The notes beneath the pieces are model-generated. The model did not search any database and was not told where the DNA came from. It worked only from the letters and a program-made list of their open reading frames with translations. The position numbers and the translations under genes are program-made. From the NCBI GenBank assembly GCA_001931905.2, contig MSJI02000912.1, forward strand, positions 1 to 64,000: DNA of 64,000 bases, written 5' to 3'. Shown in pieces: positions 1-64,000 of this stretch; position 1 is the first letter of the stretch, and each line of letters starts with the position of its first letter. The DNA is from Cladosporium sp. IMV 00045. Its lineage: Eukaryota; Ascomycota; Dothideomycetes; Cladosporiales; Cladosporiaceae.

Positions 1-806
1 GTGTGAATGTCCTCGACACTCTTGAAAGCCTCCTGCCAGAGCTCGAGCTCGACGGCAACGTTCAGCTGGAGAAAACGGGTGTCGAGGTGGCGCTGGAGAG
101 TCTCGGGCTCGCTGAGGTTGATGGCGTGGACCTGCTGGGAGTACTTGGCAGCGTTCTGCAAGTGGTTGCGCAGCAGCTCACACAGACGCCTGAACTCGGT
201 CTTGCGGGTGTACTTCTTGCAGAAGTCGAAGGCCTGGTGAGCGGTGGTCTGGTACATGACCTCGAGACGGGCGTTGTTCTTGAAGATATCCAGAACGGTG
301 CGGTAAGTCTCCCACAGGAACTTCAACCAGGGGGTGACGATGGCGCGGTCGGTCCTGTCGCGCGACTGCTCGCCGGAAACGGTGGAGAGCAGGATGGACT
401 CCGGGGTCTCCATGGCCTCGAGATCGCCGACATTGTCGAGCTGAGCGTCGGTGGACTGCACGCCAGAGACCTCGTCAGCCTTGGCCTGGGCCTCCTTGAC
501 CTTGCCCTCGGCGAGATCGATGAACTTGCGGAAGACCAGCTCGATGGTGGCGACGTTGGTGTTTTGGCTGGTGTTCTTGTAGTTGTAGAGACCATCCTTG
601 GCGGCCTTGCCCTTCTTGAGGTCGACGCAAAGCTCGACGAAGAGGAGCATCACCGGCTCGAGCGCGGCGATGGTGCTGTTGCGCGTCCTCTTGGAGGTGA
701 CATGCTCGTGGAGGATGGACAGGGCGGCCTGCTGCTGGTTGACGCCAATCAACTCCTGGGCCCTCTTAAGAACATTCTCCGGGCGGGTATGCGGCGGCGG
801 AGGCAT
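1..806 (-). CDS. TIF32: eIF3 subunit a, N-terminal part (truncated by window edge)
   Basis: This is the first 268 codons of the largest scaffold subunit of translation initiation factor 3, which binds the 40S ribosome in the cytoplasm. The minus-strand reading starts [20 protein letters not shown]. It runs without an intron through the family's conserved helical N-terminal region, including [31 protein letters not shown] and [20 protein letters not shown], to VEDIH at the edge. The ATG at 806-804 gives the N-terminus usual for fungal eIF3a. The rest of the protein, including the PCI domain and the charged C-terminus, lies outside the window. The open frames on the plus strand here are shadows of this gene. 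The gene is divergent from the G-gamma gene. Confidence 0.97.
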
Positions 807-2223
807 GTTGGCGGTGGGGGCGACCTCCTCTGGTGCGTTGACGGGTGGAGAGGAATCAAGTCGAGATGCTCACGACGTGGTCAGGTCGTGGCAGATTGTC
901 GCGTTGGATGCGTGGGTGGTGGTGATAGTCGACCTAGGCGTGCTGCTACGGCGACGTCGAAGCGACGCACATAACTTTCACCTCTCGAATTCGAACGGGC
1001 GCACGGGCCTTGCTGCTGGAAGTTGGGTGAGGTCACGTGCAATCTGAGATCTATAGCTGGAGCTGCGACTTATAGCTGGCTTGCCCTATTGGCAGTACAT
1101 ATTCAATAGTGCAAGGGGGGGAGGGATGGGACGGCGACGGGCTAAACACGTGAGTCACGACACAAACAGTGCACATACAGGAAATAAACAAATGCGGGCC
1201 AAAACAAAGCGTCACTCTGCATATGCGCAGAGTGAAAGTAGTAATAATTTCTTACTGCGCATGCAAGACATGTGGAATGGCCGTCTTCTCAGAGGTAGAC
1301 ACACACATACGAGCGGTGTGAAGGCGGCAGAGCAGCGAGTCTGGCAGTCTGCGAGTAAAGTGAAGGCTTGCGAAGAAAATCCACTAGGAGACGGGAGGCA
1401 CGGGAGAGCACGGGAGATGGCGCTTCCCGCGCGATGCCGGTTGCTGCTAGAGCCTGTCTGTGTGAAGGAGCGAGGAGACAGGGGGAATGGGAGGAGGGTG
1501 GAGCTCGCTGTGCTCCGTCCGACCTCTCGCTCTCGCTCTCTCTCCAATCGTTCGTGAATAGCACGACGCCTATATTCTGTCTGTCTGCTCTCTCTACCAC
1601 TACTCCCACTGAGACACCCGCCGCACTCCCGCGCAGTCACAGGATAATCCTCACAGCCTGCACGAGCTTCGGTCTCTGCAACTGCTGCTGCTGCTGCTGC
1701 TGCTGTCCTCCATCCCTCCTCCACTGCCGCGTGTCCGTCGCCTTCTCTCGCCGGCCAATCCCTCGCTGTCTCTCACTCTCTCCCTCCCTCTCCCTCCCTC
1801 CTCAGCTCTCGTTCCACACGCACACGCGCGCGCGCGCACACACCCCTCCAACCCCGGCCAAACGCAGTGTCAGTTGTGCCTCGCGAGAGCATACACTCGA
1901 CCCTCCTCCCACGCCTCGCCCTCGCCGTGCTGACCCCCCCGGCCCGCTACACGCAAAAGAGGTATGTCGCACGAACCAGACTTGACATGACGTCCGACCC
2001 TTGACTTTGCAGGAGCTGACCCGGCCTCTTCGCGCCAGACATTTCACATTCTCTCTGCATTGTCGCGACGCATATTCGCGCAAAGCATCCTCCTCGTCAT
2101 CATTCCGCACACCGCGACTTGACCGACCGCCGCTCGCCCGCCGTTGCTTCTCTCCTTCCTCAACCTCGCCAGCAGCGCGCTCTTCCAGTCTCTCATTCTC
2201 AAAAACTCCTTCAACCCCGCAAC
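807..2223. promoter_or_regulatory. Divergent promoter/leader region between TIF32 and G-gamma
   Basis: This 1.4-kb region between two divergent genes shows no convincing coding sequence. It holds pyrimidine-rich tracts on the plus strand (about 1510-1800), a (CTG)8 run at 1682-1705 and a CA/CG dinucleotide stretch near 1818-1845. All are typical of fungal promoters and 5' leaders. CACGTG hexamers occur near 1025 and 1147. Open frames here are low-complexity artefacts. Confidence 0.6.
1962..2012 (+). other. Candidate 5'-UTR intron of the G-gamma gene
   Basis: GTATGT at 1962, a CTTGAC-type branch site and TTTGCAG ending at 2012 make a credible 51-bp intron in the long leader upstream of the ATG at 2224. 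This is inferred from motifs only; transcript data would be needed to confirm it. Confidence 0.4.
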
Positions 2224-2633
2224 ATGTCTAGCCCATACGAGATTCGCAGCAACGACAATGGCAAGAGCAAGAAGCAGTCAATGGCCGAGCTGAAGCTTAG
2301 AAGGCTCACAGAACTCAACCAGCGTCTGCAGGAGGACCTGAACCGCAGAAGGATACCCGTGTCTGAGGCCGCGCTTGAGTATGTTGTAGTCCATGAAGCC
2401 CAACTTTGTACATATGTACAACATTCCATTCTAACAACCATCCCAGCCTCATCGCATTCACCGACAAGGAACCCAAAGACTTCATGGTCCCAAGCAGATG
2501 GGGAACTGTAAGTGCAACTTTGCCAAACGACCCTAACACATGGTCAAGCATACTGATAAATTCCCACCAGATCGACAAGCGTGAAGACCCTTACGCGCCT
2601 CAGCAACAAAGCGGTTGCTGCACAGTGATGTAG
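2224..2633 (+). CDS. STE18: Heterotrimeric G-protein gamma subunit
   Basis: This is the gamma subunit that forms the membrane-bound beta-gamma dimer in pheromone and nutrient signalling. It has three exons (2224-2378, 2447-2507, 2571-2633) and encodes 92 residues. The introns of 68 and 63 bp have GTATGT/GTAAGT donors and CTAAC branch sites. The protein begins MSSPYEIRSNDNGK and has a gamma helix (residues about 16-45, KQSMAELKLRRLTELNQRL). It continues with the fungal DFMVPSRWG block and the DKREDPYAPQQ tail, and ends in the CaaX box CTVM preceded by a second cysteine. This is the usual signal for prenylation plus palmitoylation. Length and ending are those of fungal G-gamma proteins, so the call is firm. 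It is divergent from TIF32. Confidence 0.96.
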
Positions 2634-4257
2634 GACTATTGCCGAGGACAGACGACAACAAGACCAACAACAAAATGATAAAACGACGGGTCACAACCTT
2701 TCCAGCAGCAGCAGTCAAAACGACTTGGCCACCCGAACGACAGCCAAAACCCAAAACCCGAACTGCCAAATCTTCAGCAATGTCTGATCGCAAAGCCAAG
2801 CAAAGCAAGAAGCGGATCTAATACTCGAAAGTGAAAACACAGGTTCCTGGATGGCGGGACGGAGGGGCGGACGGCCGCTCTTGCTTGCTTGCCTGCTTGC
2901 TTTTCTTCCTCACTTTTTTCTTTTCTTAAATCAGAAGCCCGCGATCCAGCGGCTTGTCTTTATTTTGAATGGTGGAGGGATGAGACAAAATACCCTCAAA
3001 CAACCAAACCTTTTCTCTTTTTTGTCTGTACTTTTTTTTTCTGGAAGATATCAAAACTTGGTTTTTACTTTTTTCTCATTCTACCTATTGTGCATTTTCT
3101 GTTTTCACTTCACTTCTCTTCTCTCTGGCTTCAACATCGTCTCTGCGCGCGCCCCTTTTCTCGGCTATTCTTGACCGCACCAGTCCTCTTCTAACCAGCG
3201 TGCCGCCTACTACCCGACCTGGAGCTAAAGAAGGAGAAAAGAGGGAGAAGACATGTCGGAGAAGAAGAAGAAGAAGACCGATTGTTTTTGCAGTGTGTGT
3301 ACAGTGCGGGCAACGTCGTTTTCACTATCTGCTCAGGAAGGGAAGCTGGGAAAAGAAGCAAAAAAAAAAAAAAAAATCATCTCAACCGGGCGTATGCGAA
3401 GGTACAATGGATTGGCGGATGGGGATTTGGGGAAATGTGTCTCTCTGTGTTCTTTGATGTGTGGCCGGAGAAGTAGGTTAAGTTGGGGAACTTTTGTATT
3501 TGATAACCATGTTTTGCCTTTTGCTGTGGCCTTGTGCCTCCTCTCCTCCTGTCGAGATACTGGCAGAACTCTCTTTGTGGTTTGGCGAGGAGAAGGTGGG
3601 GAGGTGCTGCTGCTGACGCCGCCGCTCTTCTTCTTCCTCCTGCTCGTCGGATGTCTCTGCATGCGTGCATACATATATGCCGTGCCGTGAACAACTCCAG
3701 AAGCGTGGGAATGGGCGTGCGGGAAGAGGAGGCTTTTGTTCTTCGAGAGCAGTACCTACCCATGATGATTGTATCTGTTGAAATTGGAATTCCCCTCTGC
3801 GCCCTGGACGGGATTCGGCCGTCGACATGGCGATGGTACTATTGCATGATAGGAGATGGAGGGTATATGGGCGGAATCGTGAAGAGGTGTATGTTTGTAT
3901 CTGGATGGAAGGATGATAGGTTCCTCCGCCCTCTTCCCAGCACGAAAGACTTCCGAGTTTCCAGGGTAGCGAAAAGAAAAGTGCCTGTTAGCAAATCCGA
4001 CATGATAGGAAGACGAGAAGAGAAGTATAGTCTCTTGTCTTCTTCTCTTTTTGACTGAAAAAAAAAAAAAAGTTCCCTGGCGATACAAGCACGACACCAA
4101 CCAGAAGAAAACCAAAACGCCATGGAACACCTTCGCTCACCTCGCCCATGGAAACACAATCCAGAGCAAGAAAAACATCCACCGCAAAATCGCGTGACGC
4201 ATCAACCCATCCATCCATGCCACCACGCTCGCCGACCGCTCATAAACCCCATGCCGC
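2634..4257. other. Intergenic region, no gene seen
   Basis: These 1.6 kb contain the 3' UTR of the G-gamma gene and then T-rich, G/A-rich and poly-A/T runs (for example 3359-3376 and 4059-4071). Several overlapping open frames on both strands are low in complexity, lack splice logic and resemble no family I know. I see no gene or RNA here. Confidence 0.5.
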
Positions 4258-4812
4258 CTAAACTGTATCGATAAGTCAGCACACCACATCGCCTCACCAA
4301 CAACACAGGCAAACCCCCAAAAAGAAGGAAACATGCCATTCAGATAATCCGCCGCCATGAGCAACTCCAGACACAGCTCGGCGGGGACGTCGATGTCCGG
4401 CACGTCTTTGCTGTTCTTGTGCTTTTCGTTGTAGTAGAAGTACTCGCAGACTTTTTCTAGGACGAGACCACTATTCATGGAATTGTCAGGGTCTGTGATG
4501 AAGGTAATGATGGGAAAAGGGAGGGGGAGAGGGTGCTGAAGGGATGCAAGCAGGTACTTACTTGATATTCTCGAATCGACATGTGTTGGTTTTGGATTCG
4601 GCGAAGCCGTCTGTTTTTTCGGGGGTTTGTCAGTTCCGCTTTCTGTTGGAATTTTTTACTTCGCTCTGAATAGTTCGAAGTATGCACATACAAGAAGGAT
4701 CCAACATCCTCTTGATCGCGCCACTAATGCAAGCCGACGACCTCTGCACGACGAACGAGTAGCCGTCCGACGAGATGAGGGTGACGTAGTCGCTTTCTAC
4801 TTGTGCTGACAT
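4258..4812 (-). CDS. ELC1: Elongin C (SKP1/BTB-fold ubiquitin-ligase adaptor)
   Basis: Elongin C links substrate receptors to cullin scaffolds and, in yeast, takes part in removing stalled RNA polymerase II. Four exons on the minus strand (4692-4812, 4562-4610, 4337-4470, 4258-4262) give 102 residues. Visible blocks are YVTLISSDGYSFVVQRSSA, the loop GFAESKTNTCRFENIN, VLEKVCEYFYYNEKH and the C-terminal helix ELCLELLMAADYLNV. Yeast Elc1 ends in a matching ADYL plus two residues. To stop there, the last intron (4263-4336) must use a GC donor (G/GCATGT) with a good CTGAC...CAG acceptor, leaving a 5-nt last exon. Reading through would instead add an unrelated tail. The middle intron's acceptor is GAATAG, chosen because it keeps the frame and the family alignment. 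Confidence 0.9.
4263..4336 (-). other. Probable GC-AG intron in ELC1
   Basis: The donor is GCATGT, the branch-like GCTGAC lies 11 nt before CAG, and the length is 74 bp. Splicing makes the codon GTT followed at once by TAG, ending the protein where the family ends. The alternative GT donors in this stretch give non-family tails. Confidence 0.65.
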
Positions 4813-5627
4813 TCTGGACAGAAAGGGACGGTGTAACGTTTCAGCTGTTGTTAGGGGTTGTAGTTGGGTAGTGGGCTGGTTTTGTTGTCGGTGTTGGAGT
4901 TGGAGTTGATGTTCCGTTCCTGGCGAGGGTGGAAGTACCGGAGGTAGACCACAGGCCGAGAACGCCCCGAGCTTTAAACTTGGCCGCTTGGGTGGAGGAC
5001 CGCTGCATTTGGAATGAGGATGTTGGCAGTCGACTTTTCTCATGAAAATGACAGTGCAGTGAGGTTGGATGTGTATTTCTTGAGGCTCCCTGGTACCGAT
5101 TTCTGAAGATATCGAAAAAGACAGGGTGGCAAAGGAGAGCCCTTGCAGGCCCACGCATGCGTGAATCGCGCTGGCATGGGATTCAGGAATGCAATCTGTA
5201 AGCGTGCCACGCTGCTCTACAAGATTTCCAACGATCGCTCAGCAAACGAACTGGCTGACATAAGAGAATGGGTGGTCGACTGTTCTCCAGTCTCTGCCGG
5301 AGGCTCGAACTTGGCCTTTTGGTGCATTGTCGTTGTAAACGGGAGTTATAACGGAGAGTGAAGCCTCATGCCGACCAGTTGAAGTGAAGTAATCCAAACA
5401 GGAAAATAGAGATACAATCATACAAGAACCGCGTACATCATTTCCACCCAGCGCTGCCTCCTTCTTCGTCCCTCTCTTCAATACCGCCGGCAGGTATTCC
5501 ACGGCGCCAGTACAGCATCCCTCCCATGCCTTAATCTTGCTCCATAGCGCCAACGCAAGTACCCATCTTCAACTCCACCTCTTTTCCCATACTTCCTTCA
5601 AATCCCGTCCTTCAAGGTATTTTCCTT
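4813..5627. other. Intergenic region upstream of ELC1
   Basis: This is the promoter side of ELC1 plus the 3' side of the next minus-strand gene. Only weak, unsupported open frames are present. Confidence 0.5.
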
Positions 5628-6453
5628 TCAAGGCTTACCCTCCTTCTGTGCCTTAGTAGCGGTATCCTGCTGCATTTCCTTGATAGACTTCTTCGAGTCT
5701 TTCTGATCGCCACGGTCGGCTTTGACCTGTGATTAGGAAGAGACTGGGCGTTAGCGACAAGCTCTCAAATCGAAAGGGCGAAAAAAAGAAAAACAGCAGA
5801 GGAGGCATGTAGCGTATTGCCTCCACGCCTCCCGAAAGCCCCCCTACGAGAAAGAGCACAATGCAATTTCCTTAAGAGGATCTCAAAAGAGGGGAAACTC
5901 ACCGCACTCTCACTATCACTAGCCAAACCCTCCTTCCACTCTCCCTTGCCCTCTTTCTGCTCTTTCAGCTGCTGCTGCTTGAGGTTCTCGGCTTCCTGGG
6001 GGCGGGTTTCGTTGTCTGTTTCCAAGAAGAGAGTATGGATGTTAGCAATTGTACAAGGCTACAGCGAATATTTCATGCAGAGAAAGAGCCGTAGAGCGGC
6101 GGAACAAAAGCAGGAGAAGTACGTGAAGCACATTCCACGCTCCCCTTTCCCCTCCAGCGTTGAAAGAGAGTCCCCAGCGTAAGAGCGATGCGGTGCGATG
6201 CGATGCATGCCTGCTCTTACCGCGTGCCTTTCGGCCGGCTGCGAGCATGTGGTTTCCCAAGCAAGGCAGCAGCAGTAGCAGCAGCAGCATGGTATAAGCA
6301 AAAGGACTAGCAAGAGAAGCAGAACTTACGCAACGAACTCTCCTTCCCAGCAGCGACACGCGCGCCAGCGCTGAAACTCCTCGAAGCGCCGACGGAGCGC
6401 GCGGCGGTGATGGCGGGTGCTCTGAAAGCGAGGCGGGTGATCATGGAGGGCAT
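5628..6453 (-). CDS. Small mitochondrial protein of unknown function
   Basis: Three exons (6330-6453, 5903-6015, 5628-5726) join in frame to 111 residues. The N-terminus MPSMITRLAFRAPAITAARS is rich in arginine, serine and alanine and lacks acidic residues, as expected for a mitochondrial presequence. The mature part is strongly charged and probably helical: EAENLKQQQLKEQKEGKGEW, then KEGLASDSESAVKADRGD and a Lys/Gln-rich tail ending KEGKP. I believe this KEGKGxWKExLASxSE pattern recurs in small fungal mitochondrial proteins, but I know no proven function. Both introns (314 and 176 bp) are long for this window. The exon joins rest on GTAAGT/GTGAGT donors, CAG acceptors and an uninterrupted frame. 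It could be a soluble matrix or membrane-peripheral factor; nothing here decides. Confidence 0.78.
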
Positions 6454-8790
6454 GGTGGGTGGGTGAGTGGTGAATTGGAAGAAGTCGATGGGTATGAGAA
6501 TAGGTAGGTGGATTGGTTGTGAAGGTATTGAAGGTGGGAAGAGGAGAAAACAAGGGAAAGCTTGAAACGCGCGCGGGTTTTCGAGAATGATGATGGGCTA
6601 GGAGGACTAGCTAAGGTACAGAGAGCAATAATGGGATCTCGTGGTTTGCCGAGGCTTTGGGGTGGAGCTTGGTTGGTTTTAGTGACGATGATGATGATGC
6701 TGATGATGATGATGATCTGGAAGAGGGAGACGGGGAGACATGGAAGAGCTACAGTATAACGAGGCAAGTGGCTCGTGGGCGAACAAGAAGTCTATCATCT
6801 CTAGCTGCTCATTCCCAAGATCATACCTCCATAGCAATCCTCTCTTCCTCACAGAAACCATGTGACCACGCCATAACGCTGAATGGCAGCAACCCGGGGG
6901 CCCGCCGACGGACACAAGGGATCGTCGCGTCGGCGGTCTGGGTGCGAGAAGAAAGAAGAGACCAGCGACGTCATAATTGGTGGGAGTTGATTCCGACGCC
7001 TCATCACCATCAACTCCCTCCCTTCTAGCGCGGCGACCGTGGGCGCAAACGATATCTAGCAGGCACAATACCTAGGTAATCAGAACCTCGTACTCCCTCT
7101 TCCCAACCAAGCGCTATCCATTCGCCGTGAAACAAGGTACACGTATCCGAGGAAGCGAAGCAAAAGCAATATGAACGAGACCGACCGGCCATCACTCCAC
7201 CCCAGCCCAGCCGCGACTGGGACATCAGACGACTCCGCTTGCGTGCGATTGGTCCAAAACGCAGGTGATCACGTGACAATCCGCGCGCGCAACACATCTT
7301 CACCAGAAAGCCCATCCCAAGAACAGCGGCAAGACGCCTGAATCTCTTCATCGACTACAAGAAGTAAGGTAAGGTAAAGATTCTCATGCGGGGCATCATT
7401 TGGAAATACTTCTCAGATTGCAAATTGTCCAAAACCTCGAATTTGCGTACATGTCAAGAGGAACCCCAACCTATGTCAACACCAAGAGTGGTGATTTGAG
7501 GGTTCCGTTCAACGCTGAGATTCCTGATACAACGAAAGGATGTTCGTCTGTCGAGTGATGTGGTTCAGAAGGGGGAAAAGGAAAAGGAAAAGCCCATTCC
7601 AAAATCACCCAAGAAGCGAGCGAGGTATGATTTTCGAGGAAACATCATGCTAGTTTCCCATACCTAGAAGAGCAGTACAGACCCAGAAACAAAAAAGAGC
7701 AAGCGCAGAGAAGCATCTTGCCTCATTAACTCACTGCCACCATCGTATATGTTCCCACAACCCAAACCGACCGCATCCCGTGAAAAGACAGACAGAAAGC
7801 GAAAGCATGCGAGAATGATGATGAAGGAAGAAGATGACTCGTTTTCTCTCTGTAGAACCAAAAGAACCCACCGCCCAAGAGGCGAGTCTGGCAAGAAGAA
7901 GAAGAAGAATAGAAGCAAAAGTGGTATCGACCAGAAAATGACCATATTCATCCCGTTCCCCGAAACCCCCCATCCATTCCTTAGCAAAGAACACCAACTG
8001 TCGACTTGCAATTTGCAGTCAAGACAGATATAACGAGAAAGAAAGAAGAACAAGAAAACAAAGTGTACGCTCAGCCATCCCAGCGAAAGAAGCGTGGGGA
8101 CATAAAAGAAGGGGATATAACACCTCTTTTCGCTGTATTCGAAAAAGCACAACCCCCCCCCCCCGACCCGCGCAAGCAAGTTACAGATAACACCCTTAAA
8201 GAAAAAAGACCGTGCCAAAGGCTTTGCTCCAAGATTTCGTGTCGCGCTTCGTGAGAGGTAGATTTGTTTCGCCAAATGAAAGAAGAAACCTTTTTTTGTG
8301 GTGGTTGATGCCGTGAAGAAGAATTTCGCCGCCGTGTTGTTGGTGTTATTGCTGATCCGAGAAAGATCGTATGATTTCAAATCCAAACTCCATGCGCGAT
8401 GCGCAGAGAAATATGAGAAAAGATTCCAGATATGCTAGCCGCAAGATCATGTATACTTTCCGCCAAAAATGATTTTTGTTTGCCGTAAAAAATGCTCGCT
8501 CGCAAGAAAAGCAGGATATCGTGATGCGTGCTATTGCTGCTGCTGATGCTAGGTGAACGCCGTCGTCCCAAAAGGGGTACTGTGAAGCCGAAGTTTCCGG
8601 GTATCAAGAAGGTTAAGAGTCGTTTTTCATGATGGGTTTTTGTACAAAGCAAAAAAGAGCTCTTTTTCAAAGGAGAGGCAGCCGCTTGGCCCCAAGGAAA
8701 GGACGAGACCAAGCGGATGTGAAGAGCACCTCGCCGAATCGACAACGCCAAGACGCATCAGCAGAGCATCACAGACACCGCGCGCTGGAT
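6454..8790. other. Long intergenic region, no gene seen
   Basis: This 2.3-kb stretch holds the promoter of the small mitochondrial gene, a GAT/ATG-type trinucleotide run near 6683-6719, a C-run at 8153-8163 and AG-rich sequence. The open frames on both strands are compositionally biased and lack recognisable domains. Part of it is probably the 3' UTR of the next minus-strand gene. Confidence 0.5.
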
Positions 8791-9432
8791 TTACCAGCGG
8801 CGCTGCATGTGCTGGTGCTGCATCTGGCGGGCAGGCGAGATGCTAAGAGGCGGGCTCGCAGCGGAGCGGGTCGACGGGTCGACGATAGGGATGGCATTGC
8901 GAGTACGCTGGGCCATGGGCTGGTGCAGCTTCATGCTGTGCTGGTAGCCAGTGGGCGCAGGGTTGAAGGTGGTAGGGGCAGTCGAGAGGAGGAATTGAGG
9001 AGTAGGCTGAACCTGCTGCTGAAGCGGGGAGCTCTCCGGAGAGCCCGAGGAGAGGGAGCCACGGTCGGAAGCGGACGAAGAGTGGATGGATTGCAGCTGG
9101 ATGGGAGAGTCAGTCGGTGCGCAGGTATATGGTGATGGCATGGAGAGTGAACATACATCGTCCTCAGTCAAGAGGTGGAAGGGGCAGAAGAGCTCATCGT
9201 CGTCAAACTCGAAACTCTTGGCCGCTTCCATGCGCTGCAGGTACTCGGAGTATGCTGGAGGCTCGGGGACGATCTCCTTGACGTTGCGCTGAGTCTTGAA
9301 CTGCCTGTGCGCATTCTGGGAGGAGATTCTGGGGCCTCTGCGACTGCGACCGTGGTGGCCGTGGGAGCTGTGCGGCGCATGCGACGGGATGGAAGGGTAG
9401 TGAGGGACGCCGTAGTGGTATTGGTTAGACAT
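8791..9432 (-). CDS. Conserved-looking fungal protein of unknown function
   Basis: Two exons (9157-9432 and 8791-9096) encode 193 residues. The 60-bp intron (GTATGT...CATCCAG) has no stop and is a multiple of three, so an unspliced message would add 20 residues. After a His/Pro/Ser-rich start (MSNQYHYGVPHYPSIPSH) comes a basic segment, RRGPRISSQNAHRQFKTQRN. An acidic, aromatic block follows (residues about 50-92: EIVPEPPAYSEYLQRMEA, then SFEFDDDELFCPFHLLTEDD). The C-terminal half is Ser/Pro/Gln-rich and looks disordered. The middle block has the feel of a conserved fungal family, but I cannot name it. No signal peptide or membrane segment is visible. A cytosolic or nuclear regulatory protein is possible, though this is only inference. 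Confidence 0.75.
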   Translation of the reverse strand: MSNQYHYGVPHYPSIPSHAPHSSHGHHGRSRRGPRISSQNAHRQFKTQRNVKEIVPEPPAYSEYLQRMEAAKSFEFDDDELFCPFHLLTEDDVCSLSMPSPYTCAPTDSPIQLQSIHSSSASDRGSLSSGSPESSPLQQQVQPTPQFLLSTAPTTFNPAPTGYQHSMKLHQPMAQRTRNAIPIVDPSTRSAASPPLSISPARQMQHQHMQRRW

Positions 9433-11296
9433 TGTGGCGAATATTATTTCTTTGTTGAAGATGAAATGGTGGTAATAATAGACTTGTTGATGTGGTGATG
9501 ATAGATGGTGGTGATGATGATGGTGATGATGATAGAGGAGGTGCTGCGATTGTGCGATGTGTGTGGGCGGTCTGTGTGTTGTGTGGGAGAGGAGGCAGCT
9601 GAAGACGGGCGGAAATTAGAGCCAACAACAAAGGGTGGCTAGCGGATAGTGCCGAGAAAGGTGGGTGGCGACTTGACCGGATTTGGGCGAGGCGAAGGGG
9701 TTTGTTGTTGATTGTCTCTTAAGACGAACAGATGTAATCGTATGTATAATGGAAGATTGGTGTTGTTGAGAATGCGATGAGATGCTTTGGAGAGTCTGAC
9801 AAGAGGTATAGAAGGGAAAAAGCAGGGAAGGGGAGGCAGAAGGCAGAGAAGGAGTAGGCGAGAGAGAAGCCAAACGAGACGAGAGACACACAGCAGCACG
9901 GCAGCAGCAGCAGCAGCAGCAGCAAAGAGTGTGGGAGGGCGGCAGGTGCGGCAGATGGCGAAGCAGCTTGGGGTGGAGCATGCGAGGGCATCACCATCCT
10001 ATCAGATGCGCAGCCACCACCTCCTTAGCCTCGCCACTTGATCGAGAGCGGTTAAGCGACTTCTGCCGATCCATCATTCGAGAACTTACCCCAAGATAGC
10101 CACGGGCGACAAGGTAACACCCGCGCCTTGTCTACGGCTTGCTCCCATGGTACAACCGCCCGGCCTGAGACTCTTGATATCATCCTGTCGCAGCATGGAA
10201 AGAGAGTATAGGCCTTGAAGAGGGATACACTGCCTCACAGCGTTGCCATGCGCACTGCGACAATGCCACTATGGAGAAAGGATAAACTGTGGCAACACTC
10301 TGCCAGCCAACCTGCACCTTGGCTGCGTGAAGACCCTCACTCCCACCTCCACTGCCAACAACTCCCGCCTCCAGTGCCTGAGTCGACGTAGCTTTGCAGG
10401 TCGAAGTTACAAGTCCTGCAGTAGTTCAGTAGTAGTTGATAGTCCAGTCCTGCTGAGCAGCCTGAGATCCATCCGCCTACCCTGCCGCCGCCCAACACTC
10501 TCACCCACCTCTTCCCTCGCCATCCCCATTCCTGATTGCTTCCTCCAGGGCTCTCCCTTGCAGGCCTGTGCAGAGTATGTAGGCGCTTGTCGCCGTGCCC
10601 TGACGCTGGCTGACGCACGCGAGTCACCACAACAGTCCACCGGTACAGTCCGACAGTGACGAGTCTCTACCTCCTACTATTCTTCCCCTTCGCTTGCCGA
10701 CCGAATTCAAACATGGCGCAGGCGCAGTTTGCCGCGCCGCCGTCCTCTACAAAGGCACCACACCACACGTGCCCTACACCGCTCCTCCCGGCGCACGAGC
10801 TCAAACAATAATGCATCAACCAAAAGCCGCCACCGCCTATCCACGCCATCTCAACCCCCACCCCGCCTCCATTCATCACATTCAATCCGCGCACCGGCAG
10901 TAGTCTCGTCCCCCTTGATTGATGGCCTTTGCCTCGTCGTCAGGAGTCAAGCCAAATTACTCCCTTACCTTACCTTATATTGTCTTGCGTCTTTAGTATT
11001 CATCCCCAGCAGCAGTTGCGCCCAAATGTGGATGGCCGGGCCATAGGGCTAGGCCCGAGTGTTCTCGCTCTGTTTGACTCCTGCGCGTGACCCAACCCCG
11101 GGCGGCTGGGCTGGCGAAGCCTCCCACCAACGACGCCGCCTCCTTACTTACGGTACGGTACGGTACAATAATAATGATACAAGCAGCGGCGCTTCTACCC
11201 CCTGCAGGTGTTATTCTTGCACACATCACGCTGCTGGGCAGATTTTTTGGCTGGTGGCGCTTTGGCAGGGCTGCGGCATCACGGCAGCGCTTATGT
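9433..11296. other. Intergenic region with low-complexity leader
   Basis: The minus-strand 5' leader of the preceding gene is marked by GAT/GGT repeats (9494-9532) and a (GCA)8 run at 9901-9924. The rest shows no credible gene; a short GGTAC tandem lies near 11155-11166. Leucine/cysteine-rich frames on the minus strand around 9616-9997 come from the GCA and GA tracts. Confidence 0.5.
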
Positions 11297-11304
11297 GTTG
11301 TAGA
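11297..11304 (+). repeat. Left 8-bp target-site duplication of the hAT element
   Basis: GTTGTAGA sits immediately outside the left terminal repeat and recurs exactly at 13593-13600. An 8-bp duplication is the hallmark of hAT-superfamily insertion. Confidence 0.9.
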
Positions 11305-11315
11305 TAGTGATGCTG

Positions 11316-11380
11316 ATCCACGGTGGATTTGATGATAATCCACGGTGGATATACTCATCCACCGTGCATCCACGGTGGAT
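11316..11380 (+). repeat. Left subterminal palindrome array of the hAT element
   Basis: ATCCACGGTGGAT occurs at 11316-11328, 11338-11350 and 11368-11380, with a degenerate inverted copy at 11357-11369. These keep their CpA and TpG dinucleotides although the adjoining interior has lost them. Confidence 0.85.
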
Positions 11381-11589
11381 TAGTATTCTTAGCGCCTCTT
11401 AGCATTAATTTGGTCGTTGATTTGAAGCGGTATAGGCCTTGAGTTAGTGTTATTAGTATTGATTTAGTTACTATCTTAATCTTAATCTATATATGCCTCT
11501 TATTTAATATAGTTATTAAATGCGAGGGGTTTAAACATTAAATCTAACTTAATTAGTGTATCTATATTAGCATTATCTTTATAGCATAG

Positions 11590-13330
11590 CTCCTATTAAT
11601 TTAGATTACTAATCCTAAGGTTCTAGTAGATATAGATAAGCTTATTAACCATATCATAATAAAGCCTATTTCTACGTAGGTTATAAATAAATGAGTATAC
11701 TAACTAATTACGCTCTATAGCACCTATTATAGGTGCTATTACTAATGCTAGGATAGCTAGGTAAGCGAGGTTAGGGTAGTTACTACTATAGAAGGACTCC
11801 TACTAGGTAATTAGTATTATTATTAAGATAGCTAGCTATTAAATTAGATTATTAAAAGGAGCCTTCTTACTACGGAGGTTATAGAGTAGGCTAATAAGGC
11901 CTACTGCCTTTACTTAATTACTACTATAGTAGGTAACTAAAAAGGCACTAAGGCCCTTTATTTAGTTATATATAACCTTAATATTAGGCCTATTTATACG
12001 CTCCTAAGGGTCTATAAGGAAGGCTATTATTATTAAGGGATAATATAGCCGTTTAAAGCGCTCCTATACTATCTAGCTAATCTTACCTAGATTAAATAAG
12101 GTGGTTTAATAGTGCTAGTAGCGTAACTAGCTTAGATTAGCGTAGATATAAGATAGCCGTGGTTTATCGCTCTTAATAGCGATAGTAACCTTTAAGAAGG
12201 GGTCTAAAATAGTATTAATTTAGTTACTAAGGTCCTAGAAGGTAGGATCTACGATCTTTAACCTTATAATTACCTATTATACCTCTTCCTTAGGCCTAGG
12301 CCTAGGAGGTAATATATTAGTACTAAAGGTAATTACCTATAAGGTAGTTATATTAGATAGTAGTAATCTTACGTAGTATAGCCGCCCCTACTAGCGTATA
12401 TTATTTAGTAGCTAAATTGCCTTTAACTACGTGCCTTAGTACTCCGCCTAGTCCTTAAGAAGTACTATTACTAAGGGGTAAGCCTTAAAGTATCTAGCTA
12501 TAGTCTTAACTACTTTAAATGCCTCCCTAAGGGCATTACTTTATTTAAAGAGGTTATTAACTAATAAGGCTAGCTAGTAAGCTATATAGCTAAGCGTAAT
12601 AAGATAAGGGAACCTCTCCTTTACTACCTTAGCTATACCCTTTATATTAGTAGTATTATCCGTAGTAAGGCCTACTATACGAGTATCCCTAAGCTCTTAA
12701 ATCATCTCGGTAATACCCTCGGAGATATAGGAGGCGGTATACCTATTTAAGGTAGCTATAACTAAGCGGATAAAGTAGGTAGATATAGGAGAGCTACTAG
12801 GTAGTTAATAATCGATTCCCCTCGTAGGTTTAACTATCTATCTATTAAAAGGGTGATTTAGTAGCTTTATTAAAGGGCCTATTACGTAGCCTAGTAGATC
12901 TTCGAATAGGTAGCTTTAAGAAGCGTAGTAGATAGCTAGTTACGAGTAGGAGGCGTGAATATAGGCCTAATTACCTTAATAAAGGCCTTAAAGTAAGGAT
13001 TATTAGTAGTATTTAAAGGTAGGCTAGCTACGTAGACCTACTATATATAGGCCTATATATAACGGTAGTAATCCTTAGGTAATAAGCGATCAATTAATTA
13101 AAGAGGTGCTTAAGGAACCTTAAGAGCCTTTCTCTTCTATTAATAAAGAGGCTTTAGATCCTTAGGGAGTAATAGGTACTAAGATAGGTATAGATATATA
13201 CGATCTTTACTATTTAAGGTCTAGCTAAAGTAGTAGTGCTTATAGGTGATTTAGTTATTAACTTTGCTAGTAGGCCTACGGGTGACTTAACTCTAGCACT
13301 TATCCGCTATCCTTATACGCTTTATCTATA
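11590..13330 (-). pseudogene. RIP-destroyed hAT transposase
   Basis: Minus-strand conceptual translation, interrupted by many stops, still shows hAT landmarks. Around 12683-12606 it reads VGLTTDNTTNIKGIAKVV, the catalytic-core segment with the T-D-N motif. Around 11695-11610 a stretch reads NRLYYDMVNKLIYIY, the C-terminal dimerisation region (hATC). The stops are TAA and TAG codons as produced by C-to-T changes at CpA. The boundaries are approximate because the start and end of the reading frame are no longer defined. No intact open frame of useful length survives, so no active transposase is made. Confidence 0.85.
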
Positions 13331-13506
13331 GGATTAAGGCTTTGAAATAAGCTAATAATTAGGTATTTTAATGTAATATTAGTAGAGTAGTGATTTATTG
13401 AAGTAGGAGGTCAAAACATCATAATAGCTAGTTTGAAGCTAGATTGCCTCTCACTTCCTGACCTCCTTCCTATTCGGGTAAGCGCTAAGCCTGATTAGGC
13501 ATAGTC

Positions 13507-13550
13507 ATCCACCGTGGATGAGATGATAATCCACTACATCCACCGTGGAT
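13507..13550 (-). repeat. Right subterminal palindrome pair of the hAT element
   Basis: ATCCACCGTGGAT occurs at 13507-13519 and 13538-13550, in inverted orientation to the left array. Degenerate GTGGATT copies follow up to the right end. Confidence 0.85.
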
Positions 13551-13592
13551 TTGTGGATTTGTGGACTTCGTGGATTAATACTAGCATCACTA

Positions 13593-13600
13593 GTTGTAGA
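13593..13600 (+). repeat. Right 8-bp target-site duplication
   Basis: This is an exact copy of GTTGTAGA at 11297-11304, directly after the right terminal inverted repeat. Confidence 0.9.
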
Positions 13601-14667
13601 GGAGCTGCTTCCGCTCTTCTGAATACCTCCTAGTATGTAGTGGCGGGGTGAGATGGAAGGTCGATCTGTTTCGTCCACAGCAAACTCACGTCAGCCTTGT
13701 GTTGTATGTACCTCAGTGTTTCGATGCTTGCGAGCTTGTGTGTTGGGAAGTATTTTCTGGCATATACTTGCCATGTACCTACCTAATGCATGTACCTCAA
13801 TACTACTGTATCAAGAATCCTTCTCGAATGCAGCAGAGAAGAACGCCGCCGTAGGCAATCTACCGTGCATCTTAATCGTTGATCAACATTTGCCAAGTTG
13901 TAATTGATTTGAATGCACTCCATAGATCCTCGCGATACATCCAGCAAGGGAGAAATCCCACCTGACCTGCCCGTACCTCCCAACACCATCAACAAAGATC
14001 GATTCTGCAAGAAAACAACCATATTCACCACCATCTCCACCAGCTAATTCAGACGATGAAACCCATTCCTCCCTCTCACTATCTCAACTCCCTGTCTGTA
14101 TGAAGACCTACAGCCTTGCGTTTCATCTTGCGCCTGATGAAGATCGCTGACATACATACATGTACCCGCTAGCCGTTCGATGGTTACTGTAAGATGTGCG
14201 TATGGAGCAGGATTGGAACGCCAGCTATAGGAAGCCATTGCATGATGATTGCAGCGCTGCGGTTTTAGAGGAGCGTTTGGTTGCTGTTTGGTGGGCGCGG
14301 TGCGTGGATGCACTGTACTGCTGTTTGCACGGTAGGAGGTAGGTCTGTTGACGAAATTGATTGGTTCAAGAATGGGTGAGAGATGGACTGCTTCATGTTT
14401 ACTCTCCAATTCTTTCTGGGGGGGTGGGTTCAAACTCGGTTCGAACAAACCCAGGTTGAGAGGGGAATCCGACTCCAAGACAAAACACGACCAAGACAAA
14501 CATGCCCGCCAGCCGCGAAGCATACAACGCCGTCCCGCACACATCCTTGCTGATTTGCTGCTTTCTACGAACGGAGGTGGATATCGGCTGCTGATCGTTC
14601 ACTGCTTCCCAGGCACTTCTCCCCCATTCAATTCCAACGCGTGCGAATCACTCAAGAACTCAGAACC
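13601..14667. other. Intergenic region between the transposon and the WSC gene
   Basis: No family-supported open frame is seen. A 166-codon minus-strand frame (14044-14544) has no recognisable motif and probably lies in the 3' region of the WSC gene. Confidence 0.45.
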
Positions 14668-17600
14668 CTAATACCCCAGCACGGGCACAATAGCCGTCCT
14701 CCTCACACAGAAACTTCCATCTATCGAGCCATGGCGCGTCGACACTGTTTCTTTCTCCTTGTCATGATGGCATCCGCTCGAGTGTTTGCAGACGTGCTTG
14801 GTCGTCGTGGCTGGCGGCGGTGGGTGGGTGTGGTGGCAGCTGGTTGCGTCGGTGCAGAGATTTTTGGTTGTGGTTATTGTCACTGGCGGTGGCTGAGATG
14901 AGGAGGTAGGAGGAGGTTGGGATGAGGTGCTGGAGGGGAAGGGGGATGTGCTTATTGTTGAGGGCGGATTGCTCCTTGAGGTCGTGCTGGTGCTGCTGGA
15001 AGGTGGTGTGCTGGGAGGCGGAATGCTTGTGCTGACTGGTGGTGAAGCTGATGATGTTGATGAGGGCGAGGTTGTGGAGGGAGATGTGCTTGTTGTGGAG
15101 CTTGGGATGGCGCTGGAACTGGATTCGGAGCTGGAGGAGGTTGCAGAGGACGTTGTCGAGCTGAACACCGATGATGAGGACGAAGAGCTGGAGCTCGGGG
15201 TGGTTGTCGTCGTTGTTGTCGTTGTCGTTGTCGTGGAGGGTATTGAGGACGATGATGGGCTTAAGCTATATGGCGTAGAGGTCGTCGTTGTCGCCGTTGT
15301 ATCTGGGATCGAAGAAGACGATGAGCTCGGAATTGAAGTTGGGGTGCTACTGCTGCTGCTTGATGAGGAAGAGGAGGATGAGCTCGAACTCGACGGTGAT
15401 GGACTTGAAGTCGGGACAAACGAGCTGCTGCTACTGCTGCTGCTCGACGAAGATGACGTCGAGCTCATCTCCGACGATGAACTGCTCGATGATGACGATG
15501 TACTCTCAGTCGAGCGTAGAGAGCTGCTGCTCAATGAGCTTGAGCTGCTCGTCGAGAAGTCTAGCGAACTGGACGATGAAGACGAGGTCGTCGTAGTTCT
15601 GCGAACGCGTCAGTAATTTTCGATAGGGCAGAGGGAGAACTGATTGATGAGCATACGTCGTCGTAGTGGTGGTCGATGTCGTTGTTGTTCTGTTCAAAGA
15701 TGATCAGCGTCAAGCCTGCTTCGAGTCAGAGCAGTATAGGTGACTTACGTTGTCGTTGGCGGCACAATCTCGCTGCTAGAGCTCGAGGTCTCAAGGCTTG
15801 GAGACGTCGTGGTACTATTTCGCGTCAATATGTCTCCTCATGCGATGCTCTCAAATGCATCAACTCACGTTGTAGTCGTTGTCGTGGTGGGGAGCTCGCT
15901 ACTACTCGACGTAGAGCTCTCCGAGCTTGAAGTCGTAGTAGTCCTTTGATCAAGTCAGCATATCTCCAACTTCATAAATGCGTTTAACATACGTGGTCGT
16001 AGTAGTAGTACCCGGTACACTGGAGCTGCTGGAAGTCTCACTCTCCGAAGACGTTGTTGTCCTTCAATGCGGTCAGTATGCGTCCATCTTCGAAGATATC
16101 TGACTCACGTGGTCGTCGTGGTAGAGTCCGGATAATATGGAGGTGGCTCATCGACTCTGACAACAATGTATCCCCCGTCCGAAGGCTTGTAAGTGAGAGG
16201 CGCGTAATAGAAGTGACAATAGCCGTCGACAAAGTATACAGCTGCACATTGCGGGTTGGCATTGCAATCCGGCACGCAGTTGATTGCGGAATCGCTGGCA
16301 TTGGCCGCATATGCGGGAGAGTCGGGGATTACACCACTCGCCCGATGTGAAGGTCGCCCCATCTCATAGGCCTATGGATCTCAAATCAGCACAGCCTGTT
16401 TGCAATGGGCTGGGCGTTGATAGAGAAGAAGCAGTGCTGCTGGTACTTGTGGTGGTTCTGAACCGAATTAGCGATTTCTCGATGATATGCCAGGGATTTG
16501 AATTCAACGTAAAAAAGAAACTTACGTTGCAAATGTCGTCGTGGCTGCATTAGCAGGGCAGTAATAGATCCCGATCGCAGCGAAGCCGCCACACATCTGA
16601 GCCTTGTTCCCGCTGCAGGCGAACTCAGGGTTGTCGCAGGTGATCAAGATGTCTTCCGTCGAGGTATTTCCGTAAGCCTGCTGATGAGGAGGACGGATCA
16701 TGCTATCGCAGTGACATTCCGAGCCATACTCCAGACCGGCGTAAGCGAAACCTTTGCCCAGGCAAACCGAAACGCAAAGTTCAATGCTCATACCATTGCG
16801 ATCCAGCTCGGGGTTGGGTGTTGCTAGGGCTCCGTCGCCGACATTATCAAAGCAGCCTTGCCAGGTGCAGCTGCTGACAATCAATGGGGTGGCCAAAGGT
16901 GTCGCATAACTCGGCATATGTGTTGTACTTATTGAACCGCCAGGCGTGTGCTGGTTTGCTTCGCAATTGCCCCCCTGGCAAAGAGGTTAAGTTGTTGGAT
17001 ACAGCGTGGTCAAGCCAGCAGAATCTGTGGTAGTGACAGGATATACGGTTGTGCCCGTCGTGATAGGACCGTAATAGGTAGGACCAGTGCTAGTGTATTC
17101 AGTCACGCTGCCACTTGAGTCGGTAGTGGAGATTTTCGTAAGCGGTTCACGAGCAACACCGTTGTAAGTGCATGCCGACTGCTGCGGTCGAGGACTGTAT
17201 CTAGTTCCGTTGATCTGATACATGCTCAGTCGGAAGTAGCCTCCACATCGTTCCGTGATGTCGTCGGCGCAGCAGGAATAGCAGTCTACACAATTGTCGG
17301 ATCAGTCAATCAGTCAAATAATGGGAAGATATATGGCACAGCTCAAATCTCTTTGCAGGCATGACCAAGGCACGGTGTGAAATTGGAATGAGCGGTGTTC
17401 GTAGGATCACATACTGTGGCATTGTCAGTAAAAGGATTGTAACCTGCGCATGTATGCTTACCCATTCTGGCAGTCGACTTGATCAGCACCGCCCTCCATC
17501 TGATTACCGCAGTAGCCTTTGAAAGATCAGCCGATGCAATTGTATCCAGCTATCTTGATACCCACACTCGTTTCCGTTCTCAAGGCCAAAGAAGGTATAT

Positions 17601-18652
17601 CCCTGGCAGAATGCCGCGCAAAGCTCGATCGATCCAGTCCCAACGTTCGAGAAGTTTCCTTTGAGAGCTCTATCATCCACATTATCGCCATAGCATCCGA
17701 TGTAGATGTAGTCGCCGTACTTGGGCGCGATGAACGAGTCAATGATGTATTGAAAGCCTGTCGCATAGGGATCGTATGCGGTGGTGGTTTGACCTGCTTT
17801 GGCATACTGTGTGGGTACATCGTCAGCATCATCCTGTCGGAGTATAAATGCAATAGTAAACATACGAAACCAAACGTTCCGAAACCGCCGCATAGCTCCG
17901 TTTCATCGCCGTTGCAGGCATGTTTGGGATCAAAGCAAGTCAAAGCAGATTCGGTGTTGACTTGACGAAAGTTGCCATTCAAGGCATTGCCGCAGTAGCC
18001 TGAAACTAGTTTAGTCCACTGACGTACGATCAAGGCCAGTAATCAAAGATGTTCTGACATTCTGATCCATACTCAACCCCAAAGAAGTTGAATCCTTGGC
18101 ACTAATAGATGTTAGTGAATCGGTGTCGTCCTTCTGCAGAATGCTTGAGGAAGCCGAGAAGATCGCTGGTCGAGCTGACGAATGGTACTCCCCATGCTCT
18201 CATCTGTTGTTTTGAATGGGGTGAATTACGTACTTTGACGCGGTCAGTATGATCCTCATTCTAGTATCCATAGTCCAGACTGACCGTATTGCGCGCAGCC
18301 TTCGACGGTCACATTGATGCCCTCCGGCAGTTTATCACCAGATAGCGCCCGTACTCCTTGCGTGATCTCGTCTCTATAACAGCCAATCCATGAGAATCCT
18401 GTCGTGTGAGAGCTAAATGTCAGTCCATTCATTGATATACAAGGGAACGATTCGACCGCGATTCGCACCATAACCAGCATCGATGACTGTTCTTGGTCCT
18501 GTGTTTCCAGGTGGTGTTTGCCGTTTGTCGTAGCCAGGCTGTGGGACTGTCGCTGCATACTCTGGCGATAGCATCTCCCATCCTGCCCGGACTGGGTGTG
18601 AAAAGAGGATCGTGAAGGCGAGTAATGCCGACAAACGCAACGCGCCAGCCAT
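14668..18652 (-). CDS. Secreted multi-WSC-domain protein with Ser/Thr-rich stalk
   Basis: This is a multi-exon gene (a dozen or more exons). The start at 18652 encodes a signal peptide (MAGALRLSALLAFTILFSHP). Three WSC carbohydrate-binding-type domains follow: FSWIGCYRDE...ECYCGNAL...CGGFGTFGF (about 18405-17880), YIYIGCYGDN...ECYCGNQM (17740-17500, then CGGYF near 17250) and CTWQGCFDNVG...SECHC...CGGFAAIGIYYC (16870-16560). Next comes a Cys-rich PAN/apple-like segment (CVPDCNANPQCAAVYF, 16105-16362), then a very long Ser/Thr stalk and a His/Cys-containing tail ending VPVLGY. The stalk exons are 16109-~16362, 15993-16061, 15869-15943, 15749-15814, 15657-15689 and 14668-15598. No C-terminal membrane segment or clear GPI signal is visible, so it is probably secreted and wall-associated. 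A TAA at 16989-16987 is removed if a 72-bp phase-0 intron (GTATAT...TTGCCAG) is spliced. The junction near 16363-16450 could not be settled. WSC proteins bind wall glucans or act in stress sensing. Confidence 0.85.
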
Positions 18653-19171
18653 TGTGACGGTGATTTTCCAATAAACGATAGTGTTGTTGCAAGAAGACTA
18701 TGATGGCCCAACGAGGGAGACAAGGGGCTTTTGAATTGTGTTGATGTTGGGTGCGCCGTGCTTGAGACGGGAAGTCATTGCATTCCTGAACCAACGAGGT
18801 GTATGGGCGATCTATCCTCGTCCGGATCGTCGGTACAGGAGGCTGAACGTGAAGACTCTTAATGAGCAGAACTGAATGAACACCTACCGCATGTTGCTGG
18901 AGCTTGTTTTGACAACTGTGCAATGCCATCGATACAGCCGTACGTTTCGCTGAAGATGTGAATGCAACATCGTCCGTAGTCGATCGACCCAGGTAGTATC
19001 GTATCCCAGGCGTGGACAAAGCGTTTCAAGGTGCGTTCAGCCGCCTAGGACTATTCAGCAATACTTAGCAGTGATAAAAGGATGGGTCCTTGGTCGAAAG
19101 GAATCAATCCTAAGCTCGATAACCAGGACAAAAAGCCAAAAAAATGGTCTCTTGGAGCTTAGTATAGGAAT
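18653..19171. other. Promoter side of the WSC gene
   Basis: No coding or RNA feature is visible between the WSC start codon and the tRNA. Confidence 0.5.
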
Positions 19172-19275
19172 AGCCGAAGGTGGGGCTCGAACCCACGACC
19201 TTGAGGTTGTCTCTTGAATGAATACCATAGGCATCTTCTAAGAGCCACACGCTCTACCGATTGAGCTACCCCGGC
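19172..19275 (-). tRNA. tRNA-Lys (CTT) with a 31-nt intron
   Basis: The minus strand folds as a cloverleaf. The acceptor GCCGGGG pairs with CTTCGGC (two G-T pairs). The D arm is GCTC/GAGC, the T arm GTGGG TTCGAGC CCCAC, and the anticodon loop reads CTCTTA with anticodon CTT. The intron follows the base 3' of the anticodon, as in all eukaryotic tRNA introns, and contains CAAGAG, which can pair with the anticodon loop. The anticodon stem TGTGG/CCTCA has one T-T mismatch, which may indicate a weakened copy. The A and B box promoters are intact. Confidence 0.87.
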
Positions 19276-20853
19276 AAGGGATATTGGTTGATGGGAGGGA
19301 AGGTGTGATGCTCTTCATCTAGTTGCAATGATGCTATCGAAAACCGGATCGAAAACGGGGTCGATTTGCGAGAGTTGGTTCAAGTGAGGAAGGAGCGACA
19401 TGGTGTAAGTGAAATGTTCCAAGTCGAAGCCAAAAGCGGGGGACGAATTTCGAGCACATCTTGTGTGCATCGAACGCTCATCTGAGGCGTCGAGCGATTC
19501 GTGATGGCTCAAATTCATCGATCTGAGCATACCTCCAGCTGACACTGTATTCAACCGAATATGTTGATATTGGGTTGATCACGTTGAGCTACCCAGCGTC
19601 ATGTCGTTTTCGATGCGTTATTCCGAGTGCTATTTGCTTACGAAAAAGGAGAAAGGATCTTTGTCACAGACCCCCAAGCATATCGAGTTGAACATGTAGC
19701 TCACTCGAGTTGGCCTCAACCCCAACCCTAACCCGAACATATGTGATTCGACGGTCAACTCCTGCACCACGGTGCCTTCCTGACCATTTGCGTTAGATAG
19801 ACTATTCACACATCGCCGTCTAACATCAAGAGTAACAGCGCAAATCGTCCCCCTTGTCTTCATGCATCATAATGCCATCGCGAAAGCATGCTGTTCCTTT
19901 TCTCACCGAGGCTGAGTCAACTATACCACCACCCCTCTCACGCGACCATCAATCGTTTCAAACCCCCAACGACAACTTAACATGCAACCTCGCTTCCAAA
20001 ATCGAACCTCCCGATTGAACAGGTCTCTCACTGGTGTAGCGAGTCCGCAGCTCTCCCCGTGCCACTTATATGTGCCTCACGAAGAAATATTGGTCCCTGG
20101 AAGCGGGGATCATCCGGGAGGGTCTCAGGTACATACCTGGTTGATTAATGGCGGCGACATATAGACGCGAGAGGCGCAGAGCTCGCGACCTGTCGCACGA
20201 CACCACTTTGTTGCGTTAGGTCGCTGCTGGTAGTCGTGAGTTGTTGCTGGTTATTAAGTTATGGGCTTTTGGGTATTGCAGTAGATATTTCAGAATGTGG
20301 AATGAACGGCGAGCTAGAATGAAGGAAACGAGAGAGAGAGAAACATGAGGAATCGAGTAGTATGCAAAGTAAATCTGATTCTCAAAGTGGCCGTGATATA
20401 ATTACAGCTCTCGTCACTAATTGTGTCCCGACATTCTCTTCTCCGCCGGAATCTGCAATGCATGCTATTCCATTCTCCTCTTCCTGGCCAAGTTGATGAG
20501 GCCCTCCTCCATTATCCCTGCCATGTGACTCTCATAGCGGTGCTCCGAAGGTGCGAATCTACCCGTAAGCAACGCAGGCTGTCGTGCTTAGAAAGTGCGT
20601 GGTTTGGTGGGTTGGCGATGTTGGGTGTGCGCCCGCTGTATTCGACCGCTCGTTTGTTGCAATAATGTTATGCCGGCTAGACGATCCATGTGCTGTTGTT
20701 CAGCCGAATGGACGTAAGCCTCCGTCGAGTTGATGCGACCCTGGTAGGTGGTGTTCAGATAAAATCGTAGTAGTCGTAATGATTCATGATCGTGAAAGTT
20801 ATGCGTTGACCCTGGAAGATGGGTTCGAATGCTACTGTGAAGGCTGTAGTCGC
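19276..20853. other. Intergenic region, no gene seen
   Basis: No reliable gene in 1.6 kb. A short AACCCTAACCC stretch at about 19724-19734 is too short to be an internal telomeric repeat. Confidence 0.5.
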
Positions 20854-21105
20854 TCACGCTTTGTTCTTGCGCAATGAGAAAGCGCGAAGTCGGGTTTTCA
20901 CTTGTGTGGTCGGTGACGTTGATGATGTTGGCGAAGGCGGCGATGTTGGCCTTTGGCTTGTTGACTTGTCGCTGTCGCTACTGCTGGATATGCTTGAAGC
21001 TGAGCGTCTGCGGGTCTCGTCGAGTGTCGCCTCAAGGCTGACGTTGGCGTGAGAGTAGGGAGTCGCATCGTTATCGAGAATCTCGACGAATTTGGAGGAC
21101 GACAT
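20854..21105 (-). CDS. Small Ser-rich hypothetical protein
   Basis: An intronless 83-residue frame starts MSSSKFVEILDNDATPYSHA. Its N-terminal 35 residues look ordered (ANVSLEATLDETRRR). They are followed by a Ser/Asp/Pro-rich linker (SASSISSSSDSDKSTSQRPT) and a basic end, TRLRAFSLRKNKA. The composition is balanced at the N-terminus, unlike the shadow frames around it, and the ATG has an A at -3, which favours a real small gene. I cannot assign a family or function. The region is gene-poor, and the call needs expression data. Confidence 0.5.
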   Translation of the reverse strand: MSSSKFVEILDNDATPYSHANVSLEATLDETRRRSASSISSSSDSDKSTSQRPTSPPSPTSSTSPTTQVKTRLRAFSLRKNKA

Positions 21106-23247
21106 AATTGTCGGTTTCGATAATTTGAATATCCTTGATTGCTTTTTTCGCAAATGCGGTATGGTGATGTTGAACAAAGTTGAAGCAATCGATCGATCGA
21201 GCGAAGCACCAGGACACTTATCGCTGGCGGCAGGTAGGTCAGGGTATGTATTGTGATGGAGGATGAAACGCTTGCCAACGAGGGGCGGGACAGAAAGGGT
21301 ACAGATATGATTGATCGTCGCACAACACGCAAGTAGGTGGGCGCCGAAAGGCTCATACAAACAGACCGCAAAGCCTAAAGCCTCCACACTGAGCACACCA
21401 CGCACGACCACGTCAGAGTGAAAACCCACACAGGGTCTGGCGCCGCGCGGAGACTATCCTGGCCTTACCTGAGCAAGGTTCACATCCGTTCAATTCGGCT
21501 CGACTTGCGAGCCGTCGTGGGTTTCTCTCTGGTAACCCTGCAGTCTCGCCTTTCTGAACCAGGTATTATTGTCAGTCTCTGTGGCCAGTCGAGGGTCGAG
21601 ATGCAACGAGCATTATTGCAGCCGGCAGCGCTCGTCAGGCCAGAATGCTTGAGACCGCACAGGCGGCAGGATCACGGGAGGCTGTGCTACACACGTGGTT
21701 GGTACCGGATGGTGACGATATGTCTGACAGCCCTCGCCATGAGCGCCGCGGAAAGGATAGACGAAAGTAGACTGAAGCAGTGTTCCAGGCCTGCATAAGA
21801 CTGCGCGGAAGGAAGTTTTCTGGATAGTCTAGGGTAGATCGGTCGCAGAGCCATGTGCCGCCCTGTGCCGCCCTTGCAGGTCGGACCAGATTCAGGTTCG
21901 TCCTGCCGCCAGCTCCGGATCTCTTTGGGCGTGTGTGGAACATGCGGTGCGCATGAACTACGGTACTGGAGCGAGCGTAGATCCGACCAGCACATCATAC
22001 AAGAGTCGCCACGGTCGCCACAGGTGTCGTGGGCGTGAAGACCCAGATACGCTTGCAGACGCGTGTGCGCCAACCATGGGACTTGTGTTGGGTGTTGGAG
22101 AGACTTCGTATCGGGGTGTTGGTTCGGTGGCGCTGCACTTGGCTGCAGGCACACACGCCCTCACTCCTTTGTGGGCTGGTGGTAGTGATCTGTCAATTTT
22201 ACCTGCAGGTCGCCGTTTTCCCCTAGCAAGTGGAGGCGAGCGCCAGCGTTTCTGCGCCGGGCGGAAATTGCTACAACTGCTCGGAAATTGATATGGCGGT
22301 CAACTCTGTACAGAAAATTCTGCTAGAAGATGCCTGATGATCCGCAGGCATTTGTTCGGCACCGAGAAAGTCTTTCCCCAGGGCACAGTCGATCTCATAG
22401 CAGATTTCGTTATACTTTGTGATGGTGGGTTTTTTGATAGCGCTTGTGACCTTCAGAGTGGACATGGCACGTCACGCGCACCTCGCTGTTGCGACGACAG
22501 CGAGAGGAGCGAGGAGTAAACATGGAGCTAACATCTCGACCATACTTGAACCACCCCCTGCTGCATCGCATGGTACCGGAGAATATAGGAGGACCATGTC
22601 ATTTCCCAGCATCGTGCGGTCCAGACAGTCGTACTATCGCTGCGATGACGCCCTCTTCTGTTGGTAAATAAAACTCGATGATAGATCGCGTGGTAAATTC
22701 CGATGAGGCATGCTCCGGAACTCGTAGAGAGGTTCAAGAGATACCTTTCCTTGACTAGTTTATCCACCCCAATCGCGTGTTTCCTTACTCGAGGATTTTT
22801 TCGACGAATTGGGAATAATATGCTAAATGTGTCACCACAACATTATTAAACCCCAACCACCACTCAAATCCATCTTCTCTATAGCGCTACGACTCGGACA
22901 GCATCGGAAGATGGTGCGTTAGTGAGCCACGACATACGGAGACAGTTCCCTTTTCATTCATTCATTCATTCATTCATGCTTTGAGTATGGCCACTACTAC
23001 TGCTCAGAAGAGACAGTAAAGAGTGTATAGATGCAGTCCGAGTCACGCACTGCGTTTCTTGGATCATTGATACCCGATCACCGGTTGTGTCTCATGTCGA
23101 TGCCTCGGCTCAGCTGAACATGGAGGTACTGCTATACCAGGAGAGCTGACCAGACATCCTCGGAAGCAGTAGAACCTGGCCTATGGAGATACTGCTCCTT
23201 TGTAATCCAGTAACAGTCTATTCATCTTCCAGTGTCATCATTCAGCC
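21106..23247. other. Intergenic region, no gene seen
   Basis: This 2.1-kb stretch carries overlapping frames on both strands between 21418 and 22300, without motifs or codon-bias support, and a (CATT)5 microsatellite at 22955-22977. Nothing else was recognised. Confidence 0.5.
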
Positions 23248-24313
23248 ATGTCCATGAATTCGAAAGCTCGTGTGGCCGCGTTGAGCGAGCAGCTCGTAAA
23301 GCCATTGAACCCTGCCGACCTCGGATCCTTTGAAGGAGTTCCCAACATCCCTACCATTGCGAAAGACACAGTAGGACCGTAAGTGTCGAGCAAAGTTGGG
23401 TGTGATGATCTCAGAGCTGACATCCATTCAGAAGCGTCAAAGACAAAGTCGTAGTCGTTACTGGTGCCAACTCGCCCAACGGCATCGGCCGGGCAACATC
23501 ACATCAATTCGCCCGCAACGGCGCCAAAGCGGTCTTCATTTGTGACTACAGAACTGATTTGCTGGATATCCATGCCCGCGAAATCAAAAGTTTGTATCCA
23601 AATGTTGAAGTGCACGCCCGGAGAGTCGATGCAGGCGAGGAAGCAGATGTCGAGAAACTCGTGAATGAGGTCTTGGAGAAGTATGGCCGGCTTGACATCT
23701 TCTTTGCGAATGCAGGCATCACCGCCGGTGCGGTGACGGTTTTGGATGCGACTGCGGACGATTTCATGAAGATCATGAAAACCAATGCATTAGGGTGAGA
23801 TTTTACCACGCTCTTCTGCTGTTCCAGCGCTGTTTTGTATTGACAGTGCACCGCAGCGTCTTCCTAGCGACCAAGCATGCTGCAAGAGGCATGCTGAAGA
23901 CATCCGACTCCAAACCATACCCTGCAGGTAGCATTGTCGCCACCGCCTCCGTAGCCGGTTTACGCTCCAATGCCGGCCCGACCGACTACTCGGCGTCCAA
24001 GGCCGCCGTCATCAGCATCATGCAGACTGCCGCCTTCCAGCTCACAGGAAAAGGCATTCGCTGTAACGCGGTATGCCCTGGACTCATCGAGACAGGCATG
24101 ACAAGCGAGGTGTACAATGCGGCGCGGAAAAGAGGCACTGAGAGGAAGCTGGGCCAGCTGAATCCGTTGGCAAGGGGTGGGATCGCTGATGAGATCGCGA
24201 GAGTGGTCGCTTTCTTGGGCAGTGACAGCGCGAGCTATGTGAATGGTCAGGCGTGGGCGGTAGATGGTGGATTGAGTGCTGGGCATCCTTTTGTACCGGG
24301 CAAGTTGGCTTGA
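23248..24313 (+). CDS. Short-chain dehydrogenase/reductase (SDR)
   Basis: This is a classical NAD(P)-dependent oxidoreductase of 316 residues. Three exons (23248-23378, 23432-23794, 23857-24313) are split by 53- and 62-bp introns. The Rossmann fold shows TGANSPNGIG (residues 54-63), an acidic CDYR after the second strand (cofactor choice), NAG at 137-139, catalytic Ser196, Tyr209 and Lys213 (YSASK), and the PG motif after strand 6. The C-terminus GQAWAVDGGLSAG is typical. A 45-residue N-terminal extension precedes the fold. The glycine loop is longer than the usual TGxxxGxG, as in SDR subgroups with an insertion there. The substrate cannot be read from sequence. No biosynthetic cluster surrounds it. 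Confidence 0.92.
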
Positions 24314-25452
24314 TGACTTGTAGATGCAGCTGTGTTTTGATGCGAAGGAGGCATAACGACGTACCAAAGTCTCACCATTCTTCTCTCAAACATGACAAGC
24401 AGCGACCGAATCTAGCGTTGAGGGTACTTGCGTGGATGTCCGACCAGACTCTGAGATTATCATCAACAATCGCAACTGATGTCTCCGCTACAAGTGAGGT
24501 GAAGATCTGAGCTCGATGCATTGCAAGATTATCACCGGGTTGAACCTTACAATGGTCGAGAGTGGGAATTCTAGACGCTCTGAGGACTGGGCGGTAGACT
24601 CTGAGGTGAGCATGTTCTGGAGATTTGGCTGCACTACCAAATGCTCATGCGACGTCAGCGGAACTGGCTGCTTGCCGACCACCACTTCGTTGCTGCATTT
24701 TCTCCATGAAGATCAAGTAAAGTTACCCTTCTGATGAGGCGTGGTCACTGTAAAAAATTCAAAGCGCGTAGATAAGGTCCCTCAGAGAGTGCTAACCCAT
24801 ATCTGCGATGCCTGGTTGCTGGGTGGGCTTCGTTAAAGCAAGTCACCAATCATCAGACAACTATGCAGTCAGGAGTTGTTCACCTAGTGCACCAAGGTGC
24901 TCCATTTCCAACCTTCCGAGGACTCCTGGATGTCGTGGGGGACTCTCTCGTGCAACTTCGTGTCCTCTACGAACAATGACTCGACACGGTCGAAGCAACC
25001 GAGTACCTGCTAATGACGGATGAAGATCAGATATGAATACTCGACAGATCTTGATTGTTCTCCTTTCGTATGGTTCCGATCGTCAGTCTGATTTTAACCT
25101 GATGTATTCGGATTTTCTCTCAGATCTTTCTCGACGCAAATAGCTGAAGTGATTGGGTTATTGAGTACCAAAAGAAACGAGCCTCACGTTTGTTTACAGT
25201 CTATTGGCCACTTGTATCTAGTCATCTGTGAATAGAGCTCTTTGCTTAAAGGCCACAGATCAACCTCAATGGCAACAAGATTCCCAAGTTTTCAGAATAT
25301 CGTTGAACCACACTTGATAATCTCTGTCTCGCGAGATTGAAGGGGCTGTTAAGGTGAGCATTCGATGTTGCTTCAAACATGTCTGTCAATTGTTAAGGAA
25401 TATGTTCAATCACGGTAGATCGGTCGTCATCAATCAACGCAGATCTTGCACC
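24314..25452. other. Intergenic region upstream of the initiator tRNA
   Basis: No open frame with family support and no RNA gene was recognised in this 1.1-kb stretch. Confidence 0.5.
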
Positions 25453-25590
25453 AGCTGAGTGGCGCAGCGGAAGCGTAAGTTCTTACTCAACAATTACCTT
25501 TGAATTGAATCAACACTAACAATCAAAAAGGCGCCGGGCTCATACATTGAAGCAACCCGGAGGGCAATGGATCGAAACCATTCTCAGCTA
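25453..25590 (+). tRNA. Initiator tRNA-Met (CAT) with a D-stem insert and a short anticodon intron
   Basis: After removing 25475-25530 (56 bp) and a 10-nt anticodon-loop intron (25545-25554), the 72-nt RNA pairs perfectly in all stems: AGCTGAG/CTCAGCT, GCGC/GCGC, CCGGG/CCCGG, AATGG/CCATT. Initiator marks are A1-T72, three G-C pairs at the base of the anticodon stem and the T loop ATCGAAA. Box A (TGGCGCAGCGG) and box B (GGATCGAAACC) are intact, and a T6 Pol III terminator starts at 25592. The large insert lies inside the 3' strand of the D stem, where no eukaryotic nuclear tRNA intron is expected. Confidence 0.88.
25475..25530 (+). other. Spliceosomal-type intron-like insert within the initiator tRNA
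   Basis: The insert begins GTAAGT, has CACTAAC 11 nt before its end and terminates in AAAAAG. Its 56-bp length equals that of mRNA introns in this window (many are 53-60 bp). Exact GT-to-AG removal restores the initiator sequence GGAAGCGCGCCGGG. Confidence 0.75.
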
Positions 25591-26962
25591 TCTTTTTTGT
25601 CGATTTTTGGTCCATCCAGAATGACTTTTGTCAAGATCAGTAATACATCTGTTTTTTTTTTTGCTATGCAGTATCCTCTCACTCAAACACAGTCAATAAG
25701 ACTTCTTTCCTTTCAAGTACTTTGTTCCTTTCATTCAAATCAAACCGAATGAGTGCTTGCCTGTTTTGTGCGGCCGAGGCTGGCGGAAGTGAAATTTCGG
25801 GCAGCGAACCCTCCACAGCAGCACAAGGCTTGCGGATCCGACAGAGTAGGTCACCAATTATACCGGAGAAGCAGGAAATTGAAGGCATATCTGAGCTAGG
25901 CACAATCCTTGTCATTTGTGCAATCTTATAGACATGCTACTTGAGTAAGATATCTGAACAACCACCACTAGTTCCGGAATTTGCAGTGATGTTTATATAA
26001 GTACATTTGAAAGCTAATTCCATTAGGTCCCCAGAACAGAGGCGAATGCATCATGCCTCTATCTTCAGCTAATACACATGCCAGTCAATTCTATGTCACG
26101 AGACTGCTAATCGTTGTCGATTCTTCAGATTTCAAAGATTGATAGACACTGAGTAGGTATTTAGCTTGATGTTCCGACTTTGATCGATTCATCGATCCAT
26201 TCGAACCGATCAATCTTGCAACGGCCTTGCGATTTCTCCTTCTGTTGGACTCATCTACATCACTTGGTCAAGAGTAGGGATCGGATAGCCTCGGCGGTCC
26301 GCACGTCGCTAGATTTGTTGTTTGCTACCGAAGGTACCGAAGACGAGCACTGTCAAGGTCAACTATGATAATTTCAGACAGATCTTTCTCTGGTCAATTT
26401 CTCTGGTCAAATTGTCTTGACAGTAGAATATTGCTGTGGTCTGACTACCAATACCACATAGCAGGATTACTCCATCAGTGGCACTTATCGAGCTCTCATG
26501 CATGCAACAAAGCAAAATATCATTGCTGCTGAAGGAAGTAACGACGACGAGCAATCGATCCTGAGAGTGACATGTAATCAACGACTTTTGAGAATGACCA
26601 AGGATCCAGCGTGGCGATGATGCCCACAATAACAATTATGCTTCCCGTGTATGTGATGTTGAAATGATACCGTCCTCGAGGTCCATGCTCACAGGTGGCG
26701 AGGGCTCTCTCCCCGCCAAGCCTTCTCTAGACCTTCTAGCAATCTCCTTTCCCTGAAGCCGAACTTTCGCGCGAGGGTCGTGTGCACTGCTTTGCTACTC
26801 CATAAGGTATCGTTATCTTTTTTTTCCCACTCTCCTAATCCATCCATCACTACCCTCTCGCCATCCTTTCGTTACTGTTCAGCGCTGTGCCTGGAGTTAG
26901 GTCGATGAGGCTTTTTTCTCCGCCATTTGTACTATTCTAATCCTTTACCCGGACTGTGCATC
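25591..26962. other. Intergenic region between the initiator tRNA and RPO41
   Basis: After the T6 terminator (25592-25597) there is no recognisable gene. The last few hundred bases are the RPO41 promoter and leader. Confidence 0.5.
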
Positions 26963-29900
26963 ATGCTCGTTCGCTCTGCTGGACGGAGACAGCAGCGTCA
27001 TGCAACAAGAGTCCTCGCCTCCTCCTTCGCACAGCTCAATCTGCCATGGCTTGCCCCGGCGCAGTTGAGATGGAGTGCATCACACACCGCAGCGTCATCA
27101 TCATCCTCACAGCCTACCTCCCGACCGCGCAGACGAAGCGACTCGAAAGTATCGCAGCAGGCGAGAGCGCACATCCGACACCTCGCCACCGCTGCCGACC
27201 AGCACTCGGCCCGTCAAGAGCATGAATACACAATGGAAGGCGTAAACCCCGGTGCGTTCCGGAACACGGGTCAGGATGCGCATCTCCCTTGGGACTTCAC
27301 GAAAATCGCGGATCAAGGCCTTGCGAAGCTACGACCTTACTCGGATCCCATCGTCATCAACAACACAACATCTACGCCACAGCCCATGGTCAAGGTGGCA
27401 CACGGCGTCGTCGGTAATGTAATGGATCTGTTGCAATACCTACACACAACTCTGCGCGTTGGTCGCATGTCCAGGGCGGAAAGTATCATCCAGAGGCTCG
27501 CCGAGAGCAATTTGCCACACTCTCCAGAACTGTTACATGCACACACTGCATACCTAGGGGAGTTGTTACGCCACCTGGCAGCAGCAGGTTCCGCAGAGCG
27601 CCCTTCCTTTCAATCGAAGATGCAGAAATGGTTCGAGGTGGAGGTCCACTCGAAGGGCGTGGCGCCTGATGAGAAGCTGCTTGTTATCATGGTCAGGGCC
27701 GCCATTCGTGGCCTGCAGGGCTCGCAGCGAGACAGAGCCATCCGCAGATATGTTGAGATGGCTAGACATCTCGGTCCCTCGGCACATGACGAAGTTCTAT
27801 CATCGGAGGACTACGATGACAATGAGTTCACAATTCTTGGAGCCGCTACTTCGGATTTCTATCAAGAACCCCCAATTGAGGAGCCCCCTACGAGTCAAGA
27901 GAAAGTTCCCGAGCTGGACATGACACAACTCCGGAGATTGGATCAAATTCCCATGGACGAGCTCCCGGATGTCAAAGCAACCGATCAAAAGGGAGAGGGT
28001 CTAGACACAATAAAGAAAACATTGGAGGCATTCACCCAACTACCAGCCTTACCAGCAGATGCACCGATTGAAGCGCAGCGAGCACGTGCATACGAAAGGC
28101 AGCTTATCATGGAGCAGACTTCTGTAGACGTCGCTGTGGATAGGTGGCGGAAGGAGGATAGCGAACTCAGGAAAATCGGTATCTCTTCAGCATTGCAGAC
28201 CAAGCCACTTGGCGCATTGATGTGGCAATGGTACTCCGCGTTGCTGCCAGCTCTCCAAGCAGAGCTAGCTGCTTGCAAAAAGGCTATGAACAGCGACAAG
28301 CTGAAGCGGGACGCTAGCGCCAATGAGCGCCTCCTGTATGGTCCTTATCTGGAGCTCATTCCACTGCATAAAGTTGCCGCCAATACGATCCTGTTCACCA
28401 TGGGCCGCATTACCAAAGGAAAAGATCAGACTACCGACCAGTTCCAACACGAGGTCAAGCTCAGCGCGCTCGTCGTAGGTCTCGGTAGGGCTATCGAGCA
28501 GGAGTGTGCCATTGACAGCGCGAAAAAGATCAGGGCTGAGAAGCGCCGCGGAAAATCGCGTGCGCGACCGCCCCGGAACGAGAAAGAGCTACATGAACAG
28601 GCCAAACCGTCAACCCAGGAGAAGGTGGATATCAAATCGTACTTGACTTGGCCTACCGAAACGAAGGCCAGGCTAGGTGCGATGCTCGTTTCTAAGCTTC
28701 TGCAGACTGCCCAATTTCCTGTCACGAAAGAACATCCTAGGACTAAAGAGAACATCACGCAGACGCAACCCGCCTTCTTGCATCGCATGAAATACCAACA
28801 TGGCAGGCGAGTCGGTGTCATCTCGCCAAACCATGCACTTGTTGAGAAGGTGGAGAGTGAGCCGCTAGGGTCGTTGATTGCGAAGCGCATGCCAATGATC
28901 GTCGAGCCCAGACCGTGGAGTGATTGGAGTGAGGGTGGTTACTTGCAGTATCCTACACCCATCCTGAGATTGCCAATGGGCGACAAATCTGGCAAGGACT
29001 ACTTCATGGCTGCCGATGCGAAGGGTGATACACAACAGGTGTATGCTGGTCTCACTGCCCTTGGACGAGTCCCTTGGAAGATCAACCACAACGTATTGAA
29101 GGTCCAGATTCATGCGTGGAATTCGGGAGAGGCAATCGCGAACTTTGCGCCTCTTAACCCGACCTTCGAGCTGCCAGAAGAACCAGAACCTTCGGCCGAC
29201 CCAAATCCAAGGCGACAGTGGCTGACTGAAGTTCGCGATCTGGAGAACAAGAAGATCGGATTGCATTCGCAGCGATGCTTCCAGAACTTTCAACTAGAAA
29301 TTGCAAGAGCTGTTGCAAACGAGACTTTGTATTTCCCGCACAACCTTGACTTCCGAGGCCGTGCCTACCCCATCCCCCCATACCTCAACCACATGGGTGC
29401 TGATAACGCAAGAGGCTTGTTGGTATTCGGTGAAGGAAAGGAGCTCGGAGAGGCCGGATTGCGGTGGCTGAAGATTCACCTCGCCAACGTCGCTGGATAC
29501 GACAAGGCAAGCTTGCAAGAGCGCGAAGACTACACCATGGAACACCTGGATGACATCTACGACTCTGTCAGAAACCCACTGGACGGCCGCCGATGGTGGC
29601 TTAAGTCTGAGGACGCGTGGCAGACACTCGCCGCCTGTTATGAACTGACGAACGCCCTGGATTCTCCAGACCCGACGAAATATGTTTCACACCTACCCAC
29701 CCACCAGGACGGTACATGTAACGGTCTGCAGCACTATGCTGCTCTTGGTGGTGACAAAGCAGGTGCCGCTCAAGTCAACTTGGAGCCAGGTGATCGCCCT
29801 GCGGATATCTACACTGCCGTTGCAAACGCTGTTAAAGACGAGGTTGAACGCGACGCAGCGGATGGTAACCCTATTGCCCAAAAGCTGCAAGGCAACATTT

Positions 29901-31240
29901 CGCGCAAGGTTGTCAAGCAACCTGTCATGACCAATGTCTATGGAGTCACTTTTTATGGCGCCAAGGCGCAAGTCAAGAAGCAGCTTGTCGAAATCTTCCC
30001 TGACCTTCGGATGTTTGACGAAGTCAATCACAACAAACTTTCTCATTACATCGCCACCAAAATCTTCAAGTCGCTCGGATCGATGTTCCAGGGTGCTCAA
30101 TCAATCCAAGTCTGGCTGGGCACATGTGCGGATCGTATTTCGACCTGCCTGAGCCCCGAACAAATTGAGCACCTTACTTCAGTCGCAAAAGAGAAGATCG
30201 ACGTCAAGGAGCGGAAGAAGTATAGAGAAGACTCCCTCCGCTCTCTGGAAAAACACGCTGAAGCTCAGAAGGGCTTGAAGACGACTGCAGTGACATCTCG
30301 AGAAAGCTCAAAGTACTTGAACACGACAAAACCACTGTTCAAGTCCAGCGTGACCTGGACAACGCCCCTTCGCATACCTGTGGTGCAGCCTTATCGCACC
30401 GCATCTTCTCGAAGAGTCGTTACTAACATGCAAACGATCTCCCTACAAGATCCGCAAGTCTGGGACCCCGTGAGCAAGCGTAAGCAGCTGCAGGCGTTTC
30501 CTCCCAACTTCATCCACTCTCTGGACGCAACGCATATGATGCTGAGTGCGCTCAAGTGCAACGAGATTGGACTCACCTTCGCCAGTATCCACGATTCTTT
30601 CTGGACACACGCCTGCGATATCGAGAAGATGAGCGTCGTTCTCCGTGATGCCTTTGTCGCCATGCACAGCGAGGACATCATTGGCCGCCTCCGTGAGGAA
30701 TTCACTGCCCGTTACAAGGATCACATGTATCTCGCCTCTATCAGCGCTGATAGCGAAGTTGGCCACCAAGTTGCTGCGTTGCGCAAAGCAATGAAAAGCA
30801 AGTCTGGCGATGCATCTGAACTGGCTCTCGAGCGCGAGCGCCTGCGACTTCTTGCTAGTGAAGACGCCTCAGAGCGTGCGGCAGGCGAGGCCATGGTTAC
30901 GCCCGCCACCGTCTTACTTTCTCAGGCCGACCAATCAACTCTGGATGTCTGCAAAGACATGAACGGTCAGACTCTCGGCGACATTCCCACCGGCGCCAGC
31001 GACTTGGACCAGATCAACCCAGGTCCTGAAGATGCCATGGCTGCAGACGACGAGCTTTCTGCTGCGGACCCTGATGCTGCTGCCGGCGTGGCCGATTCCG
31101 CCAAGCCCAAACGCACCTCTGCCCCATTGAAGTACGAACGCAAGTTGTACGTCTGGCTGCCATTGACTTTCCCGGAGGTTCCTGCCAAGGGTGACTTCGA
31201 TGTCAAGAGACTGAGGCAAAGTAAGTACTTCTTCCACTAG
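26963..31240 (+). CDS. RPO41: Mitochondrial DNA-directed RNA polymerase
   Basis: This is the single-subunit, T7-like RNA polymerase that transcribes mitochondrial DNA. It is a single-exon frame of 1,425 residues from MLVRSAGRRQQRHATRVLAS, an Arg/Ser/Ala-rich mitochondrial presequence. An upstream in-frame ATG at 26927 would precede it with a poorer signal. Motifs in order: DFRGRAYPIPPYLNHMG, the HQDGTCNGLQHYAALGGD palm motif with a catalytic Asp, KQPVMTNVYGVTFYG (O-helix Lys and Tyr), FPPNFIHSLDATHMM, and ASIHDSFWTHACDIE with the second catalytic Asp. The C-terminus ...LRQSKYFFH matches the family ending. An apparent GTAAGT at 31220, just before the stop, is therefore not a donor. The N-terminal third is the poorly conserved extension. 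Confidence 0.97.
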   Translation: MLVRSAGRRQQRHATRVLASSFAQLNLPWLAPAQLRWSASHTAASSSSSQPTSRPRRRSDSKVSQQARAHIRHLATAADQHSARQEHEYTMEGVNPGAFRNTGQDAHLPWDFTKIADQGLAKLRPYSDPIVINNTTSTPQPMVKVAHGVVGNVMDLLQYLHTTLRVGRMSRAESIIQRLAESNLPHSPELLHAHTAYLGELLRHLAAAGSAERPSFQSKMQKWFEVEVHSKGVAPDEKLLVIMVRAAIRGLQGSQRDRAIRRYVEMARHLGPSAHDEVLSSEDYDDNEFTILGAATSDFYQEPPIEEPPTSQEKVPELDMTQLRRLDQIPMDELPDVKATDQKGEGLDTIKKTLEAFTQLPALPADAPIEAQRARAYERQLIMEQTSVDVAVDRWRKEDSELRKIGISSALQTKPLGALMWQWYSALLPALQAELAACKKAMNSDKLKRDASANERLLYGPYLELIPLHKVAANTILFTMGRITKGKDQTTDQFQHEVKLSALVVGLGRAIEQECAIDSAKKIRAEKRRGKSRARPPRNEKELHEQAKPSTQEKVDIKSYLTWPTETKARLGAMLVSKLLQTAQFPVTKEHPRTKENITQTQPAFLHRMKYQHGRRVGVISPNHALVEKVESEPLGSLIAKRMPMIVEPRPWSDWSEGGYLQYPTPILRLPMGDKSGKDYFMAADAKGDTQQVYAGLTALGRVPWKINHNVLKVQIHAWNSGEAIANFAPLNPTFELPEEPEPSADPNPRRQWLTEVRDLENKKIGLHSQRCFQNFQLEIARAVANETLYFPHNLDFRGRAYPIPPYLNHMGADNARGLLVFGEGKELGEAGLRWLKIHLANVAGYDKASLQEREDYTMEHLDDIYDSVRNPLDGRRWWLKSEDAWQTLAACYELTNALDSPDPTKYVSHLPTHQDGTCNGLQHYAALGGDKAGAAQVNLEPGDRPADIYTAVANAVKDEVERDAADGNPIAQKLQGNISRKVVKQPVMTNVYGVTFYGAKAQVKKQLVEIFPDLRMFDEVNHNKLSHYIATKIFKSLGSMFQGAQSIQVWLGTCADRISTCLSPEQIEHLTSVAKEKIDVKERKKYREDSLRSLEKHAEAQKGLKTTAVTSRESSKYLNTTKPLFKSSVTWTTPLRIPVVQPYRTASSRRVVTNMQTISLQDPQVWDPVSKRKQLQAFPPNFIHSLDATHMMLSALKCNEIGLTFASIHDSFWTHACDIEKMSVVLRDAFVAMHSEDIIGRLREEFTARYKDHMYLASISADSEVGHQVAALRKAMKSKSGDASELALERERLRLLASEDASERAAGEAMVTPATVLLSQADQSTLDVCKDMNGQTLGDIPTGASDLDQINPGPEDAMAADDELSAADPDAAAGVADSAKPKRTSAPLKYERKLYVWLPLTFPEVPAKGDFDVKRLRQSKYFFH

Positions 31241-31862
31241 AGTCGTCTTCGGTGGCACCTGTTTGGCATACATTGTATTTTTGCAAGCGACGGCGCATAG
31301 AAAGGGGACGGCATGTTTGATATGGTTTTTTGTTCTGGGAAGCGCTACAGCGGCGCGGCGTTATTATCTTCTCTTTTTCTGGGGCTATCTCGTAACAAGC
31401 ATGGCATCGGTGTTGACGACACGACTGGTGCATGGGAGGGTGTACACACATGGAAGGAATAAAAATATAGTAATGTCTCTACGGACATCCCGATGTAAGA
31501 TACGACAAATTAGAGATTAGATCACCACTTTCTCTCTACCATCTGACCAGGACCTGCTTCTTCAGCTTGAGACGAGCTCTCATTTCCGCCATAGTACCAT
31601 TGAAGTAATTCAAAGCGACTTATGATTTGTGTTCACCCCGGCACCGACAGCTAATGAGTTGCACCGAGTCCGACAAGCTGTGTCAAGACTCACAGACTGG
31701 TGAGGTTGCTGGCACTGCATCCGAGTGGAACCCCACGCAAGGCTTCAGCCTCTCAGCCGCATGGCTTGGTACCTAACCTTGCGACCTTTTGTCTTCATGC
31801 TACCGTGCAACTCGCTCTTATGGCACACCTACAATACCGTTTAACTGGCCGATCTAGGCAAA
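31241..31862. other. Intergenic region RPO41 to Zn2Cys6 gene
   Basis: This is the 3' region of RPO41 and the promoter of the next gene. Nothing else is recognised. Confidence 0.5.
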
Positions 31863-33523
31863 ATGCCTGGCGTACCGTCAGGACGAGGCTGCGACGCCTG
31901 TCGCAAGCAAAAGAAGAAGGTGAATTGTTTTGACCTCCCGATACTGCCAACTAGTCTCTAACCAATCTCACAGTGTGATGGCCAACAACCCACTTGCTCG
32001 CGATGCCTGCGACTAGGTCTCAAATGCCACGGAAGCGGACAGCGACGGTTCAAATTCATCCAAATACAAGACCACCAAGCAGCGTCTCCAGGGAAATCGA
32101 AATCTCCTCCAGACCAGCAAATCGCCACTACGCTGGGCAAACCCCCATCTCCACCGACGAACGGCGCAACGTGGCTCGTGAGCTCTTTCGTCTCGGGTCT
32201 GGACGTCAAGGATCCCAGGTTTAGTCTTTCTTGCTATGGCGTTTTTCTGCCGGAAATTCCAAGACGCCTTGGGGTGCACCCGGCTCTTGATGCTTCTGCG
32301 TCGGCTCTGATTAGTGCTTACCCGGCGGTTTATCGCCGTGAACCATCATATGAGGCTCTTGAAAAGTATGGTAAGGCCATCAAAGCTCTGCGTGTGGCTT
32401 TGGACTCGCCGGACCAGACGAGGGTGGTCGAGCTTCTCTGTGCGATTTACTTTTTGCTTATATGTCAGGTGGGTTTATCGTGCTCGTGGCTTGAGTTAGT
32501 CCCTGTTCTGACTTATTATCTAGACATGGATATGGAGGCCTGGAGAACAATCGTTGAGCCATGGAAAAGCTGTTGCACATGTCCTGAACTCTGTTGCCGG
32601 CAAGTTTTCAATAGAACAGCTGGGCGATGGGTTCGAGCACCAAGTTGTTACTTCCATGTGCACGGTTGTGGTGAGTATTGATCGGGCATCCAATCGTTAA
32701 GACACCAAGTCTAATATCAAGGGATCAGATCATCGAGGCAGTCTTCGACCCTACTGTAAAGCTACATCCCTGGTATCGCGAGAACCTAACCGCCCACCAC
32801 GGTTTCGCCAAACCTCGAAAGACAGAACATACTCGGCTGGAAAGCGTCGCAACTTGCGAAAGACCCCCATCCGATGGTCTCGCACAAAACACCATTACAA
32901 TCGAGTCCATGGCACGAATCCCAGAGCTCATCAACGCCCCACGAACAAACTTCTTCGAAATCCAGAACCTCTACCTACGCGCTTGCCTGGACACGGAAGA
33001 AGTCGTGAAACGTCAAGCGATGCTCACCGCGTTAGTGTCCGCCGGGAAAAATGACTCGACGCCACCAGCCACAATCGCTTCGGCGAAGAAGATGCTTCCG
33101 CTATGCCAAATCGCTCGCAGCATGTTGCTATCGATCGCGATCGTCTGCAACGCGATCCTCACCGCTCTCGATCCCACCGACTATTCTCTGGTGACGGATT
33201 GTATTCGCTTCTGTGACGATGCCATAGAGCTTGCTTATGAGGTGTCGTGTTACAGACCGCTTGGCGCAAGTCATGTGCCGTTGTGTCTCATTGGGGCATA
33301 TATGGCTGTGGATGATACGGAAAGGCAGGAAGCGCTACGTGAGCTCTTGGTCGAGTATGGGAAAGACTTTCCGAGCGCGAGTTGGCTCGAGGTAGCGGTG
33401 GGTGCTAGAAAGGCGTATGAGGATGCTCGTCGGGCTGTGAGGACTGTACGTCAGCCTGATTGTATGGATGGAGTGGGCGAAGTAGTTTGTTACGAGGATG
33501 AAAGTCTGTGCCATGTACAGTAG
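31863..33523 (+). CDS. Zn(II)2Cys6 fungal transcription factor
   Basis: This is a binuclear-zinc-cluster regulator of 497 residues in four exons (31863-31919, 31974-32468, 32524-32670, 32729-33523), all with phase-0 introns of 54-58 bp. The DNA-binding cluster is at the very N-terminus: Cys10, 13, 20, 27, 30 and 37, with basic RKQKKK between Cys13 and Cys20. An intron splits the cluster just before Cys20. After a Pro/Ser linker comes a helical regulatory domain (SLSCYGVFLPEIPRRLG, LDASASALISAYPAVYRREP, VELLCAIYFLLICQ) of the fungal-specific DUF3468 type. The target genes are unknown. No biosynthetic cluster lies next to it. Confidence 0.93.
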
Positions 33524-33884
33524 CTTCAAGGGACTGAGGGGACGTCTGGATGGAATGCAATAGACAAGACTTGAAATCTGCTCAAGACGAAGCCTCAAAG
33601 GCCCAGTCAAAATGCCGGGTATGCATTGCTTTCGGAAACGCATAGTCAGAGCCTGAGAGCGCCTTCTAAGAGCAACATAGACCAGTTGCACGTTCTCGTC
33701 CGGAAAGCAGCGAGTTTCATCAGCATTGAGAGCACCACCGATATAGGTAATTGCCTAGCAAACCATGACCATGAAGTTACGACAAGAGCAAGGACCGTCA
33801 GTATAGCAAATACTCGTAAGCCTGCTTTATTAAATATGTCCAATATATCATGTTACAACATTTCCCAACGTCAGGAATGTAGCC
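33524..33884. other. Convergent 3' region
   Basis: This lies between the ends of the Zn2Cys6 gene and the VOC gene. No feature is seen. Confidence 0.5.
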
Positions 33885-34389
33885 TCACAGGCTGAACTCG
33901 AGCCTATTTCCCGCAAAATCCCTCGCAAAGAACCGCTGAGGGAACTCAGCACTCTGATCACCTGTATCCAAAACACTCAAAGTCAGCACATCACACATTC
34001 TCAATGAATCCAATACAGGTGCCCAAACAAGTCAAAAATCAAAAATCAAACTCACCCGACCCCTTCTCCCCCGGCCTATCACACTCCCTCGGCGCCGCCT
34101 CTCCGCCCTTCAAAAAGTGCTCCCAGATCCTCTGTCTGAGCGCGAGCAAGTCCTCCCCGGAGCCGAGTTTGAAGCAAGGGTGGCGCGCCGAGTCGGTTTC
34201 GCCGTTCACCCCGATCGCGATGTGCACTTGCTGCCCGGAGGAGCCGATGTCGAACCACGCGAGGTCGTGCTGGCGGTGCGAGGGCACGGGGTGCGGTTTG
34301 AGCCCGAGGGTGGTGCTGTAGAAGGCGATGGCGTGCGGGAGGGTGGAGGGGGGGACGAGAAGGTTGATGTGCGCGAGGGAGAGGATCAT
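33885..34389 (-). CDS. VOC-superfamily protein (glyoxalase/bleomycin-resistance fold)
   Basis: Two exons (34056-34389 and 33885-33961; 94-bp intron) encode 136 residues. The protein begins MILSLAHINLLVPPSTLPHA, the first beta-strand with a metal-ligand His, followed by AIAFYSTTLGL. A second module contains HDLAWFDIGSSGQQVHIAIG, and the end AGNRLEFSL carries the usual Glu ligand. The order and spacing match the single-domain vicinal-oxygen-chelate fold, including small dioxygenases and lactoylglutathione-lyase-like enzymes. The exact reaction cannot be inferred. It converges on the Zn2Cys6 gene, so co-regulation is possible but not shown. Confidence 0.9.
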
Positions 34390-35099
34390 GGTTGTTGGGT
34401 GTGGTTGGTGGGTTGGGGTTTGGATTCTGATGTGGGGGTTTGGATGGTGGTGGTGAGGATGGGTGTGCTGTTGCTGTTTATATACATGTAGTTATGTGGA
34501 TTTGCTTGTAGTACTGTGTTGCTCACACTGTTTGTGGCATGCTTATGTTTGCCATAGCTACTGCAGTTTGCCGCGCAGAGCAAAGATGAGATCGGCTTTT
34601 GACTGGACGTGCAAATGCCGAGGCGTCTCGACATTGTACGAGCCTACAAGATGGAAACAATGTGCCAACATTCAAAAGCTGAATGCTTGCGAATGTTTGC
34701 CAAAGCAGAAACAAACCTCAGATAGATTGAGCATATCACTCAGCATGCCGTTCGTGTTCATTGACCATTTGCCCAGGAGAAGAAACATCACACCAAGCTC
34801 GAAGTGACTCCACCGCCAAGATCACGTGGGAGATCATTCAACAACACAGTATGAGTTGTTGGCACGAAGATAGACTTTTCAAATGCTACAGTAGGCATTG
34901 ATGAGCCTTGACAAATTCGCCGAGCAGGTTTGTGAAAGCATACGAGCAGGTTCAAATCTCACCTTTCGCCAAGGCTATGGCCAAGTGGGTATATGTTCGC
35001 AATAAGTGACCAAGGTGCAAAATGAAAAATGCATTGCAAGCCCCGAAACTCGCATAACCTGTTTCAGAGACTAGACTTAAGCATGAGTAACCATCTATC
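34390..35099. other. Intergenic region VOC gene to palB
   Basis: This is the promoter of the VOC gene and the 3' region of palB. No gene is seen. Confidence 0.5.
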
Positions 35100-37778
35100 T
35101 CAATCGTCCGTAGCCCTCCACCCATCCCAAGCAATAGCCCCCGGCTGGTCGACAAACAGCTCCACGCCAAACCTCTCCTCCGGCACCTGGGCGTGGACGT
35201 ACATCCGCTCGAGCACCAGCCACACATCCCCGAGCCTGCGCATGTTGGGGTCGACGTCCAAGTCGTCCGTCTGGATCCCTCCCGCGCTGCTGTCGGAGTA
35301 CTCGCCGCCGCTGGAAGACGTCAGCACGCGCCGGTGGGGGCCGCGGCCCACTTCGATGGTGAGGCGGATGAGAGAGACGCGCGCGGAAGGGCCGGGCGTC
35401 GGGTGAGTGGCTGGGCGGGCCACGGCGTAGACTTTCAGCAGTCTTTTGGGCATGAGAGGGACTGCGACCCGGTTGCTGCCGGGGGCGAAGGCGGCCGTAG
35501 GGAGTTCGGTTCGAAGCCGACCGGCGCCTTCACGAGGCAGCAGAGCTAGGCGCACCGGATGACTGGTCTCTGCGAGAATGCTGAATCTGCTCAACTGGTC
35601 GGGTTCGAAGGTGCTGCATATGATGGTGTATTTGCCGGCTTCGACCGAGCCGGCTTCGGCCACGCAGCATCGCCGGCGGTAGTCTTTGCTGTCGACTACG
35701 ATGTCTCGAGCGCGGATGGATCGGACGCGCTGGCCGTAGCCGTGGACGAGCTTCAGGTGGACGTTGAGGGCGTCGTTATCCGCTTCCAGGAGGAGGCTGA
35801 TGGATGTCTTGCGAGTGACTTGGATGGAGAATTGGGGGTTGGTGGAATACGTCGGGCTGTGCGCGTTGCCTCCAGCAGTATCTTTGGCCCAGGCGCCTTG
35901 GATGCTGGTACTGCAAGGGTAGCGCTCAGGGGATTCGTTTAGAGTGAATGGGGAGTCGCTCCATACGCTGAGGGTGAAACTGAGTTTGACCGAAGGAAGC
36001 TCTTGCTCTCCCGGGATGACCGTTATAGGCTTTCCCGCCTGGCAAGGCTCCAGTTTGAGTAAGTTCTGGGGACTATCGACAAAGTTGGACTTTTCTACCA
36101 CCTTATCGGCCAGTAGTAGACGATTGCCGCTTGAGTAAAAGGCATGCAGTGCAATGAATCCTCTGATGTCGATGTCCTGACGGTCTTCTCCGTCGTCGCG
36201 TGGATGCTCCACACCTCGGAAGTGCCTCCAGAGTAGAAGCCATACCGTCGAGCGCTTTTGAGGAGTCACTGTGAATTGCGGGTGGGCTTTGAGGCTCGCG
36301 AAGCGCCTGCACGCTGCAGCTGGGTCGGACAGATCCCATGAAAAATGAACGTCTTGCCGATGTGAGAAAATACCGGGATTCCAGTTCAAGTATATTGACT
36401 CGAAGTTCTGTATCACGTTGTCAAGGTCCATCCAGAAGGTGCCCGGCGACAGCTGGTCGTCTGCGTTGAGAAGATCCCGAGACGAGTGGACTGGATCCTC
36501 GCCTTCGTTGTCCCCATCTTCATTCGAGACGTATGATGCTTCTTTGAATCGGCCACGCCAGCTCGTCCCTTCGCACCATGGATTCTTGATAAGGAAGAGA
36601 CGCTGCCCATCTATTTCCCGCACATCAAGTACAGCATAATCGTGCTGACCTGCAAGGCCTATCTCTCTTTCAGCTGTTGCGGATATCTTGCCAGTACCCA
36701 TCGTCACCATGACATCGCCGTAGGTGAATGCATTCAGTATGCGCCTCCAGAAAGCGTCGGGCTCAAGATCGTCGGCTTGGAGGAAGACCTGTTCAGGTAT
36801 CCAACCGCTGAGTATCCAGAGATCTGTGCCACTGTTGCTACCAGGAAAATCGTATCCGCCACGGACTTTCAGGTATGCTTTCTCCAGTAGCGCTGGCCAA
36901 AGGAGACCTGGATTACGTCGGTCGACAACATGTATGACCCGACTGGTGTTACTAGTGGGGAGTGTGTCGTCGATGACCACCTTGCGATAGCACCCATTGA
37001 AGTTCAATCGGACAATGTACTTGCCGTTTTCGGACATGAGAGGACGTCCCTCCACAGGATCATAAGGATGAAGCACGGAGCGCATGATTTTCGCATGGCT
37101 GCGTTCTGCCCTCGCTACCCCAGCACATATCGATGCAACAACAGAGCAGTCTGTAGCGGCGTCTTGGACGACATCGATTTTTCTAGGATAGTCCATGCTT
37201 GGGCCGGGATTGATGTCTTCTTTCAGTAGCCATGCTGGAGGTGGCAAAGCCTCGGATGGACGTTTCCAACCATCGAAGACCTCTTTCTGGAAGTCTGAAA
37301 GACTCAGCTCGATATCATCGGAGAAGGGTGGCTCTCCCTCCTTGAGTGTAAATTCCTCAGGTCCCGGCTCGCTAGTCCACGGTGGAAATTTGAGGCCGCT
37401 GAGCATGCTAGCTCTCAGCACCAGAATCTGCTCAGACTTAGGGAGAGTCCGTGAATTTGTAGGTTCTTTGAACTCTCTGGCCGCAATGAACGCATCTCTG
37501 CCGCTGTCATCACTGAATGCAGTAGGGTCCGGTACAGGCGGCCTCCAGTCGCTGTTTGTTTTGATCTGCTCGGCCTCCTGCAAGAGCTGCTTCACACGCC
37601 TGGAAAGTTGTGAACGATCGATGGGATTGTCAGCGAGCCTCAAGGCTCGCATTGAAGTGTCGACGGCATTGATGGCGAGCTCCAGGGCCTCAGCGCGGCT
37701 CTTGGACCGAACCAGCTTCAGTGAGAGCTCATCTGCATCCTGGCGGAGTGAGTCCAAATCATTGGGCGACAGGTTCAT
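35100..37778 (-). CDS. palB: PalB/Rim13 calpain-like protease of ambient-pH signalling
   Basis: An intronless 892-residue frame. PalB/Rim13 is the cysteine protease that, with ESCRT partners, triggers processing of the pH regulator PacC/Rim101. The N-terminus (residues about 5-75) is a helical MIT domain that binds ESCRT-III. The calpain core spans about 170-420 and has the triad Cys211 (ATDCSVVAS), His379 (AGQHDYAVLDV) and Asn399 (IKNPWCEG), plus GLLWPALLEKAYLKVRGGYD. The C-terminal half contains C2-like/PBH domains typical of PalB, ending DGWRATDD. All catalytic residues are present, so the enzyme should be active. It is divergent from the carrier gene. A GCCAAG hexamer, the PacC core site, lies 15 bp upstream of the ATG, but such sites are expected by chance. 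Confidence 0.94.
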   Translation of the reverse strand: MNLSPNDLDSLRQDADELSLKLVRSKSRAEALELAINAVDTSMRALRLADNPIDRSQLSRRVKQLLQEAEQIKTNSDWRPPVPDPTAFSDDSGRDAFIAAREFKEPTNSRTLPKSEQILVLRASMLSGLKFPPWTSEPGPEEFTLKEGEPPFSDDIELSLSDFQKEVFDGWKRPSEALPPPAWLLKEDINPGPSMDYPRKIDVVQDAATDCSVVASICAGVARAERSHAKIMRSVLHPYDPVEGRPLMSENGKYIVRLNFNGCYRKVVIDDTLPTSNTSRVIHVVDRRNPGLLWPALLEKAYLKVRGGYDFPGSNSGTDLWILSGWIPEQVFLQADDLEPDAFWRRILNAFTYGDVMVTMGTGKISATAEREIGLAGQHDYAVLDVREIDGQRLFLIKNPWCEGTSWRGRFKEASYVSNEDGDNEGEDPVHSSRDLLNADDQLSPGTFWMDLDNVIQNFESIYLNWNPGIFSHRQDVHFSWDLSDPAAACRRFASLKAHPQFTVTPQKRSTVWLLLWRHFRGVEHPRDDGEDRQDIDIRGFIALHAFYSSGNRLLLADKVVEKSNFVDSPQNLLKLEPCQAGKPITVIPGEQELPSVKLSFTLSVWSDSPFTLNESPERYPCSTSIQGAWAKDTAGGNAHSPTYSTNPQFSIQVTRKTSISLLLEADNDALNVHLKLVHGYGQRVRSIRARDIVVDSKDYRRRCCVAEAGSVEAGKYTIICSTFEPDQLSRFSILAETSHPVRLALLPREGAGRLRTELPTAAFAPGSNRVAVPLMPKRLLKVYAVARPATHPTPGPSARVSLIRLTIEVGRGPHRRVLTSSSGGEYSDSSAGGIQTDDLDVDPNMRRLGDVWLVLERMYVHAQVPEERFGVELFVDQPGAIAWDGWRATDD

Positions 37779-38462
37779 GGAAGGCAGTTATTGCCAAGCG
37801 CGCAAGCATGGTCCAGAGGAGATGATTTTGGGTGGCTGTATCAGGCGTCTGTAAGAGAATGGGTATATGTGTACTGTACTGTACCTTGCTGTCGCTACAA
37901 GCGCGTTGAACGTGCCACGGCTACAAGTGAAGTCATCGGAGGGCCTCGGCGAGTGGGTCTTGTGCGGAATCGACTTCTTGAACCCTCAACCTTTGAGCCT
38001 TTGAAGCGAGCGAGCTGTGACGAGTTGCCGTGATGCTATAGGCTCGCAGAGACAGCCCAAGTCTCTCGTGGCTTTCTTGGGCAAACCCCGGATTTTGGTT
38101 GTGGCAGCGATAGCGGCATCGCATCATTCTCAAACTCTCATCTCTGGTGACTGACTCCCTGCAGGCCGAGGTTCAGAGCTCGGCACGACGCATGTGCCGG
38201 CTGTCCTTCGGTCGGTGCAGGCAATTGATTTTCTTTCCCATATCGCATCATGACCTGACCCAACCTCACACCCATGCTCTATGCACTTGGCTCACTGACT
38301 CTCCTATCGCTTTAAGCGACTCGAGCTCGATCTTACTCTCCACTCATAGTGGCTCTCGATTAGATCGGCCATACACAACAGCAACCATAGAATATCTGTC
38401 TCCGGGAATAATAAACACTTCCTTCCACCCGACCTCTCATTAAACCCAGGACAAACACCAAC
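37779..38462. promoter_or_regulatory. Divergent promoter between palB and the carrier gene
   Basis: This 684-bp region has GCCAAG at 37793-37798 and CTTGGC at 38286-38291 (PacC-type cores). No open frame is supported. Confidence 0.5.
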
Positions 38463-39578
38463 ATGGCCGCCCTCTCCAAGAATGAAGTTCCACCATGGGG
38501 CCTGGCCATAGCCGGATCCACCGGCGCCATCCTGGCCAACGCCCTCGTCTACCCTCTCGACATCGTCAAAACCCGCCTGCAAGTCCAAGTCAAACCGCAA
38601 CCGGGCGCCGCTCCTCGCGATCCCACAGATGACCCGCACTACGAAGGCACTTTGCACGCAATCAAGCACATCCTGGACGATGAGGGCGTCTCCGGCCTGT
38701 ACAGCGGCATGGTGGGCAGCCTGCTCGGCGTCGCGAGCACCAACTTCGCCTATTTCTACTGGTACTCGACCGTGCGCAGCGTCTACTTCAACAAAGTCCA
38801 GACGAACGGCAAGCCGACCAGCACGGCCGTGGAGCTGAGTCTGGGAGCCGTCGCGGGCGCGTTGGCTCAGCTGTTCACCATCCCGATCGCGGTCGTGACG
38901 ACGAGGCAGCAGACGCAGCCCAAGGGCCAGAAGAAGGGCATCCTGGCGACGGGGAGGGAAGTGATCGAGAGCGAGGACGGATACACCGGTCTGTGGAGGG
39001 GTCTGAAAGCCAGTCTGGTGCTCGTGGTCAACCCGGCCATCACATACGGCGCCTACCAGAGGCTGAGGGACGTTCTGTACCCCGGCAAGGCAAACTTGAG
39101 AGCGCATGAGGCATTCCGTACGTTTCCCAATACCTCCCTCACTCGAAAAAACATCCTCATCAGTAACGTAACGCACCAGCTAACAAAACCCCCAGTCCTC
39201 GGCGCCATGTCCAAAGCCCTCGCCACAATCGCAACCCAACCCCTAATCGTCGCCAAAGTCGGCCTGCAATCCCGGCCCCCTCCCTCGCGCAACGGGAAAC
39301 CCTTCAAATCCTTCATCGAAGTCATGAACTACATCATCAAGCACGAAGGGCCTCTGGGCCTGTTCAAAGGCATCGGCCCGCAGATTCTCAAGGGCCTGCT
39401 CGTGCAGGGCTTCCTGATGATGACGAAGGAGAGGATGGAGCTCGTGTTCGTGCTGCTGTTCAGGTATGTGCGCAAGATGAGGCAGGAGCAGTTGGCCAAG
39501 TTGCAGAAGATCGCGGCGGAGAAGGTGGCGGTAGCGGCGGAGAGGACGAAGGTGGCGGCTGAGAAGGTTGCTGCTTGA
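38463..39578 (+). CDS. Peroxisomal-type adenine nucleotide carrier (PMP47/ANT1-like)
   Basis: This mitochondrial-carrier-family protein has 345 residues in two exons (38463-39117, 39196-39578). The 78-bp intron (GTACGT...CCCAG) is a multiple of three without stops, so unspliced RNA would encode 26 more residues. Three carrier repeats are visible: PLDIVKTRLQ near residue 37, a second repeat with TIPIAVVTTRQQTQ, and a third with TQPLIVAKVGLQ. The start WGLAIAGSTGAILANALVYP and the segment FAYFYWYSTVRS resemble peroxisomal PMP47/Ant1, which import ATP for fatty-acid activation. The Lys/Ala heptad-like tail (KIAAEKVAVAAERTKVAAEK) is unusual for the family. Peroxisomal location is inferred from similarity, not from a visible targeting signal. 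Confidence 0.9.
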   Translation: MAALSKNEVPPWGLAIAGSTGAILANALVYPLDIVKTRLQVQVKPQPGAAPRDPTDDPHYEGTLHAIKHILDDEGVSGLYSGMVGSLLGVASTNFAYFYWYSTVRSVYFNKVQTNGKPTSTAVELSLGAVAGALAQLFTIPIAVVTTRQQTQPKGQKKGILATGREVIESEDGYTGLWRGLKASLVLVVNPAITYGAYQRLRDVLYPGKANLRAHEAFRTFPNTSLTRKNILISNVTHQLTKPPVLGAMSKALATIATQPLIVAKVGLQSRPPPSRNGKPFKSFIEVMNYIIKHEGPLGLFKGIGPQILKGLLVQGFLMMTKERMELVFVLLFRYVRKMRQEQLAKLQKIAAEKVAVAAERTKVAAEKVAA

Positions 39579-39901
39579 GGGGTGATGTTGGCGAAGTGAT
39601 TTTTTTTTGGGATCGTTTGTGCTTTGTCTTTTTTGTCTTTTGAATATAGCGGGAAGACTGGCGTTCTTTCTTATCAGCGATCTGGAACGCTCTGGATCTT
39701 TGTTTCTGCACACGGGACTTGCACTGGGTAAGCGGATTTCTGGATTTCTGGATTTCTTGTTGAGTTGTTCGAGTTTGGGTATATACATGTACAGAAGAGA
39801 CGAAACACACTCGCCGCCGAGACCTTGAAAGCTGTGTCCCGTTGCCGTCGTCTTTACTCTCATCGTTCGCGGATCGTGTCAGAGCGACTTGCTCGTTCGC
39901 C
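39579..39901. other. Convergent 3' region
   Basis: This is the 3' UTR space shared by the carrier gene and the small membrane-protein gene. T-rich, with no feature. Confidence 0.5.
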
Positions 39902-40559
39902 TTATTTCCCCCCCTTAACCTCCGACTCCAAACCCTTCACGTATCCCTCTAGCCTCTGAACCGCGGATTGAAGGGCCTAGAGAAGCGTGTAAGTCAAGGA
40001 ACCAAAATCTCCTCGGTAAGATTCGCCAGAGCGGCGTCTTCTTTCGTCCAAGTTCAAAACGTACGTATACATCCTCGGTCAGAAGCTCGTTCGACACCTT
40101 ATACTCGTCCACGACGTAGTAGTACAGGCCCGCGCCGGAAATGACGGAGCCGAGGAGGAAGCCGAAGATCCTAGCAAGTAAAATGTGATCGTTAGTTCAA
40201 TTGGACTCTCCCGTATACCACGTTCCCCAGGTTCTTATTTCCTCTTAGAAGCATAGTCTTTCGCGTCCCCCAATGACAATCCCCATCCATCCCATCGGAG
40301 CTCCCCGGCTTGTCCACAACAGCCAAACCCTCCTCTTCATTTTCATTTCCAAATAGATGCAACTTCGATATTGCGCGGGAGAGACTCACGTTCCCCTAAA
40401 AGCGCCCACGGGCTTGCGCACAGGCGCGACGTCTTGCAGCATTCGTCGCGAGGTCTGGAAGGAGCGTTTGCTCTGCTGGGCCGCGGCGGTTTGGGCGATT
40501 GAGGAGCTGGCGGGGCGGGCGCTGCTGCGGAGCAGCAGGGAGGGGATGCGGGAGGCCAT
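39902..40559 (-). CDS. Small mitochondrial membrane protein of unknown function
   Basis: Three exons (40390-40559, 40065-40170, 39902-39976) join to 116 residues. The introns are 219 and 88 bp. The N-terminus MASRIPSLLLRSSARPASSS has Arg, Ser and Ala and no acidic residue, a strong mitochondrial presequence followed by RSFQTSRRML, a likely cleavage region. One membrane segment follows (about residues 58-78: IFGFLLGSVISGAGLYYYVV). Then come DEYKVSNELLTEDVY and a short coiled coil (ALQSAVQRLEGYVKGLESEV). A presequence, one TM segment and a short coiled coil are found in several small fungal inner-membrane proteins. I do not recognise the specific family. Confidence 0.82.
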
Positions 40560-41649
40560 GGTTGTTGTGAGGGTTTGGTGTTTTGGGAGGTTGTGGGAGG
40601 TCGTGGGAGTGGTGGTTTGTTTGGTTGTTTCTAAGAGCTATCGCTCGGCTTGTGGTCGGGTGACGAATGGAGCTTGGGGGAGTTGGGTAAGCGAGTTTGG
40701 GTGGACCGAGCGTTGGAGGTCGGTTTGGGATTGGGACGAGGTCATCGGTGTCAGGGCATGGTTGAGCAAATACAACAAGCCTTTTTGTTGTTTTCTGGTG
40801 AATACCCGGCAGTCGTTTAATCAGGACTGTAACTACTTTGGCTATCGGTTTGCTACTGACTTGATTTCCTGCTGTGGTAGGAATACGATAGATTTTCATG
40901 TCCTTGCGATCGCGAAAGTTCAACAATTGCACAGCCGCTTCGATGCACGTTTCCGCGGGCTCATGGATCATTTGCGGAACTTTATGGGTGGCTAGTAATG
41001 TTGCCGGATATATCGGCGACACCACAAACTGTGCAGGGAGGGAAAGCAAGTTGTAACTAGAGAGGCTGCTTATCAAATGAGAGCTCTGGTGTGTGTGAAG
41101 ATAAAATGTTTGGCATGATTATTAAAAGCGTGCTATCAGGAATTGACCTTTTCATCCTTCATGGAAGATACACCATGAGCTAAAGTAAGAGCCTTTAGCT
41201 AACAAAATTAGAGACAGTGCCGGACAAGGGCTTTTCCATGTACACAGACTGCTCTTCCCATGTAGGTGCTGTGCATTCGATCCATGTCACTTCCTTCATT
41301 TGACCTCAATAGTCCGGGTGGTGAATGACCAGTCGTGCTTCCATACGACAAGCGGTTAGACTCGGCATCCGAAGGTAGAAACCATCCAAGTTCATGTCTT
41401 GGTCAGAGATCATGCCAGGACGTTGGAGATTGAAATAATTCCGAAGTCGGATGAGGCGGTCGCCTAAAGAACTTTCGTGGATTTCGAGTCTCGACAGCGC
41501 TCCGCACGATCAATGAAAAATTTTGGTCGTGGCCCTGCGGCTGGGACTTTGCGGTCGATTATGTTTTTTTTGTCCCGACAAGGGCAGCATCTGAGCTACG
41601 ACGACTGGCGTCACATGTGATTGCTGGTGGCGAGAGGCAGCAAAGAATC
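40560..41649. other. Intergenic region, no gene seen
   Basis: This is the promoter of the small mitochondrial gene and the 3' side of TMA16. Long frames on both strands here overlap the presequence exon out of frame and are not supported. Confidence 0.5.
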
Positions 41650-42189
41650 TCAAGCCGCCTTGTTTGGCGGGAAATGGGCCTCTTTCACAACTCCATTAGG
41701 CTGGATCCTGACGAAGTTCATGTTGCTCAGGCTGAGCCAGTCGTACTGCCACGCATCCAACTTGACAAGCGTTTGCTCATCCTGCAGGTTCGGGATCCAA
41801 AGGCCGCTCTCGTACTCCTTCTTCTCGCCATCCTTCGCCTGCTCAAGGAGTTGCTGCCTGGTGTTCGCTGGTCTTCCAGCCCTTCGCTCGGATTGCAGTT
41901 GTGTGATCTCCTCGTCCAAGCGAGTAAGATACTCCTCAGCAGCAGCCTGCAGTTCAGTCTGATCGAACGGGTGAAGAGTGTCGGGCAGGTTCTCCTTGAA
42001 CCATGCAATGCGGTTCAACCACGACTCGTTGGCTCCTTTCTGAATCTTGTGCTTTCTTGCCACTCGGTCGTCACGCACGGCAGCTTTGCGAATACGAAGG
42101 GCGTCTCTGCTGTTCTCGTGCAGAGATTTTGCGTTGGCACCTTTCTTTTTGGTGACCAATTTTTGGATCTTGTTCAACTTCGAAGGCAT
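41650..42189 (-). CDS. TMA16: Translation machinery-associated protein 16 / ribosome biogenesis factor
   Basis: An intronless frame of 179 residues starts MPSKLNKIQKLVTKKKG. TMA16 binds pre-60S particles in the nucleus. Visible family features are the basic N-terminus, HENSRDALRIRKAAVRDDRV, KENLPDTLHPFDQTELQAAA, EYLTRLDEEITQLQSERRAG and the C-terminal WIPNLQDEQTLVKLDAWQYD. Length agrees with the family (about 180). An upstream in-frame Met at 42276 exists, but MPSKLNKIQK is the family N-terminus. It shares a 378-bp divergent promoter with EXO1. Confidence 0.92.
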   Translation of the reverse strand: MPSKLNKIQKLVTKKKGANAKSLHENSRDALRIRKAAVRDDRVARKHKIQKGANESWLNRIAWFKENLPDTLHPFDQTELQAAAEEYLTRLDEEITQLQSERRAGRPANTRQQLLEQAKDGEKKEYESGLWIPNLQDEQTLVKLDAWQYDWLSLSNMNFVRIQPNGVVKEAHFPPNKAA

Positions 42190-42567
42190 CTTGACGATCT
42201 TCGGGGAACAATGTCGGATTTTGAGAAGCTGTTGATATTTGTCGTCAGGCCGTGGCGCAAAGCAGACTGCCTGCAAGAAATCTCAAGAAATCTCGATGGT
42301 CTCGCCTCGAGGTCAAAGGGTTCGAATTTGGCTCGCTCCCGCCCGTTTTTCCCGCAACGCGTCTTCGCGTCTTCCCCAGGCTGATCCTCGACATCTATCC
42401 AACGAGACCGAAGGGACATGTTGTTGTCCGAGGACTGAAACACGACAAGCGAGTTGGTGACTTTGCCGCTCGCATACGAGACTCGTCAATGATCTTGACA
42501 TGACCGCATTGTACACGTAACCTGCTGCTGACGGCTAGCCCGCCATCTTCTTCACATTCGGCCGAAC
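42190..42567. promoter_or_regulatory. Divergent promoter between TMA16 and EXO1
   Basis: These 378 bp separate two divergent start codons, so the promoters must be compact or shared. No specific motif is claimed. Confidence 0.5.
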
Positions 42568-44789
42568 ATGGGCATCCAAGGTACGTACCTCTGCTTTGAT
42601 AGACACCCTCAGACGTAACACTGAACATCCAAGGGCTGCTACCTCTCCTCAAAAGCATCCAGAAGCCTACCCATCTACGCAAATTTGCCGGCAAAACGAT
42701 CGGAATTGACGCTTATGGCTGGCTTCACCGTGCCATTTTCACCTGTGCCGTCGAGTTGGCCCAAGGAAGGCCTACCCGCAAATATATCGACTATGTGATG
42801 AGCCGTGTCCGAATGCTCATCCACTTTGGTGTAAAGCCATACATGGTGTTCGATGGAGACAACTTGCCCAGCAAGGCCCACACAGAAAAAGATAGAGCAG
42901 CGCGACGCAAAGAAAGCAGGAGGATCGGCCTGCAGCTATTGAAAGAGGGAGATTTCGGTCTGGCACAACATGAGCTGCAGAAAGCCGCGGATGTCACGCC
43001 TCTCATGGCACGCGAGATCATTGAAGAGCTCAAGGCTGCCGGCATTCCTTACGTCGTCGCACCATACGAGGCAGATAGCCAACTTACTTATCTGGAGCAG
43101 CAGGGTCTAATCCAGGGCGTGATTAGCGAAGATTCCGACTTACTGGTCTTCGGTGTCAGATGCTTGTTGACCAAGCTTGATCAGTATGGTGAATGTGTGA
43201 TGATCAGACGAGACGACTTTACCGCCTGTCGAGAGGTGAGCCTTGTTGGTTGGCAGCTCAACGATTTCCGCATGATGGCTATGCTTTCTGGGTGCGATTA
43301 CCTACCTGGCATAGAGAAACTGGGCGTGAAGACAGCGTATCGGCTCGTCCGCCAGCACAAGACCATTGAAAAGGTCGTTCGCACCCTTCAATTCGATGGC
43401 AAAAAGAAAGTCCCTGCCGACTACCTGGATTCATTTACCAAAGCTGAGCGAACGTTCTTGTACCAGAGAGTGTTCTGTCCGGAAGCGAAATGTCTTGTCA
43501 ACCTCACAAAAGTTCCACCGCACCTGGATCTAGACGACATGCCTTACATCGGCAAACACGTCGAAGATGATGTAGCATGCGGCGTCGCAAGCGGCGATCT
43601 AGACCCAAATACCAAGTTGCCCCTGGTACTATCCAGTCGACAAGACTTTCCATCACGAAGATCAAATGTCGTGCAAACACCCACACAAAAGCCGGGCAAG
43701 CCCATGTCGGACTTCTTCAAGCCTCGCCGAACACCACTTGCCGAGCTTGATCCCAACTCTTTCACACCTTCTCCCAGCCAACATCGCTTGCTGGAGGCGC
43801 AGAGGGGCGCGTCATGGTCTGCGTCACAGGCACATCCCATGCGACCACCACCTGCAGTGAACCGCGTGGCGAGCATGGCTGCGCCGAGTTCAGCGCCTCA
43901 GCCTCCCCGGCGTACAATGAGTGCGCAGCTGTTCAGCGGAGCGAGTCCTCCTAAGAGACAGCGTCTCTGCTCAGACAGCGGCATGGCGGCCGCGAAAAGT
44001 GGCACACGCATTCTTGAGGGCTCCAGCAGCCGCTACTTCGGGGCCAGTCCATCGTTGAGGAAAACTTCTAAGAAAAAGGACGACTTTGAACTGTGGTCTG
44101 ATGATTCTGTGCAGGATGCTGTGGCTGCTCTTGCTGATACCCCGGCTCAATCGCCGTCTCCCAAGAAACGGAAGAGGTTGTCTGTTTTCTCTGATGCTCC
44201 TACATCTAACCGTAAGGATCGGGAGAGCCTTGGTTCGCAAGACCTCACACAGGACACAGCTTCGTCTTTTACATCGACCATTTCTCGTGAATCGCAGGAC
44301 ATGGACACCCCTGCAACATCATTCGAAAGCGTTGGCGACTCACCGAGTATATTCACGAAAGGTCTGTCGTCTCGCTTTGAAGGCTTGAAGTCCAAATGGG
44401 CGTACAATCCCGCCGACAGAGACGACAAGGCTCAGAAGCCGGCTACGCCTCCCGACAATCATTCCATCACGGAAGCCTTTTCGTTTGGGGATGCTGGAAA
44501 ATCAAAAACTATTGCTCCAGCATCAGACTCTGCGACAGTGCCAGCATCGCCACTTCGCGCTGACGATAAGAATGAGAAAGCAAGAACAGAAGATGGCGAT
44601 CAGCTGTTGAGCGATGAACAATGGCTAGCCTTGGAGAAAGACCATGTCGACGGAGAACCCAACGAACTCGAAGCAGAGATCAAGGGGAGCGAAGATCTCA
44701 TCGTACCGGCTAGTCCGTACAGCAACAGTCAGGAAGAGGAGGATGAGAGGCCAAGTCTTGACCTTGGACGGTTTGCTTTTGCAGGTTAG
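42568..44789 (+). CDS. EXO1: Exonuclease 1 (5'-3' exonuclease / flap endonuclease)
   Basis: EXO1 resects DNA ends and works in mismatch repair and recombination in the nucleus. A 13-nt first exon (42568-42580) and a 53-bp intron precede the main exon (42634-44789), giving 722 residues. The N-terminus MGIQGLLPLLKS, with a free Gly2 after Met, is the XPG/FEN family start. The N-region contains GIDAYGWLHR and KPYMVFDGDNLPSKA. The I-region has YVVAPYEADSQL (metal ligands), SEDSDLLVFG and SGCDYLPGIEKLGVKTAY (helix-hairpin-helix). The C-terminal half is Ser/Pro-rich and disordered, with basic clusters, as usual for MLH/PCNA-interacting tails. All acidic active-site residues are present. Confidence 0.96.
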
Positions 44790-45224
44790 GGCGCGCTTGG
44801 GTGTTAACGCGGGTGACGAGGCGTATTGCTGGAATGTTGTATTACGATACCAAAGTAAAGTTTTGTCAAGCGCTGTATTGATCAATGTTGTTTGCGCTAC
44901 GTACTGAACGTTTCTTTTCCGATGACGTTTGGTCGGTCATCAATCTCGATCTCAAGAAAACATTGTGAATGAGATGCAGTGCAGGCATCTTCACCCTTGT
45001 GGATGGTGACAGCCCTAGAGCTTCACCCCCACACGCCCGGATCCACAAACGTCGGAGTCCCCAAGCTGCCCTGAACAGCACACGACATCAGGCATTCGTG
45101 CAATCAACGACGTACAGTCGTAAAGACGGACCACGAAGAAGCCTTTCAGTCGCTACCGCTCTGCCATCACACTATGAGCTAGATGAATCTCTAGGAGGCC
45201 GCAGCCTCGACGATATCGAAACAC
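44790..45224. other. EXO1 3' region and start of the duplicated segment
   Basis: From about 45019 the sequence matches 60631 onward (the copy upstream of the second transporter). This includes the CCTTTCAGTCGCTACC and CCTCGACGATATCGAAACAC stretches just before both start codons. Confidence 0.7.
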
Positions 45225-48200
45225 ATGGCTTCTTCTAAGACTCCCGCCAGCACTGGTGCAGCTGAAGCACCCAGATCATCGCCCAATGGCTCTTCTAGCC
45301 CAAGGTCTTCTTCAAGCGCTCATAGGAAATATACACCTGAGCTGGACTCGGAAGACGATGAAGGATCGTACGTGCTGGCGACCCCAGGGGAAGCGGAGGG
45401 TTATGAGATGAAAGAGTTGGGAGCTCGCAAGAAAGCGAATAGAACACAGGCTGTCGGCGGAGGGGAAGTCGAATCCGATTCGGAGGATGAGGATGGTATC
45501 TGGGTGGACAGAACACACTCTCGTCGAACGAGCATACAGTCTTTCGAGCTGTACACTCCAGATGAAGAACGAGGTGTGCGGCGGAAACTGGATACACATC
45601 TCGTCTTGTTCACCGCGCTGCTCTATATGCTGTCGTTTCTCGATCGCAGCAATATCGGCAATGCGAAGCTCGCCGGCCTCAAAGACGATCTAAACCTCTC
45701 CGATAGTCAATATGAATGGCTACTGACCGCCTTCTACATCATGTACATCTTATTCGAATGGATGACGATCATGTACCAGCTCGTGCCGCCGCACATATAC
45801 ATCGCCATCTGTGTCTGCGCTTGGGGCGTTCTAGCTTCTTTGCAAGCGTTGGCGACTAGCTGGGGTCACTTGATTGTTCTTCGAGCACTGCTGGGGATCG
45901 GTGAAGCCGCCTTTGTTGGCATTCCGATTTATCTATCATTCTTCTTCCGCCGTGAAGAGCTGGCTTTCAGAACTGGTCTGTTCATCTCCGCAGCTCCGCT
46001 GGCGACGAGCTTTGCAAGCAGTCTGGCTTGGGCTATCATAAAAATGGGCAACAAGACTGGAATCGCGAGCTGGCGGCTGCTTTTCCTCATTGAAGGATTC
46101 CCAGCTGTGCTAGTTGCGGTGATGTGCTACTACTGGCTCCCCGACTCACCGTCAGACGCGCGCTGGCTGACCAGCCGACAACGCAAGATCGCAACATTGC
46201 GCCTCCGCAAGGAGACAGACGATGGCAGCGCCGCCGGCAAAACCTCCTCCGTGCCACGCCACAAGAAGAAGTTCCAATGGCGCGAAGTGTTCAAAACCAT
46301 GCGCGACCCGAAGTCCTGGCTCGCCGCTCTGATGTTTTTCTGCTGCAACGTCGCTTTCAGCAGCATGCCCGTTTTCCTCCCCACGATCGTCAACTCCATG
46401 GGTTTCGACCCCGTTTCCTCGCAGGGACTCAGCGCGCCGCCTTTCCTGTTCGCTTTTGTCGTCGTTCTGCTCACTGCGTATCTATCCGATCGCATGCAAA
46501 GCCGCAGCATCCCCATGATCTTCCACGCGTCGATGGCGTTTGGTGGGTACTTGTTCTTGTCCGTCGCGGGTTCTCTGAAAGTGCAAAGCCATGTGCTGCG
46601 ATATCTGGCCGTCTACCCGATCTGTTCTGGTTTCTTCTCCGCCGTCACGGTTATTATCACCTGGACGCTGAACAATCAGGCTTCAGACGAGGGCAAGAGC
46701 ACTGGCATCGCTGTCATGAACATTGTTGGGCAAATGGGTCCTCTGGTAGGGACTAGGCTGTACCCTGATGCTGAGGGACCGTACTTTGTCAAGGGCATGT
46801 CGGTTTGTGCGGTTTCCATGGGTATGGTGGCGATTCTTGCGTTTGCGCTGAGAGTTGTGCTTTCTCGGGAGAATGCGCGGAGGGTTGGACGCTGGAAAGA
46901 GGCGGAGGGCGAAGGTCTTGTTGGGGGAGATGCGCAGGCGAAGGAGTTCGTGTATATGTTGTAGAAGCCCTCCGAAATTATCGTCGCCGTTTTGCTCGAA
47001 ACATCTTCATCCAGGCGCTGGCGTTGATGGTGCGAATGGCCTTGCTTGGCCGTCTTGGTCGAATAAGTATTCGAATTCCAGGTCGTCGTTCATCCAAGTA
47101 CTCCAATCAAATTCGCCAGGGGTTATATCATCCAATGGGAAGATACTGCCTGTAGGTTGAGAGATTCCACTTGCCGGTGTAGGCATAAAAGAACCAGTGG
47201 CTTCTGCTTGCACGTCGATTGTTGCATTGACCGTAGGATCATGTGGCTCTTTGAACAGTTCATTTGGATCTCGCGGCGGGTAGGATGCTGCATTGCCAAG
47301 ACGGATGTTGCAGGGTGTGCTGTCGCTCACAAACTTAGCAACCCAAAGAGAATTGGGCACAATTTCTTTTGGTGGAGGATACTGGAACTCCGGAAACTCG
47401 CCCTTGATTGAATTTGGGGAGTGCTTTCTTCGCTCTTGCTGCTGCTGCTGCGAGCAGACCCAGGTCGCTGTATGAGGCAAGTCGTACAGCATAGTGGACG
47501 TTTCGTCCCCTCCCGTGCATGGATAAGGACTTGCCTCGGGTTGCAGCGCTGAAACATCAGGAGTCGCATCGAATCGAAGTACCGGAGCGGCGTCATCGAA
47601 GCAGTCCGACTGATCATGTCGCTGCCGCTTGGCCGCTACCTCGCTAAGAGACGAATCACTCCGAGCATCGTCTTTGCAAAGGATCTCAGATGGCGTATAT
47701 TCCGTGAGGCGAGTGTAGTCAGACGGCATGGCGCTTGTAGATTTCGAATAGATGGGTGTTGACTCTGGCAGTCGCACGTTTGCGACATTCCGGCAATTCA
47801 CTGACAGCGGGGTGAGATAGTCGTTTGAGGCAAGGCTTGCAACACTCGGTGCATGCCGCTTAAGGCGTCGGACTAATGCCTGTTTAAGCGGCACTCTTGC
47901 AATCAACAATTCTTCCAAAGTGTGCCTCAGTATGTCCAAGATTTCTTCTTGTTGCTGCCGCCAACTCCCAAGTGCGAGCTTGAGCTCTCTCTCAACGTCC
48001 TGGTCTGATTCTGGACCTGTCTCGGGTTTGAGGTCAGGACAAGCGGCTTTTTCAGGCACCTGCAACGATTTTTTCCTCTTGCAATTGCGTTGCCCTCTAT
48101 GTTCTACAACATTGCCCATTTCGAGCGCTGTAACATGTCAGCGACTAGGTTCAGATAATGAGTCTGTCGTAAAACTTCACTCTTTGAAGGGAACCCGAGC

Positions 48201-48355
48201 AAGCGGCAGGCATAAGATAGCTCACTTTGCTTTCGATCATGTCCTGACGGATTGCAAGAAGGACTTTGACGGTGCCTAGGGTCTCCGTTAGGTGTCTCGG
48301 TGGGTGCATTCATACAAATCGAAACCACACAGTATGATGAGCCACAATTGTGATC
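45019..48355. repeat. Segmental duplication, copy A
   Basis: Copy A carries the promoter, the transporter gene (plus), a 42-bp intergenic gap and the end of a C2H2 factor gene (minus). It is collinear with 60631-64000. The duplication may extend further, since copy B is cut by the window end. Confidence 0.9.
45225..46964 (+). CDS. MFS transporter, anion:cation symporter (ACS/Dal5-like), copy A
   Basis: An intronless 579-residue permease of the plasma membrane. A hydrophilic, acidic N-terminal tail of about 120 residues (DSEDDEGSYVLATPGEAEGY, DSEDEDGIWVD) precedes 12 predicted membrane helices. ACS-type motifs are LYMLSFLDRSNIGNAKLAGL, WLLTAFYIMYILFEW, RALLGIGEAAFVGIPIYLSF, SWRLLFLIEGFPAVLVAV and the YWLPDSPSDARWL block. 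The C-terminal half ends GGDAQAKEFVYML. Relatives import nicotinate, allantoate, biotin or other carboxylates; the substrate is not decidable here. It converges on a zinc-finger factor (stop codons 42 bp apart). Copy B (60839-62578) differs at 20 residues by hand count. Confidence 0.95.
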   Translation: MASSKTPASTGAAEAPRSSPNGSSSPRSSSSAHRKYTPELDSEDDEGSYVLATPGEAEGYEMKELGARKKANRTQAVGGGEVESDSEDEDGIWVDRTHSRRTSIQSFELYTPDEERGVRRKLDTHLVLFTALLYMLSFLDRSNIGNAKLAGLKDDLNLSDSQYEWLLTAFYIMYILFEWMTIMYQLVPPHIYIAICVCAWGVLASLQALATSWGHLIVLRALLGIGEAAFVGIPIYLSFFFRREELAFRTGLFISAAPLATSFASSLAWAIIKMGNKTGIASWRLLFLIEGFPAVLVAVMCYYWLPDSPSDARWLTSRQRKIATLRLRKETDDGSAAGKTSSVPRHKKKFQWREVFKTMRDPKSWLAALMFFCCNVAFSSMPVFLPTIVNSMGFDPVSSQGLSAPPFLFAFVVVLLTAYLSDRMQSRSIPMIFHASMAFGGYLFLSVAGSLKVQSHVLRYLAVYPICSGFFSAVTVIITWTLNNQASDEGKSTGIAVMNIVGQMGPLVGTRLYPDAEGPYFVKGMSVCAVSMGMVAILAFALRVVLSRENARRVGRWKEAEGEGLVGGDAQAKEFVYML

Positions 48356-49616
48356 TTTCTTGTAGACCAATTGCCAGCACCTTCCACAGATCTCCTTTTC
48401 GGTTGCAATCGTGTGGTCTTTGGTTTTGAGCTTGCGTCTTGAGAATGCAGGTCAGTGACGTTCACAACATAATCTTGTGTCTGGGAACTTACAGGGTCTC
48501 GCAGATGTGCCTGTCTTTACCATCACAATCAGGCAAGGGACAAGGTATGACCATGCCGCGTCCTGTCTCATTCGCGCGCCCCTCGACGTGCATTGTGGTG
48601 CTGAAGACTCCTTCGTGAAGACCCTCGTTTGCACCTGGCATGATGTTCGTTACCGGTCGTGGTGAAGATCTTGACCATCCGAACTTTGAAAGCTCGTCCT
48701 TCTGAAGCATGGAGTCTGTCGTGGAACGGTCGCCCGGTGATTTGAAGCTCGAGGAACGCGATGCGACGCCTTCAACGACCGAACCACTGTCTTTGCCGCC
48801 GCTCAGGAAAGAATCGCATGAGCTCCTATCCTTTGGCTTCTGTGGGGTATGACGCTCAGCAGAAGGGTTGTTCAATGTACTTCCACTGATATCTTCGAAG
48901 ACATCGTGGCTGACAAACTGGGGACTGAGCACCAAAATCTGGAAGCGAAAAGGGTACAGCTGGGCAACAACCTCATCGCTGGATCGTGAATTTTGGTCTG
49001 AGCCACTGGGGGTCCCTGATCTTAGATGTGTCGAGGAGAGATGCAGCCAAAAATCTTGGCGCGTGTCACACGTAATGTTGCAAACAGGACATCGAAACCC
49101 AACAGTGAAGTGAGCGGATCCTGGTCGTAAGTGATGCAGCACAATAAGCCGGCTGTAGAAGTCAGCCGAGCTCGCGAGCACCTCATTAAGAGAATGAGAG
49201 CCCTCCAGATGTTTCTTGAACGTCGAATCACATTGGCGAGATTGGGAACAGTTCCTTACCGGGCAGCGGAAGCCCAAAGACCGACTAGCATTTGTAAAGG
49301 GCCTACCTTCAGCAGCTGAACCATGGGCGCGAAGAATGTGGACTGCCAGTACTGCCAGACCAGATGCTCCGTAATTGCAGTGTTGAACAGGACATTTGTC
49401 GAAAAGGGTGTCCGGATTATGACGGGCTTTGATGTGAGACGTCAGTGTGTCTGCTCTTGCAAAGGCCCATGGTTGCCCTCTATTCGAGCATCCCACAGCG
49501 TGACAGACGAATGCCTTGGATCCGTCACCATGCAGTGTTCGCATGTGTCGCAGAAGGGAGTCTCTGCGGCCGAATGAAGATAAGTCATTACATCTACCCA
49601 TTGGGCAATCATACAT
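47007..49616 (-). CDS. C2H2 zinc-finger transcription factor, copy A
   Basis: Three exons (48493-49616, 48181-48437, 47007-48127) give 833 residues. The start ATG at 49616 (MYDCPMGRCNDLSSFGRR) is the first in-frame one I can support; an upstream exon is possible. Five C2H2-type fingers lie in the first 230 residues (CPMGRC...H, FVCHAVGC...H, CPVQHC...H, FRCPVRNC...H, FRCPVCNITC...H). A second Cys-rich patch (ICGRCWQLVYKKDHNC, SSYCVVSIC) and a basic stretch (HRGQRNCKRKK) follow. Next is a leucine-rich helix (EILDILRHTLEELL), then a Gln-rich tract and an acidic, aromatic C-terminus (GEFDWSTWMNDDLEFEY) that could activate transcription. The second intron's donor (GTGAAG at 48180) was fixed by comparison with copy B. 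Its target might be the adjacent transporter, but that is inference. Confidence 0.85.
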
Positions 49617-50527
49617 AGTGACAGACGAGCTTGCTTTGCTCTGCCTGCACACCTGTCAGTAAGTGTCATGTTGATTCGCGGTAAGTGGCAGCAGGTGAGC
49701 CCACCGAGGATCAGACCAGCCGAACACATACAAAGACTGCTGCTTTAAGCCCTGATGACCTCCATTTTCACTTTCACGCCCATTTTCACTGCAAGGTCCG
49801 CTAGCTGTACTAATGAATGGTTAGTCATGCTAGCAAATCGATTATGGTATCTCGTTCTCGGCGCACGGAGCAAGTCAAGATACTCATACCTGTTTTTCGA
49901 GTCGCTTCCATCAAGTCGAGAATTCGATTGCATGATTGTGCTTTATACTGCTACAAATCGACAAATCTCGGGTTTCGAGCTATGAATGGAACGGCAGGCC
50001 CACGAAAGACCTATGTTTTCGTTTAGGAAGTTTCAACGGTGCGCAATCGCAGTGCTGCATGCGTGTGTGGCCAAACAATGTGTAGCAGTGGTCTTCATGA
50101 GCTCAGAAAGACCGGGCGGGCTTGCCACCTTTTAGAGCTGAGTTGGGTGCTACGAATCTCACTCGACTAAGTGCTTCAACAAATTGTCGAAGTCGACTGC
50201 GGACTCTTCAAACAGCGAATCAAAACGCCTCCCGCTCTCCGCTCGAAGCGATGCAGGCAATGCAATGATGCCTTGCTGGCCTTCCGAGCAATTTGCTGTA
50301 TCTCCAACAACTCATTGAAGCGGAAACCCAATGGATGTGACAAGTCGGCGAATGCTTGTCGGCCAAAGTGGTTGTTATGACAGCATTCAGCAAGTTGCTT
50401 AACAAGGCCTGCTACATTGCCGGACACGACTGTGAAGACAAAGTAATTGTACATAAGCCAACAGGCTCGAGACACTGAACATGGAAGGCCATTAGCACAA
50501 GAAACCTTTTCGCCTACCGTGAGCAAC
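49617..50527. other. Divergent intergenic region
   Basis: This lies between the zinc-finger factor and the two-TM protein gene. It may contain a short upstream exon of the factor (an ATG lies near 49670), but none could be proven. Confidence 0.45.
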
Positions 50528-51244
50528 ATGGGAAATGTTCACATGAAGGACATTTATGACTACCTAGAGTCCGAGACTCAACGCCCCAATCCCATGGTCC
50601 AGCAACCCAGTCAGCTACTGGTCGCGATCGAGAAGACCGATCACACCTATCACCTGGGCACATGCCATCTGCCGGGAACTGCAGAGGAGAAGATGAAAGG
50701 GCTGAGAGCCTGGCGCAATAGCCATCTCGTAAGAAGGGATGCTGCCTCAGCTTTCATGCTGTGCAAAAAGCCATACATCGCAATCGGCACTCTTGGACAT
50801 ACGGTAGGTGCTGCGTGAACTTGAGTACGCGAGTGGGAACCAAGCTGAAACTAGGCGCAGCCAGCAGGCGACCTCGAAACACAATCTCTACACGAGACAC
50901 AATTCGAAAGCCTCGAGAGAAACGAAGCGCTCACTAGAGGTTTCGCCAGACCCAGCTCGCTGGTCGACTCGGCGGACATTTTCACTCGAGCGCTACCGTC
51001 CTTCCAGGTCAAGCCATCCACGGAAACCACGGGATCTCCAGAGCGGCATGCGTTGGTGGTAGCTTTGGAGCTCGACAAGAGTCAATTTTCAGTCTTCATC
51101 CTTTTGGTCGCTTTGCTGGGGTTTGTGTTGGGTTGCAGTGTTGGTGCCGGCAGTCATGATTGGGGACTGGGAGCCGAGATAGGTGGATCTTTCTTTGCTT
51201 TTGCCACGGTACTCCAAGGAATGATGGTGTTGATGTATTTTTAG
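50528..51244 (+). CDS. Two-TM fungal membrane protein of unknown function
   Basis: Two exons (50528-50803, 50855-51244; 51-bp intron GTAGGT...AACTAG) give 221 residues. The N-terminus MGNVHMKDIYDYLESETQRP continues with NPMVQQPSQLLVAIEKTDHT, YHLGTCHLPGTAEEKMKGL and DAASAFMLCKKPYIAIGTLG. This is a globular cytosolic part. After a variable middle come two C-terminal membrane segments, QFSVFILLVALLGFVLGCSV and GGSFFAFATVLQGMMVLMYF, with the chain ending at the membrane. I believe this arrangement recurs in filamentous ascomycete proteins of unknown role. The start is placed at MGNVHMKD; an in-frame upstream Met at 50447 is less likely. Confidence 0.8.
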
Positions 51245-52021
51245 GCAATGTCAGTCATAGCAGGGAAGAGATGGCGTCCAGTCTCATGCAGTCTTGGCCT
51301 TTGTCGCAAGTGAAGAGTCCATGGCGGTCAGGGTGAACATGGAAATGGCAGTCTTCCCAGAATGTTGAAAGGGAAGTTACACTATTGTCTTCAGACAATT
51401 TTATTCTTTTTTTGATCTCATCACGTGCGTGCCATGCAGGAAGTATTGTGGTGGGTGGGTGGTACGCCCAATGACGTGCGGACATTTCCCGCGGGCTGAT
51501 GAAGGAGGGAGGAGGTGTGCCCGAAACAGAAGCTACGCCTTCACAGCAGCAGCCGCAGCCCAGCAGCGACTTCCCTAACTTACCTGGACTCGCAACTGCC
51601 AAAGCACACAACAGAACAACAACAACACCTCTCCCAAGGCCGCCACTTGACCTCTCACTTCCACTGCTGAACCCTCACTCCACCTCACTTGCACCTCACA
51701 TTATCCACACCACTCGCATCCTCAGCACTGCTACGCCTCTAGCACAGCATCCCAGCATCATCATTCGCCCGCAGAATTTCATTATCCATCCGCACTCAGC
51801 ATACCCCTCTGTCGCTTAGCCCTCCGACTATTCGCATCCTGTCCCATTCGACATACGTTTATCGTCAAGACTCTGGTGTTCACTGCTCGCGCCGACACTT
51901 GTCCACAACCCGCTCACTCACCCACTCCTGAACTCATCACATCACACGCACGAACCTCGTTCGCTTGTCCTCTCCACCACCACTCCTCGACTGGCCGGCA
52001 TCTCTAAGGAGAAGTCCAGCC
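51245..52021. promoter_or_regulatory. Promoter and long C-rich leader of the eIF4E-binding gene
   Basis: The last 450 bp are rich in C, A and CAC triplets on the plus strand, as in fungal 5' leaders of translation-related genes. No gene is seen. Confidence 0.5.
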
Positions 52022-54537
52022 ATGTCAGTCCGTCGCTACACGATCGAGCAGTTGCTCAAGCTGCGAGACTCGCCGTTGGTGAAGAAGCCGGAGGATCTGC
52101 CCGCCATTGAGCAATGGCTAGAGTATCTCTACCTCGACAAAGACTCAAGGGAGAAGCTAAGGATCCCTCACAGTGAGTCGGCTGCCCAGCAGCAGGCACA
52201 GCCTCAGCAAACGCAATTTCAAAAGGATGGCAACACCAAAGATGCGAGATCTCGTGTCACCAGACCAAGCAATAATGGCGACGCTTCGCCTATGGGCAAC
52301 TTTAGCACTGGTCAGAGGCCGAGCCTGATGCAGACGAGAACCCACGCTTCGAAGAACGGTGGTGAGTTCATCCTTCATTGCTGCCAACTAACATGGCTTT
52401 ACTTACACATTTCACAGACGACGTCGTCCTTGGTCCTCCGAAAACAGCGTTCTCGTCCAGCAGCAGATTTGCCCGCAACAACACGACCGAAGACGCAAAC
52501 ACTGGCGGTGATGGCACCGAAGGAACTCGCATTCGTAACTTTGGGGAGCGCCAACAGAACCGCAATACGAAGAGCATTGGGGAGAAGGATGGCGGCCGTG
52601 ACTGGACAGCCTTGCGTCAGCCTAAAGGACCGGCAGACTTTGAAGACCAGAAAGACAACAACAAATTTGGAAGACGCGACCGTGATCGCGACAACGATGG
52701 CGAACGTCGCAATGGCGACAAGCAAGACAGCCGCTGGGGTCAGAGGGATGAGAGACGCCAGAATGGCGAGCGCCAGGGAGGTTGGCGCGATCGCGAGAAC
52801 AACCGCCAGAACCGGGGCTGGGACCGCAATGAGCAACCTGAGAAGGAGCCAGAGTGGTTTGATGAGCCCATGAAAAAGCAGGAGGAGGACCTTGGGGTTG
52901 GCACTGCTCACACCCAGGCCGATTTCCAGAAGTGGAAGGAAATGATGAAGGGCAACAAAGCTCCGGCAGAGGAGCCTCCTCAGGCACAGCCGCCGCCTGT
53001 TCAGACGACACCCGCGAAGCAGAATGCGCCGATCAAGCTCGACGGTTTTTCCGAGCCAATGTTCGGTGGATTCGGAGTCAAGCCTGCGGATTCTCCATCA
53101 GAGGGCGGCACTGGCGTCACCAAGACTCCTCAACCGAAAGGAAAATCTAGTCGCTTCGCCTCTGTATTTAAGAAAGAAGAAGCTCCTCAGATCCCTGTGC
53201 AAGAGCCGCCCGCGCAACAGCAGCCTCCCATGCTGGAGGCAGGCCAAGGCCTTAACGAGGACAAGGCAGGCTTTCAGCGCATCCTGCAAATGCTGGGCGG
53301 CGCAAACGTTGGCGGTCCACCACAGGCTACTCCAGGATCGCGCGGCCCGAGTGAACCAGCATCGCCGCAGATTCGTGGGCCTGCTGGCGGTCCCAAGCAG
53401 AAGAGTCGCTTCTTCGACTCGACGCCCAAGAGCCCGGGAGAAGTACACTCGCCGCAGTCGCGCTTCCAGTCGCCGCGCGCGCAACCCGGTAACACTGTCC
53501 CACCAGTCAACCGCGGCATGGCCGAGGATCCGAATGGCTTCTTTGGCTTGCCCATGTCTAAACCGCCACAAGAGTCACCGGCTCTGCCCTTTCCACCGAG
53601 CAACGTCGTGTCTCCCGAACCTTCTCAGCCAACGAACGGTAACAATAACTCATACCCACCGCAAAGCCGCCCCAACGAGCCGACTGGCAGCGGTCCACCT
53701 TCCCGTGGCTCTGCGACTCCCGATGTCGGTATTCAAAACCTACTTGCAGCACAACGAGCTCAGCGACCTCAGGCCTCGAACAAAGACAGCGAGTTCCTGC
53801 TTGGTCTTCTGCAAGGCCAGGGTCAGGGCCCACGACCAGCTCCGCAACAAGCTCGCCCAAGCCAAGACTTCAACCTTTGGGTTGGCCAGCCTCCTGAACC
53901 TCACGCGCCTAAGCCGCGTGTGCCCCCTCCACCTGGTCTGATTGACGACCAATTGCTTCGCAATGCGCCACCAGAGATGGCAAGACATGATCAGCCTCCA
54001 ATGGCAGGACCTGACGCTGCTCGTCGCTCGTCTCAGCGTGTACCAACCGGTGCACCACCTGGGTTCGATGAACACATGTTCATGCAGCAGCAGATGCAGC
54101 AGCGCCGCAACTTTGAAGGCCCTCCGCAGCCTCAGCAGCCACCTCCAAACCGCCGGATGGGTGGACACCCTAGCATGTCTGGCATGCCTCCCCAGCAGCA
54201 GCCACCGTTCCCTCCAGACTTCCCTTTTATGCAAGCGCCTCCGGGACCTCCTCAAGGCCCACCCCAAGGACCTCCTCAGGGACTTCCACAGGGACCACCT
54301 CAAGGTCCGCCAGGCTTCGCTCCTAACATGCGCCATCCCCAAGGCTTTGCAAATGGTCCCAATATCTTCCAGGCCCAGCAGCAGCGGGAGCCACCAGGTT
54401 TCGGTGGCATGATGCCAAACCCAATGTCGCCTCCCGCGCCGCCTCCCGGATTCGGTGGACCTCCGCCCGGTATGCCACCAGGATTGATGGGCATGCGTTC
54501 GCCGCCTTTCGAGGGCATGCCTGGACAGAGGCGTTAG
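52022..54537 (+). CDS. eIF4E-binding (4E-T-like) RNA-regulatory protein
   Basis: Two exons (52022-52361, 52418-54537; 56-bp intron) give 819 residues, mostly disordered. Near the start MSVRRYTIEQLLKLRDSPLV carries a perfect eIF4E-binding motif Y-x4-L-phi (Y6, L11, L12). Further blocks recall metazoan 4E-T/EIF4ENIF1: DDVVLGPPKTAF, an Arg/Asp-rich stretch (residues about 190-250), EPEWFDEP and KAGFQRILQMLGG. The C-terminal half is Pro/Gln-rich with a GPPQ tandem (54241-54310) and PPGF motifs. Such proteins bind cap-bound eIF4E in P-bodies and repress or store mRNA. The motif is seen; the 4E-T relation is inferred. The stop at 54535-54537 is TAG, and the frame then stays open into the next gene. 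Confidence 0.88.
54238..54312 (+). repeat. In-gene GPPQ tandem repeat
   Basis: Five to six imperfect 12-bp units of the CCTCAAGGACCA type encode (G-P/L-P-Q) repeats within the eIF4E-binding protein. Confidence 0.75.
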
Positions 54538-54600
54538 AACAGCCTTCTAGACTACCAAACGGATTCAGATACGAAGTCGCTCTCCAATGATTCAATAAAA

Positions 54601-56610
54601 ATGTCAAAAATCCCATGCGCCATCCAAAAACTTTTCAGTCCCGTAGACAGGATGCCAAATATTAACCACACGCCTGTAATCGTAATGATGGCCAGCTCTG
54701 GCCCTGGCAACGAACCTGATACGGGAGGCAGAGACGCCAGGATGGATTCCACTTGGCAGAACAATGAAACCGGTGAAACTGAACAAGAAAAGCCTCCCCG
54801 AAGAGAGTCACAGCTCAACCCAGTCGCCGCCGAGTTCATCCCTGCGGCGTTCTCGAATATGACTAATTTTGCACGTCCTCGTACCAACGTCCAGTCTGCT
54901 CCACGTTTCCAGAGCGTTGACGAAGGCCCTGTTTCGCCTACGACCAACCTTGAAACGGCGCAGGCAGCTCGTCGACAGAGCGGTCTACCCTATCGGTTAC
55001 AGGACTCGGTACCGGGGAACAAGGTTGCACATTCTCGCGGAGAGGGTTCGTCGAGTGGTGTTCTGTCGCAGAAGCCACGACGAAAGCGCCAGAAGAACGC
55101 CGGTGCTGGCAATGATGAGAGCCAGCGGACTGCTCAGTCGTCACGCCAACCACGTGCTGGTGCTCGAAATCTTGGGAGAATGCAGAATGCTCAATCGTCG
55201 CGTCCGCGAAATATGGTCAACGTCTCTGGGGTTCATCCATATGCGCCCAGGATACCTGGCCAAACGTTCCAATATGTCCCGCAGCAACCTCTTCCGCCGC
55301 GGCTTGTTCCGCCACAAATTACACCTCAAGTCGTCAATGAGAGCCCTCCTATATCGCCAAGGGCTAACGACCCTCTCATGCAAGCTATTTGGGAAATAGC
55401 TGCCCGTCCAGTAGCTCCGTTGTGGATGCCGAATTATGCAGCTCAAGCGAGCAATCCGCGATTACAGGCATATCACAATCAGTTGACAAGGACCTATGGA
55501 CCGGCAGCACCTTCGCCGCCGGCTATGCCTGAAGCATCTCAACCACCGGAAGATGAGCCTGCGGCACCTCAGACGCCGGACGAGCCTGAAATCGCTCCAC
55601 ATGCGCATGACAGCCCCTGGAGGGATACTGCACTGAGCCCTTTGCCTGCCCCAGCACTCGTACGCCCTCCAAGGCCGGCGCGATTTATCATCGGACCCAG
55701 TGAATCTCCAACTACCGTTGCCTCTCCCTCTCCCGAGAGCAGGTCGCTTGCAGAGCAGCTGGCGCAAGTACGTGAGAACCGTGAGCGTTCGCTCGCAAGG
55801 CACCTGGCGGACATGCGTGAAAAGCGTGATCGTGAGCTTGAAAGACAGCGCTTAATATATCTCCAGTTGGGTTTGATCGACATTTCCACCATGAATCCGA
55901 GTCCGGCGCCGCAAGAAACTATGGAACAAAATGAAGCTTTGGTTGCTGGAAGAACTCCCACGCCTGTCATTGTCGACGGCAGAACGAATGCTCAGCGGTA
56001 CGATGATCCCCTGCCTCAGATGGACTGGACTCCGGCAGAAGGTGGTGATCCATCCGGAGCGCGCAGGCAGATGGCCGTCGTCGAACACGAAAGCTCGTCC
56101 GCGCGACGTCAGGTGGCCATTTTGCCGAGCTCGACGCCGGCTAGGCAAAGGCCGATCGAGACCCAGTACATTTACGGCCCCTTAAGCGACCTCGAGCAGC
56201 GAATCGACGTCTTGGAACGCGCACGGGATGCCCCAAGCGACGCCTCATCGTCTTGGTTGACGACAGAGTACGAGTCGGACACCGAAGACCCGATGATCGA
56301 AGAACCTCAGCGCGAGGAAGCTCAAACCTCAGAACCGCCCTCCCTCACGCCCTTCGAGCCCCTCCCAATCCTGATCCGCGGCCTCCTACATCCAAGACAA
56401 GACCCCGCCCTCCCTCTCACAGCGGAAAGAGGCAGAAGACGAGACGAGCACCACCGTCCAGCGGTTTTCAACCTTGATCCCAGAGCGGGGAGTGAGGAGG
56501 CTGTGGCGTCTTCGCCTGAGAGGCCGAGTAGTCGCACGCAACGGAGAAGGAGGAGGTGGAGGAGAGAGGAGAGGGGGGAAAGCAGCCATGCGAGTGATAG
56601 GAGTATGTAG
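54601..56610 (+). CDS. PAM2-motif protein, disordered, unknown function
   Basis: The open frame has 669 residues from the first ATG. Residues 72-81 read LNPVAAEFIP, a textbook PAM2 motif, which binds the MLLE domain of poly(A)-binding protein. This places the protein in mRNA turnover or translation. The rest is mostly disordered: a basic KPRRKRQKN stretch (residues about 155-165), Pro-rich blocks, and a charged helix likely to coil (EQLAQVRENRERSLARHLAD, then REKRDRELERQRL, about 375-420). The tail is Arg-rich. The true start may be Met29/30 (54685/54688), as the first 28 residues look like leader sequence. It begins 63 bp after the stop of the upstream eIF4E-binding gene, in the same frame. 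Confidence 0.8.
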   Translation: MSKIPCAIQKLFSPVDRMPNINHTPVIVMMASSGPGNEPDTGGRDARMDSTWQNNETGETEQEKPPRRESQLNPVAAEFIPAAFSNMTNFARPRTNVQSAPRFQSVDEGPVSPTTNLETAQAARRQSGLPYRLQDSVPGNKVAHSRGEGSSSGVLSQKPRRKRQKNAGAGNDESQRTAQSSRQPRAGARNLGRMQNAQSSRPRNMVNVSGVHPYAPRIPGQTFQYVPQQPLPPRLVPPQITPQVVNESPPISPRANDPLMQAIWEIAARPVAPLWMPNYAAQASNPRLQAYHNQLTRTYGPAAPSPPAMPEASQPPEDEPAAPQTPDEPEIAPHAHDSPWRDTALSPLPAPALVRPPRPARFIIGPSESPTTVASPSPESRSLAEQLAQVRENRERSLARHLADMREKRDRELERQRLIYLQLGLIDISTMNPSPAPQETMEQNEALVAGRTPTPVIVDGRTNAQRYDDPLPQMDWTPAEGGDPSGARRQMAVVEHESSSARRQVAILPSSTPARQRPIETQYIYGPLSDLEQRIDVLERARDAPSDASSSWLTTEYESDTEDPMIEEPQREEAQTSEPPSLTPFEPLPILIRGLLHPRQDPALPLTAERGRRRDEHHRPAVFNLDPRAGSEEAVASSPERPSSRTQRRRRRWRREERGESSHASDRSM

Positions 56611-57172
56611 ATGGGGGTTGAGATGGGGGGTTGTTGGACGGTAGTTTTCCAGAAGAAGAATCAAATACTTCGTTTAATCTCAAGGTCTTTCGTTCGAGGT
56701 CACGCTGGGAATGATTCGAACTAATTTCCACGAACCCTCGTCTCGTCAGGTCGAGCAAAAGTACAACACAGCAACCCCTCGCTCAAGCATGTTGCAATAA
56801 TCATTTTTTAAAATGTTTGATTTATTCTGTGTCGGGTATCTACATCGAATCGTACACTTATAATCGTCCCACAACAGCAGCGTGCGCTCGTATCACGGCA
56901 TGGGCGCTTGTGTGAACCCCCCATCCCATCCCATCGAACCCGTTATTTTTAGTTTTCCCCCAATAGCTCCGAAACTTTCTTCGTCCATCTCCAACGCTCA
57001 CGCAAGGTATCTCAAGATAGCAAAAACAAGAAAAAAGGCAATTGAGCAAACCAGCCCACCCCCCCACCCCCCAGAAACCCACCGATTGAAAACAAAACGC
57101 CCGGAATAGTACACAATGACGACGGACCAGAAGACCTGATCAGTCGAGAAACAGTTAAGGCGAGATAATCGC
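56611..57172. other. Convergent 3' region between the PAM2 gene and UBA2
   Basis: No gene seen in 562 bp; several poly-C and poly-A runs. Confidence 0.5.
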
Positions 57173-59239
57173 CTAGTCGTCGTAGATGAAGATCGCGCCT
57201 CCCCCCTCCCCAATTGAGGCTTGGACATCAGGCGCGTCAGCCTTGGAGCGTTTCTGCGCCGTTTCCATGCCTTCGTCGAGCTCGCGCTTGCGTTTCTCGC
57301 CGAGGCCGTCGGTGTTGGGCGTGCTGTCGTCCTGCAAACGGTGGCCGTTCGACGTCGGCGTCGCCTGTGCCTGTGTCTTCTGAGGCGCCTCGTCGAGGGG
57401 GATGATGTCAATGTCGTCGATGTCGGCGTGCGCGTTGATGTCGTCGGCGGTGACTTCTGGCTTGGGCTTTTGCGGGATCTGGAGGTCTGCGAGTTCGATT
57501 TGGGGAGAGCCGAAGTCTTCCAGGTGGGGCGTGGTGGTGAGGACGAGGTCGACGCGGGGTTCGTCGCTGTCGTCGCTGACGGTGATGAAGTCGCTGCTTG
57601 AGAGGCTGACTCCCAGCTCGGAGAGGGGGCGGTCGAGGTTCTCTTCGAGGTCTGGGTCGTAGATGATGCCGACGCTGGTGGAGATGGAGAGCTCCTCGCG
57701 GTTGTATTTGAGGGTCGTTTCCAATTCTGAGACGAGCTCCGATACGGTTGGCGAGGATTGCTTTGGCATGCGGAGACGGGCGTAAATCGGTGAGCAGACT
57801 GGGCAACGGGGATTGGGAGGGTGGAGTTTCTCGCTGGTGATGACTCGTTCTGTGCTTCTTGAGTTGAGAAAGACCATTCTCGATCCGCCGAGAGGGGGGT
57901 CGTCTTTCCCTGACAAGGTGACGGTTGGAAGGCTGTTGTTCGCGGTGGGCTTCGCCATGGCGTCACTCTTGCCGGTCTGGCTCTTCAAAACCTTGAACGA
58001 TTGCATGACCGAGAGACTGGCAGTGAGGGCGTTTGAAGTTGCGATAGCTGGGATGATATTGCCTGCCATCTGCTTGATTTCCCACTCGCTGTTGGTGGGG
58101 ATGCCGAAGATGTGTGACCTCAGATTGGCCGCTGAAGAGACGAAGTCCAAGGTATCCTTGTCGTCCTTGTCGAAATCGATCGTCTGCTCACCCGCCTGGA
58201 CGCGACTGCTGAGAATGTCCAAACTGTAACAGAAGACTGCCAAGTTCTCTTCAACAGACCAGACTCTCTGGTCTTGTACCGCGAGAGTCTGACCTACCTT
58301 AACAAGATCCGTGTCCGCTTTCAGGTCGTCGAATTTGAGAGACTCTGGCGGAGAGCGACTCTGCCACATTTCTGTCATTGATCGCAAGCGCTCAACATCA
58401 TCGTGGAAGACCTTGTCGAAAACAGCCTGCGCGAATTCGCTTGTGCCCATCAAGCTGCGGATCTTTTTCAATGCCTGTGCCTCTTCCCTAAGCTTGATAA
58501 CCTCTTCCGCGTTGTCGGCATCTGTGACTGCCACATCTGACGAGTCTTCCTCGCTTGTGCCAAAAAGCTCCGGGAAAAGATAAGACTTCGCCCAGACAAT
58601 GCAGTGAATAGGCTGGGATGGTGTGGATCTGATTGTGCAGATTGGGAAGCTCTTTTGCACAGGCTTTGCGTTGCAGTCGTAGCATTCGGTGACTCCTTTT
58701 TGGATGGCCTGGACCTGTCCGTTGAAGCCAGTGGTTCCGCTTTCGATCAGAGGAACATTGGCTGCCAGACACATGCGGTTGACGTGCTGTCGAGCCTTGA
58801 GGTTGTCCAGCGCATTGAAAACAATATCGAATCCAGCGTAGAAGTCGACATTATACTGTGCGTCGAAGATGTTGCCGTGATGAGCCTCGATGTTTGCCGC
58901 CTGATTGAACTGCCTCGCTGTTTCCTTCGCGACAATCGCCTTAGGCTTCTTGATGTGTTGCTTCCTGAAGAGGAATTGGCGATTGAGGTTGCTCAAGTCG
59001 ATGGTGTCCAGATCCACGAGAACGATGCCAGGTGCGCGCGCGAGAAGGGTAGGAACGAGCGCCTCCTCACTTGAATCGTTTGACTGAGTGTATCCCGTTC
59101 CGAAACCCGAGCAGACCAGATTCTTGAGGAGCTCGCAGCCAATGCCTCCTGCGCCAACCACCAGCACCCTGCTATCTTTGACGCGCTTTGCGAGCGGTAG
59201 ACCGAGCGCCTGGACCATACCGCGGTCTCTCTTCTGCAT
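57173..59239 (-). CDS. UBA2: SUMO-activating enzyme subunit 2 (E1)
   Basis: UBA2, with AOS1, adenylates SUMO and takes it as a thioester before passing it to UBC9 in the nucleus. An intronless 688-residue frame starts at MQKRDRGMVQALGL, matching the family N-terminus. It has the nucleotide loop VVGAGGIGCELLKN (27-40), DLDTIDLSNLNRQFLFR (77-92), zinc ligands CYDC (186-189) paired with RCPVC later, and the catalytic Cys201 in FPICTIRSTPSQPIHCIVWA. A C-terminal ubiquitin-like domain and a KRKRELDEGMETAQKRSK nuclear signal follow. A roughly 20-residue insert after residue 48 lies in a loop that varies in fungi. The frame stays open upstream into the N gap, but that part is not UBA2. Confidence 0.96.
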   Translation of the reverse strand: MQKRDRGMVQALGLPLAKRVKDSRVLVVGAGGIGCELLKNLVCSGFGTGYTQSNDSSEEALVPTLLARAPGIVLVDLDTIDLSNLNRQFLFRKQHIKKPKAIVAKETARQFNQAANIEAHHGNIFDAQYNVDFYAGFDIVFNALDNLKARQHVNRMCLAANVPLIESGTTGFNGQVQAIQKGVTECYDCNAKPVQKSFPICTIRSTPSQPIHCIVWAKSYLFPELFGTSEEDSSDVAVTDADNAEEVIKLREEAQALKKIRSLMGTSEFAQAVFDKVFHDDVERLRSMTEMWQSRSPPESLKFDDLKADTDLVKVGQTLAVQDQRVWSVEENLAVFCYSLDILSSRVQAGEQTIDFDKDDKDTLDFVSSAANLRSHIFGIPTNSEWEIKQMAGNIIPAIATSNALTASLSVMQSFKVLKSQTGKSDAMAKPTANNSLPTVTLSGKDDPPLGGSRMVFLNSRSTERVITSEKLHPPNPRCPVCSPIYARLRMPKQSSPTVSELVSELETTLKYNREELSISTSVGIIYDPDLEENLDRPLSELGVSLSSSDFITVSDDSDEPRVDLVLTTTPHLEDFGSPQIELADLQIPQKPKPEVTADDINAHADIDDIDIIPLDEAPQKTQAQATPTSNGHRLQDDSTPNTDGLGEKRKRELDEGMETAQKRSKADAPDVQASIGEGGGAIFIYDD

Positions 59240-59924
59240 GTTGGGCGGAGTTCTGATTTTGGTGGTGTTGAATCGGGGTATCGACTGGAGGGTTGCGCGA
59301 AGGCGAGGCGAGGATGTTTCCAGCGATGTTTCCAGCGCGCGCGGACACAATGATTGAGGTAGGGGTGCCGGCGCAAGGGTTGCACGTGATAGCACGAGTG
59401 AAGNNNNNNNNNNNNNNNNNNNNCCCTCTCTCCATGCTCTCTCGACTCTGAACCCAAATCGATGGTTGATAAGGCTGAGCTCGGTGTTGGAGAGCGGATC
59501 GAGGTCGTCGATGACTAGGTAGACTGGACTGTGTGATTTTTGGAATCTCATGAATTAGTGGCGGCGTATATCCCTGTCGATACACTGGACTGTTTTTGTT
59601 CTTTAAGAGAGTTCGTTCAGCTTGACAAAAAGCTCGAAGAGATTTGATGTTGATGTCCAAAAAGGGACTTGTCTGTACTCAGCTCATCCAGAGAGTGGTT
59701 TTCTACTCGATAAACAAGCTTGGTTCACGGGAGAAGGGGTCCTCGAATATTTCAAACGCTGAAATGGTAGTATGGTGTTATCGATCGACCGTTGTTGAAA
59801 AGACTCCCCCTCGTGAGACTGTCGCTCGTCATGCTCGTGTTGCGCTACCGTAGAGCAGGCATAGAACATGAATTTATAATGTTTGCACCTGCTGCTCACA
59901 TCATCAATTCCTTTGATAAGACCT
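59240..59924. other. UBA2 promoter region with assembly gap
   Basis: This contains the 20-N run at 59404-59423. No gene is supported. A 128-bp open stretch beyond the gap (59424-59551, minus) does not resemble UBA2. Confidence 0.5.
59404..59423. other. Assembly gap (20 N)
   Basis: Twenty N bases; the true length of the missing sequence is unknown. Confidence 0.99.
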
Positions 59925-59999
59925 GGTCGATTAGCTCAGTTGGTTTAGAGCGTGGTGCTAATAACGCCAAGGTCGCGAGTTCGACCCTCGTATTGACCA
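59925..59999 (+). tRNA. tRNA-Ile (AAT), intronless
   Basis: The cloverleaf has acceptor GGTCGAT/ATTGACC, D arm GCTC...GAGC and anticodon arm TGGTG-CTAATAA-CGCCA with anticodon AAT. The T arm is GCGAG TTCGACC CTCGT (one G-T pair), with discriminator A. TTCTTTTG follows as a weak Pol III terminator. Confidence 0.95.
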
Positions 60000-60838
60000 T
60001 ATTCTTTTGCTTTTGTCCCCGTCTGTCGAGACTTGTATCGAATGCCTCCAGGTAACGGATCAAGATCTGTTTGTCGAGACCAGAACAGTCTCGTAATCGA
60101 GACCGGATCTGATGCTATTCTGGTTCGATCTCATGCAATTCATTGGTGGATGACTTCAAGGGTCAATCGTTCATGGAGCTCGTAGTCTGTCTCACTACAG
60201 GCCCGCGGCATGATGTACACGTGGTTACGTTTGCCCACAGGGCCAAAGGGAACACCAAACGTTCTCCAATGGCCAAGACAAACCGGACCCGCAAGACCTC
60301 GAGGAATTTCCTTTACCCAGCAGGGAATATGTTGACTTCCATGTTCGAAGATTTCGGGGCCAGCAGCCAACAGTACTTCCCATCTGTGAGCTGAATCCAA
60401 TGATTGATTGCGAGTTCCGAGAGACTATTGATGGCAGTACGCGAATCGCCATCTCTGTTCTCTTGCGAGCACATCAGGACGTATCATAGAATCAATCGCA
60501 AGACAAAAGTTACTTCAATCCGGAGTAGTCGCACGACTTTTCGTCGAGTATCTCGTGTGAGCGATGCCGATGACTTTAGAGGATCATTTTGCTCGTATGC
60601 ATGTCGTCTCCCTTTGATGAGCCCTACGCGTGAAGCTTCACCCCACATGCCCGGCTCCACAAACGTCGTAGTCCTCCAGCTGCCATCAACAGCACACGAC
60701 ATAAGGTATTCGTGCATCCAACGCCGTACACTCGTAAAGACAGACCCCGAAGAAGCCTTTCAGTCGCTACCGTCCTGCCATCACGCTATGAGCTAGATGA
60801 AGTGATAAGAGGCTGCAGCCTCGACGATATCGAAACAC
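60000..60838. other. Intergenic region; duplicated segment starts near 60631
   Basis: No gene is seen. From 60631 on the sequence is homologous to 45019-45224. Confidence 0.6.
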
Positions 60839-62578
60839 ATGGCTTCTTCTAAAACTCCTGTCAGCACTGGTGCAGCTGAAGCATCCCGAACATCGCCCAA
60901 TGGCTCCTCTAGCCCAAGATCGTCCTCTAGCCCTCGTAGGAAATATACGCCTGAGCTGGACTCGGAGGACGATGAAGGGTCGTACGTGCTAGCGACCCCA
61001 GGGGAAGCGGAGGGTTATGAGATGAAAGAGTTGGGCGCTCGCAAAACAGGAAGCAGAACACAGGCTGTTGGCGGAGGGGAAGTGGAATCCGATTCGGAGG
61101 ATGAGGATGGCATCTGGGTGGACAGGACACACTCGCGTCGAACGAGCATACAGTCTTTCGAGCTCTACACGCCAGACGAAGAACGAGGTGTGAGGCGGAA
61201 ACTGGACACCCACCTTGTCTTGTTCACCGCGCTTCTTTACATGCTCTCGTTCCTCGATCGCAGCAATATCGGCAACGCGAAGCTGGCCGGCCTGAAAGAT
61301 GACCTCAGCCTAACCGACAGCCAGTACGAATGGCTACTGACCGCCTTCTACATCATGTACATCTTATTCGAATGGATGACGATCATGTACCAGCTGGTGC
61401 CGCCGCATATATATATCGCCATCTGCGTCTGCGCTTGGGGCGTGCTGGCTTCATTGCAGGCATTGGCGACTAGTTGGGGACACTTGATTGTTCTTCGAGC
61501 ACTGCTGGGAATTGGTGAAGCTGCCTTTGTCGGCATTCCAATTTATCTATCTTTCTTCTTCCGTCGTGAAGAACTGGCTTTCAGGACTGGTCTGTTCATC
61601 TCCGCAGCTCCTTTGGCGACGAGTTTTGCGAGCAGTCTGGCTTGGGCTATTATAAAGATGGGAAACAAGACTGGCATCGCGAGCTGGAGACTACTTTTCC
61701 TCATTGAAGGATTTCCAGCTGTGCTAGTTGCAGTGATGTGCTACTACTGGCTCCCAGACTCACCCTCAGACGCGCGCTGGCTGACCAGCCGACAACGCAA
61801 GATCGCAACATTGCGCCTCCGCAAGGAAACGGACGATGGGAGCGCCGCAGGCAAAAACGCCACCCTGCCACGCCACAAGAAGAAGTTCCAATGGCGCGAA
61901 GTGCTCAAAACCATGCGCGACCCGAAGTCCTGGCTCGCCGCTCTGATGTTCTTCTGCTGCAACGTCGCTTTCAGCAGCATGCCCGTCTTCCTCCCCACGA
62001 TCGTCAACTCCATGGGTTTCGACCCCGTTTCCTCGCAAGGACTCAGCGCACCGCCTTTCCTCTTCGCTTTTGTCGTCGTTCTGCTCACTGCGTATCTATC
62101 CGACCGCATGCAAAGCCGCAGCATCCCCATGATCTTCCACGCGTCCATGGCGTTTGGCGGGTACTTGTTCTTGTCCGTGGCGGGGTCTCTGAAAGTGCAA
62201 AGCCACGTGCTGCGGTATCTCGCCGTCTACCCGATCTGTTCGGGTTTCTTCTCCGCCGTTACGGTTATTAATACCTGGACTCTGAACAATCAGGCATCAG
62301 ACGAGGGGAAGAGCACCGGCATCGCGGTCATGAACATTGTCGGGCAAATGGGTCCTCTGGCCGGGACTAGATTGTACCCCGATGCCGAGGGGCCGTACTT
62401 CGTCAAGGGTATGTCGGTTTGTGCCATTTCGATGGGCATGGTGGCGGTTCTTGCGTTTGCGCTGAGGGTTGTGCTTTCTCGGGAGAATGCGCGGAGGGTT
62501 GGACGTTGGAAAGAGGCGGAGGGTGAAGGCCTTGTTGGGGGAGATGCGCAGGCGAAGGAGTTCGTGTATATGATATAG
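60839..62578 (+). CDS. MFS transporter, anion:cation symporter (ACS/Dal5-like), copy B
   Basis: This intronless 579-residue paralog of the transporter at 45225 has no length difference. All ACS motifs are kept (LDRSNIGNAKLAGL, GIGEAAFVGIPIYLSFF, WLPDSPSDARW). By hand comparison 20 residues differ. Eight of these fall in the hydrophilic N-terminal tail and four in the cytosolic loop after the sixth helix (KNATLPRH instead of KTSSVPRH). Membrane helices are almost unchanged; one notable change is Ile to Asn in VTVINTWTLNN. Both copies look functional. The 30-bp gap to the convergent factor gene mirrors copy A. Confidence 0.95.
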   Translation: MASSKTPVSTGAAEASRTSPNGSSSPRSSSSPRRKYTPELDSEDDEGSYVLATPGEAEGYEMKELGARKTGSRTQAVGGGEVESDSEDEDGIWVDRTHSRRTSIQSFELYTPDEERGVRRKLDTHLVLFTALLYMLSFLDRSNIGNAKLAGLKDDLSLTDSQYEWLLTAFYIMYILFEWMTIMYQLVPPHIYIAICVCAWGVLASLQALATSWGHLIVLRALLGIGEAAFVGIPIYLSFFFRREELAFRTGLFISAAPLATSFASSLAWAIIKMGNKTGIASWRLLFLIEGFPAVLVAVMCYYWLPDSPSDARWLTSRQRKIATLRLRKETDDGSAAGKNATLPRHKKKFQWREVLKTMRDPKSWLAALMFFCCNVAFSSMPVFLPTIVNSMGFDPVSSQGLSAPPFLFAFVVVLLTAYLSDRMQSRSIPMIFHASMAFGGYLFLSVAGSLKVQSHVLRYLAVYPICSGFFSAVTVINTWTLNNQASDEGKSTGIAVMNIVGQMGPLAGTRLYPDAEGPYFVKGMSVCAISMGMVAVLAFALRVVLSRENARRVGRWKEAEGEGLVGGDAQAKEFVYMI

Positions 62579-62607
62579 GAGCGTCTCAAATTCATCGTCA
62601 GTATATT

Positions 62608-64000
62608 TCACGTTGGCATTTGCCATCCAGGCGCTGGCGTCGATGAGTCGAATGGCCCTGCTTGGTCGTCTCGGCCAAAAGAGTAAACGGGATCTACATC
62701 GTCGGGCTGCATCCAAGAGCTCCAGTCGATCTCACCAGGTACATCGCTGGACTGGAAGCTACTGCTCGTAGGTTGAGAGCTTCCGCTTGCCGCTGCCTGC
62801 GTATAGGTACCCAGTGTCTCTGCGTGACGATCGATGGTTGCCTCGGGCGCAGAATTGTGCAAGTGTTGGAACAATATATGTGAATGTTGTAGCGAGGAAA
62901 CTGGTGCATTACCAGGAGGGGCATCAGAAATCACCCCACCAGTCTTCACCTCGTTCATTCGCCGAGAACTGAGCCTAGTCTCATTTAGAAGAGAACTCGA
63001 AGTCTGCGGCAGCTCGCCTCCCATTGAATTTTGAAAACGTTGTAGTTGCTGCTGCTGCTGCGGCGGCGGGCAGGCTGATATCTTCGTCTGAGGCATGTTG
63101 TCCGCAACAATGGGCGTGTCGACCTCCCGCGCCTGTGGATCTGAACTCGGGCTGAGTTGAGTGGCTGAACTATGAGGTGGCATATCACGTGGGAGTGATG
63201 GAGCCAAATCGTTGAAGCAATCTGACTGGGTAGGAGCTGCCATTTCAAAATGGTTGTGTCGCTGACGTTTGGCTGTTGGCTCGCCGAAAAGATATGAAAC
63301 GCTCCGAGCATTGACTCCCACAGGGTTTGCATATAATGGAGGCTCTGTAGCGCCAGTATGCTCTGATGACAAAGTGTTTGTAGAGGTCGAATCGTTCGAT
63401 GACGACTCTGATGTTCCTGCATTTGCGGTATGCTGACGGTCCATCGACATCGGAGTTTGACTGTTTCCTGAAATAAGGTCCAGAACACCTGGCACATGTC
63501 GCTCGATGCGACGAAGTAGTGCCGGCGTGGGTGGCACGCTTGCTCTCAGCAATTCTTCCAGAGCGTGCCTTAGTATGTCCATGATTTCGATATTCTCTTG
63601 CCTGCAGCTTTCAAGTTTACGCTCCAGACTCTTTTCAGTGTGCTGGCATGCCCTCAGGCTTGCTTCAAGTTCGACATTGGCGCGAGCAGCATCCTCAGCA
63701 ACAACCTCAAAAGCTTTTCTCGTGGAATTGCGTTGCCCTCTGTGCTTTACCACCTCAGCGCGCTCAAGTACTGTAGCATGTCAGCGACTGGATATCTGAG
63801 AATGAATGGTCCGTGATACACACTTAATTGAGGAACATCGAGAAGACGGCAAAGGTAAGTGAGCTCGCTTTGCTTACGATCATGAGATGATGGACTGCAA
63901 GATCCTAGTTCGACATGCCTTGGGTCATTACCAGGCAAATTCGCGGGCGCATTCTTGCATACTGGCACAACGCAGTAGAACCTGTCGCAATCATGATTCT
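62608..64000 (-). CDS. C2H2-type transcription factor, copy B (5' part beyond window)
   Basis: This is the paralog of the factor at 47007-49616, truncated by the window edge. Two exons are visible: 63824-64000 (partial) and 62608-63770, with a 53-bp intron. The first reads NHDCDRFYCVVPVCKNAP and then SHDRKQSELTYLCRLLDVPQ, matching copy A. The second contains AEVVKHRGQRNSTRKA, a long charged helix (ANVELEASLRACQHTEKSLE) that is longer than in copy A, IMDILRHALEELL, a Gln tract and the acidic end GEIDWSSWMQPDDVDPVYSF. The C-terminus has four extra residues after PAPG (WQMPT in place of the copy A stop). The zinc fingers should lie beyond position 64000. Divergence from copy A is far greater than for the neighbouring transporter. 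Confidence 0.85.

Follow-up and report, generated by a model that had tools for sequence, protein, structure and literature searches.

Can an intron of the messenger RNA type reside in a nuclear tRNA gene and, if so, would its removal depend on the spliceosome? The question is raised by a short locus in a contig of Cladosporium sp. IMV 00045 (MSJI02000912.1), in which an initiator tRNA-Met gene had been predicted to be interrupted in its D stem by an insert with mRNA-type splice signals. The window referred to below is the whole stretch of 64,000 nucleotides that was analysed. The observation is confirmed, the insert being both real and unusual. Direct reading bears out a 56-nt sequence, GTAAGT...CACTAACAATCAAAAAG, which splits the 3' strand of the D stem, contains CACTAAC, ends in AAAAAG and is followed from exon 2 onward by GCGCCGGGCTCATA (Table 1). 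Two details required correction. CTAAC does lie near the end of the insert, but 10 nt follow it instead of the 11 originally given; and removal of the 56 nt does recreate the initiator tRNA, but not by itself, as a second intron of 10 nt in the anticodon loop, absent from the original description, must also be taken out. The sequence of exon 1 is the same in all five intron-bearing loci described below and in the intact gene L008.

Table 1 Features of the interrupted initiator tRNA gene (window coordinates) and of the U6 gene of the same genome (contig coordinates).
Feature	Position	Strand	Remarks
TCATCA, possible upstream (start-site) element	25427-25432	+	Putative function, based on motif enrichment near tRNA genes
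Exon 1	25453-25474	+	Acceptor 5' strand, A box, D arm through position 23
A box TGGCGCAGCGG	25460-25470	+	Inside exon 1
mRNA-type intron, 56 nt, at tRNA 23/24	25475-25530	+	GTAAGT donor, ACTAAC branch, AAG acceptor
Exon 2, 14 nt	25531-25544	+	Remaining D stem, anticodon stem 5' strand, anticodon CAT, A37
Second intron CATTGAAGCA, 10 nt	25545-25554	+	Anticodon loop, 3' of A37, canonical place; non-GT-AG
Exon 3	25555-25590	+	Anticodon stem 3' strand, T arm, acceptor 3' strand
B box GGATCGAAACC	25569-25579	+	In T arm of exon 3
T6 run, Pol III terminator-like	25593-25598	+	3' of gene, after TC
U6 snRNA gene (L218)	G000 C83, about 41434-41600	-	One copy found in genome

The gene lies in about 2.6 kb (24313-26909) without any ORF of at least 200 codons, where shorter genes are possible, and the GC content of the window is near 52%. 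In the window, the interrupted gene was recognised neither by Rfam nor by ARAGORN, which in the same run also missed an intron-bearing tRNA gene at 19172-19275 that Rfam found. Elsewhere in the window there is a duplicated gene pair: two near-identical transporter-like ORFs of 589 aa each (45195-48137 and 60809-63780), both with a related ORF behind them on the opposite strand. The translation of another ORF (57173-59554, minus strand) contains a short run of X residues at about 59400, which therefore stem from masked or unresolved assembly bases.

The assembly (49.9 Mb in 954 contigs) was searched with the whole gene as query and with its last 22 nt, allowing up to 3 mismatches, and both searches led to the same eight places with the 3' half of an initiator gene. 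That these are eight independent genes was rejected: positions 1-19315 of C454 match the end of C102 at 99.9% identity from contig end to contig end, with 14 mismatches and 3 gaps. Because of this 19.3-kb overlap, L003 and L004 were taken as one locus, although a recent duplication is also conceivable, and the merged set comprises seven loci. An mRNA-type intron is present in the D-arm region of five of the seven, each of which also has an intron in the anticodon loop. The D-arm-region intron is located between tRNA positions 23 and 24 in L001, the copy in the window, and in L002 (56 nt in both), and between positions 26 and 27 in L005 (69 nt), L006 (83 nt) and L007 (58 nt). The anticodon-loop introns are 10, 12, 20, 20 and 17 nt long in L001, L002, L005, L006 and L007, respectively. 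L001 and L002, L005 and L007, and L008 and L003 are homoeologous pairs, and the paired loci sit in stretches that are present twice in the genome at 87-92% identity; a homoeologue of L006 was not found in this genome. Since five loci are interrupted and four of them form two homoeologous pairs, one aberrant copy or a misassembly was rejected as an explanation.

Initiator tRNAs are marked by A54 and by three terminal G:C pairs in the anticodon stem. The two loci with neither intron differ in their state. L008 is intact, scores 64.6 bits in Rfam and carries A1:T72, A54 and three G:C pairs closing the anticodon stem; the spliced sequence of the interrupted genes, read by eye, likewise has A1:T72, a CAT anticodon, A54 and the three anticodon-stem G:C pairs. 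Regarding other intact initiator genes, a point raised with the original prediction, one intact intronless copy (L008) exists, but its homoeologue L003 (C454:5583-5653, identical with L004 on C102) has a D arm altered to GCGCAGC-AAAAG-GCGCC. This arm is without G18G19 and has one broken D-stem pair, and the score is 48.6 bits against 64.6 for L008. Outside the D arm the gene is unchanged, indicating that L003 was either recently damaged or is still somewhat in use. The AAAAG before GCGCC resembles the final intron bases of L001 and L002 and is perhaps a scar of intron loss. The altered arm has two possible origins: either a deletion left the final 5 nt of an intron of the 23/24 type in place, or an intronless gene acquired two substitutions plus a deletion. 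Only L008 and the altered L003 are recognised by Rfam among the seven initiator loci, and standard tools would thus miss genes of the interrupted kind. A genome-wide Rfam tRNA search that scored 63 of 1428 candidates is no census, because L008 was not among the matches listed.

When the GT-AG intron and the anticodon-loop intron are both removed, the same 72 nt remain in all five loci, identical to L008; the pattern used in the script demanded the exons, and this is hence a plain yes/no test. At each D-arm-region boundary the cut can shift by 1 nt, since a G there may be assigned to either side; the GT-AG cut is one of two equivalent cuts, with an identical product either way. With introns allowed, ARAGORN assigned four of the five precursors to other tRNAs and found none in the fifth, and it reported tRNA-Ala for all five D-spliced forms, placing the second intron otherwise, while the L008 and L003 sequences were identified as tRNA-Met. 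The second intron was kept in the anticodon loop, against the placing by ARAGORN, because the resulting sequence equals L008. In canonical tRNA introns, the third base before the intron end is one that C32 can pair with. In all five genes the second intron starts one nucleotide 3' of the anticodon, and the third base from its 3' end is a G that is able to pair with C32. Minimum-energy folding gave no cloverleaf, even for the intact L008, and folding was therefore not used as evidence.

The D-arm-region introns carry the donors GTAAGT (L001 and L002), GTATGT (L005 and L007) and GTAAGC (L006), so that the consensus GTRWGT, taken from fungal U3 introns, is matched exactly in four of five. The branch motif is ACTAAC in L001 and L002 and ACTAAT in the other three, matching RCTRAY in every case, and it stands 10-11 nt from the intron end in all five, which is within the fungal range of 6-36 nt. 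All five introns end in AG, with the acceptor AAG in L001, L002, L006 and L007 and TAG, the only YAG, in L005. Fungal U3 introns mostly have a GTRWGT donor, an RCTRAY branch and, with one exception, a YAG acceptor (PMC5832005), which makes the AAG acceptors an unusual feature. By simple arithmetic with equal base frequencies, a random insert would start with GTRNGY, end in AG and hold CTAAY 9-13 nt from its end about once in 400,000. The pattern thus appears to be more than chance, and it recurs at a second tRNA site with an unrelated intron sequence.

Introns at the same site are clearly related, as none of 1000 shuffles was as good. L001 and L002 agree at 51 of 56 intron positions, with donor, branch and AG all kept, and the three 26/27 introns have common ends and an 18-mer, GAATGATTACTAATCCGA, that spans the branch. 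Exact genome matches of this 18-mer occur at the three 26/27 introns only; with 3 mismatches there are 13 further matches, equal to the 13 obtained with a reversed control. Between the 23/24 and the 26/27 introns no similarity was detected in six comparisons, in which 148-590 of 1000 shuffles were as good. As the two insertion sites hold introns without detectable similarity, the sequences suggest two separate intron gains within a few bases, although one gain followed by sliding and divergence is also conceivable. No related introns were found outside the initiator loci by a short-sequence search of low sensitivity, which failed to link even the related L005 and L006 introns, and the introner-like origin that had been considered is unsupported.

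The promoter and terminator features are those of Pol III genes. In line with the original description of both Pol III boxes and a T6 terminator, an A box, a B box and a 3' T run, with no inner terminator, are present in all five intron-bearing loci, and a T6 or T7 run lies two bases 3' of each gene. No T run inside these genes exceeds T3; however, this avoidance is no discriminating sign of Pol III, because TTTT occurs in just 2 of the 21 candidates for mRNA introns that were collected from the window in a crude list, some of them certainly false. The motif TCATC occurs within 35 nt upstream of all five intron-bearing initiator genes, and of 12 of 24 other recognised tRNA genes, against 11 of 120 distant windows; upstream of tRNA genes it is perhaps a start-site element. 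L008 and L003 are without upstream TCATC and have a TATA-like stretch at -38 instead. In addition, the U6 snRNA gene (Table 1) contains a 59-nt intron, GTAAGT...GCTAACC...CAG, between CAATTTGA and AACAATACAGAGA; a Pol III gene with an mRNA-type intron therefore exists in the same genome. The U6 intron has an A-box-like TTAGCCCAGTGG directly 3' of the donor and may therefore hold part of the Pol III promoter. The idea that an mRNA-type intron has entered a tRNA gene and may need the spliceosome is supported by the five of seven initiator loci and by this U6 gene.

For comparison with other tRNA genes, 100 of the 879 B-box matches in the genome were fetched (L223-L322), a sample that leaves out genes with another B box, such as the initiator itself. 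Genes were recognised by T stem, acceptor stem and A box, the start being permitted anywhere within 250 nt 5' of the B box. Among the 100 places, 24 tRNA genes were recognised, none of which has a D-arm intron; 22 of the 24 exceed the plain tRNA length through anticodon introns or long variable arms. Many of the sampled genes carry anticodon-loop introns of 15-30 nt, the genome being rich in tRNA introns. The remaining 76 places were unrecognised, most of them looking like chance matches. Two of the sampled places (L266 and L267, on C74 near 4911 and 13666) are similar, with A-box-like and B-box-like parts, a good T stem and an unmatched acceptor stem; they look tRNA-like and would represent a tRNA relic or a repeat. 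Within this limited sample size, the D-arm-region intron looks special to the initiator. The matches listed for a 16-nt initiator motif in contigs of viruses and prokaryotes, 194 stretches, showed no tRNA gene; 7 of them have a T-arm-like word nearby, all unrelated by eye.

Taken together, the five interrupted loci are probably working Pol III initiator tRNA genes in whose D-arm region spliceosomal introns have settled, a reading drawn from sequence comparison. Most likely, the spliceosome would remove the D-arm-region intron and the tRNA endonuclease the intron of the anticodon loop. We infer that transcription of the precursor by Pol III would be directed by the internal A and B boxes and would end at the T run. 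The spliceosome would recognise GTAAGT or GTATGT (GTAAGC in one copy), the ACTAAC or ACTAAT branch and the AG 10-11 nt further on, and would join the two halves of the D-arm region; tRNA endonuclease and ligase would then excise the anticodon-loop intron, giving a presumably functional initiator tRNA. Intronless L008 could supply such tRNA, at least in its half of the genome, while in the half with the altered L003 every intact initiator gene may be intron-bearing. It is about as likely as not that most of the initiator tRNA would be processed first by the spliceosome and next by the tRNA endonuclease, which would make the start of protein synthesis dependent on mRNA-type splicing.

The intron-bearing copies might instead be dead or silent, with L008 as the sole supplier of initiator tRNA. 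L008 is indeed intact and intronless, L003 is a damaged copy that persists, and short D-arm or T-arm insertions in eukaryotic tRNA genes mostly affect one of many synonymous genes and are mostly taken for pseudogenes (PMC4090602), whereas here five of seven copies carry inserts. Against silence, the exons show no change in the five loci despite diverged flanks: over 100-1000 nt on each side, flank identity is 82-83% for L001/L002 and 84-89% for L005/L007, and at these rates the chance of 72 unchanged positions is about 1e-6 for the former pair and 4e-6 to 2e-4 for the latter. Exchange between copies could also have kept the exons alike, and because L003 is unchanged elsewhere despite its D-arm change, unchanged exons alone are no proof of use. 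The splice signals, moreover, are kept while the rest of the introns changes, and, provided that the assembly is complete, L003's half of the genome would possess no copy that is both intact and free of introns. Since the exons stay unchanged while introns and flanks diverge, the earlier suggestion that the insert blocks the gene is unlikely, and silence of all interrupted copies is very improbable.

The working genes could also dispense with the spliceosome if both introns were cut by the tRNA endonuclease, as in archaea, the red alga C. merolae and nucleomorphs, the GT-AG ends being coincidental. Archaeal introns cut in this way are known at positions such as 22/23 and 25/26 (PMC4090602), and the D-arm-region junctions pair partially, with scores, of 10 tested, of 7 in L007, 6 in L005, 5 in L006 and 4 each in L001 and L002. 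Yet a complete bulge-helix-bulge is present in none of the five, a test of little power because the canonical anticodon introns score just 3-5 of 10, and the L001 score was reached by 232 of 2000 shuffled introns (L001 alone was shuffled). Such cutting does not predict that donor, branch and AG are kept at two sites, and it is about as improbable as silent copies. The least probable account is that the tRNA-like sequence belongs to a non-coding Pol II transcript from which the intron is removed as usual and no tRNA is made. Spliceosomes do normally act on Pol II transcripts, and the surroundings free of long ORFs would suit one. However, the unpaired loci differ in their surroundings and yet have in common the tRNA, the upstream motif and the directly adjoining T6-7; the spliced product is a complete initiator tRNA; and U6 demonstrates, within the same genome, that genes transcribed by Pol III can hold an mRNA-type intron. 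Spliceosomal introns in Pol III-transcribed initiator genes are the preferred reading.

If this reading is true, the spliceosome is open to tRNA precursors, a single short transcript is processed by two splicing systems, and translation initiation is tied to splicing; the paired gene copies would then serve as a natural experiment on intron gain and loss in structured RNAs. Searches of the open-licence literature yielded no description of spliceosomal introns in nuclear tRNA genes, while for several structured RNAs, including U6 and U3, mRNA-type introns are already on record. Nuclear tRNA introns adjoin the anticodon, as the original prediction stated, as a general rule and not universally, for exceptions are described in nucleomorphs and C. 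merolae (PMC4090602). These non-canonical tRNA introns and those of archaea resemble the present ones in their D-arm-region location, frequently alongside a canonical intron, but in archaea and C. merolae they are described as forming a bulge-helix-bulge that is cut by the tRNA endonuclease (PMC4090602 and PMC3978253), whereas here GT, branch and AG are kept without a complete motif of that kind. The program tRNAscan-SE 2.0 seeks non-canonical introns in archaeal tRNAs (PMC8450103).

Other structured RNAs provide parallels for the type of intron. Ascomycete rRNA genes and a yeast U2 gene are transcribed by other polymerases. Both harbour spliceosomal introns and are likewise structured non-coding hosts, but their RNAs are other ones (as cited in PMC2586383). 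According to PMC5832005, U3 and U6 were so far the sole small structured RNAs for which frequent interruption by an intron was known. Fungal U3 snoRNA genes are alike in holding short canonical introns within a structured RNA; intron-containing and intronless copies coexist in some genomes, and sliding of the intron position is reported for Dothideomycetes. The RNA, however, is another, and the U3 acceptors are almost only YAG, against AAG in four of the five introns here (PMC5832005). Fungal U6 genes with mRNA-type introns, those of fission yeast among them (Tani and Ohshima 1989 and Canzler 2016, as cited in PMC5832005), share with the present case GT-AG ends and a branch site in a short structured Pol III RNA, and do so in this very genome. 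In the initiator genes, by contrast, the interrupted RNA is a tRNA whose promoter boxes are internal; the interruption affects five of the seven copies, each of which carries a second intron of a different type.
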